64,000 nucleotides of DNA from Sordariomycetes sp. S80-01Y (taxonomy: Eukaryota > Ascomycota > Sordariomycetes), in the NCBI GenBank assembly GCA_037042185.1, contig JAXQJY010000029.1, forward strand, positions 1,798,001 to 1,862,000, read 5' to 3'. Positions 1-64,000 of the stretch are shown here, in pieces (within the stretch, counting starts at the first letter, position 1; each line of letters opens with the position of its first letter). The notes beneath the pieces were generated by a model, which was not told where the DNA came from, did no database searches, and saw only the letters and a program-made list of their open reading frames with translations. The position numbers and the translations under genes were made by a program.

Positions 1-1324
1 AGCTCGACATCAGCTAGAAAGCATCTCGCGGACCCGGCCACAGCCCCCAGAACAGCGGTCTATCGACCCGGAGCCAAGCAACGTCAATCATTTGGACGAA
101 CGTCTAGCTTCCTTAAGACTTGATCAAAAGCGGCAAAGGCTCTCAACAGTTCGGAAGTATCTAGATCAGCTGGTCGATCAACCAGCAGCATCTGCCACAT
201 TCCTTGAATCAGAGCAGATCTTCGCAGGCTCGGTCAAACTGCCCCCTATCCCGAAGCAAATCGTCGATAGTTTTGCGAACGCATGCAGTGGTAAAGCACA
301 AGACCTCAACACCCGGGCGAGCCAACTGGAAAAAATAGTCTTGAGAACCAAATTACGTCTTCGGCAAGAGGAGAAGCAACTTGAAGATGCCAAGGCGAGA
401 GGTCGGAATCGACCAGATGTTGTCAGCAATGGCGTTCGACTTGAAGCGTTGAACGCAACACGCACAGAACTAATTAATTGGATCGAGGCGGAGCTAAGCA
501 TGGCTTCCGGCGGAGAGCCAGCTGAGAACGAGCACAGTCCAGACGCCCAGGGCGACATTGAGGCCGATCATGCGACAATCACCAGGGGACTGGCAGAGGT
601 CCGAAGGAAGTACGAACTGTATGTGGTGTCGCGAAAAGAAGTGCTTTCGTTAGTGGCGCATCAGCCAGCTATTCCGACTAAGCCAGATCTTTCACCTCCA
701 AGCGAGCAGCATGTTCCAGAGCCCTCGCCCGCACCAACAACCCATTTGTTGGTTCCCTACGTCGATAGGCTTCTAGCTCTTTCGAGAGCTCAGCGATCGA
801 TGATATCGCAAAAAGCCCACATGAATACTTTGCTGAGCAGTCAGCTCAAGGAAACTTGTCAAATACTGGGCCACCTTGCGGAAGAGAGCCAGTTGTTACC
901 TGCCTACCCGATGAAAGACTCTTTGCGACGCAGATCAGGGCTAGTCAGCGAGCTGACTTCCAAGAAATCAGGAAAGCCGGATATCGCCACTCGAATCAAA
1001 CCTTGGATATTTGCATCTGATGCTGCAAAGATTACTAGTCTAGAATCGGTGGCCGAGACCATTGAAGGCGGCCAGATGTCCCTCGAGGGATCGATGAAGG
1101 CCTTGGAAGAGCTGGAAGACCTGCTTGGTCTCTCCCAAGATCGAGTCAAAGCGCCGGATGATGAGGGGACTACAGAAGTAGATGTTTGGCTAGATGCAGG
1201 TGATACCAAAGACAAAACGAGCAGGAAACACACGGGACCGAAGGCTCAACGGCGGGTATCAGGCGATGTCTGGTCAACTCTGCACGGCAACCTCGGTCTA
1301 ATCGGCCAGGGCGATGGCGCGTGA
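1..1324 (+). CDS. Coiled-coil protein of unknown function, 5' end outside window
   Basis: The frame is open from base 2 to the TGA at 1322-1324, giving at least 440 codons. There is no convincing ATG near the left edge, and the codon at 92 is TTG, so the gene most likely begins upstream of the window or an intron boundary lies off the edge. The protein is rich in Glu, Lys, Arg, Gln and Leu. It has long predicted helical stretches with heptad-like spacing, including one that starts RQEEKQLEDAKARGRNR, broken by a proline-rich linker (PPSEQHVPEPSPAPTTH). No catalytic motif or membrane segment is visible. The look fits a structural or complex subunit such as a microtubule, kinetochore or tethering component, but I do not recognise the family. 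Confidence 0.75.
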   Translation, partial: ARHQLESISRTRPQPPEQRSIDPEPSNVNHLDERLASLRLDQKRQRLSTVRKYLDQLVDQPAASATFLESEQIFAGSVKLPPIPKQIVDSFANACSGKAQDLNTRASQLEKIVLRTKLRLRQEEKQLEDAKARGRNRPDVVSNGVRLEALNATRTELINWIEAELSMASGGEPAENEHSPDAQGDIEADHATITRGLAEVRRKYELYVVSRKEVLSLVAHQPAIPTKPDLSPPSEQHVPEPSPAPTTHLLVPYVDRLLALSRAQRSMISQKAHMNTLLSSQLKETCQILGHLAEESQLLPAYPMKDSLRRRSGLVSELTSKKSGKPDIATRIKPWIFASDAAKITSLESVAETIEGGQMSLEGSMKALEELEDLLGLSQDRVKAPDDEGTTEVDVWLDAGDTKDKTSRKHTGPKAQRRVSGDVWSTLHGNLGLIGQGDGA

Positions 1325-1637
1325 CACACTCCATGGAGTTAACGATCCCATTGTTGTTTGCTTAGAGGCCGGTCACGATTTATATTCTACGATCGAATCA
1401 GTCAGCAAATAGGACAGATATGAATCGATACAAATTGTGTTGATTCTAGATTTAGTCATCTCTTCTCAAGCCTATCGAACCAACTCTCCCGTTTTGCGCC
1501 AAGCATTCTGCGTCGCCGCACACACGCAATCCTTTGTCTTTCCAGTCGAACAGTTCCATAAGCGCATCTTTATTGCGTCTTCTTCAATAGTATTAATAAA
1601 ACCCGCCCTCGCGATCAGAGCCATTGTTGATGAAGGA
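1325..1637. other. Convergent 3' intergenic region
   Basis: About 310 bp between the stop codons of two convergent genes. It is AT-richer than the flanks and includes AATAAA-like words near 1595. I see no gene here; it probably holds both 3' UTRs and polyadenylation sites. Confidence 0.5.
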
Positions 1638-2402
1638 TCAGCACTGGGGGATCACGTCTCCCGTTTCGAAGTCCCTAACAACGGCAGAGAGACCCTCGAA
1701 CTCACGAGGAGCTACGTGGTATGTAACCTCCTTTTTCTCGACTGGTGCCTTTCCGAACTTGACCCATGCACTATCACCAGCTGAAAGGAGAGATAGGTCA
1801 AGCTTGGGGAAGAGCTCGTCCTCGGATTCGTCGTCAAGGTTGAATGCAGAGTCCGCCAGGGACTCACACCACAAGCTGAACTCATTGTCATCTCCAGTCA
1901 GGTGAGAAAGCGCTGGACGCTCGAGCCAGTCGAACATAACAGGCTTGTAATTTCCATTCATGGCCTCGAGGGTGGTACAAACGGCCCAATCAGGCGTAGA
2001 CAATCTTTCTCTCTCATCATCATCTAACTCTAGAGGGCTAGACAGGAGTCCATCGGCCCAAACAAGAGCACTGCTCCAGTCCTCGCCCTTGTCGTCGATC
2101 ATGGAATCGGAAGAGCTAGAGCTAGAACGATTATCGTTGACTAAAGTCTTCTCGTCGTCAAAGTAGCGGCCTTGCTTGCGGCGGATGACTTGGGCAACAT
2201 CACCCTGCAGCTTCAGGATTTTCTGCTCTTGCTCAGCAAGCAGGATTTCACCCTTAAGAGCGACCTCCGCGAATGACCGAATTTCTGAGCTGTCGGCCGC
2301 GCTCCAGCTGAGAGTAGCTTGCATGGCGTGGGGCTTTGATTCGACTGTTTTGCGCGGCCAGGCCTTGTTTGCCTTAGCAATGCGGAAAAGCTTGCAGAAC
2401 AT
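1638..2402 (-). CDS. Acidic serine-rich protein of unknown function
   Basis: A single exon encodes 254 residues from the ATG at 2402-2400. The start is basic (MFCKLFRIAKANKAWPRK). It is followed by a helical stretch (LLAEQEQKILKLQGDVAQVI), a serine run (SSSSSSDSM) and a markedly acidic C-terminal half with DDESEDE. No membrane segment or known domain is seen. A TATA-like word (TATAAAAA on this strand, about 2415-2422) lies only 13-20 bases before the first ATG. That is very close for a fungal promoter, so translation may really start at Met27 (2324). The gene is divergent from the next one to the right. I do not recognise the family. Confidence 0.65.
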   Translation of the reverse strand: MFCKLFRIAKANKAWPRKTVESKPHAMQATLSWSAADSSEIRSFAEVALKGEILLAEQEQKILKLQGDVAQVIRRKQGRYFDDEKTLVNDNRSSSSSSDSMIDDKGEDWSSALVWADGLLSSPLELDDDERERLSTPDWAVCTTLEAMNGNYKPVMFDWLERPALSHLTGDDNEFSLWCESLADSAFNLDDESEDELFPKLDLSLLSAGDSAWVKFGKAPVEKKEVTYHVAPREFEGLSAVVRDFETGDVIPQC

Positions 2403-3083
2403 GGTAGCGGCGGCTTTTTATACAGCTTGATGGTTTCTCAGAGTTGGGCGAGTTGGGACGATTGAATTTTCCCAAGCTCACCGGATTGTCAGGACCCCAA
2501 GATAGAAGCGGCGTCGTGGGGAGTTGCTGTGAACTTTTACAGAGACACGACAAACACCATGTTCTTATAGACTTGGTTATGCAGAACTTTAGAAAGGTGA
2601 ATACTTGTCCTTTGGCTGTTTCTCGGTCCTGAGTGATGATTTGGGGCACAAGCTGAGAACGAGACCAGGATTCACTCCCGTTCGTGAGGTGTACTTGAGG
2701 GACAAAGGAAATGCTCCATGCGACAACGAGGCACGTTCGAAGAATAATACAAACCTTCTACCCTCGTTCACTGAACTTTGCAATGTTCAGTAGACTATGT
2801 TCAGCAAGCACTTTCAATTAAGTCTCCAGCTATGATCAGGTTACAGCATATATTCCCGGCAGCCTACCCTAAACTTCTGTTCCATTTCTTCCGTCGACAA
2901 GCAAAACCAACAACTCAACTCTGAAACATTGCAACTATCAATATAATTACTTAGCGAAATTTTCCAGTATCAAAAATAAGCGACACTCTATGAGTTTTGC
3001 TAGCTTGAGCTGGAAACCAAATTGCCTAGCTTTCCTTCCACACTTACCCCTTTTCCTAAGGACCTCACTCAACGACCATCAAA
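2403..3083. promoter_or_regulatory. Divergent intergenic region, probable shared promoters
   Basis: About 680 bp separate two divergent genes. A TATA-like word on the minus strand sits at 2415-2422. The right half, just before the plus-strand gene, has pyrimidine-rich patches such as 3045-3060. No further open reading frame is convincing. Confidence 0.45.
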
Positions 3084-5129
3084 ATGTGTCAGGCATTTGT
3101 CCGCTACGACTGTGGACATTCCACCCGCGAAAAGATTCATTGCGACAGGTCTCGCAACAAGCCGGGATTGAAAAACTTCCTCAAATATGCGGCTTTCGAG
3201 CCGCCCTGCCAGTCCGACATCCCCAAGCGCCGTCACAGGATGTGCCGGGGTTGTGAGTCTCATTACGAAGAGATAAAGGCGTACAAGTTGAACGGCGGTA
3301 AACGCACAGGCGCTAACAGGAACAAGAGTCCTCATAGTGACCGAAGCGTCAGTGATCGAGAGAGGACGAGTGATCCTTCCCACAGTCATCGTGAACGCCG
3401 TCACCGAGACGACCGTGAACACCGGGAAAAACGCAGCTCTGAAAAGTCTTCTTCTTCTAGAAGCGATCCTCGGGAATCTCATTCCTCTAGATCCTCTTCT
3501 CATCGTCACAAGTCTTCTCGAGAAGGGAGGCGCGGCCGTCCTACACGCGCTCGTTCGCCCATGATGGCAACCATCGATGAGTCCGCCCCTCTTCCCCCTC
3601 AGCCTGTCTCACCCCTTGCGGCTGATGATTATCTCGCCGGTGGCATGGGCGATGCTTCTCCTGTCAAAGACCATGGACCTATGGTCCATGAGAATGGCTC
3701 GTCTATCAACGACTTCCGAGAGTTCGTCCGGGCTGCTGAGCTGGCTGAAGAGGAGCAGAACCGGGCAAGGGGTGTCATTCCAGATCATCAGCCCGTTAGC
3801 CCTCTTGTACCCCAAGATCCCGTTCGCCCACCCAGCTCAGTGTACCAACCCGCTCGAGCCAACTGGGAGCCCCGACCTAAGTCTGCCCAGCAAAGCAACA
3901 ACCACAGCTGGCGTCCCCCCAGCTCTGTCTACTCTCGACCTTCGTACAACGCTCCCCTGGTTTCTCAAAACTCGATTCCCCAACCTTCTGCTAACTTCGC
4001 AGATTCTGACGTCTCCTGGTACACAGACTATGTCAGCAGCGAGGCTGGGACAGCTTCGAGCCATGTCTTCGCGCTGAGCAGCAATAACACCTCGATTGAG
4101 AAAGATGACAAGAAGACTGTTCACATCGACAAGGCCGGCACGGCTCCCACCCAGACGTTCGAGCCGGCTTCGTACCGGGACTTTTACGAAAGCCCTCCCA
4201 GAGTGGTTGATGCTTGGACCGCTGACCCTTACGATCGGCTTTGCAAGCAGATTAGTAGGCAAGCGAGGGTGCAACTGGCTGGAGATGAGAGCCAGCCTGG
4301 TAATCAGTCTGATGGTAGACTATCCTCCTATGAGACGCGAGAGATTGCAGGGAAGGCCCGGCGCCTCCCTAGGAACCATCTTCGGAGTGAGCTACCCCTT
4401 ACTCGGACGCCTCCTCGTCCTGGCTTTGGCCTCGACGAAGGCGGGTCCTCCCGAGCTGCCCAAATTCCCCAAACTAACCTGCCAAAGGGCCCGCCGTACG
4501 CCGGAAACCCTCGAATCGAGGGGTCCAAGCCACAGATGATGCATTTCACATGCTACCGAGACCCCAACAACCCTAAGCCGCCGCCTGCGCCAACCGCTTC
4601 AGCAGCAGGCAGCCAGGTCTACATGAACCCGCGCGCGGCCCCTGCTCCCCCAGACCCGCGTGGTCACCTGCCCATCCCCAGTGCTGGCTTCAACGCCCAC
4701 CGTCTCGCACGGGACAGCGTGGATAACCTCTCTCACGTTACCCGCTGGTCCGAATTGTGTCCTCAGAACGTCAACACTAACATCCGAGGCCCGTCGAAGA
4801 AAGACATCACGGCCGTACACAACGGTAAGCCTGTTCGCGTGGTCAACCCCAGGATCGTAAAGAATTCGTGGGGCGATGCCAAAGGTCCTAGTGCTGGTAA
4901 GGTCTCTCAGCGTGCATCAGCTAACAGCCAAGACAAAAAGCTGAGCTCGAACTCTAGACTGTGGTTCTCGCTCTCGAGATTCAGGCCTCAGGATTCCGAG
5001 GTTTCATTTGGCTGCGTTGACGCGGCCAAGCACGATTCGTTGAACAGCCAGAAGAGGCCGGATTCGAAGCAATCCGATTCTAAGCGATCTAAGCACAAAT
5101 CGGGCGACTCGAAGAGCAAGAAGAGGTAG
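3084..5129 (+). CDS. Cys-rich N-terminus plus Arg/Ser-rich protein, unknown function
   Basis: An intronless frame of 681 codons starts at ATG 3084. The first 60 residues hold regularly spaced Cys/His (C2, C10, H12, C20, C42, C54, C57, H60) that could bind zinc. Residues about 73-160 form an RS/RD/RE-rich tract (for example RERRHRDDREHREKRSSEK) like those of splicing-associated proteins. The middle is disordered and rich in Pro and Ser. The C-terminus is lysine-rich (DSKRSKHKSGDSKSKKR), which may act as a nuclear signal. The Cys-rich head followed by long disorder is a layout I have seen in fungal hypothetical proteins, but no function is established. Nuclear location is inferred from composition only. 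Confidence 0.75.
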   Translation: MCQAFVRYDCGHSTREKIHCDRSRNKPGLKNFLKYAAFEPPCQSDIPKRRHRMCRGCESHYEEIKAYKLNGGKRTGANRNKSPHSDRSVSDRERTSDPSHSHRERRHRDDREHREKRSSEKSSSSRSDPRESHSSRSSSHRHKSSREGRRGRPTRARSPMMATIDESAPLPPQPVSPLAADDYLAGGMGDASPVKDHGPMVHENGSSINDFREFVRAAELAEEEQNRARGVIPDHQPVSPLVPQDPVRPPSSVYQPARANWEPRPKSAQQSNNHSWRPPSSVYSRPSYNAPLVSQNSIPQPSANFADSDVSWYTDYVSSEAGTASSHVFALSSNNTSIEKDDKKTVHIDKAGTAPTQTFEPASYRDFYESPPRVVDAWTADPYDRLCKQISRQARVQLAGDESQPGNQSDGRLSSYETREIAGKARRLPRNHLRSELPLTRTPPRPGFGLDEGGSSRAAQIPQTNLPKGPPYAGNPRIEGSKPQMMHFTCYRDPNNPKPPPAPTASAAGSQVYMNPRAAPAPPDPRGHLPIPSAGFNAHRLARDSVDNLSHVTRWSELCPQNVNTNIRGPSKKDITAVHNGKPVRVVNPRIVKNSWGDAKGPSAGKVSQRASANSQDKKLSSNSRLWFSLSRFRPQDSEVSFGCVDAAKHDSLNSQKRPDSKQSDSKRSKHKSGDSKSKKR

Positions 5130-5533
5130 GTAGGTCTTCATGGTCTTCGAGAGCAGACGGCGATGATTCTGACCCGGTTTTTGGATAATAGGACTTTAGG
5201 CTGAGAACTGACACTGCGTCAGTGATCGAAGGACGTGCATGCCTTACAGACAGATAATAAATTTCCTTTGTCTTCAAGCGCTCGCTCGCAGTATAATTAA
5301 TATCACAACGTGAACCAGAACCTTTCGACCTCTCGTGCAAATTTTCTACAGCCATCCTCGATTTGCACAACGTTCCCGAGCCATGGGCTCATTAAATTTG
5401 TTCAGTACGCCTCCAAAAGCTTCAAAACTGGCTAAGTCCGCGTAGGCGAGCCCACGTATGTCCAATCTCGTTGAGCAGGACTCCGCGGTATTGTTCACGT
5501 GCTTATTCCGTGCGCGGTGCCTCGCATCGGTGT
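5130..5533. other. Convergent 3' intergenic region
   Basis: About 400 bp between converging stop codons. It includes AATAAA at 5256-5261, a plausible polyadenylation signal for the upstream plus-strand gene. No other gene is seen. Confidence 0.45.
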
Positions 5534-6221
5534 TTAACTGGCCTTTCCGTTCTTGGACTGTTCCTTGAACTTGGCAATCTCAGCCTGAACCTTCTTCTCG
5601 ACGCGAGCTTGGAGCTCAGGTCGGTAGCCGAGGAAGAACAGAATCTCGAGCCAGACAAACATAGGCGCGAGGAACAATGCCTGCACCAGATTGTCTAGCA
5701 GGGCAGGAGCGCGCTTCTCAAAGGCACCATGGCCGACGAACTGCAAGATCCAGCAGATAACGTGGACGGCAATGGCACCCTTGAGCGTCGTGTCGGGATC
5801 GATCTCCTTGAGATAGTTTGAAGCCGCAGCGGCACCGATGCACATGGCCGCAAGAACGAAGCCCGCGACAGGCTCCAGCAAGAGATACAAGGCCGAGTAG
5901 AGCGTGGCCCCTATTGTGCCGGCGTTGAGCTCAAGATATGGTACGGTCATCCATGCCGGCGTCTTGATAAGAGTGCCGGTGAAGGTTCCCTAGAAAGAGT
6001 CAGTGTCGCATACCGACGCAGACTTGAGCAAAGACTGACTATGCTGAATGCCGAGAAAAGTATCAGAGGAACGCAAATTATATGGATGGCAACATTGACC
6101 TTGTTGTGGTGGTATGAGCCGTACTATCGTCACGCGGAGTTAGTTCTGGCCATTTCGGGACACACGGCAGACCGTGGGGGTGGCTTACGAAGACCAGATG
6201 TGACTCGAGGTCAAGCGACAT
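5534..6221 (-). CDS. Mpo1-like (DUF962) ER membrane dioxygenase
   Basis: Three exons (6221-6189, 6123-6040, 5989-5534) join in phase to encode 190 residues. Yeast Mpo1 (YGL010W) is about 174. The spliced start reads MSLDLESHLVF then YGSYHHNKVNVAIHI, the recognisable DUF962 opening. Conserved histidines lie in this segment and in AVHVICWILQFVGH. Several hydrophobic segments fit a multi-pass ER protein. Yeast Mpo1 is an Fe(II)-dependent dioxygenase that removes one carbon from the 2-hydroxy fatty acid made from phytosphingosine. The same role is inferred here. The donor of intron 2 is GTCAGT, which is weaker than usual. The C-terminus is lysine-rich (KVQAEIAKFKEQSKNGK). Confidence 0.88.
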
Positions 6222-7477
6222 TTTGGGACAAGTATATGTTGAATGCTGCTGCTGCTACTCCAAGAGACGGTTCGGGCGTCGTAGATCCGAGGCTGTCCGC
6301 CAAGTGCAGATGCAGGTCGGGTGCAGGCAGGCAGAATGGCGTCGAAAAATGTGTAACAGGGGTGAGCCGACGGTCTGCGTGCGATACTTGAGGTGATCAA
6401 CGAGGCATGAGCGATAGCGACGGGACTGGTTGAGCAGTCAGACAGACGACAGGCGCGCGAACTAGAGGGGATCGAAGTGGAGAGAAGGGGTGAAGGTGAG
6501 GATGGATTTGGGTGGGAGAGTGAGTGAGGTTAAGACTTGGTGATGCCACGCTGTGCTGGCCAATTGGGGGTCCTTTTTTGCATGTGCACGGCCGGGCCAC
6601 CTCAAGAGAGGCGTGGGGCAGCACTGGCAGCAGCACTGGCAGCACTGGCGCCTCTCGGGCACTGCTGTCGACTTTGACGTCTCACTTACACCCATCAGCC
6701 GGGTGCCGAGTGTCTTGAAAGCCGACTCGCTGGTATTGATCGATTGCCCCATCGCATCACGTCTTTGTATAGTCAGAGCTGCCTCCATTGGCTGAACTGT
6801 TCATCCTCTTTGTTCTCGCCTCTTCGATGTCCTTCCGAGCTGCCAGTGGTCCCGCACGCGACCCGGGCCCGCTGGCCACGAGGAGACCGTTTGGCTTGAA
6901 GTACCACCAAACTTGGTACTCTGGGCTGTATGAAGCCTGGAGGTTGGAGGATTTCTTAGAAGGGAACAAATCTCCACTGTCAAGAAGGACTTGAATTATG
7001 GACGGAAGATGCTTTTACAGTACTACAGTCCCTTAGCTCAGATCCGATGGCAGCACAGCGGCCGGCCCGCCTGAACCTATGTCAGGTACGTACCTCCATC
7101 GGAGTGCACGGGCCACCTGGCAGGCACCCCATTGTCAACGACCGATTTCTGCGTCCAGCGCAACTCGAATACTTCCCATCTCAGGCCGGCCAACTCACCC
7201 TCCGCCTCCCCGCCTCTGTCTTCGGTCTCCCCTCCCGCACATCGCTATCCTCCCTGTCGACGCACCGGCGATTCCTTGGTTGGAAGACCGCAGCGAGCGA
7301 GAAACGTAGGCGCGGTCGCGGTCGCTCGTCGTCGTCGCGGTGTCGCGCCCGATTTCGACCCCAACTTCATTGATGCCACCTGCTCCGTCGGCTCAATCGC
7401 TTGCGACGCCCCGAATCGCGATCACGATCGAAGCTTAGAATTTCGTGAGCGGACAGACGACATCAGCGGTCGCAGCC
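6222..7477. promoter_or_regulatory. Divergent intergenic region between mpo1-like gene and rpb7
   Basis: About 1.25 kb. It contains an imperfect GGCAGCACT tandem repeat at 6617-6649 and pyrimidine-rich sequence at 7195-7260 ahead of the plus-strand gene. Several short open frames occur on both strands, but none shows a family resemblance or good splice structure. It probably holds both promoters and 5' UTRs. Confidence 0.4.
6617..6649. repeat. Short imperfect tandem repeat (GGCAGCACT unit)
   Basis: Three to four copies of a 9-base unit related to GGCAGCACT stand side by side in the mpo1-rpb7 promoter region. Only simple-sequence slippage is implied. Confidence 0.7.
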
Positions 7478-8154
7478 ATGTTCTTCCTCTACAACATGGA
7501 GCGCAGGGTCACCCTGCACCCTTCCTACTTCGGGCGCAACATGCACGACTTGGTGACGAGCAAGTTGCTCAAGGACGTGGAGGGGACATGTTCGGGAAAC
7601 TACTACATTATTTCCATCATGGACACATTCGATATCTCAGAAGGTCGCATTCTTCCTAGTACGGGGTTGGCGGAGTTCACGGTCGGATATCGAGCTGTCG
7701 TGTGGCGGCCGTTCAAGGGCGAGACGGTAAGCGGCGGTGATGTGCTTCTTGCAGAGGCCAAGATCTCTGACAGGCTGCCAGGTTGACGGTGTTGTCACGT
7801 CCATCAACCCTCAGGGTTTCTTCTGCCAAGTTGGACCGCTGAAGCTCTTTGTGTCGGCCCACGTACGTTTAGATGCTGCTGGTCGAGACCCGTAGGCTGC
7901 TTTACTGACCTGCCATCCCAGCTGATACCCAGCGACATCCAATGGGACCCCAACGCTTCGCCGCCCCAGTATACTAACAACGAGGATACGGTGATTGAGA
8001 AGGGCACGCACGTCCGCGTCAAGATCCTCGGTACGAGAAGCGAGGTCGGCGAGATGTGGGCCATCGGCAGCATCAAGGAGGACTACCTAGGGTATGTGCA
8101 GCTCATGTCTGTGGAACGCTTCATATTGACAACAGCTCCAGTTGCTTGCAGTGA
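7478..8154 (+). CDS. rpb7: RNA polymerase II subunit Rpb7
   Basis: Four exons (7478-7726, 7782-7862, 7922-8091, 8142-8154) give 170 residues, close to the 171 of yeast Rpb7. The N-terminal RNP-like domain is clear (TLHPSYFGRNMHDLV and EFTVGYRAVVWRPFKGE). It is followed by an S1/OB domain (VVTSINPQGFFCQVGPLKLF, then GTRSEVGEMWAIGSIKEDYLG). Rpb7 pairs with Rpb4 to form the stalk of RNA polymerase II, which helps initiation and contacts emerging RNA. The start MFFLYNMERRVTLHPSYFG matches the family opening. The last exon codes for only four residues before the stop, and all introns are 50-59 nt. Confidence 0.95.
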
Positions 8155-8775
8155 TTGTTGGGAACGCCTCGAGCATGCATCAGGACGATGTGCCGTGAGC
8201 CGCCCACTCCCGCGCTCGATAGGCACAAGGAGCCCTGTTCCGTGTGGCTGCCAGCAAGGCATCTACGGTGTGAAAACTAAAGGAGGGTGCGAGAGCTCAG
8301 GGACGGAACAGCTGCGGTCTTCAACCTTGTTCTGCTGTTTCTGTACGAACCCTGCTCGACCCCATGCGATGAAATGGATAAGGGATCAAGGCCCTGTCAC
8401 TAGACCAACTAGACTGCGACTCGCAGGTTTGAGCAATACACATCTGGATACCCGTAGCTTCTCAGGTCGACATCTCCTATCTAAGGGCAGACCACGGTGA
8501 GGTTGGAGATCCGATCTGCCGACTCGGCGCGTAGCCCCCAAGCCCCCACATCGCAGGATTCCCCACCATCTTGAAAGCCGGTCCGTGACGGTCCTCGACG
8601 GACGTCTTCAAAGAGACCTGAATGGTTTTCAAATCAGCACTTGTCTCAATCGAGGTTCTCTCCCCGTCGCCCCGAGACTGACTTGACCCGCCATCTCGAA
8701 TCCCCCGCAGACTGACTCCAACCACATCACATCTCCAGAATCGGAGGCTCCCAGTCATAATCATCCCCGCCCGCG
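8155..8775. other. Intergenic region, rpb7 3' side and aldolase promoter
   Basis: About 620 bp between two genes on the same strand. I see no coding signal. It presumably carries the rpb7 3' UTR and the promoter of the aldolase gene. Confidence 0.4.
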
Positions 8776-9883
8776 ATGAGATACTTCAACACACGTCTTG
8801 GACGTTCTTTACTTTCTGCAGCTCCGACATCTTGCTCCGTATCCTCGCAATCCCGGCTGAGTCTTCGACAGTATTCTACAGCCATGCAGTCGCCCATTCG
8901 TACCGCTCTCAAGGAGGGCCGTCAGGCCATGGGGATGTGGCAGATGATTCCTGGGGCCAACGTCTCACGTCTGTTGGCTAGGACAGGGGCTGACTGGGTC
9001 TGTGTTGACTGCGAACACGGGAATATTGATGGTATTGCGGCTTACGTACAAAACATCCCATTGACGAAGGCTAATGGCTGGTCTAGATGGAGCTATGCAC
9101 GATGCTGTTCCTGCCATTGCTGCGCTGGGAGTCTCGCCCATTGTGAGAATCCCGGATATGCAGGGCTGGATGGTCAAGCGTAAGCTTTACCACCCCTTCA
9201 AAATGGTCCCAGGTCTAACGCGTACCAGGCGCATTGGACTGCGGAGCTCATGGTGTAAGTCTCCGGCGCGCATCGTCCTACTGTGCTGACATTCCAGATT
9301 GTCGTTCCCCTACTGCGAACAGTAGAAGAAGCAAGGCAGCTCGTCCAGTCTACCAAATTCCCACCTAAGGGAGTCCGGGGCTTCGGCTCACCTATAGCGA
9401 TGGAGCGCTTCAACCCTAACCCTAGCTTTACCGAGTATCTTCAACAAGCGAACGACACTCTTGTCACCATGGTTCAGATTGAGACAAAGGAGGCGCTTGA
9501 AGTTGTTGATGAGATTGCTTCTGTAGACGGCGTTGACGTCCTCTTTATTGGACCATTCGATCTCGGTATGTTCGCCACCCCTTTCCCGGTCCCCCACACA
9601 GCGTACTGAGGGCGAAGGCAACAATATCGGCCACCCCATCATCGATGGGCAGGTAGCTCCCGAACTGAAAGCCGCCATAGCCAAGGTCTTAGGCGCCTGT
9701 CGCAAGGCTGGTAAGAAGTGCGGTATCTTCTCCGTTGGCGGCGCCCAGGCGAAGCAATTCGCAGAGCAGGGCTTTGATCTTATTTCTGTGGCGACCGATT
9801 ACACGGCGTTGGCATTCACGCTGCAGGAGCAGATGGCCACTGCGAAGGGGAATGTGAAACCCGAGGCGGGCAAGTCATACTAG
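8776..9883 (+). CDS. HpcH/HpaI-family aldolase with mitochondrial-type presequence
   Basis: Five exons (8776-9031, 9087-9179, 9229-9254, 9298-9565, 9618-9883) join in phase to give 302 residues. The first 35 are Arg/Ser-rich with no acidic residue and end in RQYSTA, a typical mitochondrial import signal. The core has the marks of the HpcH/HpaI class II pyruvate aldolase / citrate lyase beta-like family: VCVDCEHG, PIVRIPDMQGWMVKRALDC, VVPLLRTVEEA, MVQIETKEA (metal-binding Glu) and LFIGPFDLG. Members cleave 2-keto-3-deoxy or 4-hydroxy-2-oxo acids to pyruvate or related products. The substrate cannot be told from sequence. One exon is only 26 nt and one intron 43 nt, near the lower limit for fungi. 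Confidence 0.9.
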
Positions 9884-9935
9884 GCTGATTCGTAGTATTT
9901 CGGGAGGCGACAGGCGAGACTCAAATGAGAGGACA

Positions 9936-10397
9936 TCATTTACTTTCGGCGACGTCCATCTTTGATTCGACCTGGTCGGGGGTGAAGCGGTGCATGAGCT
10001 TGATGGCTTTGCTGGCCGTTGAAACATCTTCCTGAGGAGAAGTGGCCTTGGCGATGTGAATCTGTTCACCTCTCAGTGCATGTCTCTAGCACGGAGTCGC
10101 TAGATTTCATACCACAGGGACATCAAAGTCGTACAATTCCCTCCACTTCGATCCCGGACCGTCGACGTTGTGCTCCTCATAAGCAAACGGCCTTTTATCC
10201 CAGACCTGAGAAAGAGACTGCTTCCCTTGCTCACAGAGTCCGCAGCCCGGTCTGGTAAAGAGCGTGATCCTGCACGCAAAGTCATGCAGGAGCCGTCGAG
10301 TTGCGAACATCTTGTCAGCTCTTGGTTTTTGAGTGAGCTCTGGTGATGGCAATTGGAGAATGCCGGCACTCGTGAAGCCCAAAAGTTGACGCGACAT
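9936..10397 (-). CDS. Glutaredoxin-like thiol protein
   Basis: Two exons (10397-10113, 10061-9936) give 136 residues. The frame is open further upstream but begins there with GTG, so the ATG at 10397 (MSRQLLGF) is the likely start; Met30 is an alternative. The thioredoxin-fold opening RITLFTRPGCGLCEQGKQSL carries a CGLC redox pair. The cis-proline follows in DFDVPVIHI, which spans the intron. This matches the glutaredoxin-like DUF836 type, including yeast YDR286C. The role is inferred to be thiol redox, possibly mitochondrial given the Arg-rich MFATRRLLHDFACRI. The gene converges on the aldolase with only 52 bp between the two stop codons. Confidence 0.85.
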
Positions 10398-10648
10398 GAC
10401 ACGTCCCCGAACCCTCCCCACAGCAAAACCGGCAAGCGGTGAGCCCACCCGTCGGCGAGTCGGAGCGCAACGTCATTTCGCGGGTGGGCAGTTTTCTAGA
10501 ACATCCCACCCCACCACAGACACCGCCGACGCATTTCGAAGCTTCTACTGCCCGACATCTCTTCTTCCTCACTTTCTCCATTCCGATTTCCTTCCTTTAG
10601 TCTCTCGTAATCTTGTGTTACAAAATATAAGAAAACAAACTCGACCCA

Positions 10649-11743
10649 ATGGCGGAACCGCAGAAGTGCGTCCATCAGGGCTGCGGGAAGCTCTTCACGG
10701 ATCCCGAGGAGAAGTGCCACTACCACCCTGGACCACCAGTATTCCACGAGGGGCAAAAAGGTTCGTCTTCACTTTGCCCTCAATGATTCTGTGCACCATC
10801 AGGATGCTAATGATAGCTTAGGATGGAAGTGCTGCAACCCCCGCGTCCTCACCTTTGACGAGTTTATGGAGATTACCCCATGCACGACGGGCGTCCACTC
10901 GACAACCGACAAGCCTCCCACCCTTGAGGAGAAGAAACTCGCTATCTCTGACGAAACGCTCAACGCCAAGATAGCTTCTCTCAACGCGTCCGCCAAAGAC
11001 AACAACCCCGGCCGCGCACCCGTGACCACACCAGCAACTCCGCCCGCGCCCGCGCCCGCGCCACCGCCAGAGTCCGAAGATGACGACCCCAGCCTCGAGA
11101 TCCCCGACGGTGCGGAGTGTCGTAGGAAGAAGTGTGATGCCAAGTACAAGAAGGGACAGAACCGCGAAGAGGAGAAGTGCGTCTTCCACCCGGGGGTGCC
11201 TATCTTCCACGAGGGGAGCAAAGGGTACAGCTGCTGCAAGAGACGGGTTTTGGAGTTTGATCAGTTTTTGATGATTGAGGGGTGCAAGACTAAGGACAGG
11301 CACATGTTCGTCGGAAGTGGAAAGAAGGACAAGGTTGCTGAGGGTGGGGAGGAGGTCCTTACGGATGTGCGGTATGTTGAGGTTTCCAAGCCACTGCTGT
11401 GGAAGTTCTATGCTAATGGGACAGATCGAACTACTATCAAACACCCAAGATGGTCGTCGCGGACATCTTCTTGAAGAAGATTGTCAAGGACTCTGCAAAG
11501 GTCGAGTTCAAGAGCAATTCGATAGATATGGACCTCAAGACCGCTGACACCCCGCCGAAACGCTACACGGCCGAGTTCCCACTGTACGGAAAGATCGACA
11601 CCCAGGAGTCCACCTACAAGGTTCTGGGGAGCAAGCTGGAGCTAAAACTCGTCAAGGCGGATGGGGCGAGCTGGCCGGTGTTGAGGAGCGATGAGCCTAC
11701 AACGGGCGAGATTCTGCAGATTGGAAAGGCAGGAAGTGCTTGA
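10649..11743 (+). CDS. CHORD-CS domain co-chaperone (CHP1/Rar1/Sgt1-type)
   Basis: Three exons (10649-10760, 10822-11371, 11425-11743) encode 326 residues. The first CHORD zinc domain starts at residue 7 (CVHQGCGKLFTDPEEKCHYH) and continues across intron 1 with GWKCCNPRVLTFDEFM. The second CHORD lies at about 136-195 (CRRKKCDAKYKKGQNREEEK and FHEGSKGYSCCKRRVLEFDQ). A CS (p23-like) domain fills about 225-320. CHORD proteins bind Hsp90 and act as co-chaperones. The linker between the zinc domains is Pro/Ala-rich. The gene is divergent from the glutaredoxin-like gene, with 251 bp between start codons. Confidence 0.93.
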
Positions 11744-12626
11744 TAGATGACGGCGACGACGAGAAATGACTGATGAGGGAAGGCATTGGGAACGGTGTTT
11801 GGTGGTTAGATCTGTGGCATAATGGACGGTAGACCAGTACAAGGGCGGGAGGTGGTTCTGCTTTAGTATAAGGCTTCGTATATGATCGTTCTGATAGGCT
11901 CGTTTCTAAGAGAGGACACAAAATGTGAAAGCTATTACATGATCGTCGTTGGGAAGTCAAGCGCAAATGGCCTGGCCATTGAACAAGGTTCTGCTGTCAA
12001 CGTGCCATCTCAGCCGCATGCGACGCTCCAAACCTTATTGCGATCCCTTATCGCCCACGTCGAGCCCCATCACGTCAACGCCCAGGCGCCGTCACCAGCT
12101 AACACGCAGCAATCAGGCCCTAGCAGGCCTAGCACAGAGATCGAGGAGGATAGCCGTTCCCCGTCCGACGTCGTCGCGATAAGCTCTCCGCAGCAGGCTG
12201 ATCTCCCCACAAGCTCCCAGCCGCTGGTGCTCTCAGCAAATACAGCTACGTAAACTCGCGGCAATCTGAGTGGTCGGGCGCGCATCATGGGCGTGGCTCC
12301 CACGCAGAGTGTCCCCGCTAAGATAAGCAGCGGGGGGTGTGTCATTCATCGCCTGGGCTGCAGTGGCTGCCCAGCCAGCCAGCCGGCCAGCCTCCAGCGC
12401 AATCGGTGACGGGCAGTGGCTCATTTCTCTTATCGATGGCCTGGGCGGTTTTGATAGTGAGTGATGCAGAAGGAAAGTTGGATGACGGGTACGGTGTGGG
12501 AAAAGCTATAAGAGGCTGAAGGCGTCGCCGTCGCGCCTGGGGTGGATTGTGCAAATATCTTTGCCTGTCCTTACATACATCTCTGATCCGATTCCGCTTC
12601 GAGAGCAACTGTCCATTGAAGTCATC
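11744..12626. other. Intergenic region with no supported gene
   Basis: About 880 bp. An open frame at 11882-12253 (+) codes for a low-complexity Ser/Pro/Gln peptide without family resemblance, and I do not call it. AGCC-type short repeats occur at about 12369-12392. The right end presumably carries the promoter of the DUF3602 gene. Confidence 0.35.
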
Positions 12627-13185
12627 ATGTCGGCCGAGGTTTCTCACGGGCGCGGCGGCGCTGGCAACATCAACCCCGACGACACGCAATACGTCGATGG
12701 ATCGATCGTCCGCGCAGGTCCTGAGGGCAGCCACGGCGACGGCGCTTACAGCGCTGGTCGAGGAGGTGAGTTGCGATTCCGTAGTCGATGGCAGCTGGTA
12801 TGCGCCGGGGGCGGTTGATCACCCATTCCTTATCAATCGGTCGCGTCCGTGGTGGGCTGATGCGGCGACCCATGGCATCGCACAGAGAACCTAGGGGCGC
12901 GCGCCTTTCCTGCTTGCCAGAAACGCCTTCATTAGTTCATGTAGACCAAAGCTGACCTGTGTAGGCGCCGGCAACATTGGCGACGCTGGTGTAAAGGGCG
13001 CCGTGCGCTCCGACTCGGACATGATCCCAGACGTCGCCAAGCGCTCCGAGGAGGCACACGACCACCACACCGGACGTGGCGGCGCCGGCAACGAGGAGAG
13101 GAGCAACCACGTGAACGAGCACAAGTCCGTGTCGCCCGTTGGTCTCGCCGACAAGCTCAAGAACAAGCTGTTCGGAAAGAAGTAG
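12627..13185 (+). CDS. Small GRGGAGN-repeat protein (DUF3602 family)
   Basis: Two exons (12627-12765, 12965-13185) give 119 residues. Three copies of a G-R-G-G-A-G-N motif are visible: HGRGGAGNI near residue 10, RGGAGNI spanning the intron, and TGRGGAGNE near residue 87. This repeat defines the fungal DUF3602 family, which includes yeast Par32, a phosphoprotein linked to TORC1 and ammonium-transporter control. The chain is otherwise hydrophilic and probably disordered, and it ends in a basic stretch (LADKLKNKLFGKK). The intron is 199 nt, the longest in the window. Its position inside the second repeat supports the join. Confidence 0.85.
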
Positions 13186-14581
13186 GAGGGCGCCGGGGGT
13201 TGCGTCACATCTGAGGTGAAGGCGGCTGAGTTGGGAGGTGTACCAGGGAGCCATAGGGCTTTACGTTTCGTTCTTGATACCAATGATATCCCCGTGCTTG
13301 TTTTTAATCAGACATAAAAAAAATTCATCAGACTGTTCGTCACCTAACAATGTTCTCAACAAGGATTAGCTGCATGGAGGAGATCTTTGCGGCTGCCGCG
13401 AATGGCGCCTGTCGGGTGGTGTCCTAAGAATGGCCAACGCGGACCGCATGCCAGGGACCAAACGTGCGTGCGGGCGCGCCGAAGAGGAGTCGCCTGGGGG
13501 GCATGTCCAGATCTTTGCCCTCCAATGATCAGATACAGAGACGCTCAATGACAGCCTTTTTCAAACTGAATGCCGCACCGCGACTACTTCGTAGTAGTAT
13601 CACAGGAGTTGACCCCTCATCATCCGTCCCAACCCCACTCATCCACATGCCATGTCTGAATCCCCCAGGTAGGTAGTGATGGGCTTGGGGACTGCACAAG
13701 ATCCGGCAGGACTTGCCACTTGATGCTGGAGGCGCGCCTTTGTATCTGATTTTGTGTGGTCAGAGTGACGCTGGCAGTGTAAGACTCGAAATGGGCATCT
13801 TCGAGTTCTGCGAAACGTCGTGAAGAAAGCTAGCTTCGGAGGCATGTCCGCTCGAGACTTCTGGTTTGAGATGAATCCACTCCCAAGGCAACCTCTCCAG
13901 CTTTGCAGCCGACGCGACCCTTGGGCGAAGGTACAATGCCGACGTTTGGCGAATGGGCGTTCGAGAGATGCCTCGTGAGCACGGACAGGTCGTACTCCTG
14001 GGGGGGGCTAGGAGGCTAAGGCACCTTTCTCGTGTGCGGCCTCTCGCCCAGGTCCCAAGAGCTGCAGGTCAACGAATGTGACAGACGGCTGGTTGAAAGA
14101 GCCGGGAAGAACCGTTTCGAGGCAGCCTCAGATTTTCTTTACCATGGGCAGACATCGCACCATCTCGCACTCGCCAATGTCCCTCACAGTTGCTCTCGAA
14201 TCTCTCTGCTCTTCCCCCGCTCCCACCCGTGTGCTCCCACAAGAAGGACGATTGTCGTTGATCGTCGCCGTTGGGAATGCGCTAGCAGGCGACTTGCGTC
14301 GCATACGAACTGCTCGGAGTCCTCAGACGCAACGGGGCCACGTGCACATTTGGTCTGCTGAACTCTGCACCTCCCGATGCTTGTCGACTTCCTGTCGAAC
14401 ATCCACGAGATACAGGTTCCCTTCCAAGGTTTGGCGGCGCATTCAGTTCGACACCCCGTGGAGCAGGTCATCTACCTTGCCGCCGGCCAATCACGACGCC
14501 ACACCCGCCACGCCCCAGTGTGAGGTCACCAGCCGCGTCCGGGGTTAAAGCCACCGCGGCTGACCGCGCGCGCCGTCCGCC
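13186..14581. other. Intergenic region, no supported gene
   Basis: About 1.4 kb between genes on the same strand. Overlapping short frames at 14032-14548 (+) and 14184-14471 (-) look like chance openings in GC-rich sequence. I see no splice-consistent coding pattern. A G run (eight G) lies at about 13999-14006. It probably carries the Atg22 promoter. Confidence 0.35.
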
Positions 14582-16608
14582 ATGAACCTACAACCACCTC
14601 GGCCAGCGCTCAGCGGACAGAGGCACTGGTCCGGGCTTTCCATCCTCTCGAAACGATCCATTCATTCCTTTGCCACGTCGAATTTCGAGGCTGACGACGA
14701 GAGGTCCGACAGCGACGGGGACGACATGTCCTCACAGAGCAGCGATGGTGACGGGGATAGTGACCGCAGGAGAAGGGCGGCTGCGGCCACATATGCAGGC
14801 TATGATGGGAGACCGACGAGCAAAAAGGAGCTGACCGGATGGTACATGTACGCGTTTGCTGCAGAGACCTATGTCATCTGTGGAATTGGTAAGGCATTGT
14901 CGAGTACTCGATAGCGCGGCGGTGCTAATGCTGCGCGACAGGTTCATTTATCCCCATTTTGTTAGAGTCCTTGGCCCGCGAGAATGGCGTCCTTCTCTCC
15001 GACCCGGACACGGCTTGCGGCTCCAGCGACAGCAAGAACAAGGACGACGGGCAGTGCGTAGTCTTCGTCCTCGGCATACCCATCAATACGGCCAGCTTTG
15101 CCATGTACACCTTCTCCGTCAGCGTGCTAGTACAGGCCTTGCTGGTCGTGTCAATCAGCTGCGCGGCCGACCATGGAAACTATAGAAAGAAGCTTTTGCT
15201 GAGTTTCGCATGGCTGGGAAGCGCATGTGTCATGGCCTACATCTTCATCAGCAAGGAGACGTACATCCTCGGCGCGATCCTGACCATCATCTCGAACACG
15301 AGCTTCGGAGCCAGCTTCGTGCTGCTGAATTCGTTCCTGCCGCTTTTGGTTAGGAATCATCCAGATGTCATTGAGGCTCAGCGGCCTATGACGCCGGACC
15401 TTGGAGGATCAGACATGGAATCACGGCCCCTGGAGGAGTCGACGGAGAGCTTGGAGGCGAACAGGATAGATTCGTCTTCTCCTTTACTTTCTGACGAGGC
15501 TCTTCGCCCTTCGCAGTCGCGTTTGAGCGGGAAGGCGACGCATAAGGAGATCACGTCCAAGGAGCTCGAGCTCTCGACTGGTATGTCCGCCAGGGGCATT
15601 GGTATCGGTTACAGCGCGGCACTTTTCCTACAATGCATCTCCATCGCCATTCTGGTGGTTATGCAGAACACGACATGGTCGCAACGCGTTGTGCTCTTTC
15701 TGGTCGGAGCATGGTGGGCTATCTTCACGATCCCGGCTGCCATGTGGTTGCGTCCTCGACCTGGACCCCCGCTGACTGATGGGAAGAAGGGGCAGCTCTC
15801 AGGAATAGCTTACCTGGTGTATGCGTGGAAGTCACTGTTTCGAACGGCGATGCTGGCTCGGCATCTCATGGACATCATGCTGTTCCTAGCTGGCTGGTTT
15901 CTGCTGTCGGATGCCATCGCGACGACGTCATCGACCGCGATCCTATTTGCAAAGACAACGCTACACATGAAGCCGTGGGCGCTGGGCATGATCAACGTCA
16001 TTACCACCATGTGCGGCATCGTGGGTGCCCTGGGATGGTCCTGGGTCTCGCGCCTGTTGAACCTCCAAGCACATCAGACGATCCTTGTCTGCATCGCCCT
16101 GTTCGAGCTGATCCCTATCTATGGCCTCATAGGCTACCTCCCCTTCGTCCAAGAATGGGGCGTTTTTGGTCTGCAGCAGCCGTGGGAGATGTACCCCTTG
16201 GCCGGCATTTACGGCTTGGTCCTCGGTGGTCTGGGCGCTTACTGCCGCTCCCTCTATGGCGAACTCATCCCGCCAGGGTCCGAAGCAGCCTTCTACGCCC
16301 TCTACGCCATCACGGACAAGGGGTCCAGCGTCTTCGGACCCACGATTGTCGGGGCCATCATCGACAAGACGGGCAGCATCCGACCAGCTTTCTGGTTTCT
16401 AGCGGCGCTGATCGGTCTCCCGGCGCCGCTGATCTACTTCATCAACGTGGAACGTGGCAAGCGCGAGGGCGAGAGGCTGGCGGCGAAGATGGAGTTCAAC
16501 AACTCGCCGGACGACTCCGATGCGCAGGAAGAGGGCGAAACGGACGCGATGATGGGTGATTTCGAGGAGAGCGAGTCGAACGCCACCCCAAGACAGGACA
16601 GGGGTTGA
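14582..16608 (+). CDS. atg22: Atg22-type vacuolar amino-acid effluxer
   Basis: Two exons (14582-14888, 14942-16608) give 657 residues. A Ser/Asp-rich cytosolic head of about 85 residues precedes [23 protein letters not shown], the Atg22 opening, which continues across the intron as [17 protein letters not shown]. About ten to twelve hydrophobic segments follow, separated by an acidic central loop (about residues 250-310). Hallmarks include [21 protein letters not shown] and [20 protein letters not shown]. Atg22 belongs to the major facilitator fold and exports amino acids from the vacuole after autophagic breakdown. Length and the Cys-bearing lumenal loop ([18 protein letters not shown]) fit fungal members. 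Assignment to one of the Atg22 paralogues is not attempted. Confidence 0.93.
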
Positions 16609-17161
16609 GTTATCTTTACTGAAGGCTTTGGGAGCATAGCGATGGCGTTCGGATGCGGCCTTGGACATGGCCACCTTGGAAGACTGTCGGCGTATGTCGG
16701 CTGGTATCATTTTATGCGAGTTAACTGCTTTCGCCGGGCTACGCCGCGGGTTAATGCTACACTGTCTCTACCATTTACGCTTCGCTCACCAGCCTCTCCC
16801 TGTTTGCGAATCTTATACTGCCTCATTTGCTCGACTGCCAGGCTCTGCTTTGCTTCCCCCCTGCTTCTGGCGTGAGTACGTTACGCCAGATCCTGCTTTA
16901 CGTGGTACTGACAGAGCAGAATGGGAAGTGCGTGATGTTCTCGAACAGGTAAGCATGCACAGAGAGGAAAGGTATACGCGCACTGTAATCCGGTCGGATC
17001 AGCATATGTAATTGGAGCTTCATTGGCTATGCATCTATGAACATCGTGACGTGAACAGCAGAAATCACAAATATCATCAGCGTAAGGGTTAGCCAGCCAG
17101 CCAGCCAGCCACCTCGGTATCAGAAGTGCTACTTCCCCTCACCAACAACCAGGCCCCCTTT
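16609..17161. other. Convergent 3' intergenic region
   Basis: About 550 bp between the atg22 stop and the stop of the ribonuclease gene on the other strand. It contains the AGCC microsatellite listed separately. Short frames here have no coding features. Confidence 0.4.
17091..17110. repeat. AGCC microsatellite, five units
   Basis: Five exact copies of the tetranucleotide AGCC lie just beyond the 3' end of the ribonuclease gene. Confidence 0.95.
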
Positions 17162-17661
17162 CTACCTGGAGGTGCCGTCACAGGCAACAAAGGCGTTCCC
17201 GCTGGCGCCCGTGTGGGTGATGGTGCCGGCCTGGCGGCAGCTGTCCTCGGTGATGACCACGCGGTCCGGGCCGGGCGAGCCGCCCGTGTAGACGCCGCCG
17301 GGGAGGATGGGGAACTCCTGGAAGGGCCCGCTGTAGCCGTTGAAGTCGAAGCCCTCGTAGTTGTTGTACCTGGAATTTCCTGGTCAGATACCTGCCCTTT
17401 GCCTCTCTGCCCCTTCCTGGGAGGGAGCGGATTAGGGGGGGTTTGCTGTTGCTCAACTCACCTGTGCGGGTAGCTCGAGCTGCCGGCCGTGGAGCCGCTG
17501 CGGAAGTAGTTGCAGGCGGCGACGGAGGCGGCGTTGACCTGGGCGGACGAGTAGTACTGGCTGCCGCAGGTGGCCGGGGCGCGGGCCTCGAGGGTGGAAG
17601 CAGTGGGAGCGGCGCTGACGGCCGTGAGGGCGAAGAGGAGGGCGCTGAGAGAGAAGTGCAT
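17162..17661 (-). CDS. Secreted guanyl-specific ribonuclease (T1/N1 family)
   Basis: Two exons (17661-17462, 17369-17162) give 135 residues. A signal peptide is clear ([20 protein letters not shown]), perhaps with a short propeptide ending in LEAR. The mature part follows ribonuclease T1 closely: [15 protein letters not shown] (catalytic His40 by T1 numbering), FQEFPIL (Glu58), [10 protein letters not shown] (Arg77) and [14 protein letters not shown] (His92). All catalytic residues are present. The enzyme cuts RNA after guanosine and is exported. The intron lies exactly within the YPHR/YNNYEG motif, which confirms the join. The protein is about the usual size, with two additional Cys (near SCRQAG and ACNYF) besides the family pair. 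Confidence 0.95.
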
Positions 17662-18895
17662 CGTGGGCGACTAGGGGGGTGGGACGAGGTGTAGCTGGAC
17701 GAACGGGGGATCTGCTATCTGCCTGACTTAGACACTTCGCAGCGTGTAGCACTCTGATACAACCAGACACGACTCACAGACTACGATGGTCGGTGCCTCG
17801 CCCTCTTATAGACGCTGCTTCACAGAGCGCACAGGCGGCGCACTCCGAAGAGAGCCAGTAACCACCGTCCAGCCACCCACGACGTCTTATCAAGGGCCAT
17901 GTGCGGTGCACCCCTTCTATCTTAGGTCCTACTATACTGTACTAAGGGAGCCCGCAGTGTATCTCCGGGCGCGGAGGCTGTGACACGCGGGGGGAAGGAG
18001 GTTCGACCTAGTCGTGGAGATTCGGGAAGGTGCTCACCTCCCAAGCTGCAGGGCGCTGGCGCTAGAAGTTAGTGGGCGCCGATGCGGTGGAGTACAGTAG
18101 GGGCGCTGCACCGACTACCTTACACTGACTGCCGGGGACGCGATGGCCCCCCCAGAGACGATCCGGGCCGGCGGGACAGAGGGCTCGAGCCGGATCAGCG
18201 CCTGGTGAACGACCAACGCCTATGCGCACAAGATCAGGACAGTCGTCGATTTCTCCCTATGCAGTCACCTCGCCCTCGAAAGTCGGGCTGCAGATCGAAC
18301 GGCGTCCCTGGTGGGTTTCCTATAACGGAAACAACCCCCTCCCCCTCTAGATCTCATGCGGGACATTGTACTGGGACGGTGCTTGGCGGTGTCTTGGCTG
18401 CCCCCCCCTCTTGGCCGGCAGAAGGGGTCCTCGACTGCCAGATGATACCACGAGCCGGGCATGATTGGCGATGGGACGTCCGTCGCGCTCGTGGCCCCTT
18501 TCGCTTTCGGTTTTTTCCTCGACGGGGTTTTGAACAAGCAATGGCGGCGGGATGGGGCTGCTTGGCCGGTTGCCTCCCTCGCTACCTCTCTATCTCTCCC
18601 CGTGTATGTGTGGGCGGTGAAGGGAGTTCCGTACTTCTTCAAAACTTGGTCGCGGTCGCTGGAGGTTCGGATTATGCACGTGCTGGTCGGAGTCAGGATG
18701 CCGCAGGACCGGCCGATTCCGTCTTCCTATCGCGAGTCTGGATTGGAAAATCCGTCGGGCATGTGTGCCCCTTTTGTAAAATTCACTATATCCTTGCTTG
18801 TAAATGGTTAAATCACCCCCCCCAGCCCAGTACTCCTCTACACCTTGCAAGGTCAGTCGCTCGCATGTCATCAGCTCATCATCCCGACTTCTCCA
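17662..18895. other. Intergenic region, ribonuclease promoter side
   Basis: About 1.2 kb. A 325-codon frame at 18082-19059 (+) runs into the antisense of the dioxygenase gene and has low-complexity composition, so I reject it. I see nothing else to call. The minus-strand sequence next to 17661 should hold the ribonuclease promoter. Confidence 0.35.
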
Positions 18896-20347
18896 TCAGG
18901 CCCCCTCCGTCGGCTCAATATCGTACTCGACATCCGTGCGAATCACATACTTGGCCCCCTTCCTCACCCCCGTCCCCTCGTGCAGCAGCGCGCCCCGGGC
19001 GTCGCCGTGCGGGAACATGGCCACGCCGCCCATCACCGGCCGCACGGGGTATGCGTTGAGCGTGCCCTCCCGCTGCGCCGGCAGGAAGAAGGTCGTCTCG
19101 CCGCCCTCGAACTCGTCGTTGAGGTACATGAGGAACGTGAACAGGGAGCTCTGCTTCTTCTCCGGCGGCGAGTCGTCGTACACGTAGCTGTCGTCCGCCT
19201 TGATGCCCGACGGCGGCCACGCGCCGTCGATGTGGCACCTGTACTCGGCGCCGGGCACGTAGCGGTAGACTCTGAAGCGGCGGTTCAAGCCTCTCGCCAG
19301 ACGGCCCTCCACGGCCTTGGGCACGAAGGGCGACATGCGAGCCCAGAGTCGGTCGTGGAAGGCCTGGTCCACAATCCAGTAGAAGTTGTGCGCCAGTACG
19401 CTGAGTTCGCCGTCTTGTCGGAGCGGCGAGTCTGGCAGGAAGTTGACGCTCTCTCCCGCGGCGATAATGGCTCTGCATTCGCTTGGGGAGAGGACGTTGG
19501 ATGCTAGCCCCAGCCCGGGCACGTGGGGGTGCTTTGTGTATGTGATCGACGGGTTCGCCTCGTCAAGAGGCACCGAGTTCGGTTGTGATGTGTAAAGGAT
19601 TGCGTCGTAGTGATTGGGCGGTTTCCGGTCGGCGCCTTTGGTTGTCTCGATGACTCGCAATGAAGATCGTAAGTCCTTGGGCGCGGAGTCGAAGATCGTC
19701 TCGTCCAGGACCGAAGCGTAGACCTCCAGTCGCTCTGCTCCTTGTGGATGAAGGTCCCAAACCTGCTGCATAGCGATTGGGCTTTCCTTGTTCACAGCAG
19801 CCTGCGCATTGTCATCAATCGGACAGCTGACCCTCAGCACCGCATCCAGCACGTCGATCAGCTCCGCGTCCCTCGCAGCCTTGACCTGCGTGCTCAGGCC
19901 GCTCACAAAGTCCAAGTCCCGAACCCACCGACACAGCGCCCCCAGCTTGGGCTCCTGCCTCCGGATCTTCATCTCAGCGAGCAGGATCCTCGCCTCGGTG
20001 AACCTGCCGTCCGCCAAGGCGCCCGTGATCCTCCCCGTCAGGTTGGTGCCGGGAGTGTCGGAGGCGTTGGCGCCGGTGGTGCAGGCCTGGCGGAAGTCGT
20101 AGACGGCCGTGCGGAGGTCCTTGCACTGCTTCGTCTTGATGAGGCCCGGGTGCCGCGCGAGCTCTGCGAGGGTTTCAATCGTGATGGACAGCTCCTCCTC
20201 CGACGTTACTGTGGCGAGCGACTTGGCTTCGAGGGGCGTGTCGGAGTCGGGAGGGCTTGGAGGGGCGGCGGTCTTAGCTTGCTTTCGAGAAGGGTCGCTT
20301 TGCGCGGCGGCCGCACGCTTGCGTTTCTGAGCTTTTGATTTGGACAT
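18896..20347 (-). CDS. 2-oxoglutarate/Fe(II) dioxygenase, prolyl 4-hydroxylase type
   Basis: A single exon encodes 483 residues from ATG 20347. The head is basic (MSKSKAQKRKRAAAAQSD) and may be a nuclear signal. An alpha-helical region of about 200 residues follows. The C-terminal 200 residues form a P4Hc double-stranded beta helix. The iron ligands are in EYRCHIDGAWPP (His and Asp) and GALLHEGTGVRKGAKYVIRT (distal His, then the Lys/Arg that binds 2-oxoglutarate). The cupin strand FTFLMYLNDEFEGGETTFF is typical. Such enzymes hydroxylate prolyl or other side chains, but the substrate here is unknown. The intact ligand set predicts activity. Confidence 0.87.
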   Translation of the reverse strand: MSKSKAQKRKRAAAAQSDPSRKQAKTAAPPSPPDSDTPLEAKSLATVTSEEELSITIETLAELARHPGLIKTKQCKDLRTAVYDFRQACTTGANASDTPGTNLTGRITGALADGRFTEARILLAEMKIRRQEPKLGALCRWVRDLDFVSGLSTQVKAARDAELIDVLDAVLRVSCPIDDNAQAAVNKESPIAMQQVWDLHPQGAERLEVYASVLDETIFDSAPKDLRSSLRVIETTKGADRKPPNHYDAILYTSQPNSVPLDEANPSITYTKHPHVPGLGLASNVLSPSECRAIIAAGESVNFLPDSPLRQDGELSVLAHNFYWIVDQAFHDRLWARMSPFVPKAVEGRLARGLNRRFRVYRYVPGAEYRCHIDGAWPPSGIKADDSYVYDDSPPEKKQSSLFTFLMYLNDEFEGGETTFFLPAQREGTLNAYPVRPVMGGVAMFPHGDARGALLHEGTGVRKGAKYVIRTDVEYDIEPTEGA

Positions 20348-20928
20348 TGTGCCTATCGTGCAGGAGCGCTGTTGTGGTAGGAAGTGAAATTTGTGGTGGC
20401 GAAGAGCGGGAGTGCAAGTTCAAGATTCATGCTGTGGGGTTCAGGGACCGGACCAGACCCACCCCCGCCGCCACTGCACTGAATTACTACTACCCATGGC
20501 TCTGCACTGGCCACTCAGATCAGCTCTGAGTGTCTTTGGGAAATACAAAGCTAAGGAATGGAAAAGTCGCGTCGTGGATACAAACTCGACAAGATCAATA
20601 ACTGCACTTCAAGTCAAGCTGCGCTGTGATCAGTTGGTGCTGTGACGGCAGCGTCGTCGATCAGGATCCACATCGCACAGCATTAAGGCGAAAGCGAGGT
20701 GAGGCTTGTGTAAGAGGCAACGGAAGAGTGTGGTATATTCTCCGCTGCAGCAACGAATTGCCAGTCTATAAATGCAATTCCCAAAATAAAACCCCCTAAA
20801 ACGCCACGTGCCCTGCCATCGCGGCATCACAGCACATGTCTCTCCCCTGTTGATATCATACTGGTACATCAAAATATCTCATCCTCCTCGCCGCTGCTCC
20901 CAAAGTGCCAAACATGTGCCTCTGATTC
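20348..20928. promoter_or_regulatory. Intergenic region upstream of dioxygenase, downstream of nab2
   Basis: About 580 bp between two minus-strand genes. It should hold the dioxygenase promoter (left part) and the nab2 3' UTR (right part). No open frame of interest is seen. Confidence 0.4.
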
Positions 20929-22409
20929 CTAACCAATGACCTCGGCATCTTGCGTGACCGGGTCTTGAGCCATCTGCTCGCCCTCGGGCTGGACAGTCTC
21001 CTCGTTGTCGCCACCCTCCACGAACTTCCTGTCGCTAACATGTTCGCCAGAGCCGGGTGTCCAAACCTTGTCCTTGAAGCCACCCTGCTGGCCCTCGTCG
21101 TGCTGGTAGACGCACTTGGGGTTCAAGCACGGGTTGAACTTGCACTTGGTCTTGACGTGGGTGAACTTGCAACCGGCAGTCGTGCACTCGGCGCCGTTGC
21201 GGCATGGCGGCATGTTGGGGTGTCGGAAGGGGCACCGAGGGTTCTGGCAGTTGGGGAAGAACTTGCAGTCCTGCTCGCCTTGGTGGGCGAGCTTAGTAGC
21301 TGGCGACGGATGACGGCCGACGCACTTGTGGTTCTTGCAGGCTGCGCCGAAGCTGCAGACGTCGCTGGTGTCGACGTTGGCACCGGGTCGTGCCGCTGGC
21401 GATTGGTGGGCGAACTTGCAATCTGGGTTTGTGCACTTGAGGTTGTACTTGCAGACCGTGTCATCGGGGTTCGGGGGCTCGCGGGGCTCGCCCGACATCT
21501 CTGTGTCGTCGCCTCCCTCAGCGCCATTTTCGCCGCTGGTGCCCCTGTTTGCCTGGTAGTGGCCGCCTCGGCCGCGATTTCCTCTCTCAAACTTTCCGCC
21601 TCGTCCACCTCTGTGGTTCCCACGGCCAACGCCGCCGTTCATCAACTGTTGTTGCATCTGCATCATCATCTGATTCTGCTGCTCCAACATCGCGAAGACG
21701 TCCATGTTTCCGGGTTGTCCTCCCATCATCATGTTCTGTCCGTTGCCCATGCCGGAAGCAAGGCCATGCTGTATGTTGTTCGCCATGCGGCCGTTGCCGC
21801 GGCCGCCGCGCATGCCTGCTCCCCTTGGGCCGCTCGGCGGTGCGCGACTGTGGGTGTTGATGCGCCCATTCTGACCCTGTACCCTATGCAGCGAGTCGCC
21901 GGATCGGTCCATAGCTCTCGACATTTGGCCCATCATCCGCTTCTCGCGCCCGCCACGGGGGTTGCCATTTCGCATCGACTTGGGTCCAGTGGGTCTGGTC
22001 AGGGTTAGCGGCAGCACCTACGGGTTATTATGAAGTGGACTTACATGTTGACGTCGGTCGCATCGCCAGCGCCCATATCTGTATCCATCTCACCGCCAGC
22101 AGCGTCTGGTTGAGGCGCAGGCGCGGCGGCCTGGCCGTTGATCTGCGCGTTCAGAGTCTCGATCTGCTCGAAGAGCCACGCCGCGAAGTTGTGTGATGAA
22201 GGGTCGTCGGGTGGTAGACTCAAAAGCTCGTTCGACAGCTCAGCCGCGATCTGTTCCTGTGTCTTGCCGTTGACCAGCATGAGGATAATGTATTCAGCCA
22301 AGGCGTTGCCATCCTCCTCGCTAGCCCACCCCACCTCGACCAGTTTAGGCTGGACGGCGGCGGTGAGCGCGTTGGCGAGCGGTGTCTCGAGAGCGACTTC
22401 GACGGCCAT
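20929..22409 (-). CDS. nab2: Nab2-type poly(A) RNA-binding zinc-finger protein
   Basis: Two exons (22409-22045, 21994-20929) give 476 residues. Residues 1-100 form the helical Nab2 N-terminal fold (EDGNALAEYIILMLVNGKTQ). An Arg/Gly-rich and Met/Gln-rich middle follows (RGGREKRMMG, MMMQMQQQLMNGG, RGGRGGKFERGNRGRGG). Five CCCH fingers lie at about 303-318, 335-350, 365-380, 386-401 and 406-420, for example CKYNLKCTNPDCKFAH. Yeast Nab2 has seven, and filamentous fungi commonly show fewer. Nab2 binds poly(A), limits tail length and packages mRNA for nuclear export. The RGG tract is a likely arginine-methylation and nuclear-import region. The tail is acidic. Confidence 0.92.
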
Positions 22410-24733
22410 GATGGCGATGGTAATGCCGAAGAGCTGTGGGTGGAATCGAGGAGCGCGAGGTCGTCGCCCGGGAGCTGGTGGGAGGCGCGTCCGATAAGAT
22501 AGGGGATGCGGTCGCGGGTTTTGTCAAGGGATCAAATCAACCGCGAATGTCGATTTAATTGATTGCACGTATTGAGTGACCCTGATCGTGCGTCTCGATG
22601 GGTTTTGTAGGTTGAGAGTCCAGAAAGCAAGAGAAGGTGTTTGGATGGATTATCTACAGGGTTCAGAAAGCTTTGCCTCGACTAAGCAATCGCGAGAGGC
22701 TGGCGAAGGTTCGGCCAATGTGATCACGTGACTCTGTTCCTGAGCGGTCCGCGGTTCTGTCGCGGTTTCTCGCAGCAATGCTGCGCCATAATTTGCCAGC
22801 ATGACTTCCATCGTTGCTCGAATGGCCATTGACCCCAATTTATAATAGAAACGAACGCCTCCTCGCATGGAAGCTTGGAGACTCATCTTTGTCCCTCGGG
22901 GAACCTGGAAGGCCGTCAATGTCACGTGCCCAGCTGCACGGGGGATGTGGCGAATACCAGCTTCCCATTAGTCAGCGCATTTCATACTCAACTCTGTTCT
23001 CAGACAGCTTGTCCATCGTGGCGACCTCAAGTAATAGCTGCTGTGCGGTCGCAACCTGGAAAGAGTCATCCTGCAAGCGAGCGCGGGTTTCATTGGTAGA
23101 CGGGTCAAACGCTCTAGCAATTCTGATCCAATGCGTCGTGTCACGCCTCACGCACGTGTCAATCCGCCGCCACGTGTGGTTTCGTCCAGTTTACCTTTCA
23201 CCGGCAAGCCTTGTTGGAGGATCATAGACGACAGTCATGGGCTTCAGCATAGTCTTCTGCGAGAACACCGTGAAGAGAATGATGACACGTAAGACACAGA
23301 GAGCAACCTCGCAAGGGCCTGCAGGACTCGGCCGTGTGCACACAACCCGGGACGAGGAGACGGGTCTTGACAGTTGATGCCAGCGACGGATGACGAGTCA
23401 CTTGGCGATTAGAACTGCGGTGCATCTTTTGGTAATTGTGCTGTTGACAGTGTCGTCTGACGTATGTAATACCACCGCAGCCTGGAGGAGCTACGATGGC
23501 AGCGGAGGACAAGGTTGAACCGACAATCCGGGGCGGCCCCCCTGAACCCCGCACTCCGGCGGCGCCGATTTTGGCATTTAGTCGCCGTGACCTCCGGACC
23601 CCGACATCGAATCGACTCTTGTACTCTGGGGGAGAAGCCAGATTAGATTAGAATGCTGGAGTAACATCTGGAGAAGCGCAGGACGATGACATGTGCCCCG
23701 CGAATGCCATACTCTTCGCGGTGTTAGACTCGTCACCGGCAGCTGTCAGCGAAGCCACAAGCGACATCTGGCGCTGCATTAGGCCGGGAGTGCGGAGACG
23801 GGCCATGTTCCCATGTTCCCACCATGCCTAGAACAGGCATCCTTTTCGTTAAGCACACATGAGTCGAGATTCGCCGACCAACTCAATTCGGCGGCGCGAC
23901 GTCTCTGCGCACGCTGAGGCTGAGCTCGGCAGTTGAGCAGGGCCATGAATCGAATGGGATGTGTTTCTGGCACTCATACTCCCTCTCCGCGAGGCACAGC
24001 TTACATAGGATGGCATACAATGGGACTGCGACGACGACCCTCCCCCCCCCCCCCCCCCCCTGGGCCCTGCTCGCTCGCTTCCAAAGTGGCCGCCGCTTGC
24101 ACACCGGCGACATAGGGCCAAATCAGGTAAAGCAGGTTTGCGAAGCTGCAAAACAAGCCATGATACCCCGCCGGTGGCCCCTCGCGAGCCGCAGCCCAGC
24201 ACCGCAGATCGTGGTCATGACCAAGACAGCCCTTTCTTGGGCCAGCTGGGACAATAGCGGCGCCTCGATTGGTCGTCCACCGAATTGACCCTCGTACCCC
24301 ACAACCTTTCTGGCAGCTTTGACCTGGTGCGGCCTCGGTCCACGCACCCAAGAATGTGATTTTCCTCCATCAGAATTGGCCCGACGGTCACCCTGACCAC
24401 CGCACCCCCCGGCAACCCCCCCATGACGATACGGGGCCCACGAGCGCAACAGATTCGAATGGGTGCCCACCCGCGGTATCCTCGCATCCCGATCTGACAT
24501 ACAAATATTGAAGCACATGCGCTTCAACTCTCCGTTTCAACCATTTCCTCGTTTCTGTTTTGCCCATCTTTTGCCTGACGTCGACACTGACCCGACCAAC
24601 CGAGTGACCGGGCTTCGCATGCATCGTCTGGGCGAATAGTGTTACACGATACACGCACCTCGCACTTCCCACCACCCTAAGGGCTTACTTCAGCTGCTCG
24701 TAGGCTCACCGGAGTGCCGGCCACGACGACATC
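22410..24733. other. Long intergenic region between nab2 and the P450
   Basis: About 2.3 kb between divergent genes, with promoters expected at both ends. It contains a 19-base C run (24042-24060). Several frames of 60-140 codons occur on both strands, but none gives recognisable protein or good intron borders. Confidence 0.4.
24042..24060. repeat. Homopolymer run of 19 C
   Basis: Nineteen consecutive C residues, about 690 bp upstream of the P450 gene. A tract of this length can form G-quadruplex or triplex-like structures on the G strand and is prone to sequencing error. Confidence 0.95.
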
Positions 24734-26451
24734 ATGGGTTTGGTCGAGCTGGCAGCCGAGAACCTCACGGTCAAGAGAGTCGCTCTCATTGTCGTGGGCG
24801 CTGTCGTCCTCAACTACTTTGTCAGCCGCATCGTCGAGCACGTCAAGATCAGACGCTTGGGCAACTATGGACGCCAACTGAGGTCATATGCCCCCTTTGG
24901 TGAGGACTCCCCCCTGGCCGAGCGCGCTGGCGCACTCTTCTGACCGCGAGCCTAGGTCTTGATGTGGTCTGGGCTGCCATCAAGGTCACTAAGAAGCAGA
25001 AGAACCTCGAGCACTGGCGCGATGTGTACTTTGTCAACTCCAACAGCTGGACGGGGGAGGCCCGCATTCTCAACCAGCGCATTGTCTTCACGGCGGACCC
25101 TGAGAACATGAAGGCCGTCCTTGCCACCCAGTTCGGCGACTTCGGCAAGGGAGAGCCCTTCCACGAGGAGTGGAGTGACTTCCTGGGCGACAGCATCTTC
25201 ACCACCGACGGCCCCCAGTGGCACGCCAGTCGTCAGCTCATCCGCCCCCAGTTCACCAAGGACCGCGTCAGCGATCTGCACTGCTTCGAGTCTCACATGA
25301 AGACCCTTTTTCGAGCCATCGACAACGGCGGTCCTCTTCAGGGAGAGCTCCAGCAGGTCACCGAGGGCGCTGGTAGCGGCCAGGTCCTCGACATCAGCGA
25401 GCTCTTCTTCCGCTACACGCTCGACGTGACGACGGATTTCCTTCTCGGAAAGGACACAAAGTCTCTCTCGTAGGTTCTCCCCACTTCCTTTCAAATCTCG
25501 CAGCGCAAGGTTGACCACCCTCGCAGCTCCCCCCAGAATGACTTCGCAGACGCCTTCAACGAGGTCCAGCGCGTCCAGAACATCATCGCCCGCGCCTCCA
25601 AGATCCGCAAGCTCATCCCCAAGGCGGGCTACTGGAAGGGCCTCAACCTGATGGACCGCTTCGTCAACTTCTACATTCAGCGCACCCTCCGACTCAGCAA
25701 CGAGGAGCTCGAGGAGAAGACCAAGGGTGAGAAGGGCTACACCTTCCTCCACGCCCTCGCCGCCTTCACCCGCGACCCCAAGGTCCTCCGCGATCAGATG
25801 GTGGCCGTCCTCCTCGCCGGTCGCGACACCACCGCCTCGACGCTTTCGTGGGTCATCTACGAGCTCAGCCGCCATCCTGAGTGTGTCAAGAAGCTCCGCG
25901 AGGAGATTCTCCAGACCATTGGCCGCAACCAGATGCCCTCGTACGAGCACATGAAGAACATGCCCTACCTCAAGGCCATCCTCAACGAGACGCTCCGTCT
26001 CTACCCGTCCGTCCCCTTCAACGTCCGCCTGGCCCTCAAGGACACGACGCTCCCCCGCGGCGGCGGCCCGGACGGCACAGAGCCTCTCCCCGTCCTCAAG
26101 CACACGCCAATCGGCTACTCCACCCTCGTCATGCAGCGCCGTGCCGACCTGTATCCTCCTCCGTCTGACACCTTTGCGCATCCCGAGGTCTTTTCACCCG
26201 AGCGGTGGAACGTCTGGCACCCCAAGCCGCACGAGTACATCCCCTTCAACGCTGGGCCTAGGATCTGCATTGGGCAGCAGTTCGCCCTGACCGAGATGAG
26301 TTATGTGCTCTGTCGACTGTTCCAGAGGTTCGACCGGGTGGAGAGCCACATGCATGAGATTGATGGCGGCAGCCCGATGTTGAAGGCCGATATTGTGCTT
26401 TCGCCGGGTCAGGGTGTCAAGGTCGCGTTCTTCGATGCTAAGGATCAGTGA
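24734..26451 (+). CDS. Cytochrome P450, CYP52-type
   Basis: Three exons (24734-24899, 24956-25469, 25527-26451) encode 534 residues. An N-terminal membrane anchor (VALIVVGAVVLNYFVSRIV) is followed by the P450 core. The I-helix reads AGRDTTAST at about 324, the ExxR pair is ETLR at 381-384, and the haem loop FNAGPRICIG at 467-476 has ligand Cys474. ILNQRIVFTADPENMKAVLA and SIFTTDGPQWHASRQLIRPQ are strongly CYP52-like. CYP52 enzymes hydroxylate the omega end of fatty acids and n-alkanes at the ER. Induction by lipid substrates is known for the family but not visible here. It converges on the aminotransferase gene, with about 120 bp between stops. Confidence 0.93.
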
Positions 26452-26572
26452 AGACTTGAAACTGGGCCGGCCACCGACTCTTTATGACTTATGGGCTTAT
26501 TACGATTTTGAATATGGTGTCTATAGCAGCTTATGAATACTAGTATTACCTTCTATCCAAATACGCCGCCAC

Positions 26573-28424
26573 TCATCGCTTGAAGCTGCTTTTCACAGCC
26601 TGACCAAATCTGCTGATAGCTTGATCCATCCCCTCGGCGCTCGCAGCAGCAAACGTAGTGCGGAAAAACAACCCTGACAGGGACTTCTCCTTCTCGGTTT
26701 GGAACCACGAGCCCCTCGCCACGAGAACCCCATTCTCGATGCACGAGTTGAATATCTCCTCTTCGATCTCATGTAGCGTGCGCTTGCCAGCGTCAGGGTG
26801 TTGCGTGTGGTCGACCTTCAGCCACATCTATGCCCGCCGTTAGCGTCTCCGTAGGGGGCCTTCAAGCTGGGAGGGGGTACTCACAAACATGCCCGCTCTA
26901 GGTGGTACCCAACTGACCAAGTCCTTTGGCAGATGCTCCTCACAGGCTTTCAGCAACTTGTCTCTCTTCCCCGTATATTCGCCCCTCAGATTCATCAACC
27001 ACTTCAGATACCCTTCATGGCCCCACGTATCATCTAACAACTTCCACAAAATGACCTGACTGAATCCACTAGGCCCTTGGCTCGCTACTTCGGCATGTCG
27101 TTGGTACCGTTCGACGACCTGCTCCGAAGCAGTGATCCACCCAAGTCGAGAGCCTGGGAAAAGAACCTTTGAAAGGGAGTCCATGCGCATCACCCGACCG
27201 TCGACGTCAAGAGAGACCCAGGAGGGGATAAGGTTCGTTAGGAAATCGTTAATGCTGGAAGGTGGTGTGAGCGGAGGGGACGAAGGGCCGGTGTATGGGG
27301 GCATCTGGAGGAAGTAGTACGGCTCGTCCTCCAGAATGTAGAGGTCGTGCTTTTGACACACGGCGTATAGATCTTTCCTCCTTTGCGTCGACTGCGTCGC
27401 CCCGGTGGGGTTCTGGCCAGAGGGTACCGTGTAGAGGACGTGTGGTTTCTTCGCGCCGCGGCTGTGGGCGTCCCAGTTGGTGAGCAGATCGTCCATAGCG
27501 GAGGGGATGAGACCCTCGTCGTCGATCTTGGCCCCAAACATCTTGATGCCCAGCGGCGCGATGGTCTCGAGGGCTGTTGAGAAGCTGAATTCCTCCGTGA
27601 GGATGGAGTCGCCCCTGTCTTTATCGCAGAACATCCGCAGCGCCTGTTCCAGAGCACCCGTGCTGCCGATCGTTTGACATATCCTCCAGTCCTTGTAGGG
27701 AGGTCTGCAGACAAGCTCAGTGTGCTCTGTGAGGAAACGCATCATCTGAGCTGATCCTGTAGACTGGCCGTAGTTGAGGCCGATGGACAGATCGTAGGTT
27801 CCGTCCTTGTCGCGAACGTCATACTTCCCAATCGAGACCGTCTGGCCCGTCTGCAGAGTCTCCTCCTCCCCGAAATTTGGAACCGTGGGAATGTGCATAG
27901 AAAGAGATGACATGGGGAAGACAGAGGATGACGGAAGACCGCCTCCTAAAGAGATGAGACCGGGCTTCTTGAGGTGCTTGGCCGCCTGTTTCAGGGTGCA
28001 CGGCTTGCGGTCCAGGGATTCTTTGCTCAAGTGCGCTGGAATTGTGAGTGACAGTTGGCATTGATCAACGGGGAGTCCTTACCGTCCCATCGCTTTGCCG
28101 GTGGCATGCCCTCAGTCTAGTCTTCTGTTAACTCTGCATTGGTGGCCTTGGCTCAAATAGACTCACAGAACCCTTGAACATGTCGCTGTCCGAGGCAGCA
28201 GCTATTCCAGCAACTAGTTTCCCAGCCTTGGCCCTCCGTGCTACAATCTCACTGATTCCCGGCGTGCTGTTATCCGCGCCCTCAAAGTGAGCTTGCTTGG
28301 CAGCGGGAGCCGCCTCAGTATTGGTCATATTCGACATGGTCGCATGTATTGATCTCGAATCCGTTCTGCCGAGCTTTCTGAGAAACACAGAGCGAGCCGC
28401 CCGAGTTTTCGAGATAGAAAGCAT
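26573..28424 (-). CDS. Aro8-like aromatic aminotransferase (PLP, fold type I)
   Basis: Four exons (28424-28167, 28116-28083, 28035-26885, 26827-26573) encode 565 residues. The PLP enzyme core shows PGLISLGGGLPSSSVFP, YTVPSGQNPTGAT, EDEPYYFLQ and MDSLSKVLFPGSRLGW, where the Lys of DSLSK binds PLP. This is the Aro8/kynurenine aminotransferase II type, which transaminates aromatic amino acids and 2-aminoadipate. The N-terminal extension MLSISKTRAARSVFLRKLGR is positively charged and resembles a mitochondrial presequence. A second in-frame ATG at 28337 (MSNMTNTEA) would give a 536-residue cytosolic form. Exon 2 is only 34 nt. The frame upstream of 28424 begins with TTG, so it does not extend the start. 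Confidence 0.9.
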
Positions 28425-29251
28425 GGCAGCGTAGCTCAACGCCGTCCGGCGTTAGGTGTCAGGTTAGTGAGGTATGCACTTATACGTCCAAGCTTCTGGA
28501 CCTCTCAGCGTTCCCGTGACGCCTGTCGGTGAGTTCTCGTGTAAGATTTACCTAAGATCAGTTCGACGGGTTGTTGTGGAAAGAAGCTTAGGCGAGTGAC
28601 GGGAACAGTTCGACCGGACCTGCAGCTATCAGCCATGGGTGAGTATCAGCGGAGCAGCTGATAGTGAAGTGCTGTATTCAGATGCACCGAGAGCTGAGGC
28701 CCCCGTTACCGGACGTCATCCGGCCGCGCCTAGCCGCAGGTACCCACAGTTCGAGGCGTCCAGTTGGCGGGGTCGTGGTCACGCCTAGGGCGCTTTGGAC
28801 AGGACAAGGAAGGTAATTACGTTATATTCAATTTTGCTGAGACCGTATGGAAGACTAAGTTGGGGAAAGAGATGGCACTGAGCAAGATGCGGACCTGCGA
28901 AGCCGCCATAGTTGCGATCTCACCACGTCCCGGTCAACACGGTATGTTGTAAGTGGGATCGCCAGCTTCGAATGAAGTGCAGGTCTACGCCACCTGGGAA
29001 ACCAACAGACACAAACCCTTGACCTGCAGAAGTGCAATTTATCTGCCTTGTACCCCGAGGAGGGACCTGTCAACCCTTAAAACCATGAGGCACGTTGTCT
29101 GGCCTGTACTTTGCTGACACATGTTCCTCTCCAGACAGGCCTCCCCATACCATAGTTGGATGAGGCGACGTCCCGTGGAAGCCAAAGGGCAGTCTTCTTG
29201 ATGGCCACAGGGTCTCTCCAGACCTTTGGATACTGGTTCCACGGTCCCGAT
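28425..29251. promoter_or_regulatory. Intergenic region, aminotransferase promoter side
   Basis: About 830 bp between two minus-strand genes. It should carry the aminotransferase promoter and the 3' UTR of the small membrane-protein gene to the right. No gene is supported here. Confidence 0.35.
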
Positions 29252-30060
29252 TTACCCCATAGCAACCAATTTAGACTTTCGTTGTGCTCGCCAGAGCTGG
29301 TTCATTACACTGATGACCATTGTGGCGCACACTGCCCAAGACAAGTGCACGGCCACTATCCTGTCAAATGTTGCCCCTTGACACATTCCAAGAATGAGCC
29401 CGCAGCAGGCACAGATGACGAGAACCCCGTTCTGATATTTGTCGTGGTGGCCTCTCCTGTAGAGAAAGGACACGGCCGAGAAACTGAGAACCGCGTGGGA
29501 AGCATGCCCCGCCCAAGATGTCGATGGGTCGAACTGGAGAACCAGAAAAAGAAAAGGTCAGTCATGAGCGCGAGCACCGGGCTTGGGGGAACACTCATTG
29601 TACCACATAGGGAGGACCAGAGTTTGGCTGCGAGTATTGACGCGTGAGGTGGCCTGTAGCAAAGACCGCGGGCACCAGTTCTACCCAGTCCAAGACGCCG
29701 TCGCGAAGTCTAGAATAGTGATCACGGCTCTTGTGGGACATTTCTTCTGGCTGGATCGTACCGGAGGAGAGGGCAGACGTCTGATCTAGGCTGCGCAGGG
29801 GCACTCGTGCGTAGACGGCTATCATTTGCAGGAAGAGCGCGGCAGCTCCCGCACCTAAATAAGACGAGGCGCTACATGACGATGCTTATCCTTCTAATGG
29901 TTCAGGTAACATAGAGAAGATAGGAATCACTCAAGTAACAAGGGTGGTATGACTCGACCGCCTTGTTGCGAACGAATCGGGCGACACCCGTGGTAGCGCG
30001 CTTGACCGAAGACGACTGCGTCGTAACATTGTCGTCGAGTGACGTGTTGGATACATTCAT
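29252..30060 (-). CDS. Small multi-pass membrane protein of unknown function (spliced model)
   Basis: Three exons (30060-29931, 29854-29604, 29533-29252) join in phase from ATG to TAA to give 220 residues. A hydrophilic head (MNVSNTSLDDNVTTQSSSVK) precedes hydrophobic segments near 45-60, 138-152, 163-182 and 186-206 (for example GVLVICACCGLILGMCQG). SWAGHASHA at 133-141 and DRIVAVH at 184-190 faintly recall the PSGH and SR-H motifs of PAP2 phosphatases, but the required residues are incomplete. Introns of 76 and 70 nt have a polypyrimidine stretch and branch-like CTGAC (second) or CTGAA (first). I do not recognise the family. The first donor GTGATT is weak, so exon 1 is the least certain part. 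Confidence 0.45.
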
Positions 30061-30542
30061 GAGTTGACCGAGTCTCTTTCGAGTAATCCGTAGTTGGTAT
30101 TGGAATGGGTAGCTACGGCTGGCTGGGCGGAACTGCGTTGCTGCCCAAGTTTCGGTGAGGCGGACTCAGGAGCTCAAATAGTCGCGTGCGTGTCTGCCAC
30201 CCTACCACTGAAGTGAGGCAACACGGCTCAGATCACCCGCATATCGGGCTATCAGGTTGAAATGCGGGCAGAGTCTCGAAAACCATGTTGCGGGGACGGG
30301 AAGGGTTTTGATAAGTCTACAACGGCCTTCATCAAGTACTCAGTCTGGTGTCAGGCCTGGGGTTGGCTAGTCCACCCTGCCCGCCAAGTGAGCAGTCATT
30401 GCGGTCGCTTATAAGAATCCATAAGACCTTCATTCCCTCCTTCCTCGTTTCATCTTGAGGAAAATGACATACGTGGAGCCAGCTTACGAGTCGAGCCACT
30501 TCATCCCTTCTACCCACTTCCATCTTTCTCTGAACACACATC
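30061..30542. promoter_or_regulatory. Divergent promoter region of two membrane-protein genes
   Basis: About 480 bp between the proposed start codons of two divergent genes. A TATA-like word (TATAAG) lies at 30410-30415, about 130 bp before the plus-strand ATG, followed by pyrimidine-rich sequence at 30427-30450 and 30506-30530. No coding signal is seen. Confidence 0.45.
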
Positions 30543-31392
30543 ATGCTGGACTCCCAAAGGATTGACGCAATTGCTCAATCCGTGTGGTGTGCAATCCGTC
30601 ACCTAGCTGCTATAGCACCAGCCGCCAGCTTCTGGACATTCGGCATCGGCGTTGGCCGCTCCCTCGCGAGTGGCGGCGTAGTGCTGGCCGCGTATGACCG
30701 CCGAGTTCTTCTGATGTTCTCTCCAAGCTAACAGTGCTCAGGTATCTCCTCGCACTCTTTGTATCGACTGGCATTATGGTAATCAGATACAGGCCAGTGT
30801 TTGAGAGGTGCGGGAAAACCGTCACGCTCGGTTGAATATTCGCTGAGTCCATCTTCGCAGGTTCAACTTTGGTCTCTTCGCTCTGATCGTCGCGCCCGCT
30901 TGCGCAATCCGGGAACTCTTGCTTCCCTCTTCGAGCACCTCTCTTCGCAGCAGACTGGTGGCTTTTCTCGAAGCCTACTGCACTACGCTGTGGATCATCG
31001 CAATGGGTTTGGTGTTGATGCACATCCGTTCCCCCGGGATGCTCATCGAGCCAGACAGGTCCTCGGTTGCTGAGAACGGATCCTACAGAGGGCCAAGTCT
31101 CTGGGGCTACGTCGTAAGGGGGGAACTGAACGGCCATCATGATCGGCTGGATAAGCTGTCCTCCACGAGATCGTTCTACCTCGCACAGATTGCCGGGCCA
31201 GCTTCTCACATCTCGAACTGGTCGGCCGACTCTGTTTCAAGCCTCTCCCTCTCGTCCGACTCTCCGTGCCCTGACCCCAAGCGTACTGCCAGGATTCACT
31301 ATATGATCAATTTTGCCGGGCGTGTTTTTGGAAACGCGCGTGGGATTGATCCGGACACATCCCAGGACTCGGATGACTCGCGCCAGGAGTAG
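30543..31392 (+). CDS. Multi-pass membrane protein of unknown function (spliced model)
   Basis: Three exons (30543-30691, 30742-30807, 30861-31392) join in phase to give 248 residues. Hydrophobic segments lie at about 22-38, 43-65 (SGGVVLAAYLLALFVSTGIM, spanning intron 1), 74-93 (FGLFALIVAPACAIRELLLP, spanning the region after intron 2) and 104-126 (LEAYCTTLWIIAMGLVLM). The C-terminal 120 residues are hydrophilic, Ser/Asp-rich and end in DTSQDSDDSRQE. Both introns (50 and 53 nt) have good acceptors and restore a continuous hydrophobic run, which is the main support. No family is recognised. A four-helix membrane protein with a cytosolic tail is inferred. Confidence 0.6.
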
Positions 31393-31859
31393 ATCAGCCA
31401 AGGATCCATGGACGGAGTTTCACCATTTTCTTCTCATCCTCTATTTCTTAATGTATCCCCCAAAACGATTTTCACTTATCCGGCTTCGACTTCTCGTGGG
31501 TCGTCGCAGCTGCTCCCGAGCCTTTTGGCCGGCGTGCACACCTTTCCTTGGCCACTCATCAATATTGGCATTGTTCTCATCTGACTCGGGCACTTTGGAC
31601 ACTTCGGACTATCGCTTTACTTAACTCTCACACGCATGTAAAAGGCCTGGACATTGGCTGTGGACTTCGTACCTGAGGGCTGCCGACCACTAGATGTCGC
31701 AAGGATTGGTAGGAGGACGCGACTTTCCTTGCCAAGGCCACGGCGAAGAGCATATGAACAGGCTTGTTGAATTATTTGCAGCGACCAGCGGCGCACAGAA
31801 ACGTTCCGCATAGATAACTCCTCCAGAGGATATAATAGACAGGCACAATAAAACTTCTC
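31393..31859. other. Convergent 3' intergenic region
   Basis: About 470 bp between converging stop codons. No gene is seen; it should contain the 3' UTRs. Confidence 0.4.
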
Positions 31860-33074
31860 TCAAGCTTCAGAAACAGCTTTCTTCCCTCGCCTTGCCCGCC
31901 TGTCCCGTTTGTCTTCACGCCGTTCCCGTTTGCGTTGTCTGCGAGACTCCTTCCTCTCACGCTTTTGCTGTCGTTTCTGGTGTTTGCGAGACCCCTCCTC
32001 GTTGGACGAGGACGAGGAAGAGGAAGAGTCGGTATCTGAGTCTGAATCATCACGAACCACGGCTGTCTCATCCGGCACACCTGGCACCAGCACCAGCCAA
32101 ATGGTGTTGGTGTCCAGCTCCAGAGTGAGGCCCCCTTGCTGTACATCCAGGGGTGCGATGTACCCTTCCAGAGTTCGAAGCTGACCGTCAGCACTGGAAT
32201 CTTTGGTTTGCTGAGCCAGCCTTAGGAAGTCAAGCACGGGTATTTGTAGGAGTTGAGCGAGCTCATTCGAGTCCAGCATCTGAGCATGTAGCCCGCGAGC
32301 GTGCAGCCACTTCTTGTTGGCAACCGCAGCGTACGCAGCCGCCCTCTGGCCTGGTGTTTGTGGTTTCTTCACAACCGCGCCAATTGCCACGCCGGGAAGA
32401 CTAGTGGCGGCCCCGACAATGCCCATTGCGGTGAATATGGGGATGCTGACGGCGCCGCCGATAGCCCCAAACGCAGCGCCGAAGATGTTGCCCTTCTTCG
32501 CATGTCTTGCGATATCTTTGCCGACATCTTTCGAGTGAGAGTAGATCCCCTGGCCGATGCTCTTGGGAGTCTTGATGACGTCTTTGGCCATGTCGCCAGC
32601 ATGACTGACTGCGCGATCCGAGACTTTGGCTGTCAAGAAGGCAGACACGGTGTTGAGGAAGGACGACCAGGTGTCTTTGGTGATGCCATGCGTGAGCAGT
32701 GATGGGGCGTAGACGGGGACGAAGCCCGCAGTGGGTACGGCTTGAAGTTGAGGAATGGCGATGGGCTTCTGGTTCTTGAGGTCCGCGGCCAGAGAGTCAT
32801 AGGAAGGTAAGCCCTGTTCGGGTGGGAAGTTGAAGGGCTCTGATACGGTTGGAACAGCGGGCACACCTATTGGAGAGGTAGCTGAGGGCGATATTGGCGA
32901 CGTGGTCGACCCGTAAGCCGGAGGCTCATAGGCAGGCGGCGGGGCTTCGTTGGCACGAGCTGTTGATGGTCCGGCATGATCAGCGTCAGCCGCTTGGGCG
33001 TATGCTGCTGCTTCCTCCGCCTTAGACATGTACGCGGACGACTTCTCAGGGTGGGCGTCTTTTTCTGAGGCCAT
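31860..33074 (-). CDS. PPAY-motif protein with glycine-rich core and basic tail, unknown function
   Basis: A single exon encodes 404 residues from ATG 33074 (MASEKDAHPE). The frame is open upstream but begins with TTG. Two PPAY motifs lie at 46-49 and 51-54 (PPPAYEPPAYG), the type of site bound by WW domains such as those of the Rsp5/Nedd4 ubiquitin ligases. The centre holds a Gly/Ala-rich hydrophobic stretch (GAAFGAIGGAVSIPIFTAMG) that could lie in a membrane. A Ser/Asp tract (DDSDSDTDSSSSSSSSNEE) is followed by a strongly basic tail (KRQQKRERKESRRQRKRERR). This composition suggests a membrane-associated adaptor, but I know no function for the family. Confidence 0.7.
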   Translation of the reverse strand: MASEKDAHPEKSSAYMSKAEEAAAYAQAADADHAGPSTARANEAPPPAYEPPAYGSTTSPISPSATSPIGVPAVPTVSEPFNFPPEQGLPSYDSLAADLKNQKPIAIPQLQAVPTAGFVPVYAPSLLTHGITKDTWSSFLNTVSAFLTAKVSDRAVSHAGDMAKDVIKTPKSIGQGIYSHSKDVGKDIARHAKKGNIFGAAFGAIGGAVSIPIFTAMGIVGAATSLPGVAIGAVVKKPQTPGQRAAAYAAVANKKWLHARGLHAQMLDSNELAQLLQIPVLDFLRLAQQTKDSSADGQLRTLEGYIAPLDVQQGGLTLELDTNTIWLVLVPGVPDETAVVRDDSDSDTDSSSSSSSSNEEGSRKHQKRQQKRERKESRRQRKRERREDKRDRRARRGKKAVSEA

Positions 33075-33651
33075 GATGAGCTGCAACTGGGGTTGAGTGA
33101 GGGAGGGGTTGTTGGATGGCTCCTCAAGGGGGGTTCTGGCGGCGCACAAGCTCTTTATAGAGATCTGACATGACGCAGGACAGAAGGCTGACTGGTGGGT
33201 GATGGGATGCCGTGGATGAGACTAAACTCCAGCTGGTGCAGATGCTGAGCCGTGAGCCGGACAGCCGCGCCGCGCACTCGGACCCGCGTGTAAGTCGGGC
33301 GCTGCCACTGCCACTGCCGCTGCCACTGCAGCACTCCGTACAGCGGTCTTGGCACTGCCACCATTGCGGGCGTCAGCTCGAATGGCTTTCCTTATGTAAT
33401 CCGCCAAGCATTCGAGGGACCACCCGTGGACCGCGGAGCTCCTGAGCCGACATGATGATGTCCCGTCGTGCATTTGAGCATCCCATTGCTCAGGTGAACG
33501 AATTCAGGTGGTATCCTCCCCATGGCGTCACTTCTCTCATCATCTGTGGGCTGCACATGAGAATGATCGAACCGTCGCCTATCCAGTCCCTCCCCGAATC
33601 GACCCGCTGCGCTCCCCTCGACAGCTGGGACGCCTCGCAGTCGCATTCGCC
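33075..33651. promoter_or_regulatory. Divergent promoter region upstream of ric1
   Basis: About 580 bp between divergent genes. It contains a short TGCCAC-type tandem repeat at about 33301-33330. Frames within it are not convincing as genes. Confidence 0.4.
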
Positions 33652-36600
33652 ATGTACTGGCCGATAGGGACACCGCGCATCTTTGCAACCAGCAGCAGTC
33701 GGCACCCAGCCATCAAGCTCGTGGAGTCCAACGACGGCCTGCAAAGCCCTGCGGAGCACGATCAGAATCCCACCTCTGAGACGGGCCTCCATCCGCGAAC
33801 CGCTGCTACCACCGGCGACCACGACCAAGACGCCCAACCTCCGCCTACACCTGTGACGCCCCTGACGCCTGCTGTGCAATCTGTCGAACACGAAAGCGAC
33901 GAGTCCAAGGAAGATGAGGACGGGTACATCGGAAAGTCTGCGTCTTTGGACGTAGACAAGGTCCCTGTTCAGGATCCGGTGCTTGCGCTGCGCGTCTCCC
34001 GAACCGGTCACATGTTCGCCGTCATCACCAAGACATCGATTACGATTTGGCAGACCAAGGTGTGTCCGCCTGGAATTGAGGCTGTGTGCCATAGCTAACA
34101 TACCAAGCCAACCGTTGTTCTAGCCGTCGTCGTTCGCTCCGAGTCGTCCCTCCACCTCTACGGCGAGAACGTTGACCTCTTCCTCCGACCAGACTCCGCG
34201 ATTCTCGTTGTGCGTACCGAGAATGGCTATCTCATCACGTACTCGATGGCGACCGACGGCGAGTCCCGGGTATATAGGCCACATTTCACAAATCACCGCA
34301 ATGTCCAAAAGCGGCGGCAGAGCCTGGCTACTGGACAACAAGGTCTCGCACCGGATGACTTCTTATGGGGACCAGGAGAGGGCTCAGGCATACGCGACAT
34401 CAGCGTACGCTTTCGCATGGTCATTAAGGTTGATGCGGGCATTGAGAGTGCGCTGGCTTTGGACGACGAGCTGGTGGTGGCGACTACTAAGCCTGCCGCC
34501 GTGCAATGCATCCGTTGGAGCCCCGATAGTACTGGCAACCAGACCCGGACGGAGCTTATCAGCCGGATGGGGTGGATCGAGAAGAAGACGGCAATCATCG
34601 AGATGACCCATGACCGCCCAATGAATCTCTACACCTGGATCACTAGCGATGGAAAGGCATACGCAGTTCAGCGATATCGCGCGCGCAAGGGGGCTGAACC
34701 TGACGACGCTGACGCTAAGCGCCTGTTCAGGGGCCACTGCTTCCACACGCCGAAGGACGAGCCCCTGCAAGCGGTTCAGGCCGTCATCAATGCTCGGTTT
34801 TCCTTGATCGCCGTGGGTTGTCGTGATGGGAGTGTCCAAGTCTACTCTGTCAGAGACTACGAGGGGAACGTGCCTCATTCTCACACGCATCGCATCCCTG
34901 TCTCAGCTGCTGCGTCTGGAAGTTTCACATCCCTAAGCTATTCGCCAGACGGCTACAGCCTCTTTGCAGGCTTCGAAAAGGGGTGGTCGACCTGGTCGAT
35001 GTTTGGCAAGCTCGGCACCGCTAGCTTTGGCGCCGAAGAGTCAGTCTCCGAAAGTAATGGCGAGGAATGGCTGCAAGGCCTGAAAGGAGCGTCGTGGGTC
35101 GGAGGTGGCTCCGAAATCTTGATGATAGGTCGGCAACACGAGGCTATATGGTCCCTTGAGATGGCGAAAAACGCCGTCACTGGGTGTTACAACGAAGCTA
35201 ATGTATTCCGAACCGTTCTCCAGACGCCGACTGGTGTCATGGTGTACCGAGGATACGACCTTCCGGATCTCACAAGCATCTCAGCCGAGCCTTTCCTGTG
35301 GCACACAGCCAGAGTCCCGGCCACATATCTCGTCAGACAATGGCCGATACGGCAAACAGTCATTTCGCCTGACGGGCGGTACGTCGCCGTGGCAGGCCGC
35401 AGAGGTCTCGCGCACTACAGCGTCAATAGCGGGCGCTGGAAGACTTTCGCGAACGAAGCTATGGAAGGCGACTTTCAGGTCAGGGGAGGGATGTGCTGGT
35501 ATCAACACATCCTGGTGGCGGCAGTAGAGAGCAACCGCTCGTACGAGGTTCGGCTTTACTCGCGCGAGACCAACTTGGATTCATCCCAGATCCTTCATAG
35601 CGAACCCATCCAAGCTCCGGTGGTACTGATCACAACGTCAGGCGAGGACTCGCTTTTGGTCTATACCTACGAGAACCTGCTATACCACTTCATCTTCACC
35701 CCGTATCAAGGCTCGGTCCGCCTGGTGCAAGTCGGGCAGATTGCCTTCCACGGCATCGTGCGCTCGCCTGCTCGAGTGAGAGCGTTGAGCTGGGTTCTGC
35801 CCGAGAGTCAGCTGGTGGACGGCGACCCATCACAGGACGTTGCTGTGGCTTCCGTCATATTCCTCGTTGACGGCAAGCTCGTGCTATTGCGGCCCTCGTT
35901 GAACGACGAAGGGCAGCTCAAGTACGACATGCGTGTGATTGCACAAAACGTCGAGTACTACGCCAGCATGAGGGATCAGCCGTTGCTGAATGCAAACTCC
36001 AAAGGCGGAGAAGGCAACTCTCGAGGGACACCTTCTGCGCTGAAGGAGTCGCTCTGGGTATTCGATGGTATCGAGCTCAAGGGGTGGACGCAATTCAACG
36101 AGGTCCTAGATGCGGCCGGAGATGCAGAGAGAGAGCTGCCGCCGTCCGTGTCAGTTCCAGTCGACTTCTACCCGCTCTCGATCCTGCTAGAAAAGGGCAT
36201 CGTTCTGGGTGTGGAATCCGACTTGGTACAGCGGAGAGATGTCACTTTTTCCTTCTTCCACTTCGCCATTAGGACGCATCTGGTGCTCCCTGATGTACTA
36301 AGATTCTACCTACGGGAGGACCGCGGTGCCGAAGCCGCGGCCCTTGCAACGCAGTACCAGGACTTGGAGTATTTCGCGCATGGCCTAGAGATGCTTCTGC
36401 ACAGAGTCCTCGACGAGGAGGTCGACACGTCACCCTCACCGGACAAGGCTGTCCTTCCTCGAGTCTTGTCTCTGCTGTCGTCATTCAAGGAGTATCTAGA
36501 CGTCGTTCTACAATGTACCAGGAAGACCGAGGTGCGGCAGTGGAAGACCTTGTTCGCCTACCTACCCCCACCTCAGGAGCTGTTCGAGGAATCCTTGCAA

Positions 36601-36993
36601 AGGGGGTCCCTGAAGACAGCAGGAGGCTATCTCATCGTTCTGCATACGCTAGAAGAGCTGCAATCGGCGACTGAGCAGTCTGTGCGTCTGCTGACACGGG
36701 CCATGAAGGAAGCTGATTGGGATCTCTGCAAGGAGCTGGCGAGGTTCCTGGCCGCAATGGACGATTCGGGAGAAGTACTTCAGGAGGTTATGCGGCTAGT
36801 CAATGCATCCATCAAGGGACAGCCCGAGCACGACAACGTAGTCAACCGGCTAGCCATCCCTGCGATGAAATACACGAACGGGTCGAGTCGGGCAGGGAGT
36901 GACGACGGAACAGAATCAGGCAGGGGTTCTGGAAGCGATGCCGCTAGCATCAGCTCGACCATAAGTCCTCTGGACGGGATGAGCAGCAGATGA
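33652..36993 (+). CDS. ric1: Ric1, subunit of the Ric1-Rgp1 Rab guanine-nucleotide exchange factor
   Basis: Two exons (33652-34059, 34108-36993) give 1097 residues, as usual for fungal Ric1. The start MYWPIGTPRIFATSSSRH is the family signature. After a disordered insert (about residues 40-100), the N-terminal half forms WD-type beta-propeller repeats (VLALRVSRTGHMFAVITKTS, SYSPDGYSLFAGFEKGWSTW, VISPDGRYVAVAGRRGLAHY). The C-terminal RIC1 domain includes LSILLEKGIVLGVESDLVQR and DLEYFAHGLEMLLHRVLDEE. With Rgp1 it activates the Golgi Rab Ypt6 (Rab6) for retrograde transport. The C-terminal 60 residues are Ser/Gly-rich and disordered. The intron is 48 nt. Confidence 0.93.
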
Positions 36994-37613
36994 TATCAAG
37001 GCTATATTCAGTACATAGGCGGGAAGATTCCATAGGGCGTTCAGAAATGGGTTTGTTTTGGCTGTGTCACGGATGGCAATGGCGAACAGGTATCCAATCT
37101 AGCATACTCCGTACATGGGGAAAATACAGCGCTTAAATTCCGTACCATCTCGAATTCGAGCCTACTACATAATTGAGTACACAGTTCATGTCAGGGCAAT
37201 ACGCGCCCAGCCGTAGATTGTCAATTGTCAGCACCTGTTGCTCGTTCGCGCTGAGTCGGTCACGTTATCGCATCTCAGGCTGGCGCGCGCGCCGAGAAAA
37301 CGGGGATGGAGGGGAACCGGTGAACCCCCCACCACCACTACCATCCTTATTCGAACTTCTACTGTACAAGCCGCAGCACCACCCACCACTCAGCCCACCC
37401 ACCAGGCCCAACGTTCCCTCATCGAGCCGTCACAACATCACTTATCCTTCATTGACTCAGACGCGCCATTGTCAAAGCTACTCCTCCCTCCCACCGTCGA
37501 CGGTGCGCTCCGGGGGCGTCATCTTCCCCAAAGGGACTTCTCCGTCCCGCCGCTCTTTTTCTTCGAACACCCTACCTTGCGACGGACGAAAGGACAGCGA
37601 GACTATCGGCAGG
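36994..37613. promoter_or_regulatory. Intergenic region with casein kinase 2 beta promoter
   Basis: About 620 bp between same-strand genes. The right part (37320-37520) is strongly C/A-rich with CCACC and CCCTCC runs, as often seen in fungal 5' UTRs. No separate gene is seen. Confidence 0.4.
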
Positions 37614-38599
37614 ATGGATGACTACGTGAGCGAGTCGGACAGTGACTACACAAGCTATTGGCGAGATTGGGTACGCCGAAACCCCCCACCCGCGCCCTAC
37701 TGCTACCCAGCCCATGATCACCACCACCATCACCACCACCACCACTGTCGGAGCCGCAGCTAACCCAGCCCAGTTCATCTCCTCCCGCGGCAACGAGTAC
37801 TTCTGCGAGATCGACGAGGACTACCTCACCGACCGCTTCAACCTCACGGGCCTCAACACCGAGGTCCAGTACTACCAGTACGCGCTCGACCTGGTGACGG
37901 ACGTCTTCGACCTCGACTGCGACGATGACATGCGCGAGACGATTGAGAAGAGCGCGAGGCACCTGTACGGCCTCGTCCACGCGCGGTACATTGTCACCAC
38001 GAGGGGCCTGTGCAAGATGGTACGTTCGTCCGGATCACCGCCAACCCTGCGTCGCCCCGCGCCGGCGTACGTGGGGGGAGAGAGACAGAGAGGGAGCGAA
38101 AGGAAAGCTAACGCGTAGCCAGCTGGACAAGTACAAGAAGGCCGACTTCGGGAAATGCCCCCGCGTGGCCTGCCACTCCCACCCGCTGCTGCCGATGGGC
38201 CTGTCAGACGTGCCCAACGTCAAGCCCGTCAAGCTCTACTGCGCAAAGTGCGAGGACATCTACAACCCCAAGTCTTCGCGGCACGCCGCCATCGACGGCG
38301 CCTACTTCGGCACGTCCTTCCACAACATCATCTTCCAGGTCTACCCGGCCCTCATCCCCTCCAAGTCGGTCGAGAGGTACGTGCCCAGGGTGTACGGGTT
38401 CAGGGTGCACGCCGCCGCGAGCCTGGTCAGGTGGCAGGCCGGCAGGCGGGAGGACATGAGGAGGAGGCTGCGGCGGCTGGAGGTCGACACGGGCTTCAAG
38501 GACGGCGACGAGGAGGAGGACGATGAGGCGGAGGTGGAGTTTGAGGGTGTCGACGGCGCCGGGAGGATGGTCGTGGCCGAGGGGGCGAGTGTGCGGTGA
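37614..38599 (+). CDS. Casein kinase 2 regulatory subunit beta
   Basis: Three exons (37614-37670, 37774-38019, 38123-38599) join in phase to give 259 residues. The N-terminal domain shows FISSRGNEYFCEIDEDYLTD and LNTEVQYYQYALDLVTDVFD. The zinc ribbon has C113, C118, C141 and C144 (KCPRVACHSHPLLPMGLSD and VKLYCAKCEDIY). It is followed by DGAYFGTSFHNIIFQVYP, the dimer-interface region. A long acidic tail (GDEEEDDEAEVEFEG) is like yeast Ckb1. CK2 beta dimerises and recruits the catalytic alpha subunits, setting substrate choice. Two introns of the same 103 nt length have good borders. Confidence 0.95.
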
Positions 38600-38996
38600 T
38601 GGAAAGGGCAGGCAGGAGATGTTTGGTAATGCAAAACAACTTGACCGAGAGTACTGCGGACCGGCGTTGGGGAATGGGCTGATACTAGGCTTTCACTTAC
38701 AAGACAAGAGAGATATATATCTTGCTTCACACGAGCTGTTTCCCGCAGTCGTGGCCAAATCGTGTTATAGATGTTGTCTACGGCTAACAAAACCAAATGA
38801 TGAGAAGTCATGTCCGCTCCCCGCGCCGTACCGAACCATTCTTAGCTGACCAAACCTGGTACTCCTGATACCTGTCCCAAATTTTCCGCTCTAAATCCAT
38901 TCCCTCCTGAGACAGAGCACATATTAGGGGGGAAAATGATGCAGTACTACCAAAATGTTACAAACGCAGCGGCAGGTGCCGTGCTATCTAGATGCC
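38600..38996. other. Convergent 3' intergenic region
   Basis: About 400 bp between converging genes. No gene is seen. Confidence 0.4.
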
Positions 38997-40420
38997 TCAG
39001 ATCCTGTTGTTCATGTGGCGATCCATCCTATTCATCTCCACATCGTCGTAGTCCCTCTCAGGGTACAGGTTTCCGCCGTACGCTGTTTGCTGCGGGTACG
39101 ATCCGTCATCTTGGGCAAACCCGTTGGTCGGGCGATGGTGCATCCCGTGGCTGGGGGCCTCGGGCTGAACCTCGACGTCGTTGGATTGCGCCATCCTCCC
39201 GCGAGGGACAGCGGCGCTGGCCTTGTCCACCTCACTGGAGTAGCCCAGGTGGCCAACGCCGGCCCAGAAAGCGCGATCGCTGCTCCTCGGGCCCCACGCC
39301 CAGCCGGCGCCCTCCTGGATAGGGAGGTGATAGTAGCGGAAGCTGTACACGGCAGTGATGAAGCCCATGATGAAGCCGAACAGGATATCGAAGCCGTGGT
39401 GCCTGAAGTCGTACCAACGGGACGAGGCAATGAAGATGGAGAGGCAGAAGGGCGCCAGGGTGATGGCGAGGAGGTAAATGGGCGGCGCGGCGGCTTGACG
39501 ACGAATCGAAGTGAGCTTGGCGTTGTGGCGAGCGTTCTCCGGGGCGGATTTAGCGTTCAGGGGTGAGGAGGCCGCAGAACCATCGTCCCAGGTAGCATCG
39601 GCGGCGGAGGACTCCATGCGTGAGGGGAAGGCAGTGGGCGTAGAGCCGATATTCCGGAGCACGAAGGGAATGGTGACGGCGAACTTGCTGGCAAGGAAGA
39701 GTGAGAGGTATGTCAGGCCAGCGGCGGCGCCTGAGGAGTGACCGCTGGGGTAGCTCCTGAACCCGTCATCGAGCAGGTCGGAGTCGTTCTGCGTGCAGAT
39801 CGAGGCGTAGTATAGAAGACCCAGGGGGTTCTCGCCCGAAAATCCTCCAGCAACATGATCCCGCGCATTGTCGACGTCCGGCTGGCAGCGAGAGAGCAGG
39901 TCCGGCCTGGGTTTTCCGAAGAGATTCTTCATGCCTTGGGTGAAGAAGGTGGCCGAGACGAGGGCAAGTCCCAGGCCTAGCCAGCCGACGTGCAACTCCC
40001 ACAACTTGCGCTTCCACACGAGGACCTGTGGCGTGTTCGGAGGAACGGTGGCGCCGGGGACGAAGATGAGGGAGACGACGAGGATAACGGCGATCGGGAC
40101 GACGGCGCAGAGAATACCGAGGAGCCATAATGGCACTGTTTCTGTTTCGGCGTGGGGGAATCTGTGAGCTGTTAGTCCCTGTCGAGCTGCAATCCGGGAG
40201 GAGGCAAGACTTACGAGATATTGGGGTCGTTCAGGGAGAAGGGTCGCTTATTGGGCTCGATCTTGCCGAGGACCAGCGAGACGATGCCCAGCACGATGAG
40301 GATGACCCAGTCGAGCGCGTACGAGAGGACGACCTTGAAGGACATGTTTGACCGGGCGAGGGCCATTCCGTCAGACCGTATTCCAGATCCAGGCATCTTG
40401 TGATATGAACGTTGGCGCAT
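38997..40420 (-). CDS. PAP2-type lipid phosphate phosphatase (Dpp1/Lpp1-like)
   Basis: Two exons (40420-40215, 40161-38997) give 456 residues. The upstream open frame begins with TTG, so ATG 40420 (MRQRSYHKMPGSG) or the ATG at 40396 is the start. All three PAP2 motifs are intact: K-x6-RP in KNLFGKPRPD at about 147-155, PSGH at 207-210, and SR-x5-H-x3-D in SRWYDFRHHGFD at 316-327. About six hydrophobic segments fit the family. A disordered Ser/Ala-rich insert (about 245-285) and a hydrophilic C-terminal tail of about 110 residues are fungal features. Such enzymes dephosphorylate diacylglycerol pyrophosphate, phosphatidate and lysophosphatidate in vacuolar or Golgi membranes. Confidence 0.93.
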
Positions 40421-40891
40421 CCGGACGATGGAGAAATCCAAGACTGCCAAAGGGAGAGGTGCGGCGGACGATCAGGATATTATATCGAGCGCTCGGGAGG
40501 GAGCACGGGGCCGATGGCTGTGTGTCTCCCAAATGTCCTCGTTGGTCGTAGTGCGGTTGCTCGCTACAAGCAGAAACAGGAGGCAAAGTCGCTAATGCCG
40601 GCCGCTAGATGGAAATGGTTGGCGGTGACGAAACTTTAGGGGGTGGGATGGGGCGCTAAATCGAAGCAAGCCTGGAGGAGAGAGTTGGGGTCAATCGCCG
40701 CAAGGTCGCATGCCAATACCACACAAGCCTTGCCTAACTGGCGATCAGCGCAGGAGTGCAGGAGGGAGGGGGGGGGTCCGCGGGCGACGGGAATGTGAGG
40801 TCGCGGTCGCAGCCAGATGGCAGATGCAGTCGATGTGACGGGACGAGGGTGCAGTGGCTGACGACGTCGTCTGTTCCCTGTGGCTTGGCTC

Positions 40892-40992
40892 CAGGGGACA
40901 GGGTTTCGAGAAGGACTCCGAACGACAGACAGACAGACAGACAGATGCAAAGGGGCTGCGGGGACGGGTTTTTGAGAAAGACTCCGGACGAC
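40892..40992. repeat. Imperfect 33-bp direct repeat flanking a microsatellite
   Basis: A 33-base segment ending in CTCCGAACGAC (about 40893-40925) recurs as one ending in CTCCGGACGAC (about 40960-40992), with about 28 of 33 positions shared. Most differences are transitions. An (ACAG)5 run lies between the copies. Confidence 0.7.
40925..40944. repeat. ACAG microsatellite, five units
   Basis: Five exact ACAG units in the phosphatase upstream region. Confidence 0.95.
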
Positions 40993-42123
40993 GAGGACGA
41001 CGACGAGGACGCTGGACGCGCAATGAGACGCAGTTTGCAAGACCCCTTTTGCTTCACCTTTACCTCTAGGGTTTCCCAGGCCTCCTGCACAGCCTCGTTG
41101 CAGGCGCGTCTAAGCGTTGCCGTCATGTCGAAGTTCCCTGTGGCCTGGGCTCGGATCGGAGGTCGTTTCACCCTCTTCGATCTCTGACCTGGTTTGCTGG
41201 AAAGCTTGGCTCCTGATTGGGAAGTGAGTCGCGTGGCCCCACAGCCCAAGTTCTCTGCTGAGCTTATTCTCGTCGGACGCAGGGATCAGGTACCCTTGCA
41301 GCCCACTGGCAGCCCGCGGGACCCGGCCAGTCTGACTGGACAGAAATGATGCCGCATCACGTAGCGCCCACCGACGTCAGCGACGCCAAAAGGGGTGCCA
41401 GTCCGCTCGAGGAGCTGCCTCCCGTCGTGGGCTGGACGACCGTCTCGACGACTTTCTGTACGAAGTGCGTAGAGCGAGCTGGTTTTAAATGCGTATGCCT
41501 TTGCTTTTGGAATCGCTTCAGGTCGGGAAGCGCCGTGGGACGGGGGCCAAGTCGGGCGCTTCTGATTGCCGGGCCGCACCTCAGTGCCACTGCACTGCCG
41601 GGAGATCACTGCCCGTGGCGCTGGCATTTCGCAGCATGGCGCCTGCTCCCGTACAGCCCGTGTCTTTGTTTGCCACAGGACGACTGCGTTTCTGGCGGCT
41701 CAACGGTCAGACAAACGCGGGTCTGCACAATGGAGGGCACCAGATTAGCAACCACCCTCAAGCACTGCTAGTAGAAGTCGAGATATGCGAGAGCTGCGGC
41801 TTCCGGATCCCAGCCATCTTACCTTCGATTGAACGGCGTCACGTGGCAAGAAAAGGGGGCACGCAGTCACAGCGCCTCACGTGCCACTACGGGACGGTTC
41901 AGGAGCGGAACTCGCTGGACACCGCTGATGGTCCAGCAGTCCAAGAGAATTCACGAATCGATTAGATGTATTGACTGACATCGAACGAAGTCTCCAAGGC
42001 AATACATTTACAGTGACATTTATATATGGTACAAGCTCGCCGCCATGGCGCATACAGGCACCCCTTGCTGAAGGGCAGGACTCTTTACGCCTGCGACGCC
42101 CAACAGCCTCGATCGCTTCATCC

Positions 42124-43307
42124 TCAAGCCTTGGCCTTGCGCTTGCCATGCATACGCGGGCGGGGAGTGACGACAAACTTGTTGATCCTGTTCTTTGGGC
42201 GCGTCTTGTAGCCGGACTTGGTGGGCTTGCCCCAGGGAGTGACAGGGTGACGTCTACTCTTCGACTTACCACGGCCACCACCGTGAGGATGATCGACTAC
42301 AACATTGTCAGTGACCGTAGATTGGTTGCTGGCGCATGGAGAAACTCACCCTTGTTCATGGCTACACCACGGACGGTGGGCCGAATACCGAGCCATCGGC
42401 TGCGTCCAGCCTTACCCAGCTGGCGGAACTGGTGGTGGATGTTGCTCGCGACACCAATGGTGGCGCATGCATCCTTTGACACCATGCGGACCTCACCACT
42501 CTGCAGGCGCACCTCCACGTACTTGCCAGTCATGATCTTGGAGCCGTCGTCTCGGGTCTCTTCGTTCTTGTTCACCACGATGGCCGAAGTCCCGGCACTG
42601 CGGCAGAATACTGCGCCCTTCCCCTTCTGTGAGCCTACAGCAAACACCTCGGTGCCGACAGGGATCATGTGGAAGGGCAAGCAATTGCCCTTGAAGGCAG
42701 TCTTGGACGCCAGAATACCAGGATCAATGATTCCGCCCATCTCCGCCAAAAGGTTCTTCGGGATGCCGGCACGGTAGCTGTGCACAATGTCTCCGGCTCT
42801 CAATCCGTCAGATGCCAAGATATACGACTTCCATCCCGTCGCCTTCTCGGTCAGAAGCGCAATGTGCGCGCTGCGCCCGGGATCGTACTCAATGCGCTCA
42901 ACGATGTGTGGGCCTGGCCTCTTCCTTTCGAAATCAACCGTTCTTAACCTTCTCTTCGCGCCGCCGCCACGATGCCGCACGGTGATTCTTCCCGTGTTGT
43001 TGCGTCCACCTTTTGATTGTCCCTTCTTGGGAGATGTGAGTGGGAGGTGCGGCCGTCCTTTCCACAGATGATCGTTGATTGGTCGCTTCAAGTGACGGAT
43101 ACCGGGAGAGACAGGCCTGTACGTGCGCAGGAGAACGTTTCCCCGTTGCACACTCTGGGGCTTGCCGTCCTTCGCGGCCTCCTCCGGTCGAGACGGCTTC
43201 GTGAAGGTGACTCGTCCCGAGGCGTAAGTTCGAGATGCCGCCACGCCGAGTGATACTGTCTGCAAGCGCCTGCTCAGGGCAGAGAGCTGCGACCGTGGTT
43301 GCAGCAT
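42124..43307 (-). CDS. rml2: Mitochondrial large ribosomal subunit protein uL2m
   Basis: Two exons (43307-42350, 42296-42124) give 376 residues. The frame is open above 43307 but begins there with TTG, so the ATG giving [20 protein letters not shown] is the start. This sequence is a typical mitochondrial presequence. The ribosomal L2 core has [20 protein letters not shown] (N-terminal domain) and [18 protein letters not shown] joined across the intron to [12 protein letters not shown]. The latter includes the conserved His region of the peptidyl-transferase-facing loop. Yeast Rml2 is the counterpart. The basic tail [13 protein letters not shown] is typical. The intron interrupts the most conserved motif, confirming the join. 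Confidence 0.95.
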
Positions 43308-44677
43308 AATGGCTGTATGGCGGTTTGATTGCTCGTTCGGTCGAGAATAGGGTTCGAGATGTTGGAGTCTGCCGAGCAAGCAGCTCAACAGATCTCGCTG
43401 CGGCCGAAAAGGGTCGCAAACGAGATAATACAATGAAATGCGTTATCGCAACATCAATTCGACAAGCAGAGCATTTGCTGCCACGACGGATGCAAGCTCG
43501 TCACTGACGCGACTTCGTCTAAGGATGAGGTTCTCGAAATTTGCCCGGAGCGATGGCCAATGGATTTTCCGGGGAGGGCTTGTGGCGGTGCCGGACAATT
43601 GAAGCTTCAGCCACAGACACAACCGCGTCGCGCGGCGCGGTGGTGTGGCTGACATGCGTTGACGTGCTGGCCAATTGCAGCTGTGCTGACTCCGTTGCTG
43701 TGGTTACTATTTGCTTAAGGTGGAGTCCTCCCGGGCCGACCCCGGTCATCCTAGCGGATTCGACTGAAGGCGCGTTGAAGATGGGAGCTGTTCATGGATA
43801 TTGAGCCTTGAAATTTGACTTCTTTTGGGATTGCCCAACTAGGCGTTTGACGAGAAACTTGATCAAGTCGAAAGAATGGGTTTCGCCTTCTTTCACAGCT
43901 CAAACGTCCTCGACGCGCACCCCGGCAGACGCGATCACGTCCAACCTGAAGCATCAATTCGCGGGCCCTTGAGGAAGAAAAGCGGCTGTCCAATCCACGA
44001 TGGTCATTGGGTGGGACAGGGCGTTTCTGACGTAGCAACGGCCGGCTGAGCCAGTTGTAGGCGCTGAAAGGAAGGCGTCCCAGACAGGGTACGTACCTTT
44101 TTTCTTAGCAGACGAGTTGAACCGCGCCGGGCCCCACTCCCAGGTCAAAACACCTCCAACGCTGGGCCAGCCTCTCCACTGCCAGTCCTCTTCAACATCA
44201 AAACACCTCGTCTTCTCGGTGTCGTCTCCCTCCTCTCTATCGTTCTGCATCTGCAACGCCTGCATCGACTTTGTTGTTCTTTGGATTAGAGTGCCTTCAG
44301 CAGCCTTTCAATTCCATCTTCACCCAACCCCACAGCAGCTCACGTCCACGACACGATCATCACGCCGTTGCCCGACCGAGACTCAGACACCAGAGCTCCA
44401 GCATTCCAAGACGCGCGCGGCTCTGTGTCGGAGCTTCATTACCTTTTGAGCCAAGGTCAGTACGCGGAATTCCTCTTGGAAATTCTCGAGATTCGTTGTC
44501 TCAGCAGCGATCAAGTCCTTTCTTTTTCCCATAGCTCCTGCACGTCTCTCTTCTCCAACCTCACTCAACCTTCTCCTCTGCCAACCGCCCCGGCATCACT
44601 TTGCTGACTCTCCAGCACAGATTGGCCGCCTCGATTTGCTTAAAGCCTAGTACTTCAAGCAATCACTCACAGTCAAG
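43308..44677. promoter_or_regulatory. Divergent region between uL2m and cyclin B genes
   Basis: About 1.4 kb. CCAAT words face each other at 43990-43994 (+) and 44006-44010 (as ATTGG), and another CCAAT occurs at 43557-43561. The last 550 bp before the cyclin start are pyrimidine-rich and may be a long 5' leader, possibly with upstream ATGs such as 44368. I call no protein gene here. Confidence 0.45.
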
Positions 44678-46195
44678 ATGGCTCCCGTAAGTCACCATCA
44701 GGCGTCACGTCGACTCGTGATGACGCGACGTCGCTGACCAGCATAGGGCCGTCCCGCCACACGTCAACGTGTCGTGCAAAACGAGAATGACGAGAACAAT
44801 GCCTCGACGCGTCTGACGCGTGCAAAGACTGCTGCCGGCACCTCTGAGGATCTGTCGAAGCCCACAAAGAACGCCCTGCAACCCAAGAGAGCCGTGAGCA
44901 ACGCCATTGGCCAGAGGAAACGCGCTGCTCTCGGAGATGTGAGCAACGTCGGCAAGGCTGAGCTCCCCGAGGGAAAGAAGGCGACCAGCAAGGGACTTGT
45001 GTCTAAGGCTGCTCAGCCCACCGGCGTCCAGAAGAACGCGACGCGTCCCACCAGCAGGGCCGCTCTCAGTACAAAGGAAGGAAAGACGACCCAGACAAAG
45101 AAGTCTGGTGCCGGCACAATCAACGCTGTGCAGAAGAGGAAGGTTTCCACCACCGCCAGCAGGGAGACCTCGGTCACCGCTGAGGAGGCCGAGCCCGTGC
45201 GCAAGAAGGCTCACACCTTGGAGACCGAGACTCGCATGAGGTCTGAGTCCATCGCCGAGAAGGAGAATGCGGATGTTCAGGCTCCTGCTACCGCCGCTCC
45301 TAAGGAGCGATACGTGCCCGACACGGTTAAGGACCTCGACTTTGAGGACATCGATGACCCTCTCATGGTTGCTTCCTACGCCAACGAGATCTTCGACTAC
45401 CTTCGGGAACTTGAGTTGACCACTATCCCCAACCCTGAGTACATGGGCTTCCAGCATGATTTAGAGTGGAAGACGCGCGGCATCCTCGTCGACTGGCTCA
45501 TCGAAGTTCACACCCGTTTCCACCTCCTGCCTGAGACTCTTTTCCTGGCTGTTAACATCATCGATCGCTTCCTGTCCGCCAAGGTCGTCCAGCTCGACCG
45601 GTTGCAGCTCGTCGGCATCACTGCCATGTTCATCGCCGCCAAGTACGAGGAGGTTCTGTCGCCTCACGTCGAGAACTTCAAGCGTATCGCGGACAATGGG
45701 TTCAGCGAGGCCGAGATCCTCAGTGCCGAGAGATGTCTTCTGAGCGCATTGGACTATGACCTAAGCTACCCCAACCCAATGAACTTCCTTCGCCGCGTCT
45801 CCAAGGCCGACAATTATGACATCCAGTCGCGAACGGTCGGCAAGTACTTGATGGAGATCAGCCTTCTGGATCAGCGATTCCTGGGCTACCCACCAAGCCG
45901 TGTTGCCGCCGCTGCCATGTTCCTGTCGCGCGCCATCCTCGATCGCGGCCCATGGGACGAGACTCTTGCCTATTACGCCGGCTATGATGCCGAAGAGCTC
46001 GAGGAGGTTGTTGCTCTGATGATCGACTACCTTGCCCGCCCTGTCTGCCACGAGGCTTTCTTCAAGAAGTACGCTAGCAAGAAGTTCTTAAAGTCGTCTA
46101 TCCTGGCTCGTTCTTGGGCTAAGAAGGAGGCTGCGGCGCAAGGCCTGGTTGGCCTCGACATTCCTGTCGATCAACTCGGTGACGAGGAGGCTTGA
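44678..46195 (+). CDS. G2/mitotic B-type cyclin
   Basis: Two exons (44678-44686, 44747-46195) give 485 residues. The first exon carries just ATG GCT CCC before a GTAAGT donor. The join gives MAPGRPATRQRVVQNEND, the usual filamentous-fungal cyclin B opening. A destruction box RAALGDVSN lies near residue 59, and lysine-rich sequence follows. The cyclin box covers about 250-470: WKTRGILVDWLIEVHTRFHL, ETLFLAVNIIDRFLSAKVVQ, then the C-terminal cyclin fold with SRVAAAAMFLSRAILD. B cyclins activate Cdk1 for entry into mitosis and are degraded by the anaphase-promoting complex through the D-box. This appears to be the main mitotic cyclin (A. nidulans NimE type). Confidence 0.94.
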
Positions 46196-47119
46196 ACGCC
46201 TTCATGAACGCTGCACGGCAGGGTCCATGGTGTCCCAAAGACTATCTTAATGACGACACTGCGGAGATGAGCTCCGCTCGTGACGGTCTCGCGACTCACA
46301 GTCCTATGCGTTTGGACTTCCGCAAGCCGGAGTGATGACGATTTCTGATTCTGCATCCCTAAACTTAATGAGCACGTGGACGTGTCTCCTGGTACTTGGT
46401 TGGTAACGGCGAGACGGAGTTTCGGCGATCTGGGCGTATTTGGATTGAGCAAGCGGCGTTCTGTTTAGCTTGATGCTTCGCGAGAGAAGGGTTGGAAGAG
46501 ACTGGGGCTCGGAGGCCGGCTCTTTTTTGTTTGCTGTCCGCCTGCTTTGGGTCTGGAAAACTTTGTACATGATTGAGCTTTGTACATATGACTTTGAGGA
46601 GGGATGAATTGCATTGCATTATGACTACGCCTGTCACGTCCGTTCTCGCGTGAAGCTATCAAGGCGTCGTCAATGGCCCGGACAAACAATGGTGGGTGGC
46701 CGGCAGCCTGACGTTGACCCTGCGCCGTGGGGTGTGGGGCCTACGGCTCATTCTCTCATTGGTTGAGAGCGTGGTTGGTAGCCTTGCAGCTCACTTTACT
46801 CAACTCTCAACTCCCGCCTCTCCCAACCTCAACTTTCATCCTCGAGCGACAAGGACCAACTCTTCTAACTTGACAGTGAGAAATTACTTCGTGCGTTTCG
46901 TTGACACCGAGGACAGCGCGAATCTCCATATCTTGACTCCAACACTGTATCACTGAGCGGAAACTCGTCTTTGTCACATTCACAACGCAGGCGCTTGCTG
47001 CCAGCACCTGACTGAGAGGCGCGGCCTCATCTTGAACCTCTTGCGCCTGGTCTCCTTACAACTCGCGCTACCATCTATCTGCGCGCAGCATAATCAGTCC
47101 GGGTGGGCGGAAGCTCAAG
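46196..47119. promoter_or_regulatory. Intergenic region, cyclin 3' side and tex1 promoter
   Basis: About 920 bp between same-strand genes. The cyclin 3' UTR probably occupies the left part. Pyrimidine-rich and CAAC-containing sequence around 46800-46850 may belong to the next promoter. No gene is seen. Confidence 0.4.
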
Positions 47120-48221
47120 ATGGTGCTTCGACCCAGGGCAAGCCTGTCCGCGACAAGCTTTCCACAGTACTTCGACATTCGGAAACCGCAGCTCTACAAC
47201 GACCCAAATGTAGCGCGAGGAGGGACAAACAAGTGAGCTTATGCCCCCTTCCAAACAAATCCTGTCTTCTAACCTTGCATGCCCAGCCTTCGTACGATCG
47301 CCTGGAACCCACTGGGCTCGCTCATCGCCACCGGCTCAGCCGACAAAGTCCTCCGCGTCTGGAACCCGGAACGTTCTCAGGTCAAATTCTCGACCGAGCT
47401 CAAAGGTCACACCGCGTCCATCGAAAAGGTGGCTTTCAACCCCGTCAAGGATGCCGAGCTCTGCAGTGTCAGCTCCGACGGGGTCGTCAAGTTCTGGGAC
47501 GTGCGGAACAAGAGTTGCTTCAACGAGGTCAAGGGCCTTGGTGAAGCTTTCACCCTCGCTTGGGCGCCGGATGGGGAGACGTTGATTGTAGGGAATAAGG
47601 ATGACTGTATCTATGTCCTAAGTCCGGAGAGAGATACGCCACTGAGCGAGCATCAGCAGGGCGTGCAGACGAATCAAATTTCCTTCTGCTGGAGCGGGAA
47701 GAAGGTTTTCGTAGCCACGGGGGATGGAAAGATTAGGGTGTTGTCGTACCCTGAGTTCGAGCCCATCTGGCGGAAGCCGTGGGATGAGGACCGGGAGGCT
47801 ACGCTCAATGGACACACATCCAGCTGTCTATCTGTTGAGATGCAGCCCGTGGCAAGGTATCTGGCTACCGGCGGTTCAGACTCTACCATTGCCTTGTGGG
47901 ATACCCAAGATTGGCTTTGCCAAAGGACCATCACCACCATGACTGGGCCGGTTCGAAGTCTCAGTATGTCTTCCCCCTCTCCTCCCTTGATCTAGAGCTG
48001 ACAATCTACAAGGCTGGACTTTTGATGGCAGCTACGTTGTGGGCGGCAGCGACGAGGGCACAGGTTTGGACGTGACGCACGCGGAGACGGGGGACAAGAT
48101 CTACAATTTCAAGACAGCAGGGCCGTGTCCCATTGTGGCGTGGGCGCCGACTAGATATCAGCTTGCGTATGCAGACGCAGGTTCGCTGAGGATCATCGGC
48201 GTTGACGCAGACAAGAAGTAG
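47120..48221 (+). CDS. THO complex WD40 subunit Tex1/THOC3
   Basis: Three exons (47120-47232, 47287-47963, 48013-48221) give 332 residues, the usual size. WD repeats are plain: LRTIAWNPLGSLIATGSADK with VLRVWNPERSQ, KGHTASIEKVAFNPVKDAEL with KFWDVRNKS, LAWAPDGETLIVGNKDDCIY, SVEMQPVARYLATGGSDSTI with ALWDTQDWLC, and WTFDGSYVVGGSDEGTGLDV spanning intron 2. This pattern and order match THOC3/Tex1, which with the THO core packages nascent mRNA for export. Nab2, another export factor, is elsewhere in the window, but no link is implied by distance. Confidence 0.9.
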
Positions 48222-49608
48222 ACCTGTCTCTCTAGCGTTATGGCTAAGCATCATGGCTGGGCAGCGACGTCACGATATGTAAGGCTGAACATGATGGTAA
48301 AAATAGACCCTCCGCCGCGGCAAGGTTGCTCCGACTGTGTCACAGAGAGGTGTCTTGTCAGATCGGGTCAACAAGCGACCGGATCGACTTCAGCGCCGAG
48401 ATGTCAAGCACGTTGTCTGTCTTGGGTGCGACCGGACAACGGTTGTGTGAGGCGGCTGGCGATCCCATTTAAGGCTGATTCCGTGTGGAGGGAGATGCAA
48501 GATGGTGGTTGGTCGCAAGGTACAGACAGCCCTGACCAGATTCAGGCATCTAGATTATTACGAAATGCGAGCAGAGCGATCTAGGCAGCGAGAGCAATGA
48601 CGACGGCGAAGAATTAAATTCGAACAAATACTCATATGTGCCGCCGTGCAATTCTATCAGACTGTTTGCAAAGCGTGACTACGGGAAAGAAGGCAGCTTT
48701 GGGAGACGTACACCTCTCGTTGAGGTTGATGGCTGTGATGGCTCCCCCGAATGCGAGGGAAGAGTCATGATGACAGCGCACATCACCAGGCGCAAGCCGA
48801 TGGACGGCAGGTCGTTGCCATCACACGAGTTACGCGGACATACTCCCACAGCTTTCCAACGCATGCAGTGCAAACTCGGCATGGTGGGAGCGAAGATGGG
48901 CTGATTGAGGCTGTGCACTCGGCTGTGATTGAGACGGTTAGGGGTGTTGGAGCTTGCGAACTGGGGTCTCTGTTCAAATGAGGGCTGGAGAAGAGGAGAA
49001 GAATTGACTTTGTGCATTGCTTAGGCGAAGCGGTGAACAGGACCAAGACTAAGTTATGCAAGCCCAAGAAAAATCCATCTATGAAAGCCAACGGTCCCAA
49101 CGGTCTGACGAAGACGTGGACATCGGGGAAGCCTAGTCTGAGCTCGGTGTACCTCAGTCGTGGGCTGGAACTACTTGAGCCTTACCTGACTGTACGTGGC
49201 TGATAGCCTGAGTCGCATCTTATCAGCCGGCAGTCGGCCGCCTCAGGCTGCCTTTTGTAGGTACCTACCGCCTATGGCTCAGAAGCATGACTTGGGGTTC
49301 AAAGCTTATTAATGGGCGCAGTCCAGCTCAACGCACAGCGTGCACGCGCATCAACGCTTCATCTTAATTTGTCGCGTCTCCGTCACTGTCCTTCAATTGT
49401 CTGATTCTTTGGACAGAGGCGACATCGTACTGCGACGTAAACTGCCGGCATCAGGCAGTCGCCATTACGTCTCGGGATCCAGGGTCTCCCCCCCCCATCC
49501 CGCAGCCGTCACATGCGACAACGAAACGGCGGAAGACTGTCAACGCTACAGATAAGGAACGACACCGGAGGCTGGTCTCGAGCCTCCAATTCCTGACCCA
49601 TCGTCACG
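48222..49608. promoter_or_regulatory. Intergenic region upstream of Zn2Cys6 regulator
   Basis: About 1.4 kb between same-strand genes. The last 250 bp likely hold the 5' leader of the transcription-factor gene and include an upstream ATG frame (49340-49555) that ends before the main ATG. A run of eight C is at about 49490-49497. No gene is supported. Confidence 0.4.
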
Positions 49609-52221
49609 ATGCCTAGCTCTTCGGAAGGCTCAAACGCCGGCCCTGCGCACTCCAATCACGCCGCCGAACCTTCATCCGCCTCCGCGCCGCCGCCCGTCCC
49701 CGACAATGCCTCCGTCCCCAAGCCCAAGCGACTGGCCTGCATGATATGTCGCAAACGGAAGCTCAAGTGCGATGGCGTCCGGCCGAGCTGCAGTACCTGT
49801 TCGAGACTGGGTCATACCTGCGCTTACGATGAGCAGAGGAGGAAGAGCGGGCCCAAGCGCGGATACGTCAAGGCGCTGGAGGAGAGGTTGAAGCAGGTCG
49901 AGACCATGTTGAAGACGCAGGATCAGAGCCCGGCGAACGCAAGCCCTACGAACCAGGGTGCAGGCGGCCTGCCGATGACCTCGGCGCAGGGAGCTGCGAA
50001 TCTGCCTCCCGCTCTGGGCATCGGCAACGATTGGGGCGGCATGGACACGAGGAACGACTCGCCAAATCAAGCTGGTCCGATGGACGACTTTAACTTTGAC
50101 GCAAGCATGAGCATGGGCATGAACAATGCCGGAGGGGATTTCACGTGGGAGATGATTGGGCTCGGGCTGGAGGAGCCGCTGCCACCACAGGAGACCATCG
50201 ACGAGCTACACCAGGTTTACTTTGAGAAGGTCCACCCCTCGATACCGATGATTCACAAGTATCGTTACTTGGCGGCCATGAACTTGGCCCCAAGCCAACG
50301 GCCTCCTGTCTGCTTGAGGTATGCCATGTGGACGATGGCCTGCTCGATCACGGACAAGTACACCGACATGAAGGACCTGTTCTATCAACGCGCACGCAAA
50401 TATGTCGAAGCAGACTACATCAAGGGCTACGGAGAGCACATGATTTCGGTGGCTCACTGTCAGACGCACATCCTCCTATCTAGCTACGAGATGAAGATGA
50501 TGTACTTCCCTCGAGCATGGATCAACACTGGCTCAGCGGTTCGACTGGCACAGATGATTGGTCTGCACCGCCTCGACGGCTCGGGCTTGGACGTCAAGCA
50601 GTGTCTTCCACCGCCAAAGGATTGGACCGAGCGTGAAGAGCGACGGCGGACGTTCTGGATGGCCTTCTGCGAGGACCGATACGCGAGCATAGGCACTGGC
50701 TGGCCCATGACGGTTGATGAGAGGGACGTCATGACGAATCTCCCGGCGTCGGAGGAAGCGTTTGATATGAGCCGGCCTGAGCAGACGCCAAGTTTACAGG
50801 ACGCCACGCGCCCTTCGGGCGCTTCGAAGCTGTCCTCCTTCGGCGCCATCGTCTTGATGGCTTCCCTTTACGGACGCAACCTCGTTCATCTACACCGGCC
50901 GGATGGCGATGATCAGGATAACGACCTAAACGGTCCCTTCTGGAAACGACATCGGACCATGGATAACATCATCTTGAACACATCGCTCTGTCTTCCCCAG
51001 CACTTGAAGCTACCCGCCGGGATAGCCAATCCCAACGTCGTGTTCACAAATATGAGCATACACACATCGACAATCTGTCTGCACCAGGCCGCCATTTTCA
51101 AAGCGGAGAAGAACAAGCTGCCTGCTTCAGTTGGGGCGGAGAGTAAAGTACGGTGCATTACGGCGGCAAACGAAATTGCCAGCATGATGAGGACCATTTC
51201 TCACATGGACCTCTCAGCGGTAAGTACTCGCAGTCAGCTGGCGACGAGCAATACTGATTGACTGCAGATGAACCCCTTTATCTCGTTCTGCCTCTACGTG
51301 TCCGCCCGCGTCTTTGTACAGTACCTCAAGAGTCGACCAGACGACAGCCAGACCGCCGACTCCTTGCGCTTCCTTCTCTCGGCCATGAATGCCCTCAAAA
51401 GGCGCAACCCTCTCACGGAGTCGTTCCTCGTCCAGCTGGACGTCGACCTCGAGTCTCTGTCGTTGAGGATCCCGAAGTTGCGGAATGAGTTCATGCGCAT
51501 GGGTGATGGAGACAACAATCCGATGAACTCGGCAGGCGACGGCCCGAAAGCGCCATGTGGCAACCCCAAAGGAGTTCAGGGCATCATGGCCTACCGGGAC
51601 CAAAGCTACTACACGGGTCCTCAAGGTGACGAGGGAAACGCGCTCAATGGCCCGAGCCTCGACACCACGAACTCGACTGGGTTTAACTCGCAGTCGTGGC
51701 TATCTGCTGAGCAGTCAATGTCCGGCCTAACGCCAAGTTCAGGCGGGGGAGGGCTGTTCGAAAAAGGCGGGACAGGCAGCAACCAGCAAGGGACGAATGG
51801 CTCACCAGTCGAGGGCCAATCCAGCGGACCTACACCGAACTCCAGCTCGGACACTAGGAACCAACATCTAGCCCCCGGGCAGGCAAATAACTCAGACCGC
51901 AACTCCTTCAACGCCAGCCCCATCTCTCCGCAGCAAAACCTCATGGGCGCGAATGAGCTTGGCAACACCAGCACGGCAAACTTCTTCAGCGAGCCGGGTG
52001 ACTTCTCGGGGCAACCACAGCAGCAGCAACAGCAGCAGCAAAATGCTTTCAGCATGGCGCCGAACGGCTGGGGTGACATGGCCACTCAACAAAACCAGGT
52101 GCCGCAGCAGCAGCAACAACAGCTAGGCGACGGTGTGTTACGAGCGTTGATGAATATGGGCCCCATGGATGCGATGGATCTTTCGAGCTGGGACCAGGGC
52201 AACGAAAACTTGCGTCAATGA
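49609..52221 (+). CDS. Zn2Cys6 fungal-specific transcription factor
   Basis: Two exons (49609-51219, 51268-52221) give 854 residues. The Zn2Cys6 cluster has C44, C47, C54, C61, C64 and C71 (ACMICRKRKLKCDG). It is followed by the linker RKSGPKRGYVKALEERLKQV, which starts a short dimerising coiled coil. A fungal-specific (middle homology) domain spans about 200-560, with FFVKVHP-like VYFEKVHPSIPMIHKYR and REERRRTFWMAFCEDRYASI. The C-terminus is disordered, with Asn/Ser-rich sequence and two glutamine tracts (encoded at about 52016-52042 and 52105-52122), a likely activation region. It binds DNA in the nucleus; the target pathway cannot be told. Confidence 0.92.
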
Positions 52222-52688
52222 CATGCAAAGCGGATTATAGGGTGTGGTTGGCTCAAGACGTAGGCTGGGTTTAATTGGGCGTTTTGGTTGCACTTAGTTT
52301 CTGCAGGGGGGAAAGATCCAATTTCTGGACGTTATGACTTGTATGATACCATAATACCATCCTTACTCAATCCTCCGAGGGGTTCAATGTTGACAAGAAG
52401 CAGCCCCCTTTCGAGGTACACCGGGTAGCTCAGAGTGCAAAGACGCTAGTGTGTGATTCGTCGCCGCCCTGAGCTTCAGCCGCAAGTGGGCCCCCCGCAA
52501 ACTCGCCTCAACTCCTGCTCTGGACGGCTCATCTCAGTTCACAGTCGACGCGCGCCGTAAAAGCAGCACGACTTTGCGCGACGACCCGCAAAAGCAGCGA
52601 CGAGAGCCCCAAACCTTATGAACCCCGGAGGTCACCACCGCCACCGGCACTGCAGCCTCCTTTTCGTGAGGAGAGGACGACGAGGGCA
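52222..52688. promoter_or_regulatory. Intergenic region before the zinc-finger/GST gene
   Basis: About 470 bp between same-strand genes, with the 3' UTR on the left and the probable promoter and leader on the right. No gene is seen. Confidence 0.4.
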
Positions 52689-54571
52689 ATGGCTGCTCCA
52701 GACTTCGGCCATGGCGGCGCGGACTTGGCTGGCGCGGGCGCGTATCGCATGTCCATGGATCATCTTGGGCTGGACGCGTACAGCCCGGCCATGACCACGG
52801 GGTACCATCCTCATCACCACCAACATCCCCATTCTCATCCTCACCCTCACCCACACCCACACGTACACGCTCATGCGCATCAACACCAGCATCAACACCA
52901 GCATCAGCCACTTCCTCAGCCGTTTCCAAGGGTCCCCTCGCAGGCTAGACCGCAGCCGCAACAGCAGCAACACTCCGGTGGAGGACAGTTTGGAATTCTT
53001 GCGCCCACCAATGTCCCGCAGGATGCCTTTGGTAACGAGATCCCGACCACGTTGGACAGCACGTCGGCCATTGCTGGTCCGTCAGCAGACCCTGGGACCG
53101 CTGCGCATGGGCAGCTGAGCACCAAGATCGTCTTCGACCCGCCCGACCTTGCGACCTGGCGCGACAAGCTCTTCAACGTGGACGAGCTTATCATTCTCAC
53201 CGATGAGCAGTTCCAGACCTACTTCCCTCACATTGACAATGTCTACTCCCACCGCTCCACCCAGCGCTACAAGCGCAAGCCATTCGTGTCGCACTACTGG
53301 GACTGCAGGATGAAGGGCCGTCCCTCTGGCACTCCCAAAAGCGAGGACCCGAACAAGAAGAAGCGGAAGCGCAATGCGCGGGAGCGCGACCTTTGCGACG
53401 TCAAGATCAAGATCACAGAGTACTCCCCCGGCGCGCAGATCCAGATCGAGGATGGGATGGGGAGCTTCAGCGCCCAGCAGACCATCAGCGTGCCGGACAT
53501 GGTTGGTCCCGGCCAGAAGTTCTGGACGATTCAGAGGGTCAATGGTAACGGCGGCAACGGGAAGGGCGACGGCGTCGCGGGGCCGCATCGGCACACGCTG
53601 GCAAAGAGCGATGAGATCAAGAAGAACAGCGTGCAGAGACAGCTGGCGAAGCTCGAGAAGGAGACAAAGTCGACGCAGGTACGTTACTCTCGGACAGCAT
53701 GGCGATACGCTTGCTGACATGATTAGAAACCCCTGACGCGAAGAGCAACGGGTGCCGCGGCCGCTACGATCAAGAAGCACAGCAAAGCCGCGGACATAGT
53801 ACTCTACGCAACACCCTGGTGCCCCTTTTCCCAAAGGGTCTGGATCGCACTCGAAGCCCTCGGCCTCTCGTATCAGTTCTCGAACTGTGGCGAACCCAAG
53901 AAGCCAACCAAGTTCCTTGAGATTACCAAGTCGGGCGCTACACCGGTTCTGAGACATGGGGACTTTCACTGCAGAGACAGCACGGTACTTGTTGAATACG
54001 TGAGTGGCAGCCAGGACTATTTCAATGGGGCGATGCTAATCGGTCCCTAAGCTGGAGGACTTGAGCACCAGCAAAGGACTGCTCCCTGCCAACGCACAGC
54101 TCAAGGCGAAATGCCGGCTTTGGATGAAGCATGTAAGCTGCTCTTGTGCCAATCGCAAATGGCCTAGCTGACGAGGTCTAGATCGAAAGGAAGATTGTGC
54201 CAACCTTCTACGACATGCTCAAAGCCCATCAGATCGAAGATATGGCTGCCCGTTCCCAGGCTGCGGACCGCCTGCGGCTCGATCTTTACGCGATCGCAAA
54301 TCACGCAGATGAGGAAGGGCCCTTCTTTGTTGGGACTAGTTTGAGTCTCGTTGACATTCTCCTTGCGCCATTCGCCCTTCGGCTGCCTCGCATTCTGGAA
54401 CCCTTGTGTGGCTGGACCTTCTCTCACGAAGGTTCCCGGTGGTCGCGCTGGGTCGAGGCTCTGGAGAATGACGCCCACGTCAAGGCGACTTTGAGCGAGG
54501 ATGAGCTTTACCTCAATTGCGTGTCGAGTATGCTCTGCCTCGAGAACTTGCCTGAGTCCATCACCACCTGA
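52689..54571 (+). CDS. Fusion of a WRKY-GCM1-like domain with an omega-type glutathione transferase
   Basis: Four exons (52689-53678, 53727-53999, 54052-54132, 54182-54571), all joined in phase 0, give 577 residues. Residues 40-73 are a His/Gln tract. Residues about 145-320 form a conserved-looking domain. C206 (HYWDCRMKGRP), C236 (DLCDVKIKITEY) and H300/H302 (FWTIQRVNG, then GPHRHTL) follow the C-C-HxH plan of WRKY-GCM1/FAR1 zinc domains. A basic KKKRKR lies between the cysteines. From residue 350 an omega-class GST begins: DIVLYATPWCPFSQRVWIAL with catalytic-type C362, then FLEITKSGATPVLRH (cis-Pro). A helical C-terminal domain follows. Dehydroascorbate reductase or thioltransferase activity is known for omega GSTs. 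The DNA-binding role of the head is inferred. Confidence 0.75.
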
Positions 54572-54779
54572 CGTGCCGTCTTGGCCATTCCACCCAGAGT
54601 GGCATGACGGTGCCGCAACAAGGTGGCCCCACCACCCGACGTCAGATCATGGACTGACAGCACCGCAACGTCATTGAAGCGGGAAGCCGGAAGCTACACA
54701 GTCTCTTCTGGACCCGACAATTGCTACCCCAATTGATCGACAAGGCGATACTAACACGCTTCAGTCAAGCCAAGCTACA

Positions 54780-56021
54780 ATGAAGGTCATCCTCGCCATC
54801 AACGCGGGCTCCAGCTCTGTCAAGATCTCCGTCTATACCGCTGATTCACTGAACGCAACGCCCAACCAGGTTGCAGACGCACAGGTCTCTGGCTTGACGG
54901 CACCTCCCGCGAAGCTCACTTACACCCGTGGATCGACGTCCGTCCACAAGAACAAGGAGGTCGAGGCGAACAGTCAAGATGCTGCCTTCAGCTTGCTGCT
55001 GGACACGCTGGTCGGCGACGACGCCCTGAAGGAAATCGCCCACAAGGACGACATCGCCATCGCCTGCCACCGCATCGTCCACGGCGGCGACTACGACGAT
55101 GCCCAGATCATCACCAAGGACACCTACCACCACATCGAAGCCCTCAGCGACCTTGCCCCCCTTCACAACGGCGCAGCGCTCGGCATCGTCGATAGTTGCA
55201 TCAAGCAGCTCCCCTCCACGAGGAACGTCGCCTGCTTCGATTCCCAATTTCACGCTTCCATCCCGCCGCACATCTCGACGTACCCCATCAACCAGGACGT
55301 GGCCAGGAAGAACAAGCTCCGCAAGTACGGCTTCCACGGTATAAGCTACGCCTTCATCGCGCGCTCCGTCGCCGAGCACCTAGGCAAGCCGGTCGATAAG
55401 CTTAACATCATCGCCCTCCACCTAGGCAGCGGAGCCAGCGCCTGCGCCATCAAGAATGGCAAAAGCTGGGACACGAGCATGGGGTTGACGCCGCTCGCCG
55501 GGCTCCCAGGCGCTACGAGGAGCGGGAGCGTCGACCCGAGCCTCGTCTTCCACTACGCCAGCGACGTGGGCAAGCTCAGCCCCGCGTCCACCTCCCAGCT
55601 GCACATCTCCAAGGCCGAGGAGATCCTCAACAAGCAGTCCGGCTGGTCCGCGCTGACGGGCACCACCGACTTCGGCGCCATCGCAGCGCGGGACACGCCC
55701 GAGCGCAGGCTGGCCTTTGACATCCTCGTCGACCGCATCTCGGGCTTCGTGGGGAGCTACTTCGTCAGCCTCGAGGGCGACGTGGACGCGCTGGTGTTCG
55801 CGGGCGGCATCGGGGAGAAGAGCGCCGATCTGAGGAGGGAGGTTGTGCGCAAGGTGAGGTGCCTCGGCTTCGGGATCGACGAGAGCAAGAACGGCGGTGG
55901 GCTGAGCGGGGTGGTGGGGGATGTTGGGGACGGCAAGGGACACGGGGTCCTGGTCTGTCAGACGGATGAGCAGTTCGAGATGGCGAGGACCTGTACGACC
56001 AAGCAGGATCTATGGTCGTGA
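54780..56021 (+). CDS. ackA: Acetate kinase
   Basis: A single exon encodes 413 residues, close to the bacterial length of about 400. Family signatures are all present: MKVILAINAGSSSVKISVY (first ATPase-fold motif), HRIVHGGDY, ACFDSQFHASIPPHISTYPI (catalytic Asp and substrate His), RKYGFHGISYAFIAR, IALHLGSGASACAIKNGKSW, DTSMGLTPLAGLPGATRSGS and VFAGGIGEKSADLRREV. It converts acetyl phosphate and ADP to acetate and ATP, or the reverse. In fungi it works with phosphoketolase (Xfp) to recover energy or acetyl units from pentose phosphates. No Xfp gene is in the window. The tail EQFEMARTCTTKQDLWS matches the family end. Confidence 0.95.
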   Translation: MKVILAINAGSSSVKISVYTADSLNATPNQVADAQVSGLTAPPAKLTYTRGSTSVHKNKEVEANSQDAAFSLLLDTLVGDDALKEIAHKDDIAIACHRIVHGGDYDDAQIITKDTYHHIEALSDLAPLHNGAALGIVDSCIKQLPSTRNVACFDSQFHASIPPHISTYPINQDVARKNKLRKYGFHGISYAFIARSVAEHLGKPVDKLNIIALHLGSGASACAIKNGKSWDTSMGLTPLAGLPGATRSGSVDPSLVFHYASDVGKLSPASTSQLHISKAEEILNKQSGWSALTGTTDFGAIAARDTPERRLAFDILVDRISGFVGSYFVSLEGDVDALVFAGGIGEKSADLRREVVRKVRCLGFGIDESKNGGGLSGVVGDVGDGKGHGVLVCQTDEQFEMARTCTTKQDLWS

Positions 56022-56932
56022 GCTATAGAAGCAATCATCTAGGGACAGTGCCTCAGACACATTCTATAACATGCACATGCCGAGCGAGGCGAATGATGAC
56101 CATGAGGAAACCCATGGCGATGTTTCACCAAGGCAGCGAAGAGAGTGCGAGCAGTGCAGTTGTTGCGCAGAAAGCAAATGGTATCAATTGATAATCCAAC
56201 CTGGGGGATGTCTCGACCCCATATCCGTAGCCTGGGGGTATGTCCCGCGATCTGCCCTCCCTCGAGGGCCAGATCACATGCTATATACTTCATGATGATC
56301 TAAAACATATACAACCCGCCCCTTCTGGGGTGATGAATGTTAAATGAATTCGAATATTACCACGTAACGCCTTGCACGGTCGGAACTCCCAGAATGGAAT
56401 CCGAATAAAAAAGGGGATGTCACGATAACATCAACTGGCAATCGCCCTCTCCTCCCCGTCTCTCGATGCGACGCAGAGCTGGTGTCCAGATTGCGCGCGC
56501 ATGGGTGGAGGCGCAGTGCGCAGGGTAATCTTGCGATGCGCCTCTTGTTGGGTACAAGAAATGAGCCCCGATAAAAATTCCGAATGTGATCAACGGCCGA
56601 CCAGGCGCGACAGGATGAGTCGGGCTGTCAGGACTTGACGTAGGTGGCATGACGAGCTTGGGGTGATTGGCGTGGATCGCCACAGTGGCGACATCAACAT
56701 CGCAATCTCGCCCAAAAGTCGATCACGAAAAGATGGGAAAGTTTGAGGGGGCGGCGCTGGGCCGTGTGGAGAGGGCGGGCCAACGGGACCGGATTCGCGC
56801 AACCAGGTGCAGGATCCGGAACGGGGAGGATCAGCGCGCGATGACTCCGAAGAGGGGGCAGAAGGGACCGATAAGCAGGTGGAGGATGGGACAAGGTCAC
56901 CATCCCCAGGCAGTGCAGTCCCGTCGTCTCGC
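56022..56932. other. Convergent 3' intergenic region
   Basis: About 910 bp between converging genes. An AATAAA (56404-56409) could serve the acetate kinase transcript. The frames at 56667-57218 (+) overlap the zinc-finger gene in antisense and are not called. Confidence 0.4.
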
Positions 56933-57877
56933 TCATTTGGCGTCCTCGCCCTCCTGCGCGGCGATAGCCATGGCCAGGGCGTCGAGGCCGCTGCTTGGCG
57001 TCCTGGAGGGCAGGGGGCGATTGAGGAGGGGTAGGTTCAAGCCGCGCATGTCCCAGGTGCCTCCGCTGGATGATACGGGAGGCGTCGGCAGAGGGTACTG
57101 CAGGTGCTGCTGTTCCTTCTCCCAGGGCGAAGTGACTTGCGAGTTCGATTCGCGGGCGATGGAGCGGCTGCGTCCAGAGACCGAGTTGCGGCGGGCCCCG
57201 GCCAGGGCAGCCTTGTGAGCGCGCTGGCCGTTGGCGGCGCGGCTCTTGTCCTTGTAGTGAGTCTCGAGGTGCTGCTTCATGTTGTCGGCGCGAGTGAACT
57301 TCTTCTGGCATCCAGGATAGGTGCACTGGACGGCCTTCTCGGCTGTGTGGATCTTGGAGTGGCGCGACGCGTGACCCGACGTGGTGAAAGTCTTTTCGCA
57401 GCCGTGACTGTCGCGATACCGGCAGGGGTAGCGCTTGCCTGACCGCTCGGGCAGGGGCGCTGGGATGGCGAGGTCGTCCTCGGCGAAGGAAGCGGTGCGG
57501 CCGTCTGAGTAGGCCGGTCGCTTGGCAGCAGGTGCGGCCACGTCCATGGCGTAGTCCTGGTTGATGGGGTAGAGAGAAGAGCGACCGAAGGCGTAGGTTC
57601 CAGAAGGCGTCATGGGCGACAGAGGGTCGTTGCTGCTGCTGGTTTGGGAGTCGTAAGAGTCAGAGCGAAGCAGCTCGGGCATGTTCGGTGAGGATGAGTT
57701 ACTGCGGCTGGCGGGGCTGGGACGGGGCAGAACATGGCTGCTGTGGTAGCTTAAGGGACGCTGGGGAAGAGGTCGCTGCGCCTTGAGGCCGGTTTGCGAC
57801 GTCGGATTCCTGTCGGAGGGGCCGTCATTGAGCAGCGAGACCTGGCGGCCTGTTGCGTCGCGGGCGTTCATCATCAT
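56933..57877 (-). CDS. flbC: C2H2 zinc-finger regulator, FlbC-like
   Basis: A single exon encodes 314 residues from the first of three consecutive ATG codons (57877). A disordered Ser/Pro-rich region of about 145 residues precedes two C2H2 fingers. Finger 1 (about 152-177) starts CRYRDSHGCEKTFTTSGH, and finger 2 (about 185-207) reads CTYPGCQKKFTRADNMKQH. A basic stretch follows. The pair resembles FlbC of Aspergillus, a regulator that promotes conidiation, but other fungal two-finger regulators are similar and the symbol is provisional. The Ser/Pro-rich head may be an activation region. Expression is expected to be developmental, in line with the long upstream sequence. Confidence 0.8.
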   Translation of the reverse strand: MMMNARDATGRQVSLLNDGPSDRNPTSQTGLKAQRPLPQRPLSYHSSHVLPRPSPASRSNSSSPNMPELLRSDSYDSQTSSSNDPLSPMTPSGTYAFGRSSLYPINQDYAMDVAAPAAKRPAYSDGRTASFAEDDLAIPAPLPERSGKRYPCRYRDSHGCEKTFTTSGHASRHSKIHTAEKAVQCTYPGCQKKFTRADNMKQHLETHYKDKSRAANGQRAHKAALAGARRNSVSGRSRSIARESNSQVTSPWEKEQQHLQYPLPTPPVSSSGGTWDMRGLNLPLLNRPLPSRTPSSGLDALAMAIAAQEGEDAK

Positions 57878-58228
57878 GATTGATCAGAATTAGAAGGTCA
57901 GGTCGCCGTTTTGTTGCTTTGGCGACGATGAGTTGGAGCTAGGGCGCTGAAACGTGCCTGGCAGTACAAGTATGTTGGCGACCGCGTGAAGCCGAATGTA
58001 CCCCAGAATGCCCAAGGGCCCTTGGTTCTTAAGCACCGATGCTGGTCGGTGTGAGCTGGAGCTGCGTGGTTCCGAGTGTCCCGCGATTGCAACGAGGGTC
58101 TCGAGTGAGAAGAGGCGGCTTGAAGCTTGAGAAGCTAGGGTTTGTTGAGGTGAGGTGTTGGCGGAGCGAAGTCCAGGCGATTGAGATCGAGTCGACTTTG
58201 GTGCAGAAGAGTTGAGGTTCTGTGGCTT
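57878..58228 (-). promoter_or_regulatory. Probable 5' leader of the FlbC-like gene
   Basis: About 350 bp between the putative transcription-start region and the ATG. A minus-strand open frame continues through part of this leader but lacks coding character. Confidence 0.4.
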
Positions 58229-58300
58229 GGGGGGGAGGGTGTGGTGGAAGGGATGTCCAAAGGGAAGGGGAGGCAGGGAGAGGGATCGAGTTGTATATAA
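58229..58300 (-). promoter_or_regulatory. Probable core promoter of the FlbC-like gene (TATA plus CT-rich tract)
   Basis: On the minus strand a TATATA word (58294-58299) is followed by about 60 bases that are nearly all pyrimidine, ending about 350 bp before the ATG. A TATA element and then a CT-rich tract is a common layout for well-expressed fungal promoters. Confidence 0.5.
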
Positions 58301-61300
58301 CACGATGTAAAGATGGAGGGATGAGATGGGGGATTTCAGAATTGGGGATCGGTATGTAGAAGTAGGAGGACCTGCTTTGGCCCAGTGCCAGCCGGTATCG
58401 TGTGTGGATGGATTATATGGGTAACATGGGAGGTGTGGGCAGCCTGAGCCCACTGGCAGCACTACGAAGTACGTACTTCCTGCTCTTCAGAGGCCTGAAG
58501 ACAGGATCAGGGTCTGCCAAACCTCAGGGAAGGGGGGGGGGGGAAGGGGGGTGTCGTTTCGTGCAGCGAGCAAGCCTTGTCCTTTTCCTGAGCAGACCCG
58601 GATCCACTCCTAGTCGAATTGGACTGAATGCGGCACAGGGTCCAACGTGCCGCCGCGGTGGAGGGTGCAGGCGGACCCTCACTGCAAGTTGTGAAGGAAT
58701 TATGACGGCAGCTTCACGTTGCTGCTCTTGGGGTTGTTGCTGTTGCTGTCGCTGACGTTGAAAAAGTCGACAGGACCTGAGCAGCGACTGTTGAGCCGCT
58801 GATGGCCTGGCGGCAGTAAAGAAGCCAATTCCAACGACACCCCATCGCCTCAGGCGCCGCGACGACGGAAACGGTCGGTTGCGAAAATTTCTCCTTTCCT
58901 TCCATTCTTCGTTCCGTCCGCTCTGGTCATCGATCAGTGATCGCGACTGCCAGTGGGCGCCAGTCAGTCAGTCACAGGGCAGGCGGAACCCTGATGCGCT
59001 CCCTGAGAGGCGGGACGAGGTCACTGTGGATGCTCCCCAAGCCCGCAATTGCCCCAACCAGACCCCCAAGCCCCACCCGGAAGGGACCTTTTCGACAGGG
59101 GTCCTGGGTTCAACAGGAAGTCTCTGCATGTACCTCGCCTGGGCCAAAGTTCTCGCCCCTTCTTTGGTGCTATCACTCGCGTTTTGTGGGTCTTTTGTGT
59201 CTTGACTCAATTCGTTCCTGCGACGCCGCGACCTGCCTCGTCGATGCTCGATCTGACGACACTTCGCCCCGCGTGAGCTTCATCACGTTGGCTCGAGTCT
59301 TTGGTTGCCCGGATTCCAGTGGTGACGCCTTCATGGCCGCAATGAATGAGACTGCATCGTCACTGAAGGCTTTCACGATGTGCGCGCCCCGTTGTTCATC
59401 GTGGCCATCCGGGTTGAGTTGCGACTTGCTCGCCCGCGCCGTACAAAGTTCGGCTCTTCCTTAGTGGCGGCGGCGGCGGCGGCGCTGAGCAAAGGGGTAT
59501 GTCTAGCGCGCTACCGATCACGATGAAGTCCCTCTCCCTCACACCTCCGACCCTGGAAGGCTTTGGTCCGGGCTTTGCGATCTCACGGCCACTTTCTCGA
59601 TCGCTACCGTGTGCAAGCTTTCCAAGGGTCGCGGCAGCTGGGTCACTATCACGATGCGCGAGCCTTGTCCGGCCAGACAGAGCTTGCAGTATGCTGCGCA
59701 ACAGGATTTTCCCGCCGCCGCCGAGTCCCTGAGTCGGGCTTTAGCCATGACGTCGGTGATGCCAAATCTCTAGTTGCGGCCCATCGCGACCAGTACGACG
59801 AAATCGAAGCAGGAACAAGCATTTCATTTCTCGCCGGCATTGCGTGTCTCGCCCACTGCCGCCTAACTGTAAGCAAGCGCCCAATCTTCACTCTTTCACA
59901 TCTTCCCGGAGGAGAAACGGCATTCCAGTGTCGCGAAGATTAAGATATGAGCTTGTGATGCGCAAACTCAAGCCTCGCTACGTGAGACTCGTCGCGAAGC
60001 TCGATCAAAAACTTCCTTGCTATCGATTGTTCGCCACGCTGGTGCTCTCTAGGCCACGGGTACAAATTTCTAGCCCATGCTGCTTTCGGACATTGGATTC
60101 CGATGCGATCTTGGAAAAGTCCCGCGCTGGCTGGCAGTCGAGCCCTCGCGCATAGGGACGCGACATCGTGGAAGCTCGCGAAGCTTGGGCGCGCGTCGAG
60201 GCTGGGCGATCTCGGGCAGCTCAGCTCCAGCCTGACTTAGCCCGCCCAACGTCACTTGGTCCCTGGATCGTCTGTCAGGGTCAGCTACGCACAAAGTAAG
60301 CCAACGCGCGATCGTGATGGTACCCCCAGTGTCTATCAGCAAAGTTAGAGAGCGCTCGTAATCACCAGCAGCAGTCTAACAGTACTGGTGAGAGCATCGG
60401 TCGACAACCCCAGTTCCCTCGCGACCAGGCTAGGAGCGGAGGGGCAGACGCCAAGGGGCCAAGCGACCAAGCACAGCGAGGCCCCTTGACGCTAACGCCC
60501 CAAGGGTCGTTGCAGGGTTCAGGGACTCGTGGGAGATCGACCAATGATCGGAAAACCTGGAGAAGAAAAGGTACAAGAGCTACTTCGCGCAACTCAGTGA
60601 CGCAATGACGGCCGGGAAGCAGCTGGGGTCCAATCATGTGGCAGATACCTCTCCGCTACCTCCGTTCAGCGCACCGAAGAAGCAGGCAAGATGCGATTGT
60701 CTTCACAAGACCATGTCTTGTGCATGCTGGCGCTCTTGGACGCTGCGCAAAACTGCGGCATTTCGCCATAGGATTCTCAGATCTCGATGACGGGGCGCGT
60801 GTACAACTCCCGGTACCGATTGCATAAAACTGTGCACCAGCTCCCGTGCATACACCAGGGCGCCAGCGCCAGTGGCGCTGGCCCATCGTTGGCGGGCATT
60901 CTATTCCGCCATCGGCATTGCCTGTCAGGTTGGGTTGCGTTTGTCCTAGACACCCTCTCTTTCTCTCCGTCGCCGGATTTCGTTCACATGGGCCTCCGGA
61001 ATGCGACGCCTTCGACGACAGGAATTCGCCCCTTTTCGAAACTTTGGACGAAGTTGGGGCACCACCCAATCCGCCTCAGGCACCTCAGCCTCCCGCTTCT
61101 CGCTGTCCGTCAGTGCCTTGTTTGCGGCGGCGACGACGTCACTGGGCTGCGCATGCAAGGCCACCCCCCCAGACCGACACTCTCAGTCTCGTCCCCAGAG
61201 CGAGGCGGGCGCTCGCTCCCCCCAGATCCTCACGCAAGACGCATGTCAGCCTCGGGTCGGGCGACCCAAACGAGGGTCACCATAAAGAGTCACCCCTCAA

Positions 61301-62320
61301 GAAAGATGGCGACGGGAGCAAAATACCAGCAGGCAGTGCAGCCTCGAGAAGCCAAGTAAGGTTATAATTGATCCAAAAAGGTTCCCAGTAGCGCTCGGGT
61401 CCAGGTCTCCATGGCCCTGAGACCGCTGTTTCGCAATCGTCGACATCTCGATGAAGCGCTGGCCTTGTTGCCTTGTCAGCAGAGGATTTTCCCGCTCATT
61501 AATATCTACGGAGCTGCGATGGAGAAAATCCAGCGACAAGTCTCAGCCTCCCTGCCACTAACGGAGATTCCTTCGTGCAGTCCCTATCTCCTCGCGCCGC
61601 CTAAGATTCTGTTGACCGTCGCGCTGCGCTGCGGCTGTGAGGAGATCGAGATCGAGGCTACGGAGGACCAACTAAGGTAGAGCCTGTCAGCCGGGAGAAC
61701 TCCACTGGGACGCGAACTTGAACCAAACGAGTAAATGTCAACAGGGTGGGGGCCCCCCAAGTTCGGCCTGGCGTCAGCCCCCTCAAGCTTCTGGTGTCGG
61801 ACTGCGCTCCGAGTCGTTGCTGTGCGATTCATAGGACTTGTGGTGCTGCTGCTACGATGAGCCGAGTTATGAGTGTCTAGAAACCCCCTTCTAGTCTTTA
61901 CTGATGACAGCAACTCAGCTCTGACTGCCGCTGTTCTTCTTGCTGGCAACTGATGTATTCAATGTCCGTCTCGGGTCAGAAGACTCGGCCTCGCTGCCGC
62001 GCTGCTTAGGTTCACCATCACGAACCTCGCTATACTCCAGACTGTCCTGGCCGAGGATGGGGGGCGTGTGCAGTCCAGGTGCATGATCCGCGGCTAAAGG
62101 GGTGGCACCTCCGGAAGAGAACGACGAAACTCGCATCAAGTCTGGGCATACGTAACGTCCCCAGCGAGCGGGCCCTCCCCGAGTCTCGACACGACCGATG
62201 CCGATGCGTGTAGGGTTGGGAGAGAGCACCGCTCCAAGCTCGCCAGTCACCCGAACGAGGTTGCCTCCTCGGGCGCAAGCATCGTGTAAGGGAACCTCGT
62301 AGCATGCACTGGCTTCTAGA
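58301..62320. other. Long region without a supported gene
   Basis: About 4 kb upstream of the FlbC-like gene. It contains a 12-base G run (58532-58543) and an 8-bp-stem hairpin near 60865-60885. All three plus-strand frames are open across much of 60790-61370, so length alone gives no evidence for coding there. A frame at 61411-61680 (+) starts MALRPLFRNRRHLDEALALL but I find no matching family. The region may be regulatory, or may include decayed genes. Confidence 0.35.
58532..58543. repeat. Homopolymer run of 12 G
   Basis: Twelve consecutive G residues upstream of the FlbC-like gene, followed shortly by another G-rich run. Confidence 0.9.
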
Positions 62321-62657
62321 ATGAAGCTCAGTGTCCTCCTGGCCTCAACTGCTGCTGCTTCAGGGTCTGCTTCTCATCTGTCACATCTTCTAGCCCCTCT
62401 GGACCCTGGATTGGTACAAGAAGACCTACGTCATCATGCTCAAGTGCGTCGCCGCAATGGCCTGGCAAAGTATTCAATATTTGAAGGAGATGCCGAGAGT
62501 GTATTTTCCAGGGTCTGGAGGCCCACGCGCGTCGCGTGCAGAAGCACATGGGCACGAAGCTCTTGAGCGACGAGAGAGTCACAAGAGCACCGCTGTGGCT
62601 CCTGAACTCCGTAGTATCCAAACAGACTTACGGATAGGATCTGCTTCAAACTCGTAG
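62321..62657 (+). pseudogene. Possible decayed start of a secreted serine protease
   Basis: The ATG at 62321 opens with a signal-peptide-like sequence (MKLSVLLASTAAASGSAS) and LLAPLDPGLV. In the next frame the sequence then reads YKKTYVIMLK, which resembles the start of the inhibitor propeptide of fungal subtilisin-like proteases. No catalytic domain follows, and the frame switches suggest a non-functional remnant. The resemblance is short and could be chance. Confidence 0.22.
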
Positions 62658-64000
62658 ACCTTCGCTCCACAAAGCATCCAGCCTTAAAAGCCGTGAACCC
62701 TATGAGAGCTCCCAGCCCCCGGATAGACTCTGATCGTAGCTCAACCCCTGAGGAAAGAATGCAATGCAATGCGCCATCTCAAAAGCTCGAGCCTCTTGTT
62801 AGGTTTATCGCGATGGCTCGCAGGTGATCACCCACTGCCCTGCAGCAAGGGCTCACACTTACTACTGGTCATGGAGTTATCACATATTAGAATGTGATGA
62901 GTCTGTCAGGTGAAGCGTGACACGTCCTTGTTCCATTCTTCCATTCTTCCATCGACTTTTGAGAAGTCCATGATCAGAACCCGTATTGAGCAGAAGCTCG
63001 ATCAATATCCAGGTCTCGATGGTATGAGACCTGTCTCAGAAGCTCCAGGTCATGCTTTCACGCGGAGGGTGGATTGATGACACCACCTTTGGCTCCTGAC
63101 AGCGAAACACCTTGCCTTGATTTGACTGCTTCTGGCGAGACTTTCGCGTCTGGGCTTGCTTCTGCAAGGCCCAGCTTTGGGATCACGCGAACATGGGGTT
63201 CTGTGATGGGCTTTTTGATGCTGGGGACGCCGCCGAGGACGTACGTGACTGATCGTTGAAGGATAAGCTAAAGCATGATGTGGAGTGATCCAGCTTTACT
63301 TCTGCACGGGGCTTTGCCTGGCAGTCACGCAAACGAGCGGTCGCTAGTATGCTTCCTACGTTGTATCTGGATTCTCTCGTTGGTTTATTCTCTCGCGGTG
63401 ATGAGCTGTGGGTTGCGGACATGGCAAGGTTGGCGACGGTTGAGCCTGATCATCTTCCGGGGTGTTCGTTGCGTTTCTGGTGTCAAAATAAACGTAGCTG
63501 TAGTTGAGTGCTTGGGAATCTCGGACATCGTATTAGTGTTGTGTTCCGTTTATGCTGGTCACGATACTGCCTTCTGTTTCGTTCCCACAACGCGAACGCC
63601 TTGAACGGCAACGCATCACAAGCTCAATACCACTGTGAACATGAAAACACTTCCCACAGTATATTCTATACCCCATCTTTGATACAGTAAGCATAAAGTA
63701 ATCGGGGAGAACCCGATTGCGCTGAGCAGCGTCGTTCACCCCTTTTCGCCGCAGGGTAAGTGCCACTTTCCAGAGGCAGAGCACGGCAGCCATACGATGT
63801 CGATAGATCATTTACACAGGGGAAGACACGGATCGGATACATGCACTCAACAGTCTGGGGCTTCTGAGGTGTTTCGGGGTAGATTCTTGCTCAGTATGTT
63901 GGGGACGGACTGCGCCTAGCGGACCGCCCCTGAAGTACACAACTGGCCGGCCCCGAGCCGCAGAACATTCAACGCCAAAGAACGCCATGTTATCCCAACC
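62658..64000. other. Right-edge region without a supported gene
   Basis: About 1.3 kb with somewhat higher AT content. Short frames on both strands (for example 63074-63259 + and 63183-63422 -) overlap each other and have no recognisable domain. A CCATTCTT duplication lies at about 62933-62948. Confidence 0.35.

Follow-up and report, generated by a model that had tools for sequence, protein, structure and literature searches.

A candidate fusion of an unclassified Cys/His domain with an omega-like glutathione transferase in a sordariomycete fungus

The glutathione transferase fold is used in gene regulation by Ure2 and SspA, and in yeast the regulators Aft1 and Aft2 are governed by monothiol glutaredoxins, which are separate proteins. 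Omega transferases are credited in PMC4470081 with glutathione-dependent thioltransferase activity instead of conventional conjugation. The 20 transferases attributed to Talaromyces marneffei in the body of PMC10449922 range there from 164 to 406 residues, none being as long as the 577-residue protein considered here. A fungal fusion of a transferase with a DNA-binding domain is named in none of the titles or abstract openings among the literature matches listed, and such a fusion goes unmentioned in the main-text portions of PMC4401685 and PMC4470081; in the corresponding portions of PMC4817252 and PMC4354306, the term WRKY-GCM1 appears in the reference lists only.

The locus described here lies in a 64,000-nucleotide window, the whole stretch of DNA that was analysed, from Sordariomycetes sp. 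S80-01Y. Its predicted product places a His-rich head and a basic, Cys- and His-containing domain in front of an omega-like transferase. The reading favoured here, tentatively and with a probability of about 0.4, is that of a nuclear regulator that would be dimerised by its transferase half and would respond to glutathione.

Gene model and the join between the halves

Four plus-strand exons of 990, 273, 81 and 390 bases, separated by three short GT..AG introns that each fall in phase 0, yield after splicing a 577-residue frame whose protein end lies at 54571 (Table 1). Translation verified the coordinates, the phase-0 junctions and the frame, in agreement with the four exons in one phase reported by the initial annotation. 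At their 5' ends the introns read GTACGT, GTGAGT and GTAAGC, and GCTGAC or GCTAAT stands 8-11 bases before the 3' end, as is expected of small ascomycete introns; this intron style and the gene content both point to a filamentous ascomycete. Taken alone this signal is weak, because equally loose matches are common by chance: across the window the loose consensus is found 18 times on the plus strand and 11 times on the minus strand, where 20 mononucleotide shuffles average 11.35.

Table 1. Coordinates of the features of the fusion gene, numbered within the window
Feature	Coordinates	Strand	Detail	Basis
Exon 1	52689..53678	+	residues 1-144, head rich in His, Gln and Pro; about 145-330, basic Cys/His domain, unclassified	open frame, splice
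His-rich tract	52806..52904	+	residues 40-72, 18 His of 33	
Cys206 codon	53304..53306	+	first proposed zinc ligand	coordinates by arithmetic
KKKRKR	53355..53372	+	residues 223-228, possible nuclear localisation signal, within C206-C236 loop	coordinates by arithmetic
Cys236 codon	53394..53396	+	second proposed ligand	coordinates by arithmetic
His300-Arg-His302 codons	53586..53594	+	proposed HxH ligands	coordinates by arithmetic
Intron 1	53679..53726	+	48 nt, phase 0, junction between halves	GTACGT...GCTGAC-N8-TAG
Exon 2	53727..53999	+	transferase start, thioredoxin-fold half with WCPFSQRV (Cys362)	
Intron 2	54000..54051	+	52 nt, phase 0	
Exon 3	54052..54132	+		
Intron 3	54133..54181	+	49 nt, phase 0	
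Exon 4	54182..54571	+	most of transferase helical half and stop codon	

A better argument for the join than the intron signal is that the transferase cannot be started by itself. A TAG immediately 5' of exon 2 (53727) closes its frame, and the first methionine that its exons encode comes at residue 116 of their 248 (stop counted), downstream of the WCPF at 31, so that these exons are not readable alone and need an upstream exon. This bears directly on the alternative that two genes have been read as one, the first ending within the supposed intron and the second being a transferase with an unseen start. Such an arrangement would agree with the 12 codons through which unspliced exon 1 continues to a stop, with the existence of a stand-alone paralogue elsewhere in the genome and with the frequency of intron-like signals by chance; the closed frame and the missing methionine before the active site would nonetheless call for an upstream exon anyway, although an internal promoter might allow translation to begin within exon 1. 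On balance, two separate genes appear very improbable.

The exact position of the junction is one choice among 11, because that number of GT..AG pairs, 40-150 nt apart, allow uninterrupted reading from exon 1 into the transferase frame; every one of them yields the fusion. Codon usage gives the join no support: in a crude test trained on two neighbouring genes, the annotated frame ranked first in two of five segments (the exon-1 domain and exon 2) and lost in the head, exon 3 and exon 4. At the level of sequence, the splice frame and the lack of a separate transferase start support the join that had been proposed, and a single protein containing head and transferase is credible. Intron 1 may mark the point at which two once separate genes fused, which would match a transferase that is complete downstream of this intron, as the TGAAA...H head that it shares with the paralogue starts a few residues past the junction and the alignment with the solved chain 6srb sets in at that head too.

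The gene has plus-strand neighbours on both sides. Upstream, at 49609-52221, lies a Zn2Cys6 regulator that also carries a Fungal_trans domain, apparently of at least two exons; at E <= 0.001, Pfam finds nothing in its second open stretch, 51262-52218. Downstream, an acetate kinase (54780-56018; Pfam E 6.9e-97) starts 208 bases past the stop of the fusion gene. On the minus strand, an open frame at 56936-57874 has one C2H2 zinc-finger match (4.5e-06), and a 317-residue stop-to-stop frame at 53082-54035, antisense to exons 1 and 2, is probably a chance feature of coding DNA.

The transferase half

The C-terminal part of the protein, from about residue 336, matches Pfam GST_N_3 (E 8.2e-17, 61.8 bits, cut-off 22) and GST_N_2 (E 7.8e-14, 52.5 bits, cut-off 25). 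The helical half scores just below the cut-off of GST_C_2 (23.9 bits vs 24.9), and the alignments with 6srb and human GSTO1 extend through it. Among solved relatives (the best 60 of 80 distinct sequences at E <= 0.001), 6srb_A ranks at the top with 4.3e-34 and human GSTO1 entries come next, near 1e-14. The motif WCPFSQRV occupies residues 361-368, with Cys362 aligned to Cys32 of the GSTO1 CPF. At the positions equivalent to six residues of the GSTO1 glutathione site, four residues are identical (C362, K389, P403 and S415) and two are changed, Val to T402 and Glu to D414. The omega-type assignment first made from the WCPFSQRV site is thus upheld by the GST_N_3 match, the 6srb and GSTO1 alignments and the retained Cys362, and the identification of this half as an omega-like cysteine glutathione transferase is supported. 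The NCBIfam SspA model was also considered, and SspA identity was rejected at 52.6 bits vs an equivalog cut-off of 314.

The same genome holds at least 19 matches to GST_N_2. Closest to exon 2 among the own-genome matches listed is L001, the stand-alone paralogue mentioned above, a 295-residue frame on contig 13 that aligns with the transferase half from the TGAAA head, 83 of 240 columns (35%) being identical, and whose own closest solved relative is 6srb. Relatives of exon 2 were found neither among 77 stretches of the viral_contigs collection nor among 575 stretches of genome_contigs; with the plasmid set, these collections comprise prokaryotes, viral contigs and plasmids, and the lack of a relative in them therefore says little about fungi.

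It is conceivable that the gene encodes an ordinary omega-like transferase whose long accessory head merely targets or tethers the enzyme, without any role in gene regulation. This explanation accommodates a protein in which the transferase half alone is recognisable, the active-site cysteine is kept and the head is unclassified. The accessory part, 330 residues long and basic in the stretch that separates its two cysteines, is larger than a short targeting tail would require, which is a weak argument against it, and a tethered enzyme is considered unlikely.

The head half and the WRKY-GCM1 question

His, Gln and Pro are abundant in residues 1-144, and the density of histidine in residues 40-72 (Table 1) bears out the His-rich head noted earlier. 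Region 200-306 contains 19 Lys or Arg vs 11 Asp or Glu, including the KKKRKR run, a possible nuclear signal, though basic runs are common and are not proof of nuclear import. When the head domain was scanned whole and in five pieces against Pfam and NCBIfam, only chance-level matches were returned. Exon 1 gave six matches to PDB sequences, none meaningful (best E 0.05), five of which fall within low-complexity residues 62-113, the other being 1w9s at 225-281 (E 1.3). A search of the same genome at E <= 10 found no second copy of the head domain, its sole match being itself. No relative was confirmed in genome_contigs (45 pattern stretches) or viral_contigs (6 stretches), and the plasmids gave one chance match (E 2). 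Residues of about 145-330 are best described as a basic domain of no recognised family that is possibly zinc-binding.

The initial annotation had read this part of the protein as a WRKY-GCM1-like zinc domain, with its cysteines and histidines arranged as in that superfamily. As to the arrangement, the residues themselves (C206, C236, H300 and H302) and their order are present, whereas their spacing and the surrounding sequence do not conform. The C-C gap is 29, against 22, 25, 22 and 23 in four comparators of the same genome (L013, L014, L015 and L016, counted at aligned cysteines), and the C-H gap is 63, against 24, 25, 23 and 27. Of the 215 window frames with at least 100 aa, 16 contain the simple order C...C...H-x-H, as do 125 of 20000 shuffles. 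Three regular expressions of increasing strictness for C...C...W-x-I...H-x-H, written with the window sequence in view, were matched by 11, 1 and 0 of 20000 shuffles and each by one of the 215 window frames, namely this one.

As to identity, the Pfam scan, a FAR1 profile and blocks of free spacing were all negative despite positive controls. The head domain has no Pfam match to FAR1, AFT, WRKY or FLYWCH. A FAR1 search of the same genome found L013, L014 and L015, of which one exceeded the cut-off; in a direct scan, the positive control for the Pfam scan, all of them match Pfam FAR1 and, weakly, AFT. A profile (A1) built from the alignment of these three FAR1-type domains detected yeast AFT2 (4lmg, E 1.8e-4) and the N-terminal domain of the Mutator-like transposase L016 (E 3.2e-16, small set), but gave the window domain 0.1 bits, a score equalled by 703 of 2000 shuffles. 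An hhalign comparison with the FAR1-type domains, run without a positive control, returned a probability of 0.3 percent. In a further test, four short blocks were scored with free spacing to allow for possible long inserts in the window domain: four known members, each left out in turn, scored 58-77, and the window domain scored 7.7, which 1097 of 3000 shuffles equalled. The distant member AFT2 reached 22.2, with none of 3000 AFT2 shuffles as good; this only just exceeds the top score among 267 window-frame tiles (21.4) and falls short of the highest among 3000 window-domain shuffles (26.5), so that the block test has little power where members are very distant.

Searches of the same genome for the AFT and FLYWCH families found no match. 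In the AFT search no control rose above the cut-off, and the negative is uncertain given the weak AFT matches that direct scanning gives for the three FAR1-type domains; the FLYWCH search gave no control match either. Two single-sequence structure models have mean pLDDT values of 41.7 and 48.6, too poor for use in judging whether the domain has the four-stranded zinc-binding fold of the superfamily, and Foldseek with the second gave 44 matches at E <= 10, none of them at E <= 0.001. With this low confidence, each model predicts strands immediately ahead of C206, directly following C236 and across FWTIQRV, and a helix that spans 307-327.

WRKY-GCM1/FAR1 identity of the head domain is, on these comparisons, not supported. 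A very divergent WRKY-GCM1 transcription factor, binding zinc through C206, C236, H300 and H302 and governed by its own transferase half, would account for a residue order that is rare in shuffles once the W-x-I is included and would agree with the strands and helix that both weak models predict. The A1, hhalign and block scores, the gaps outside the ranges 22-25 and 23-27 and the poor quality of the models speak against such a factor, which is judged unlikely, slightly more so than a tethered enzyme; a fold that has drifted past sequence detection is still conceivable. In mechanism, this factor would be a special case of the nuclear regulator preferred here.

The FAR1-type sequences of this genome have features of their own. 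L016 is an 827-aa plus-strand frame encoding a Mutator-like transposase with an N-terminal FAR1-type domain, and the matches at L017 and L018 are broken by stops, that at L019 being under the cut-off. Two of the three FAR1-type proteins, L014 and L015, contain long Gln/His/Pro-rich stretches, and the profile of L013-L015 provides the link to yeast AFT2.

Possible function and comparison with known regulators

For a glutathione-responsive nuclear regulator, the transferase half would dimerise the protein and bind glutathione via Cys362, and the condition of the Cys362 site would change what the basic domain binds, be it DNA, chromatin or a protein partner. That the protein is nuclear, forms dimers, binds nucleic acid and is under redox control is what we infer; the steps with results behind them are the frame, the join at the sequence level, the identity of the transferase, the catalytic cysteine, the basic run and the finding of no second head-domain copy. 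The lack of a DNA-binding family match in the head domain, the two substitutions in the glutathione site and the GST_C_2 score below cut-off count against a regulator. A redox-sensing, DNA-binding regulator is possible. The fuller proposal, a fungal transcription regulator carrying its own glutathione-reading transferase, in which glutathione or thiol damage would switch, inside a single polypeptide, the ability of a new Cys/His domain to bind DNA, is unlikely.

The claim made here is limited to a variant, a transferase of known class preceded by an unclassified domain, on the basis of the titles and abstract openings listed and of one fungal genome, that of the gene itself. Provided that the fusion proves to be expressed and conserved, it would offer a single gene in which to ask whether a transferase fold acts as the built-in glutathione sensor of a nuclear protein, and its head domain would be one that Pfam does not recognise.

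Compared with omega-like transferases (6srb_A, human GSTO1, 3lfl and others), the protein is alike over nearly the whole transferase half and in its cysteine active site, and the ATG-x-AA head is shared with 6srb and the TGAAA head with L001. It differs in the Asp and Thr that replace the GSTO1-type Glu and Val, and in its length, since the listed solved transferase chains have about 240-261 residues, whereas here 330 residues precede the transferase exons. The FAR1-type proteins L013, L014 and L015 have the same order of Cys, Cys, Trp and His-x-His, but the gaps are longer here and no relation to the head domain is detectable by profile or blocks. Chains of SspA are among the solved relatives of the transferase half (best 60 of 80), and neither SspA nor Ure2 is known to have such an N-terminal Cys/His domain. 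With Aft1 and Aft2 the shared idea would be that of a regulator under a thioredoxin-fold thiol protein, the glutaredoxins being separate there and the transferase, as predicted, fused here.
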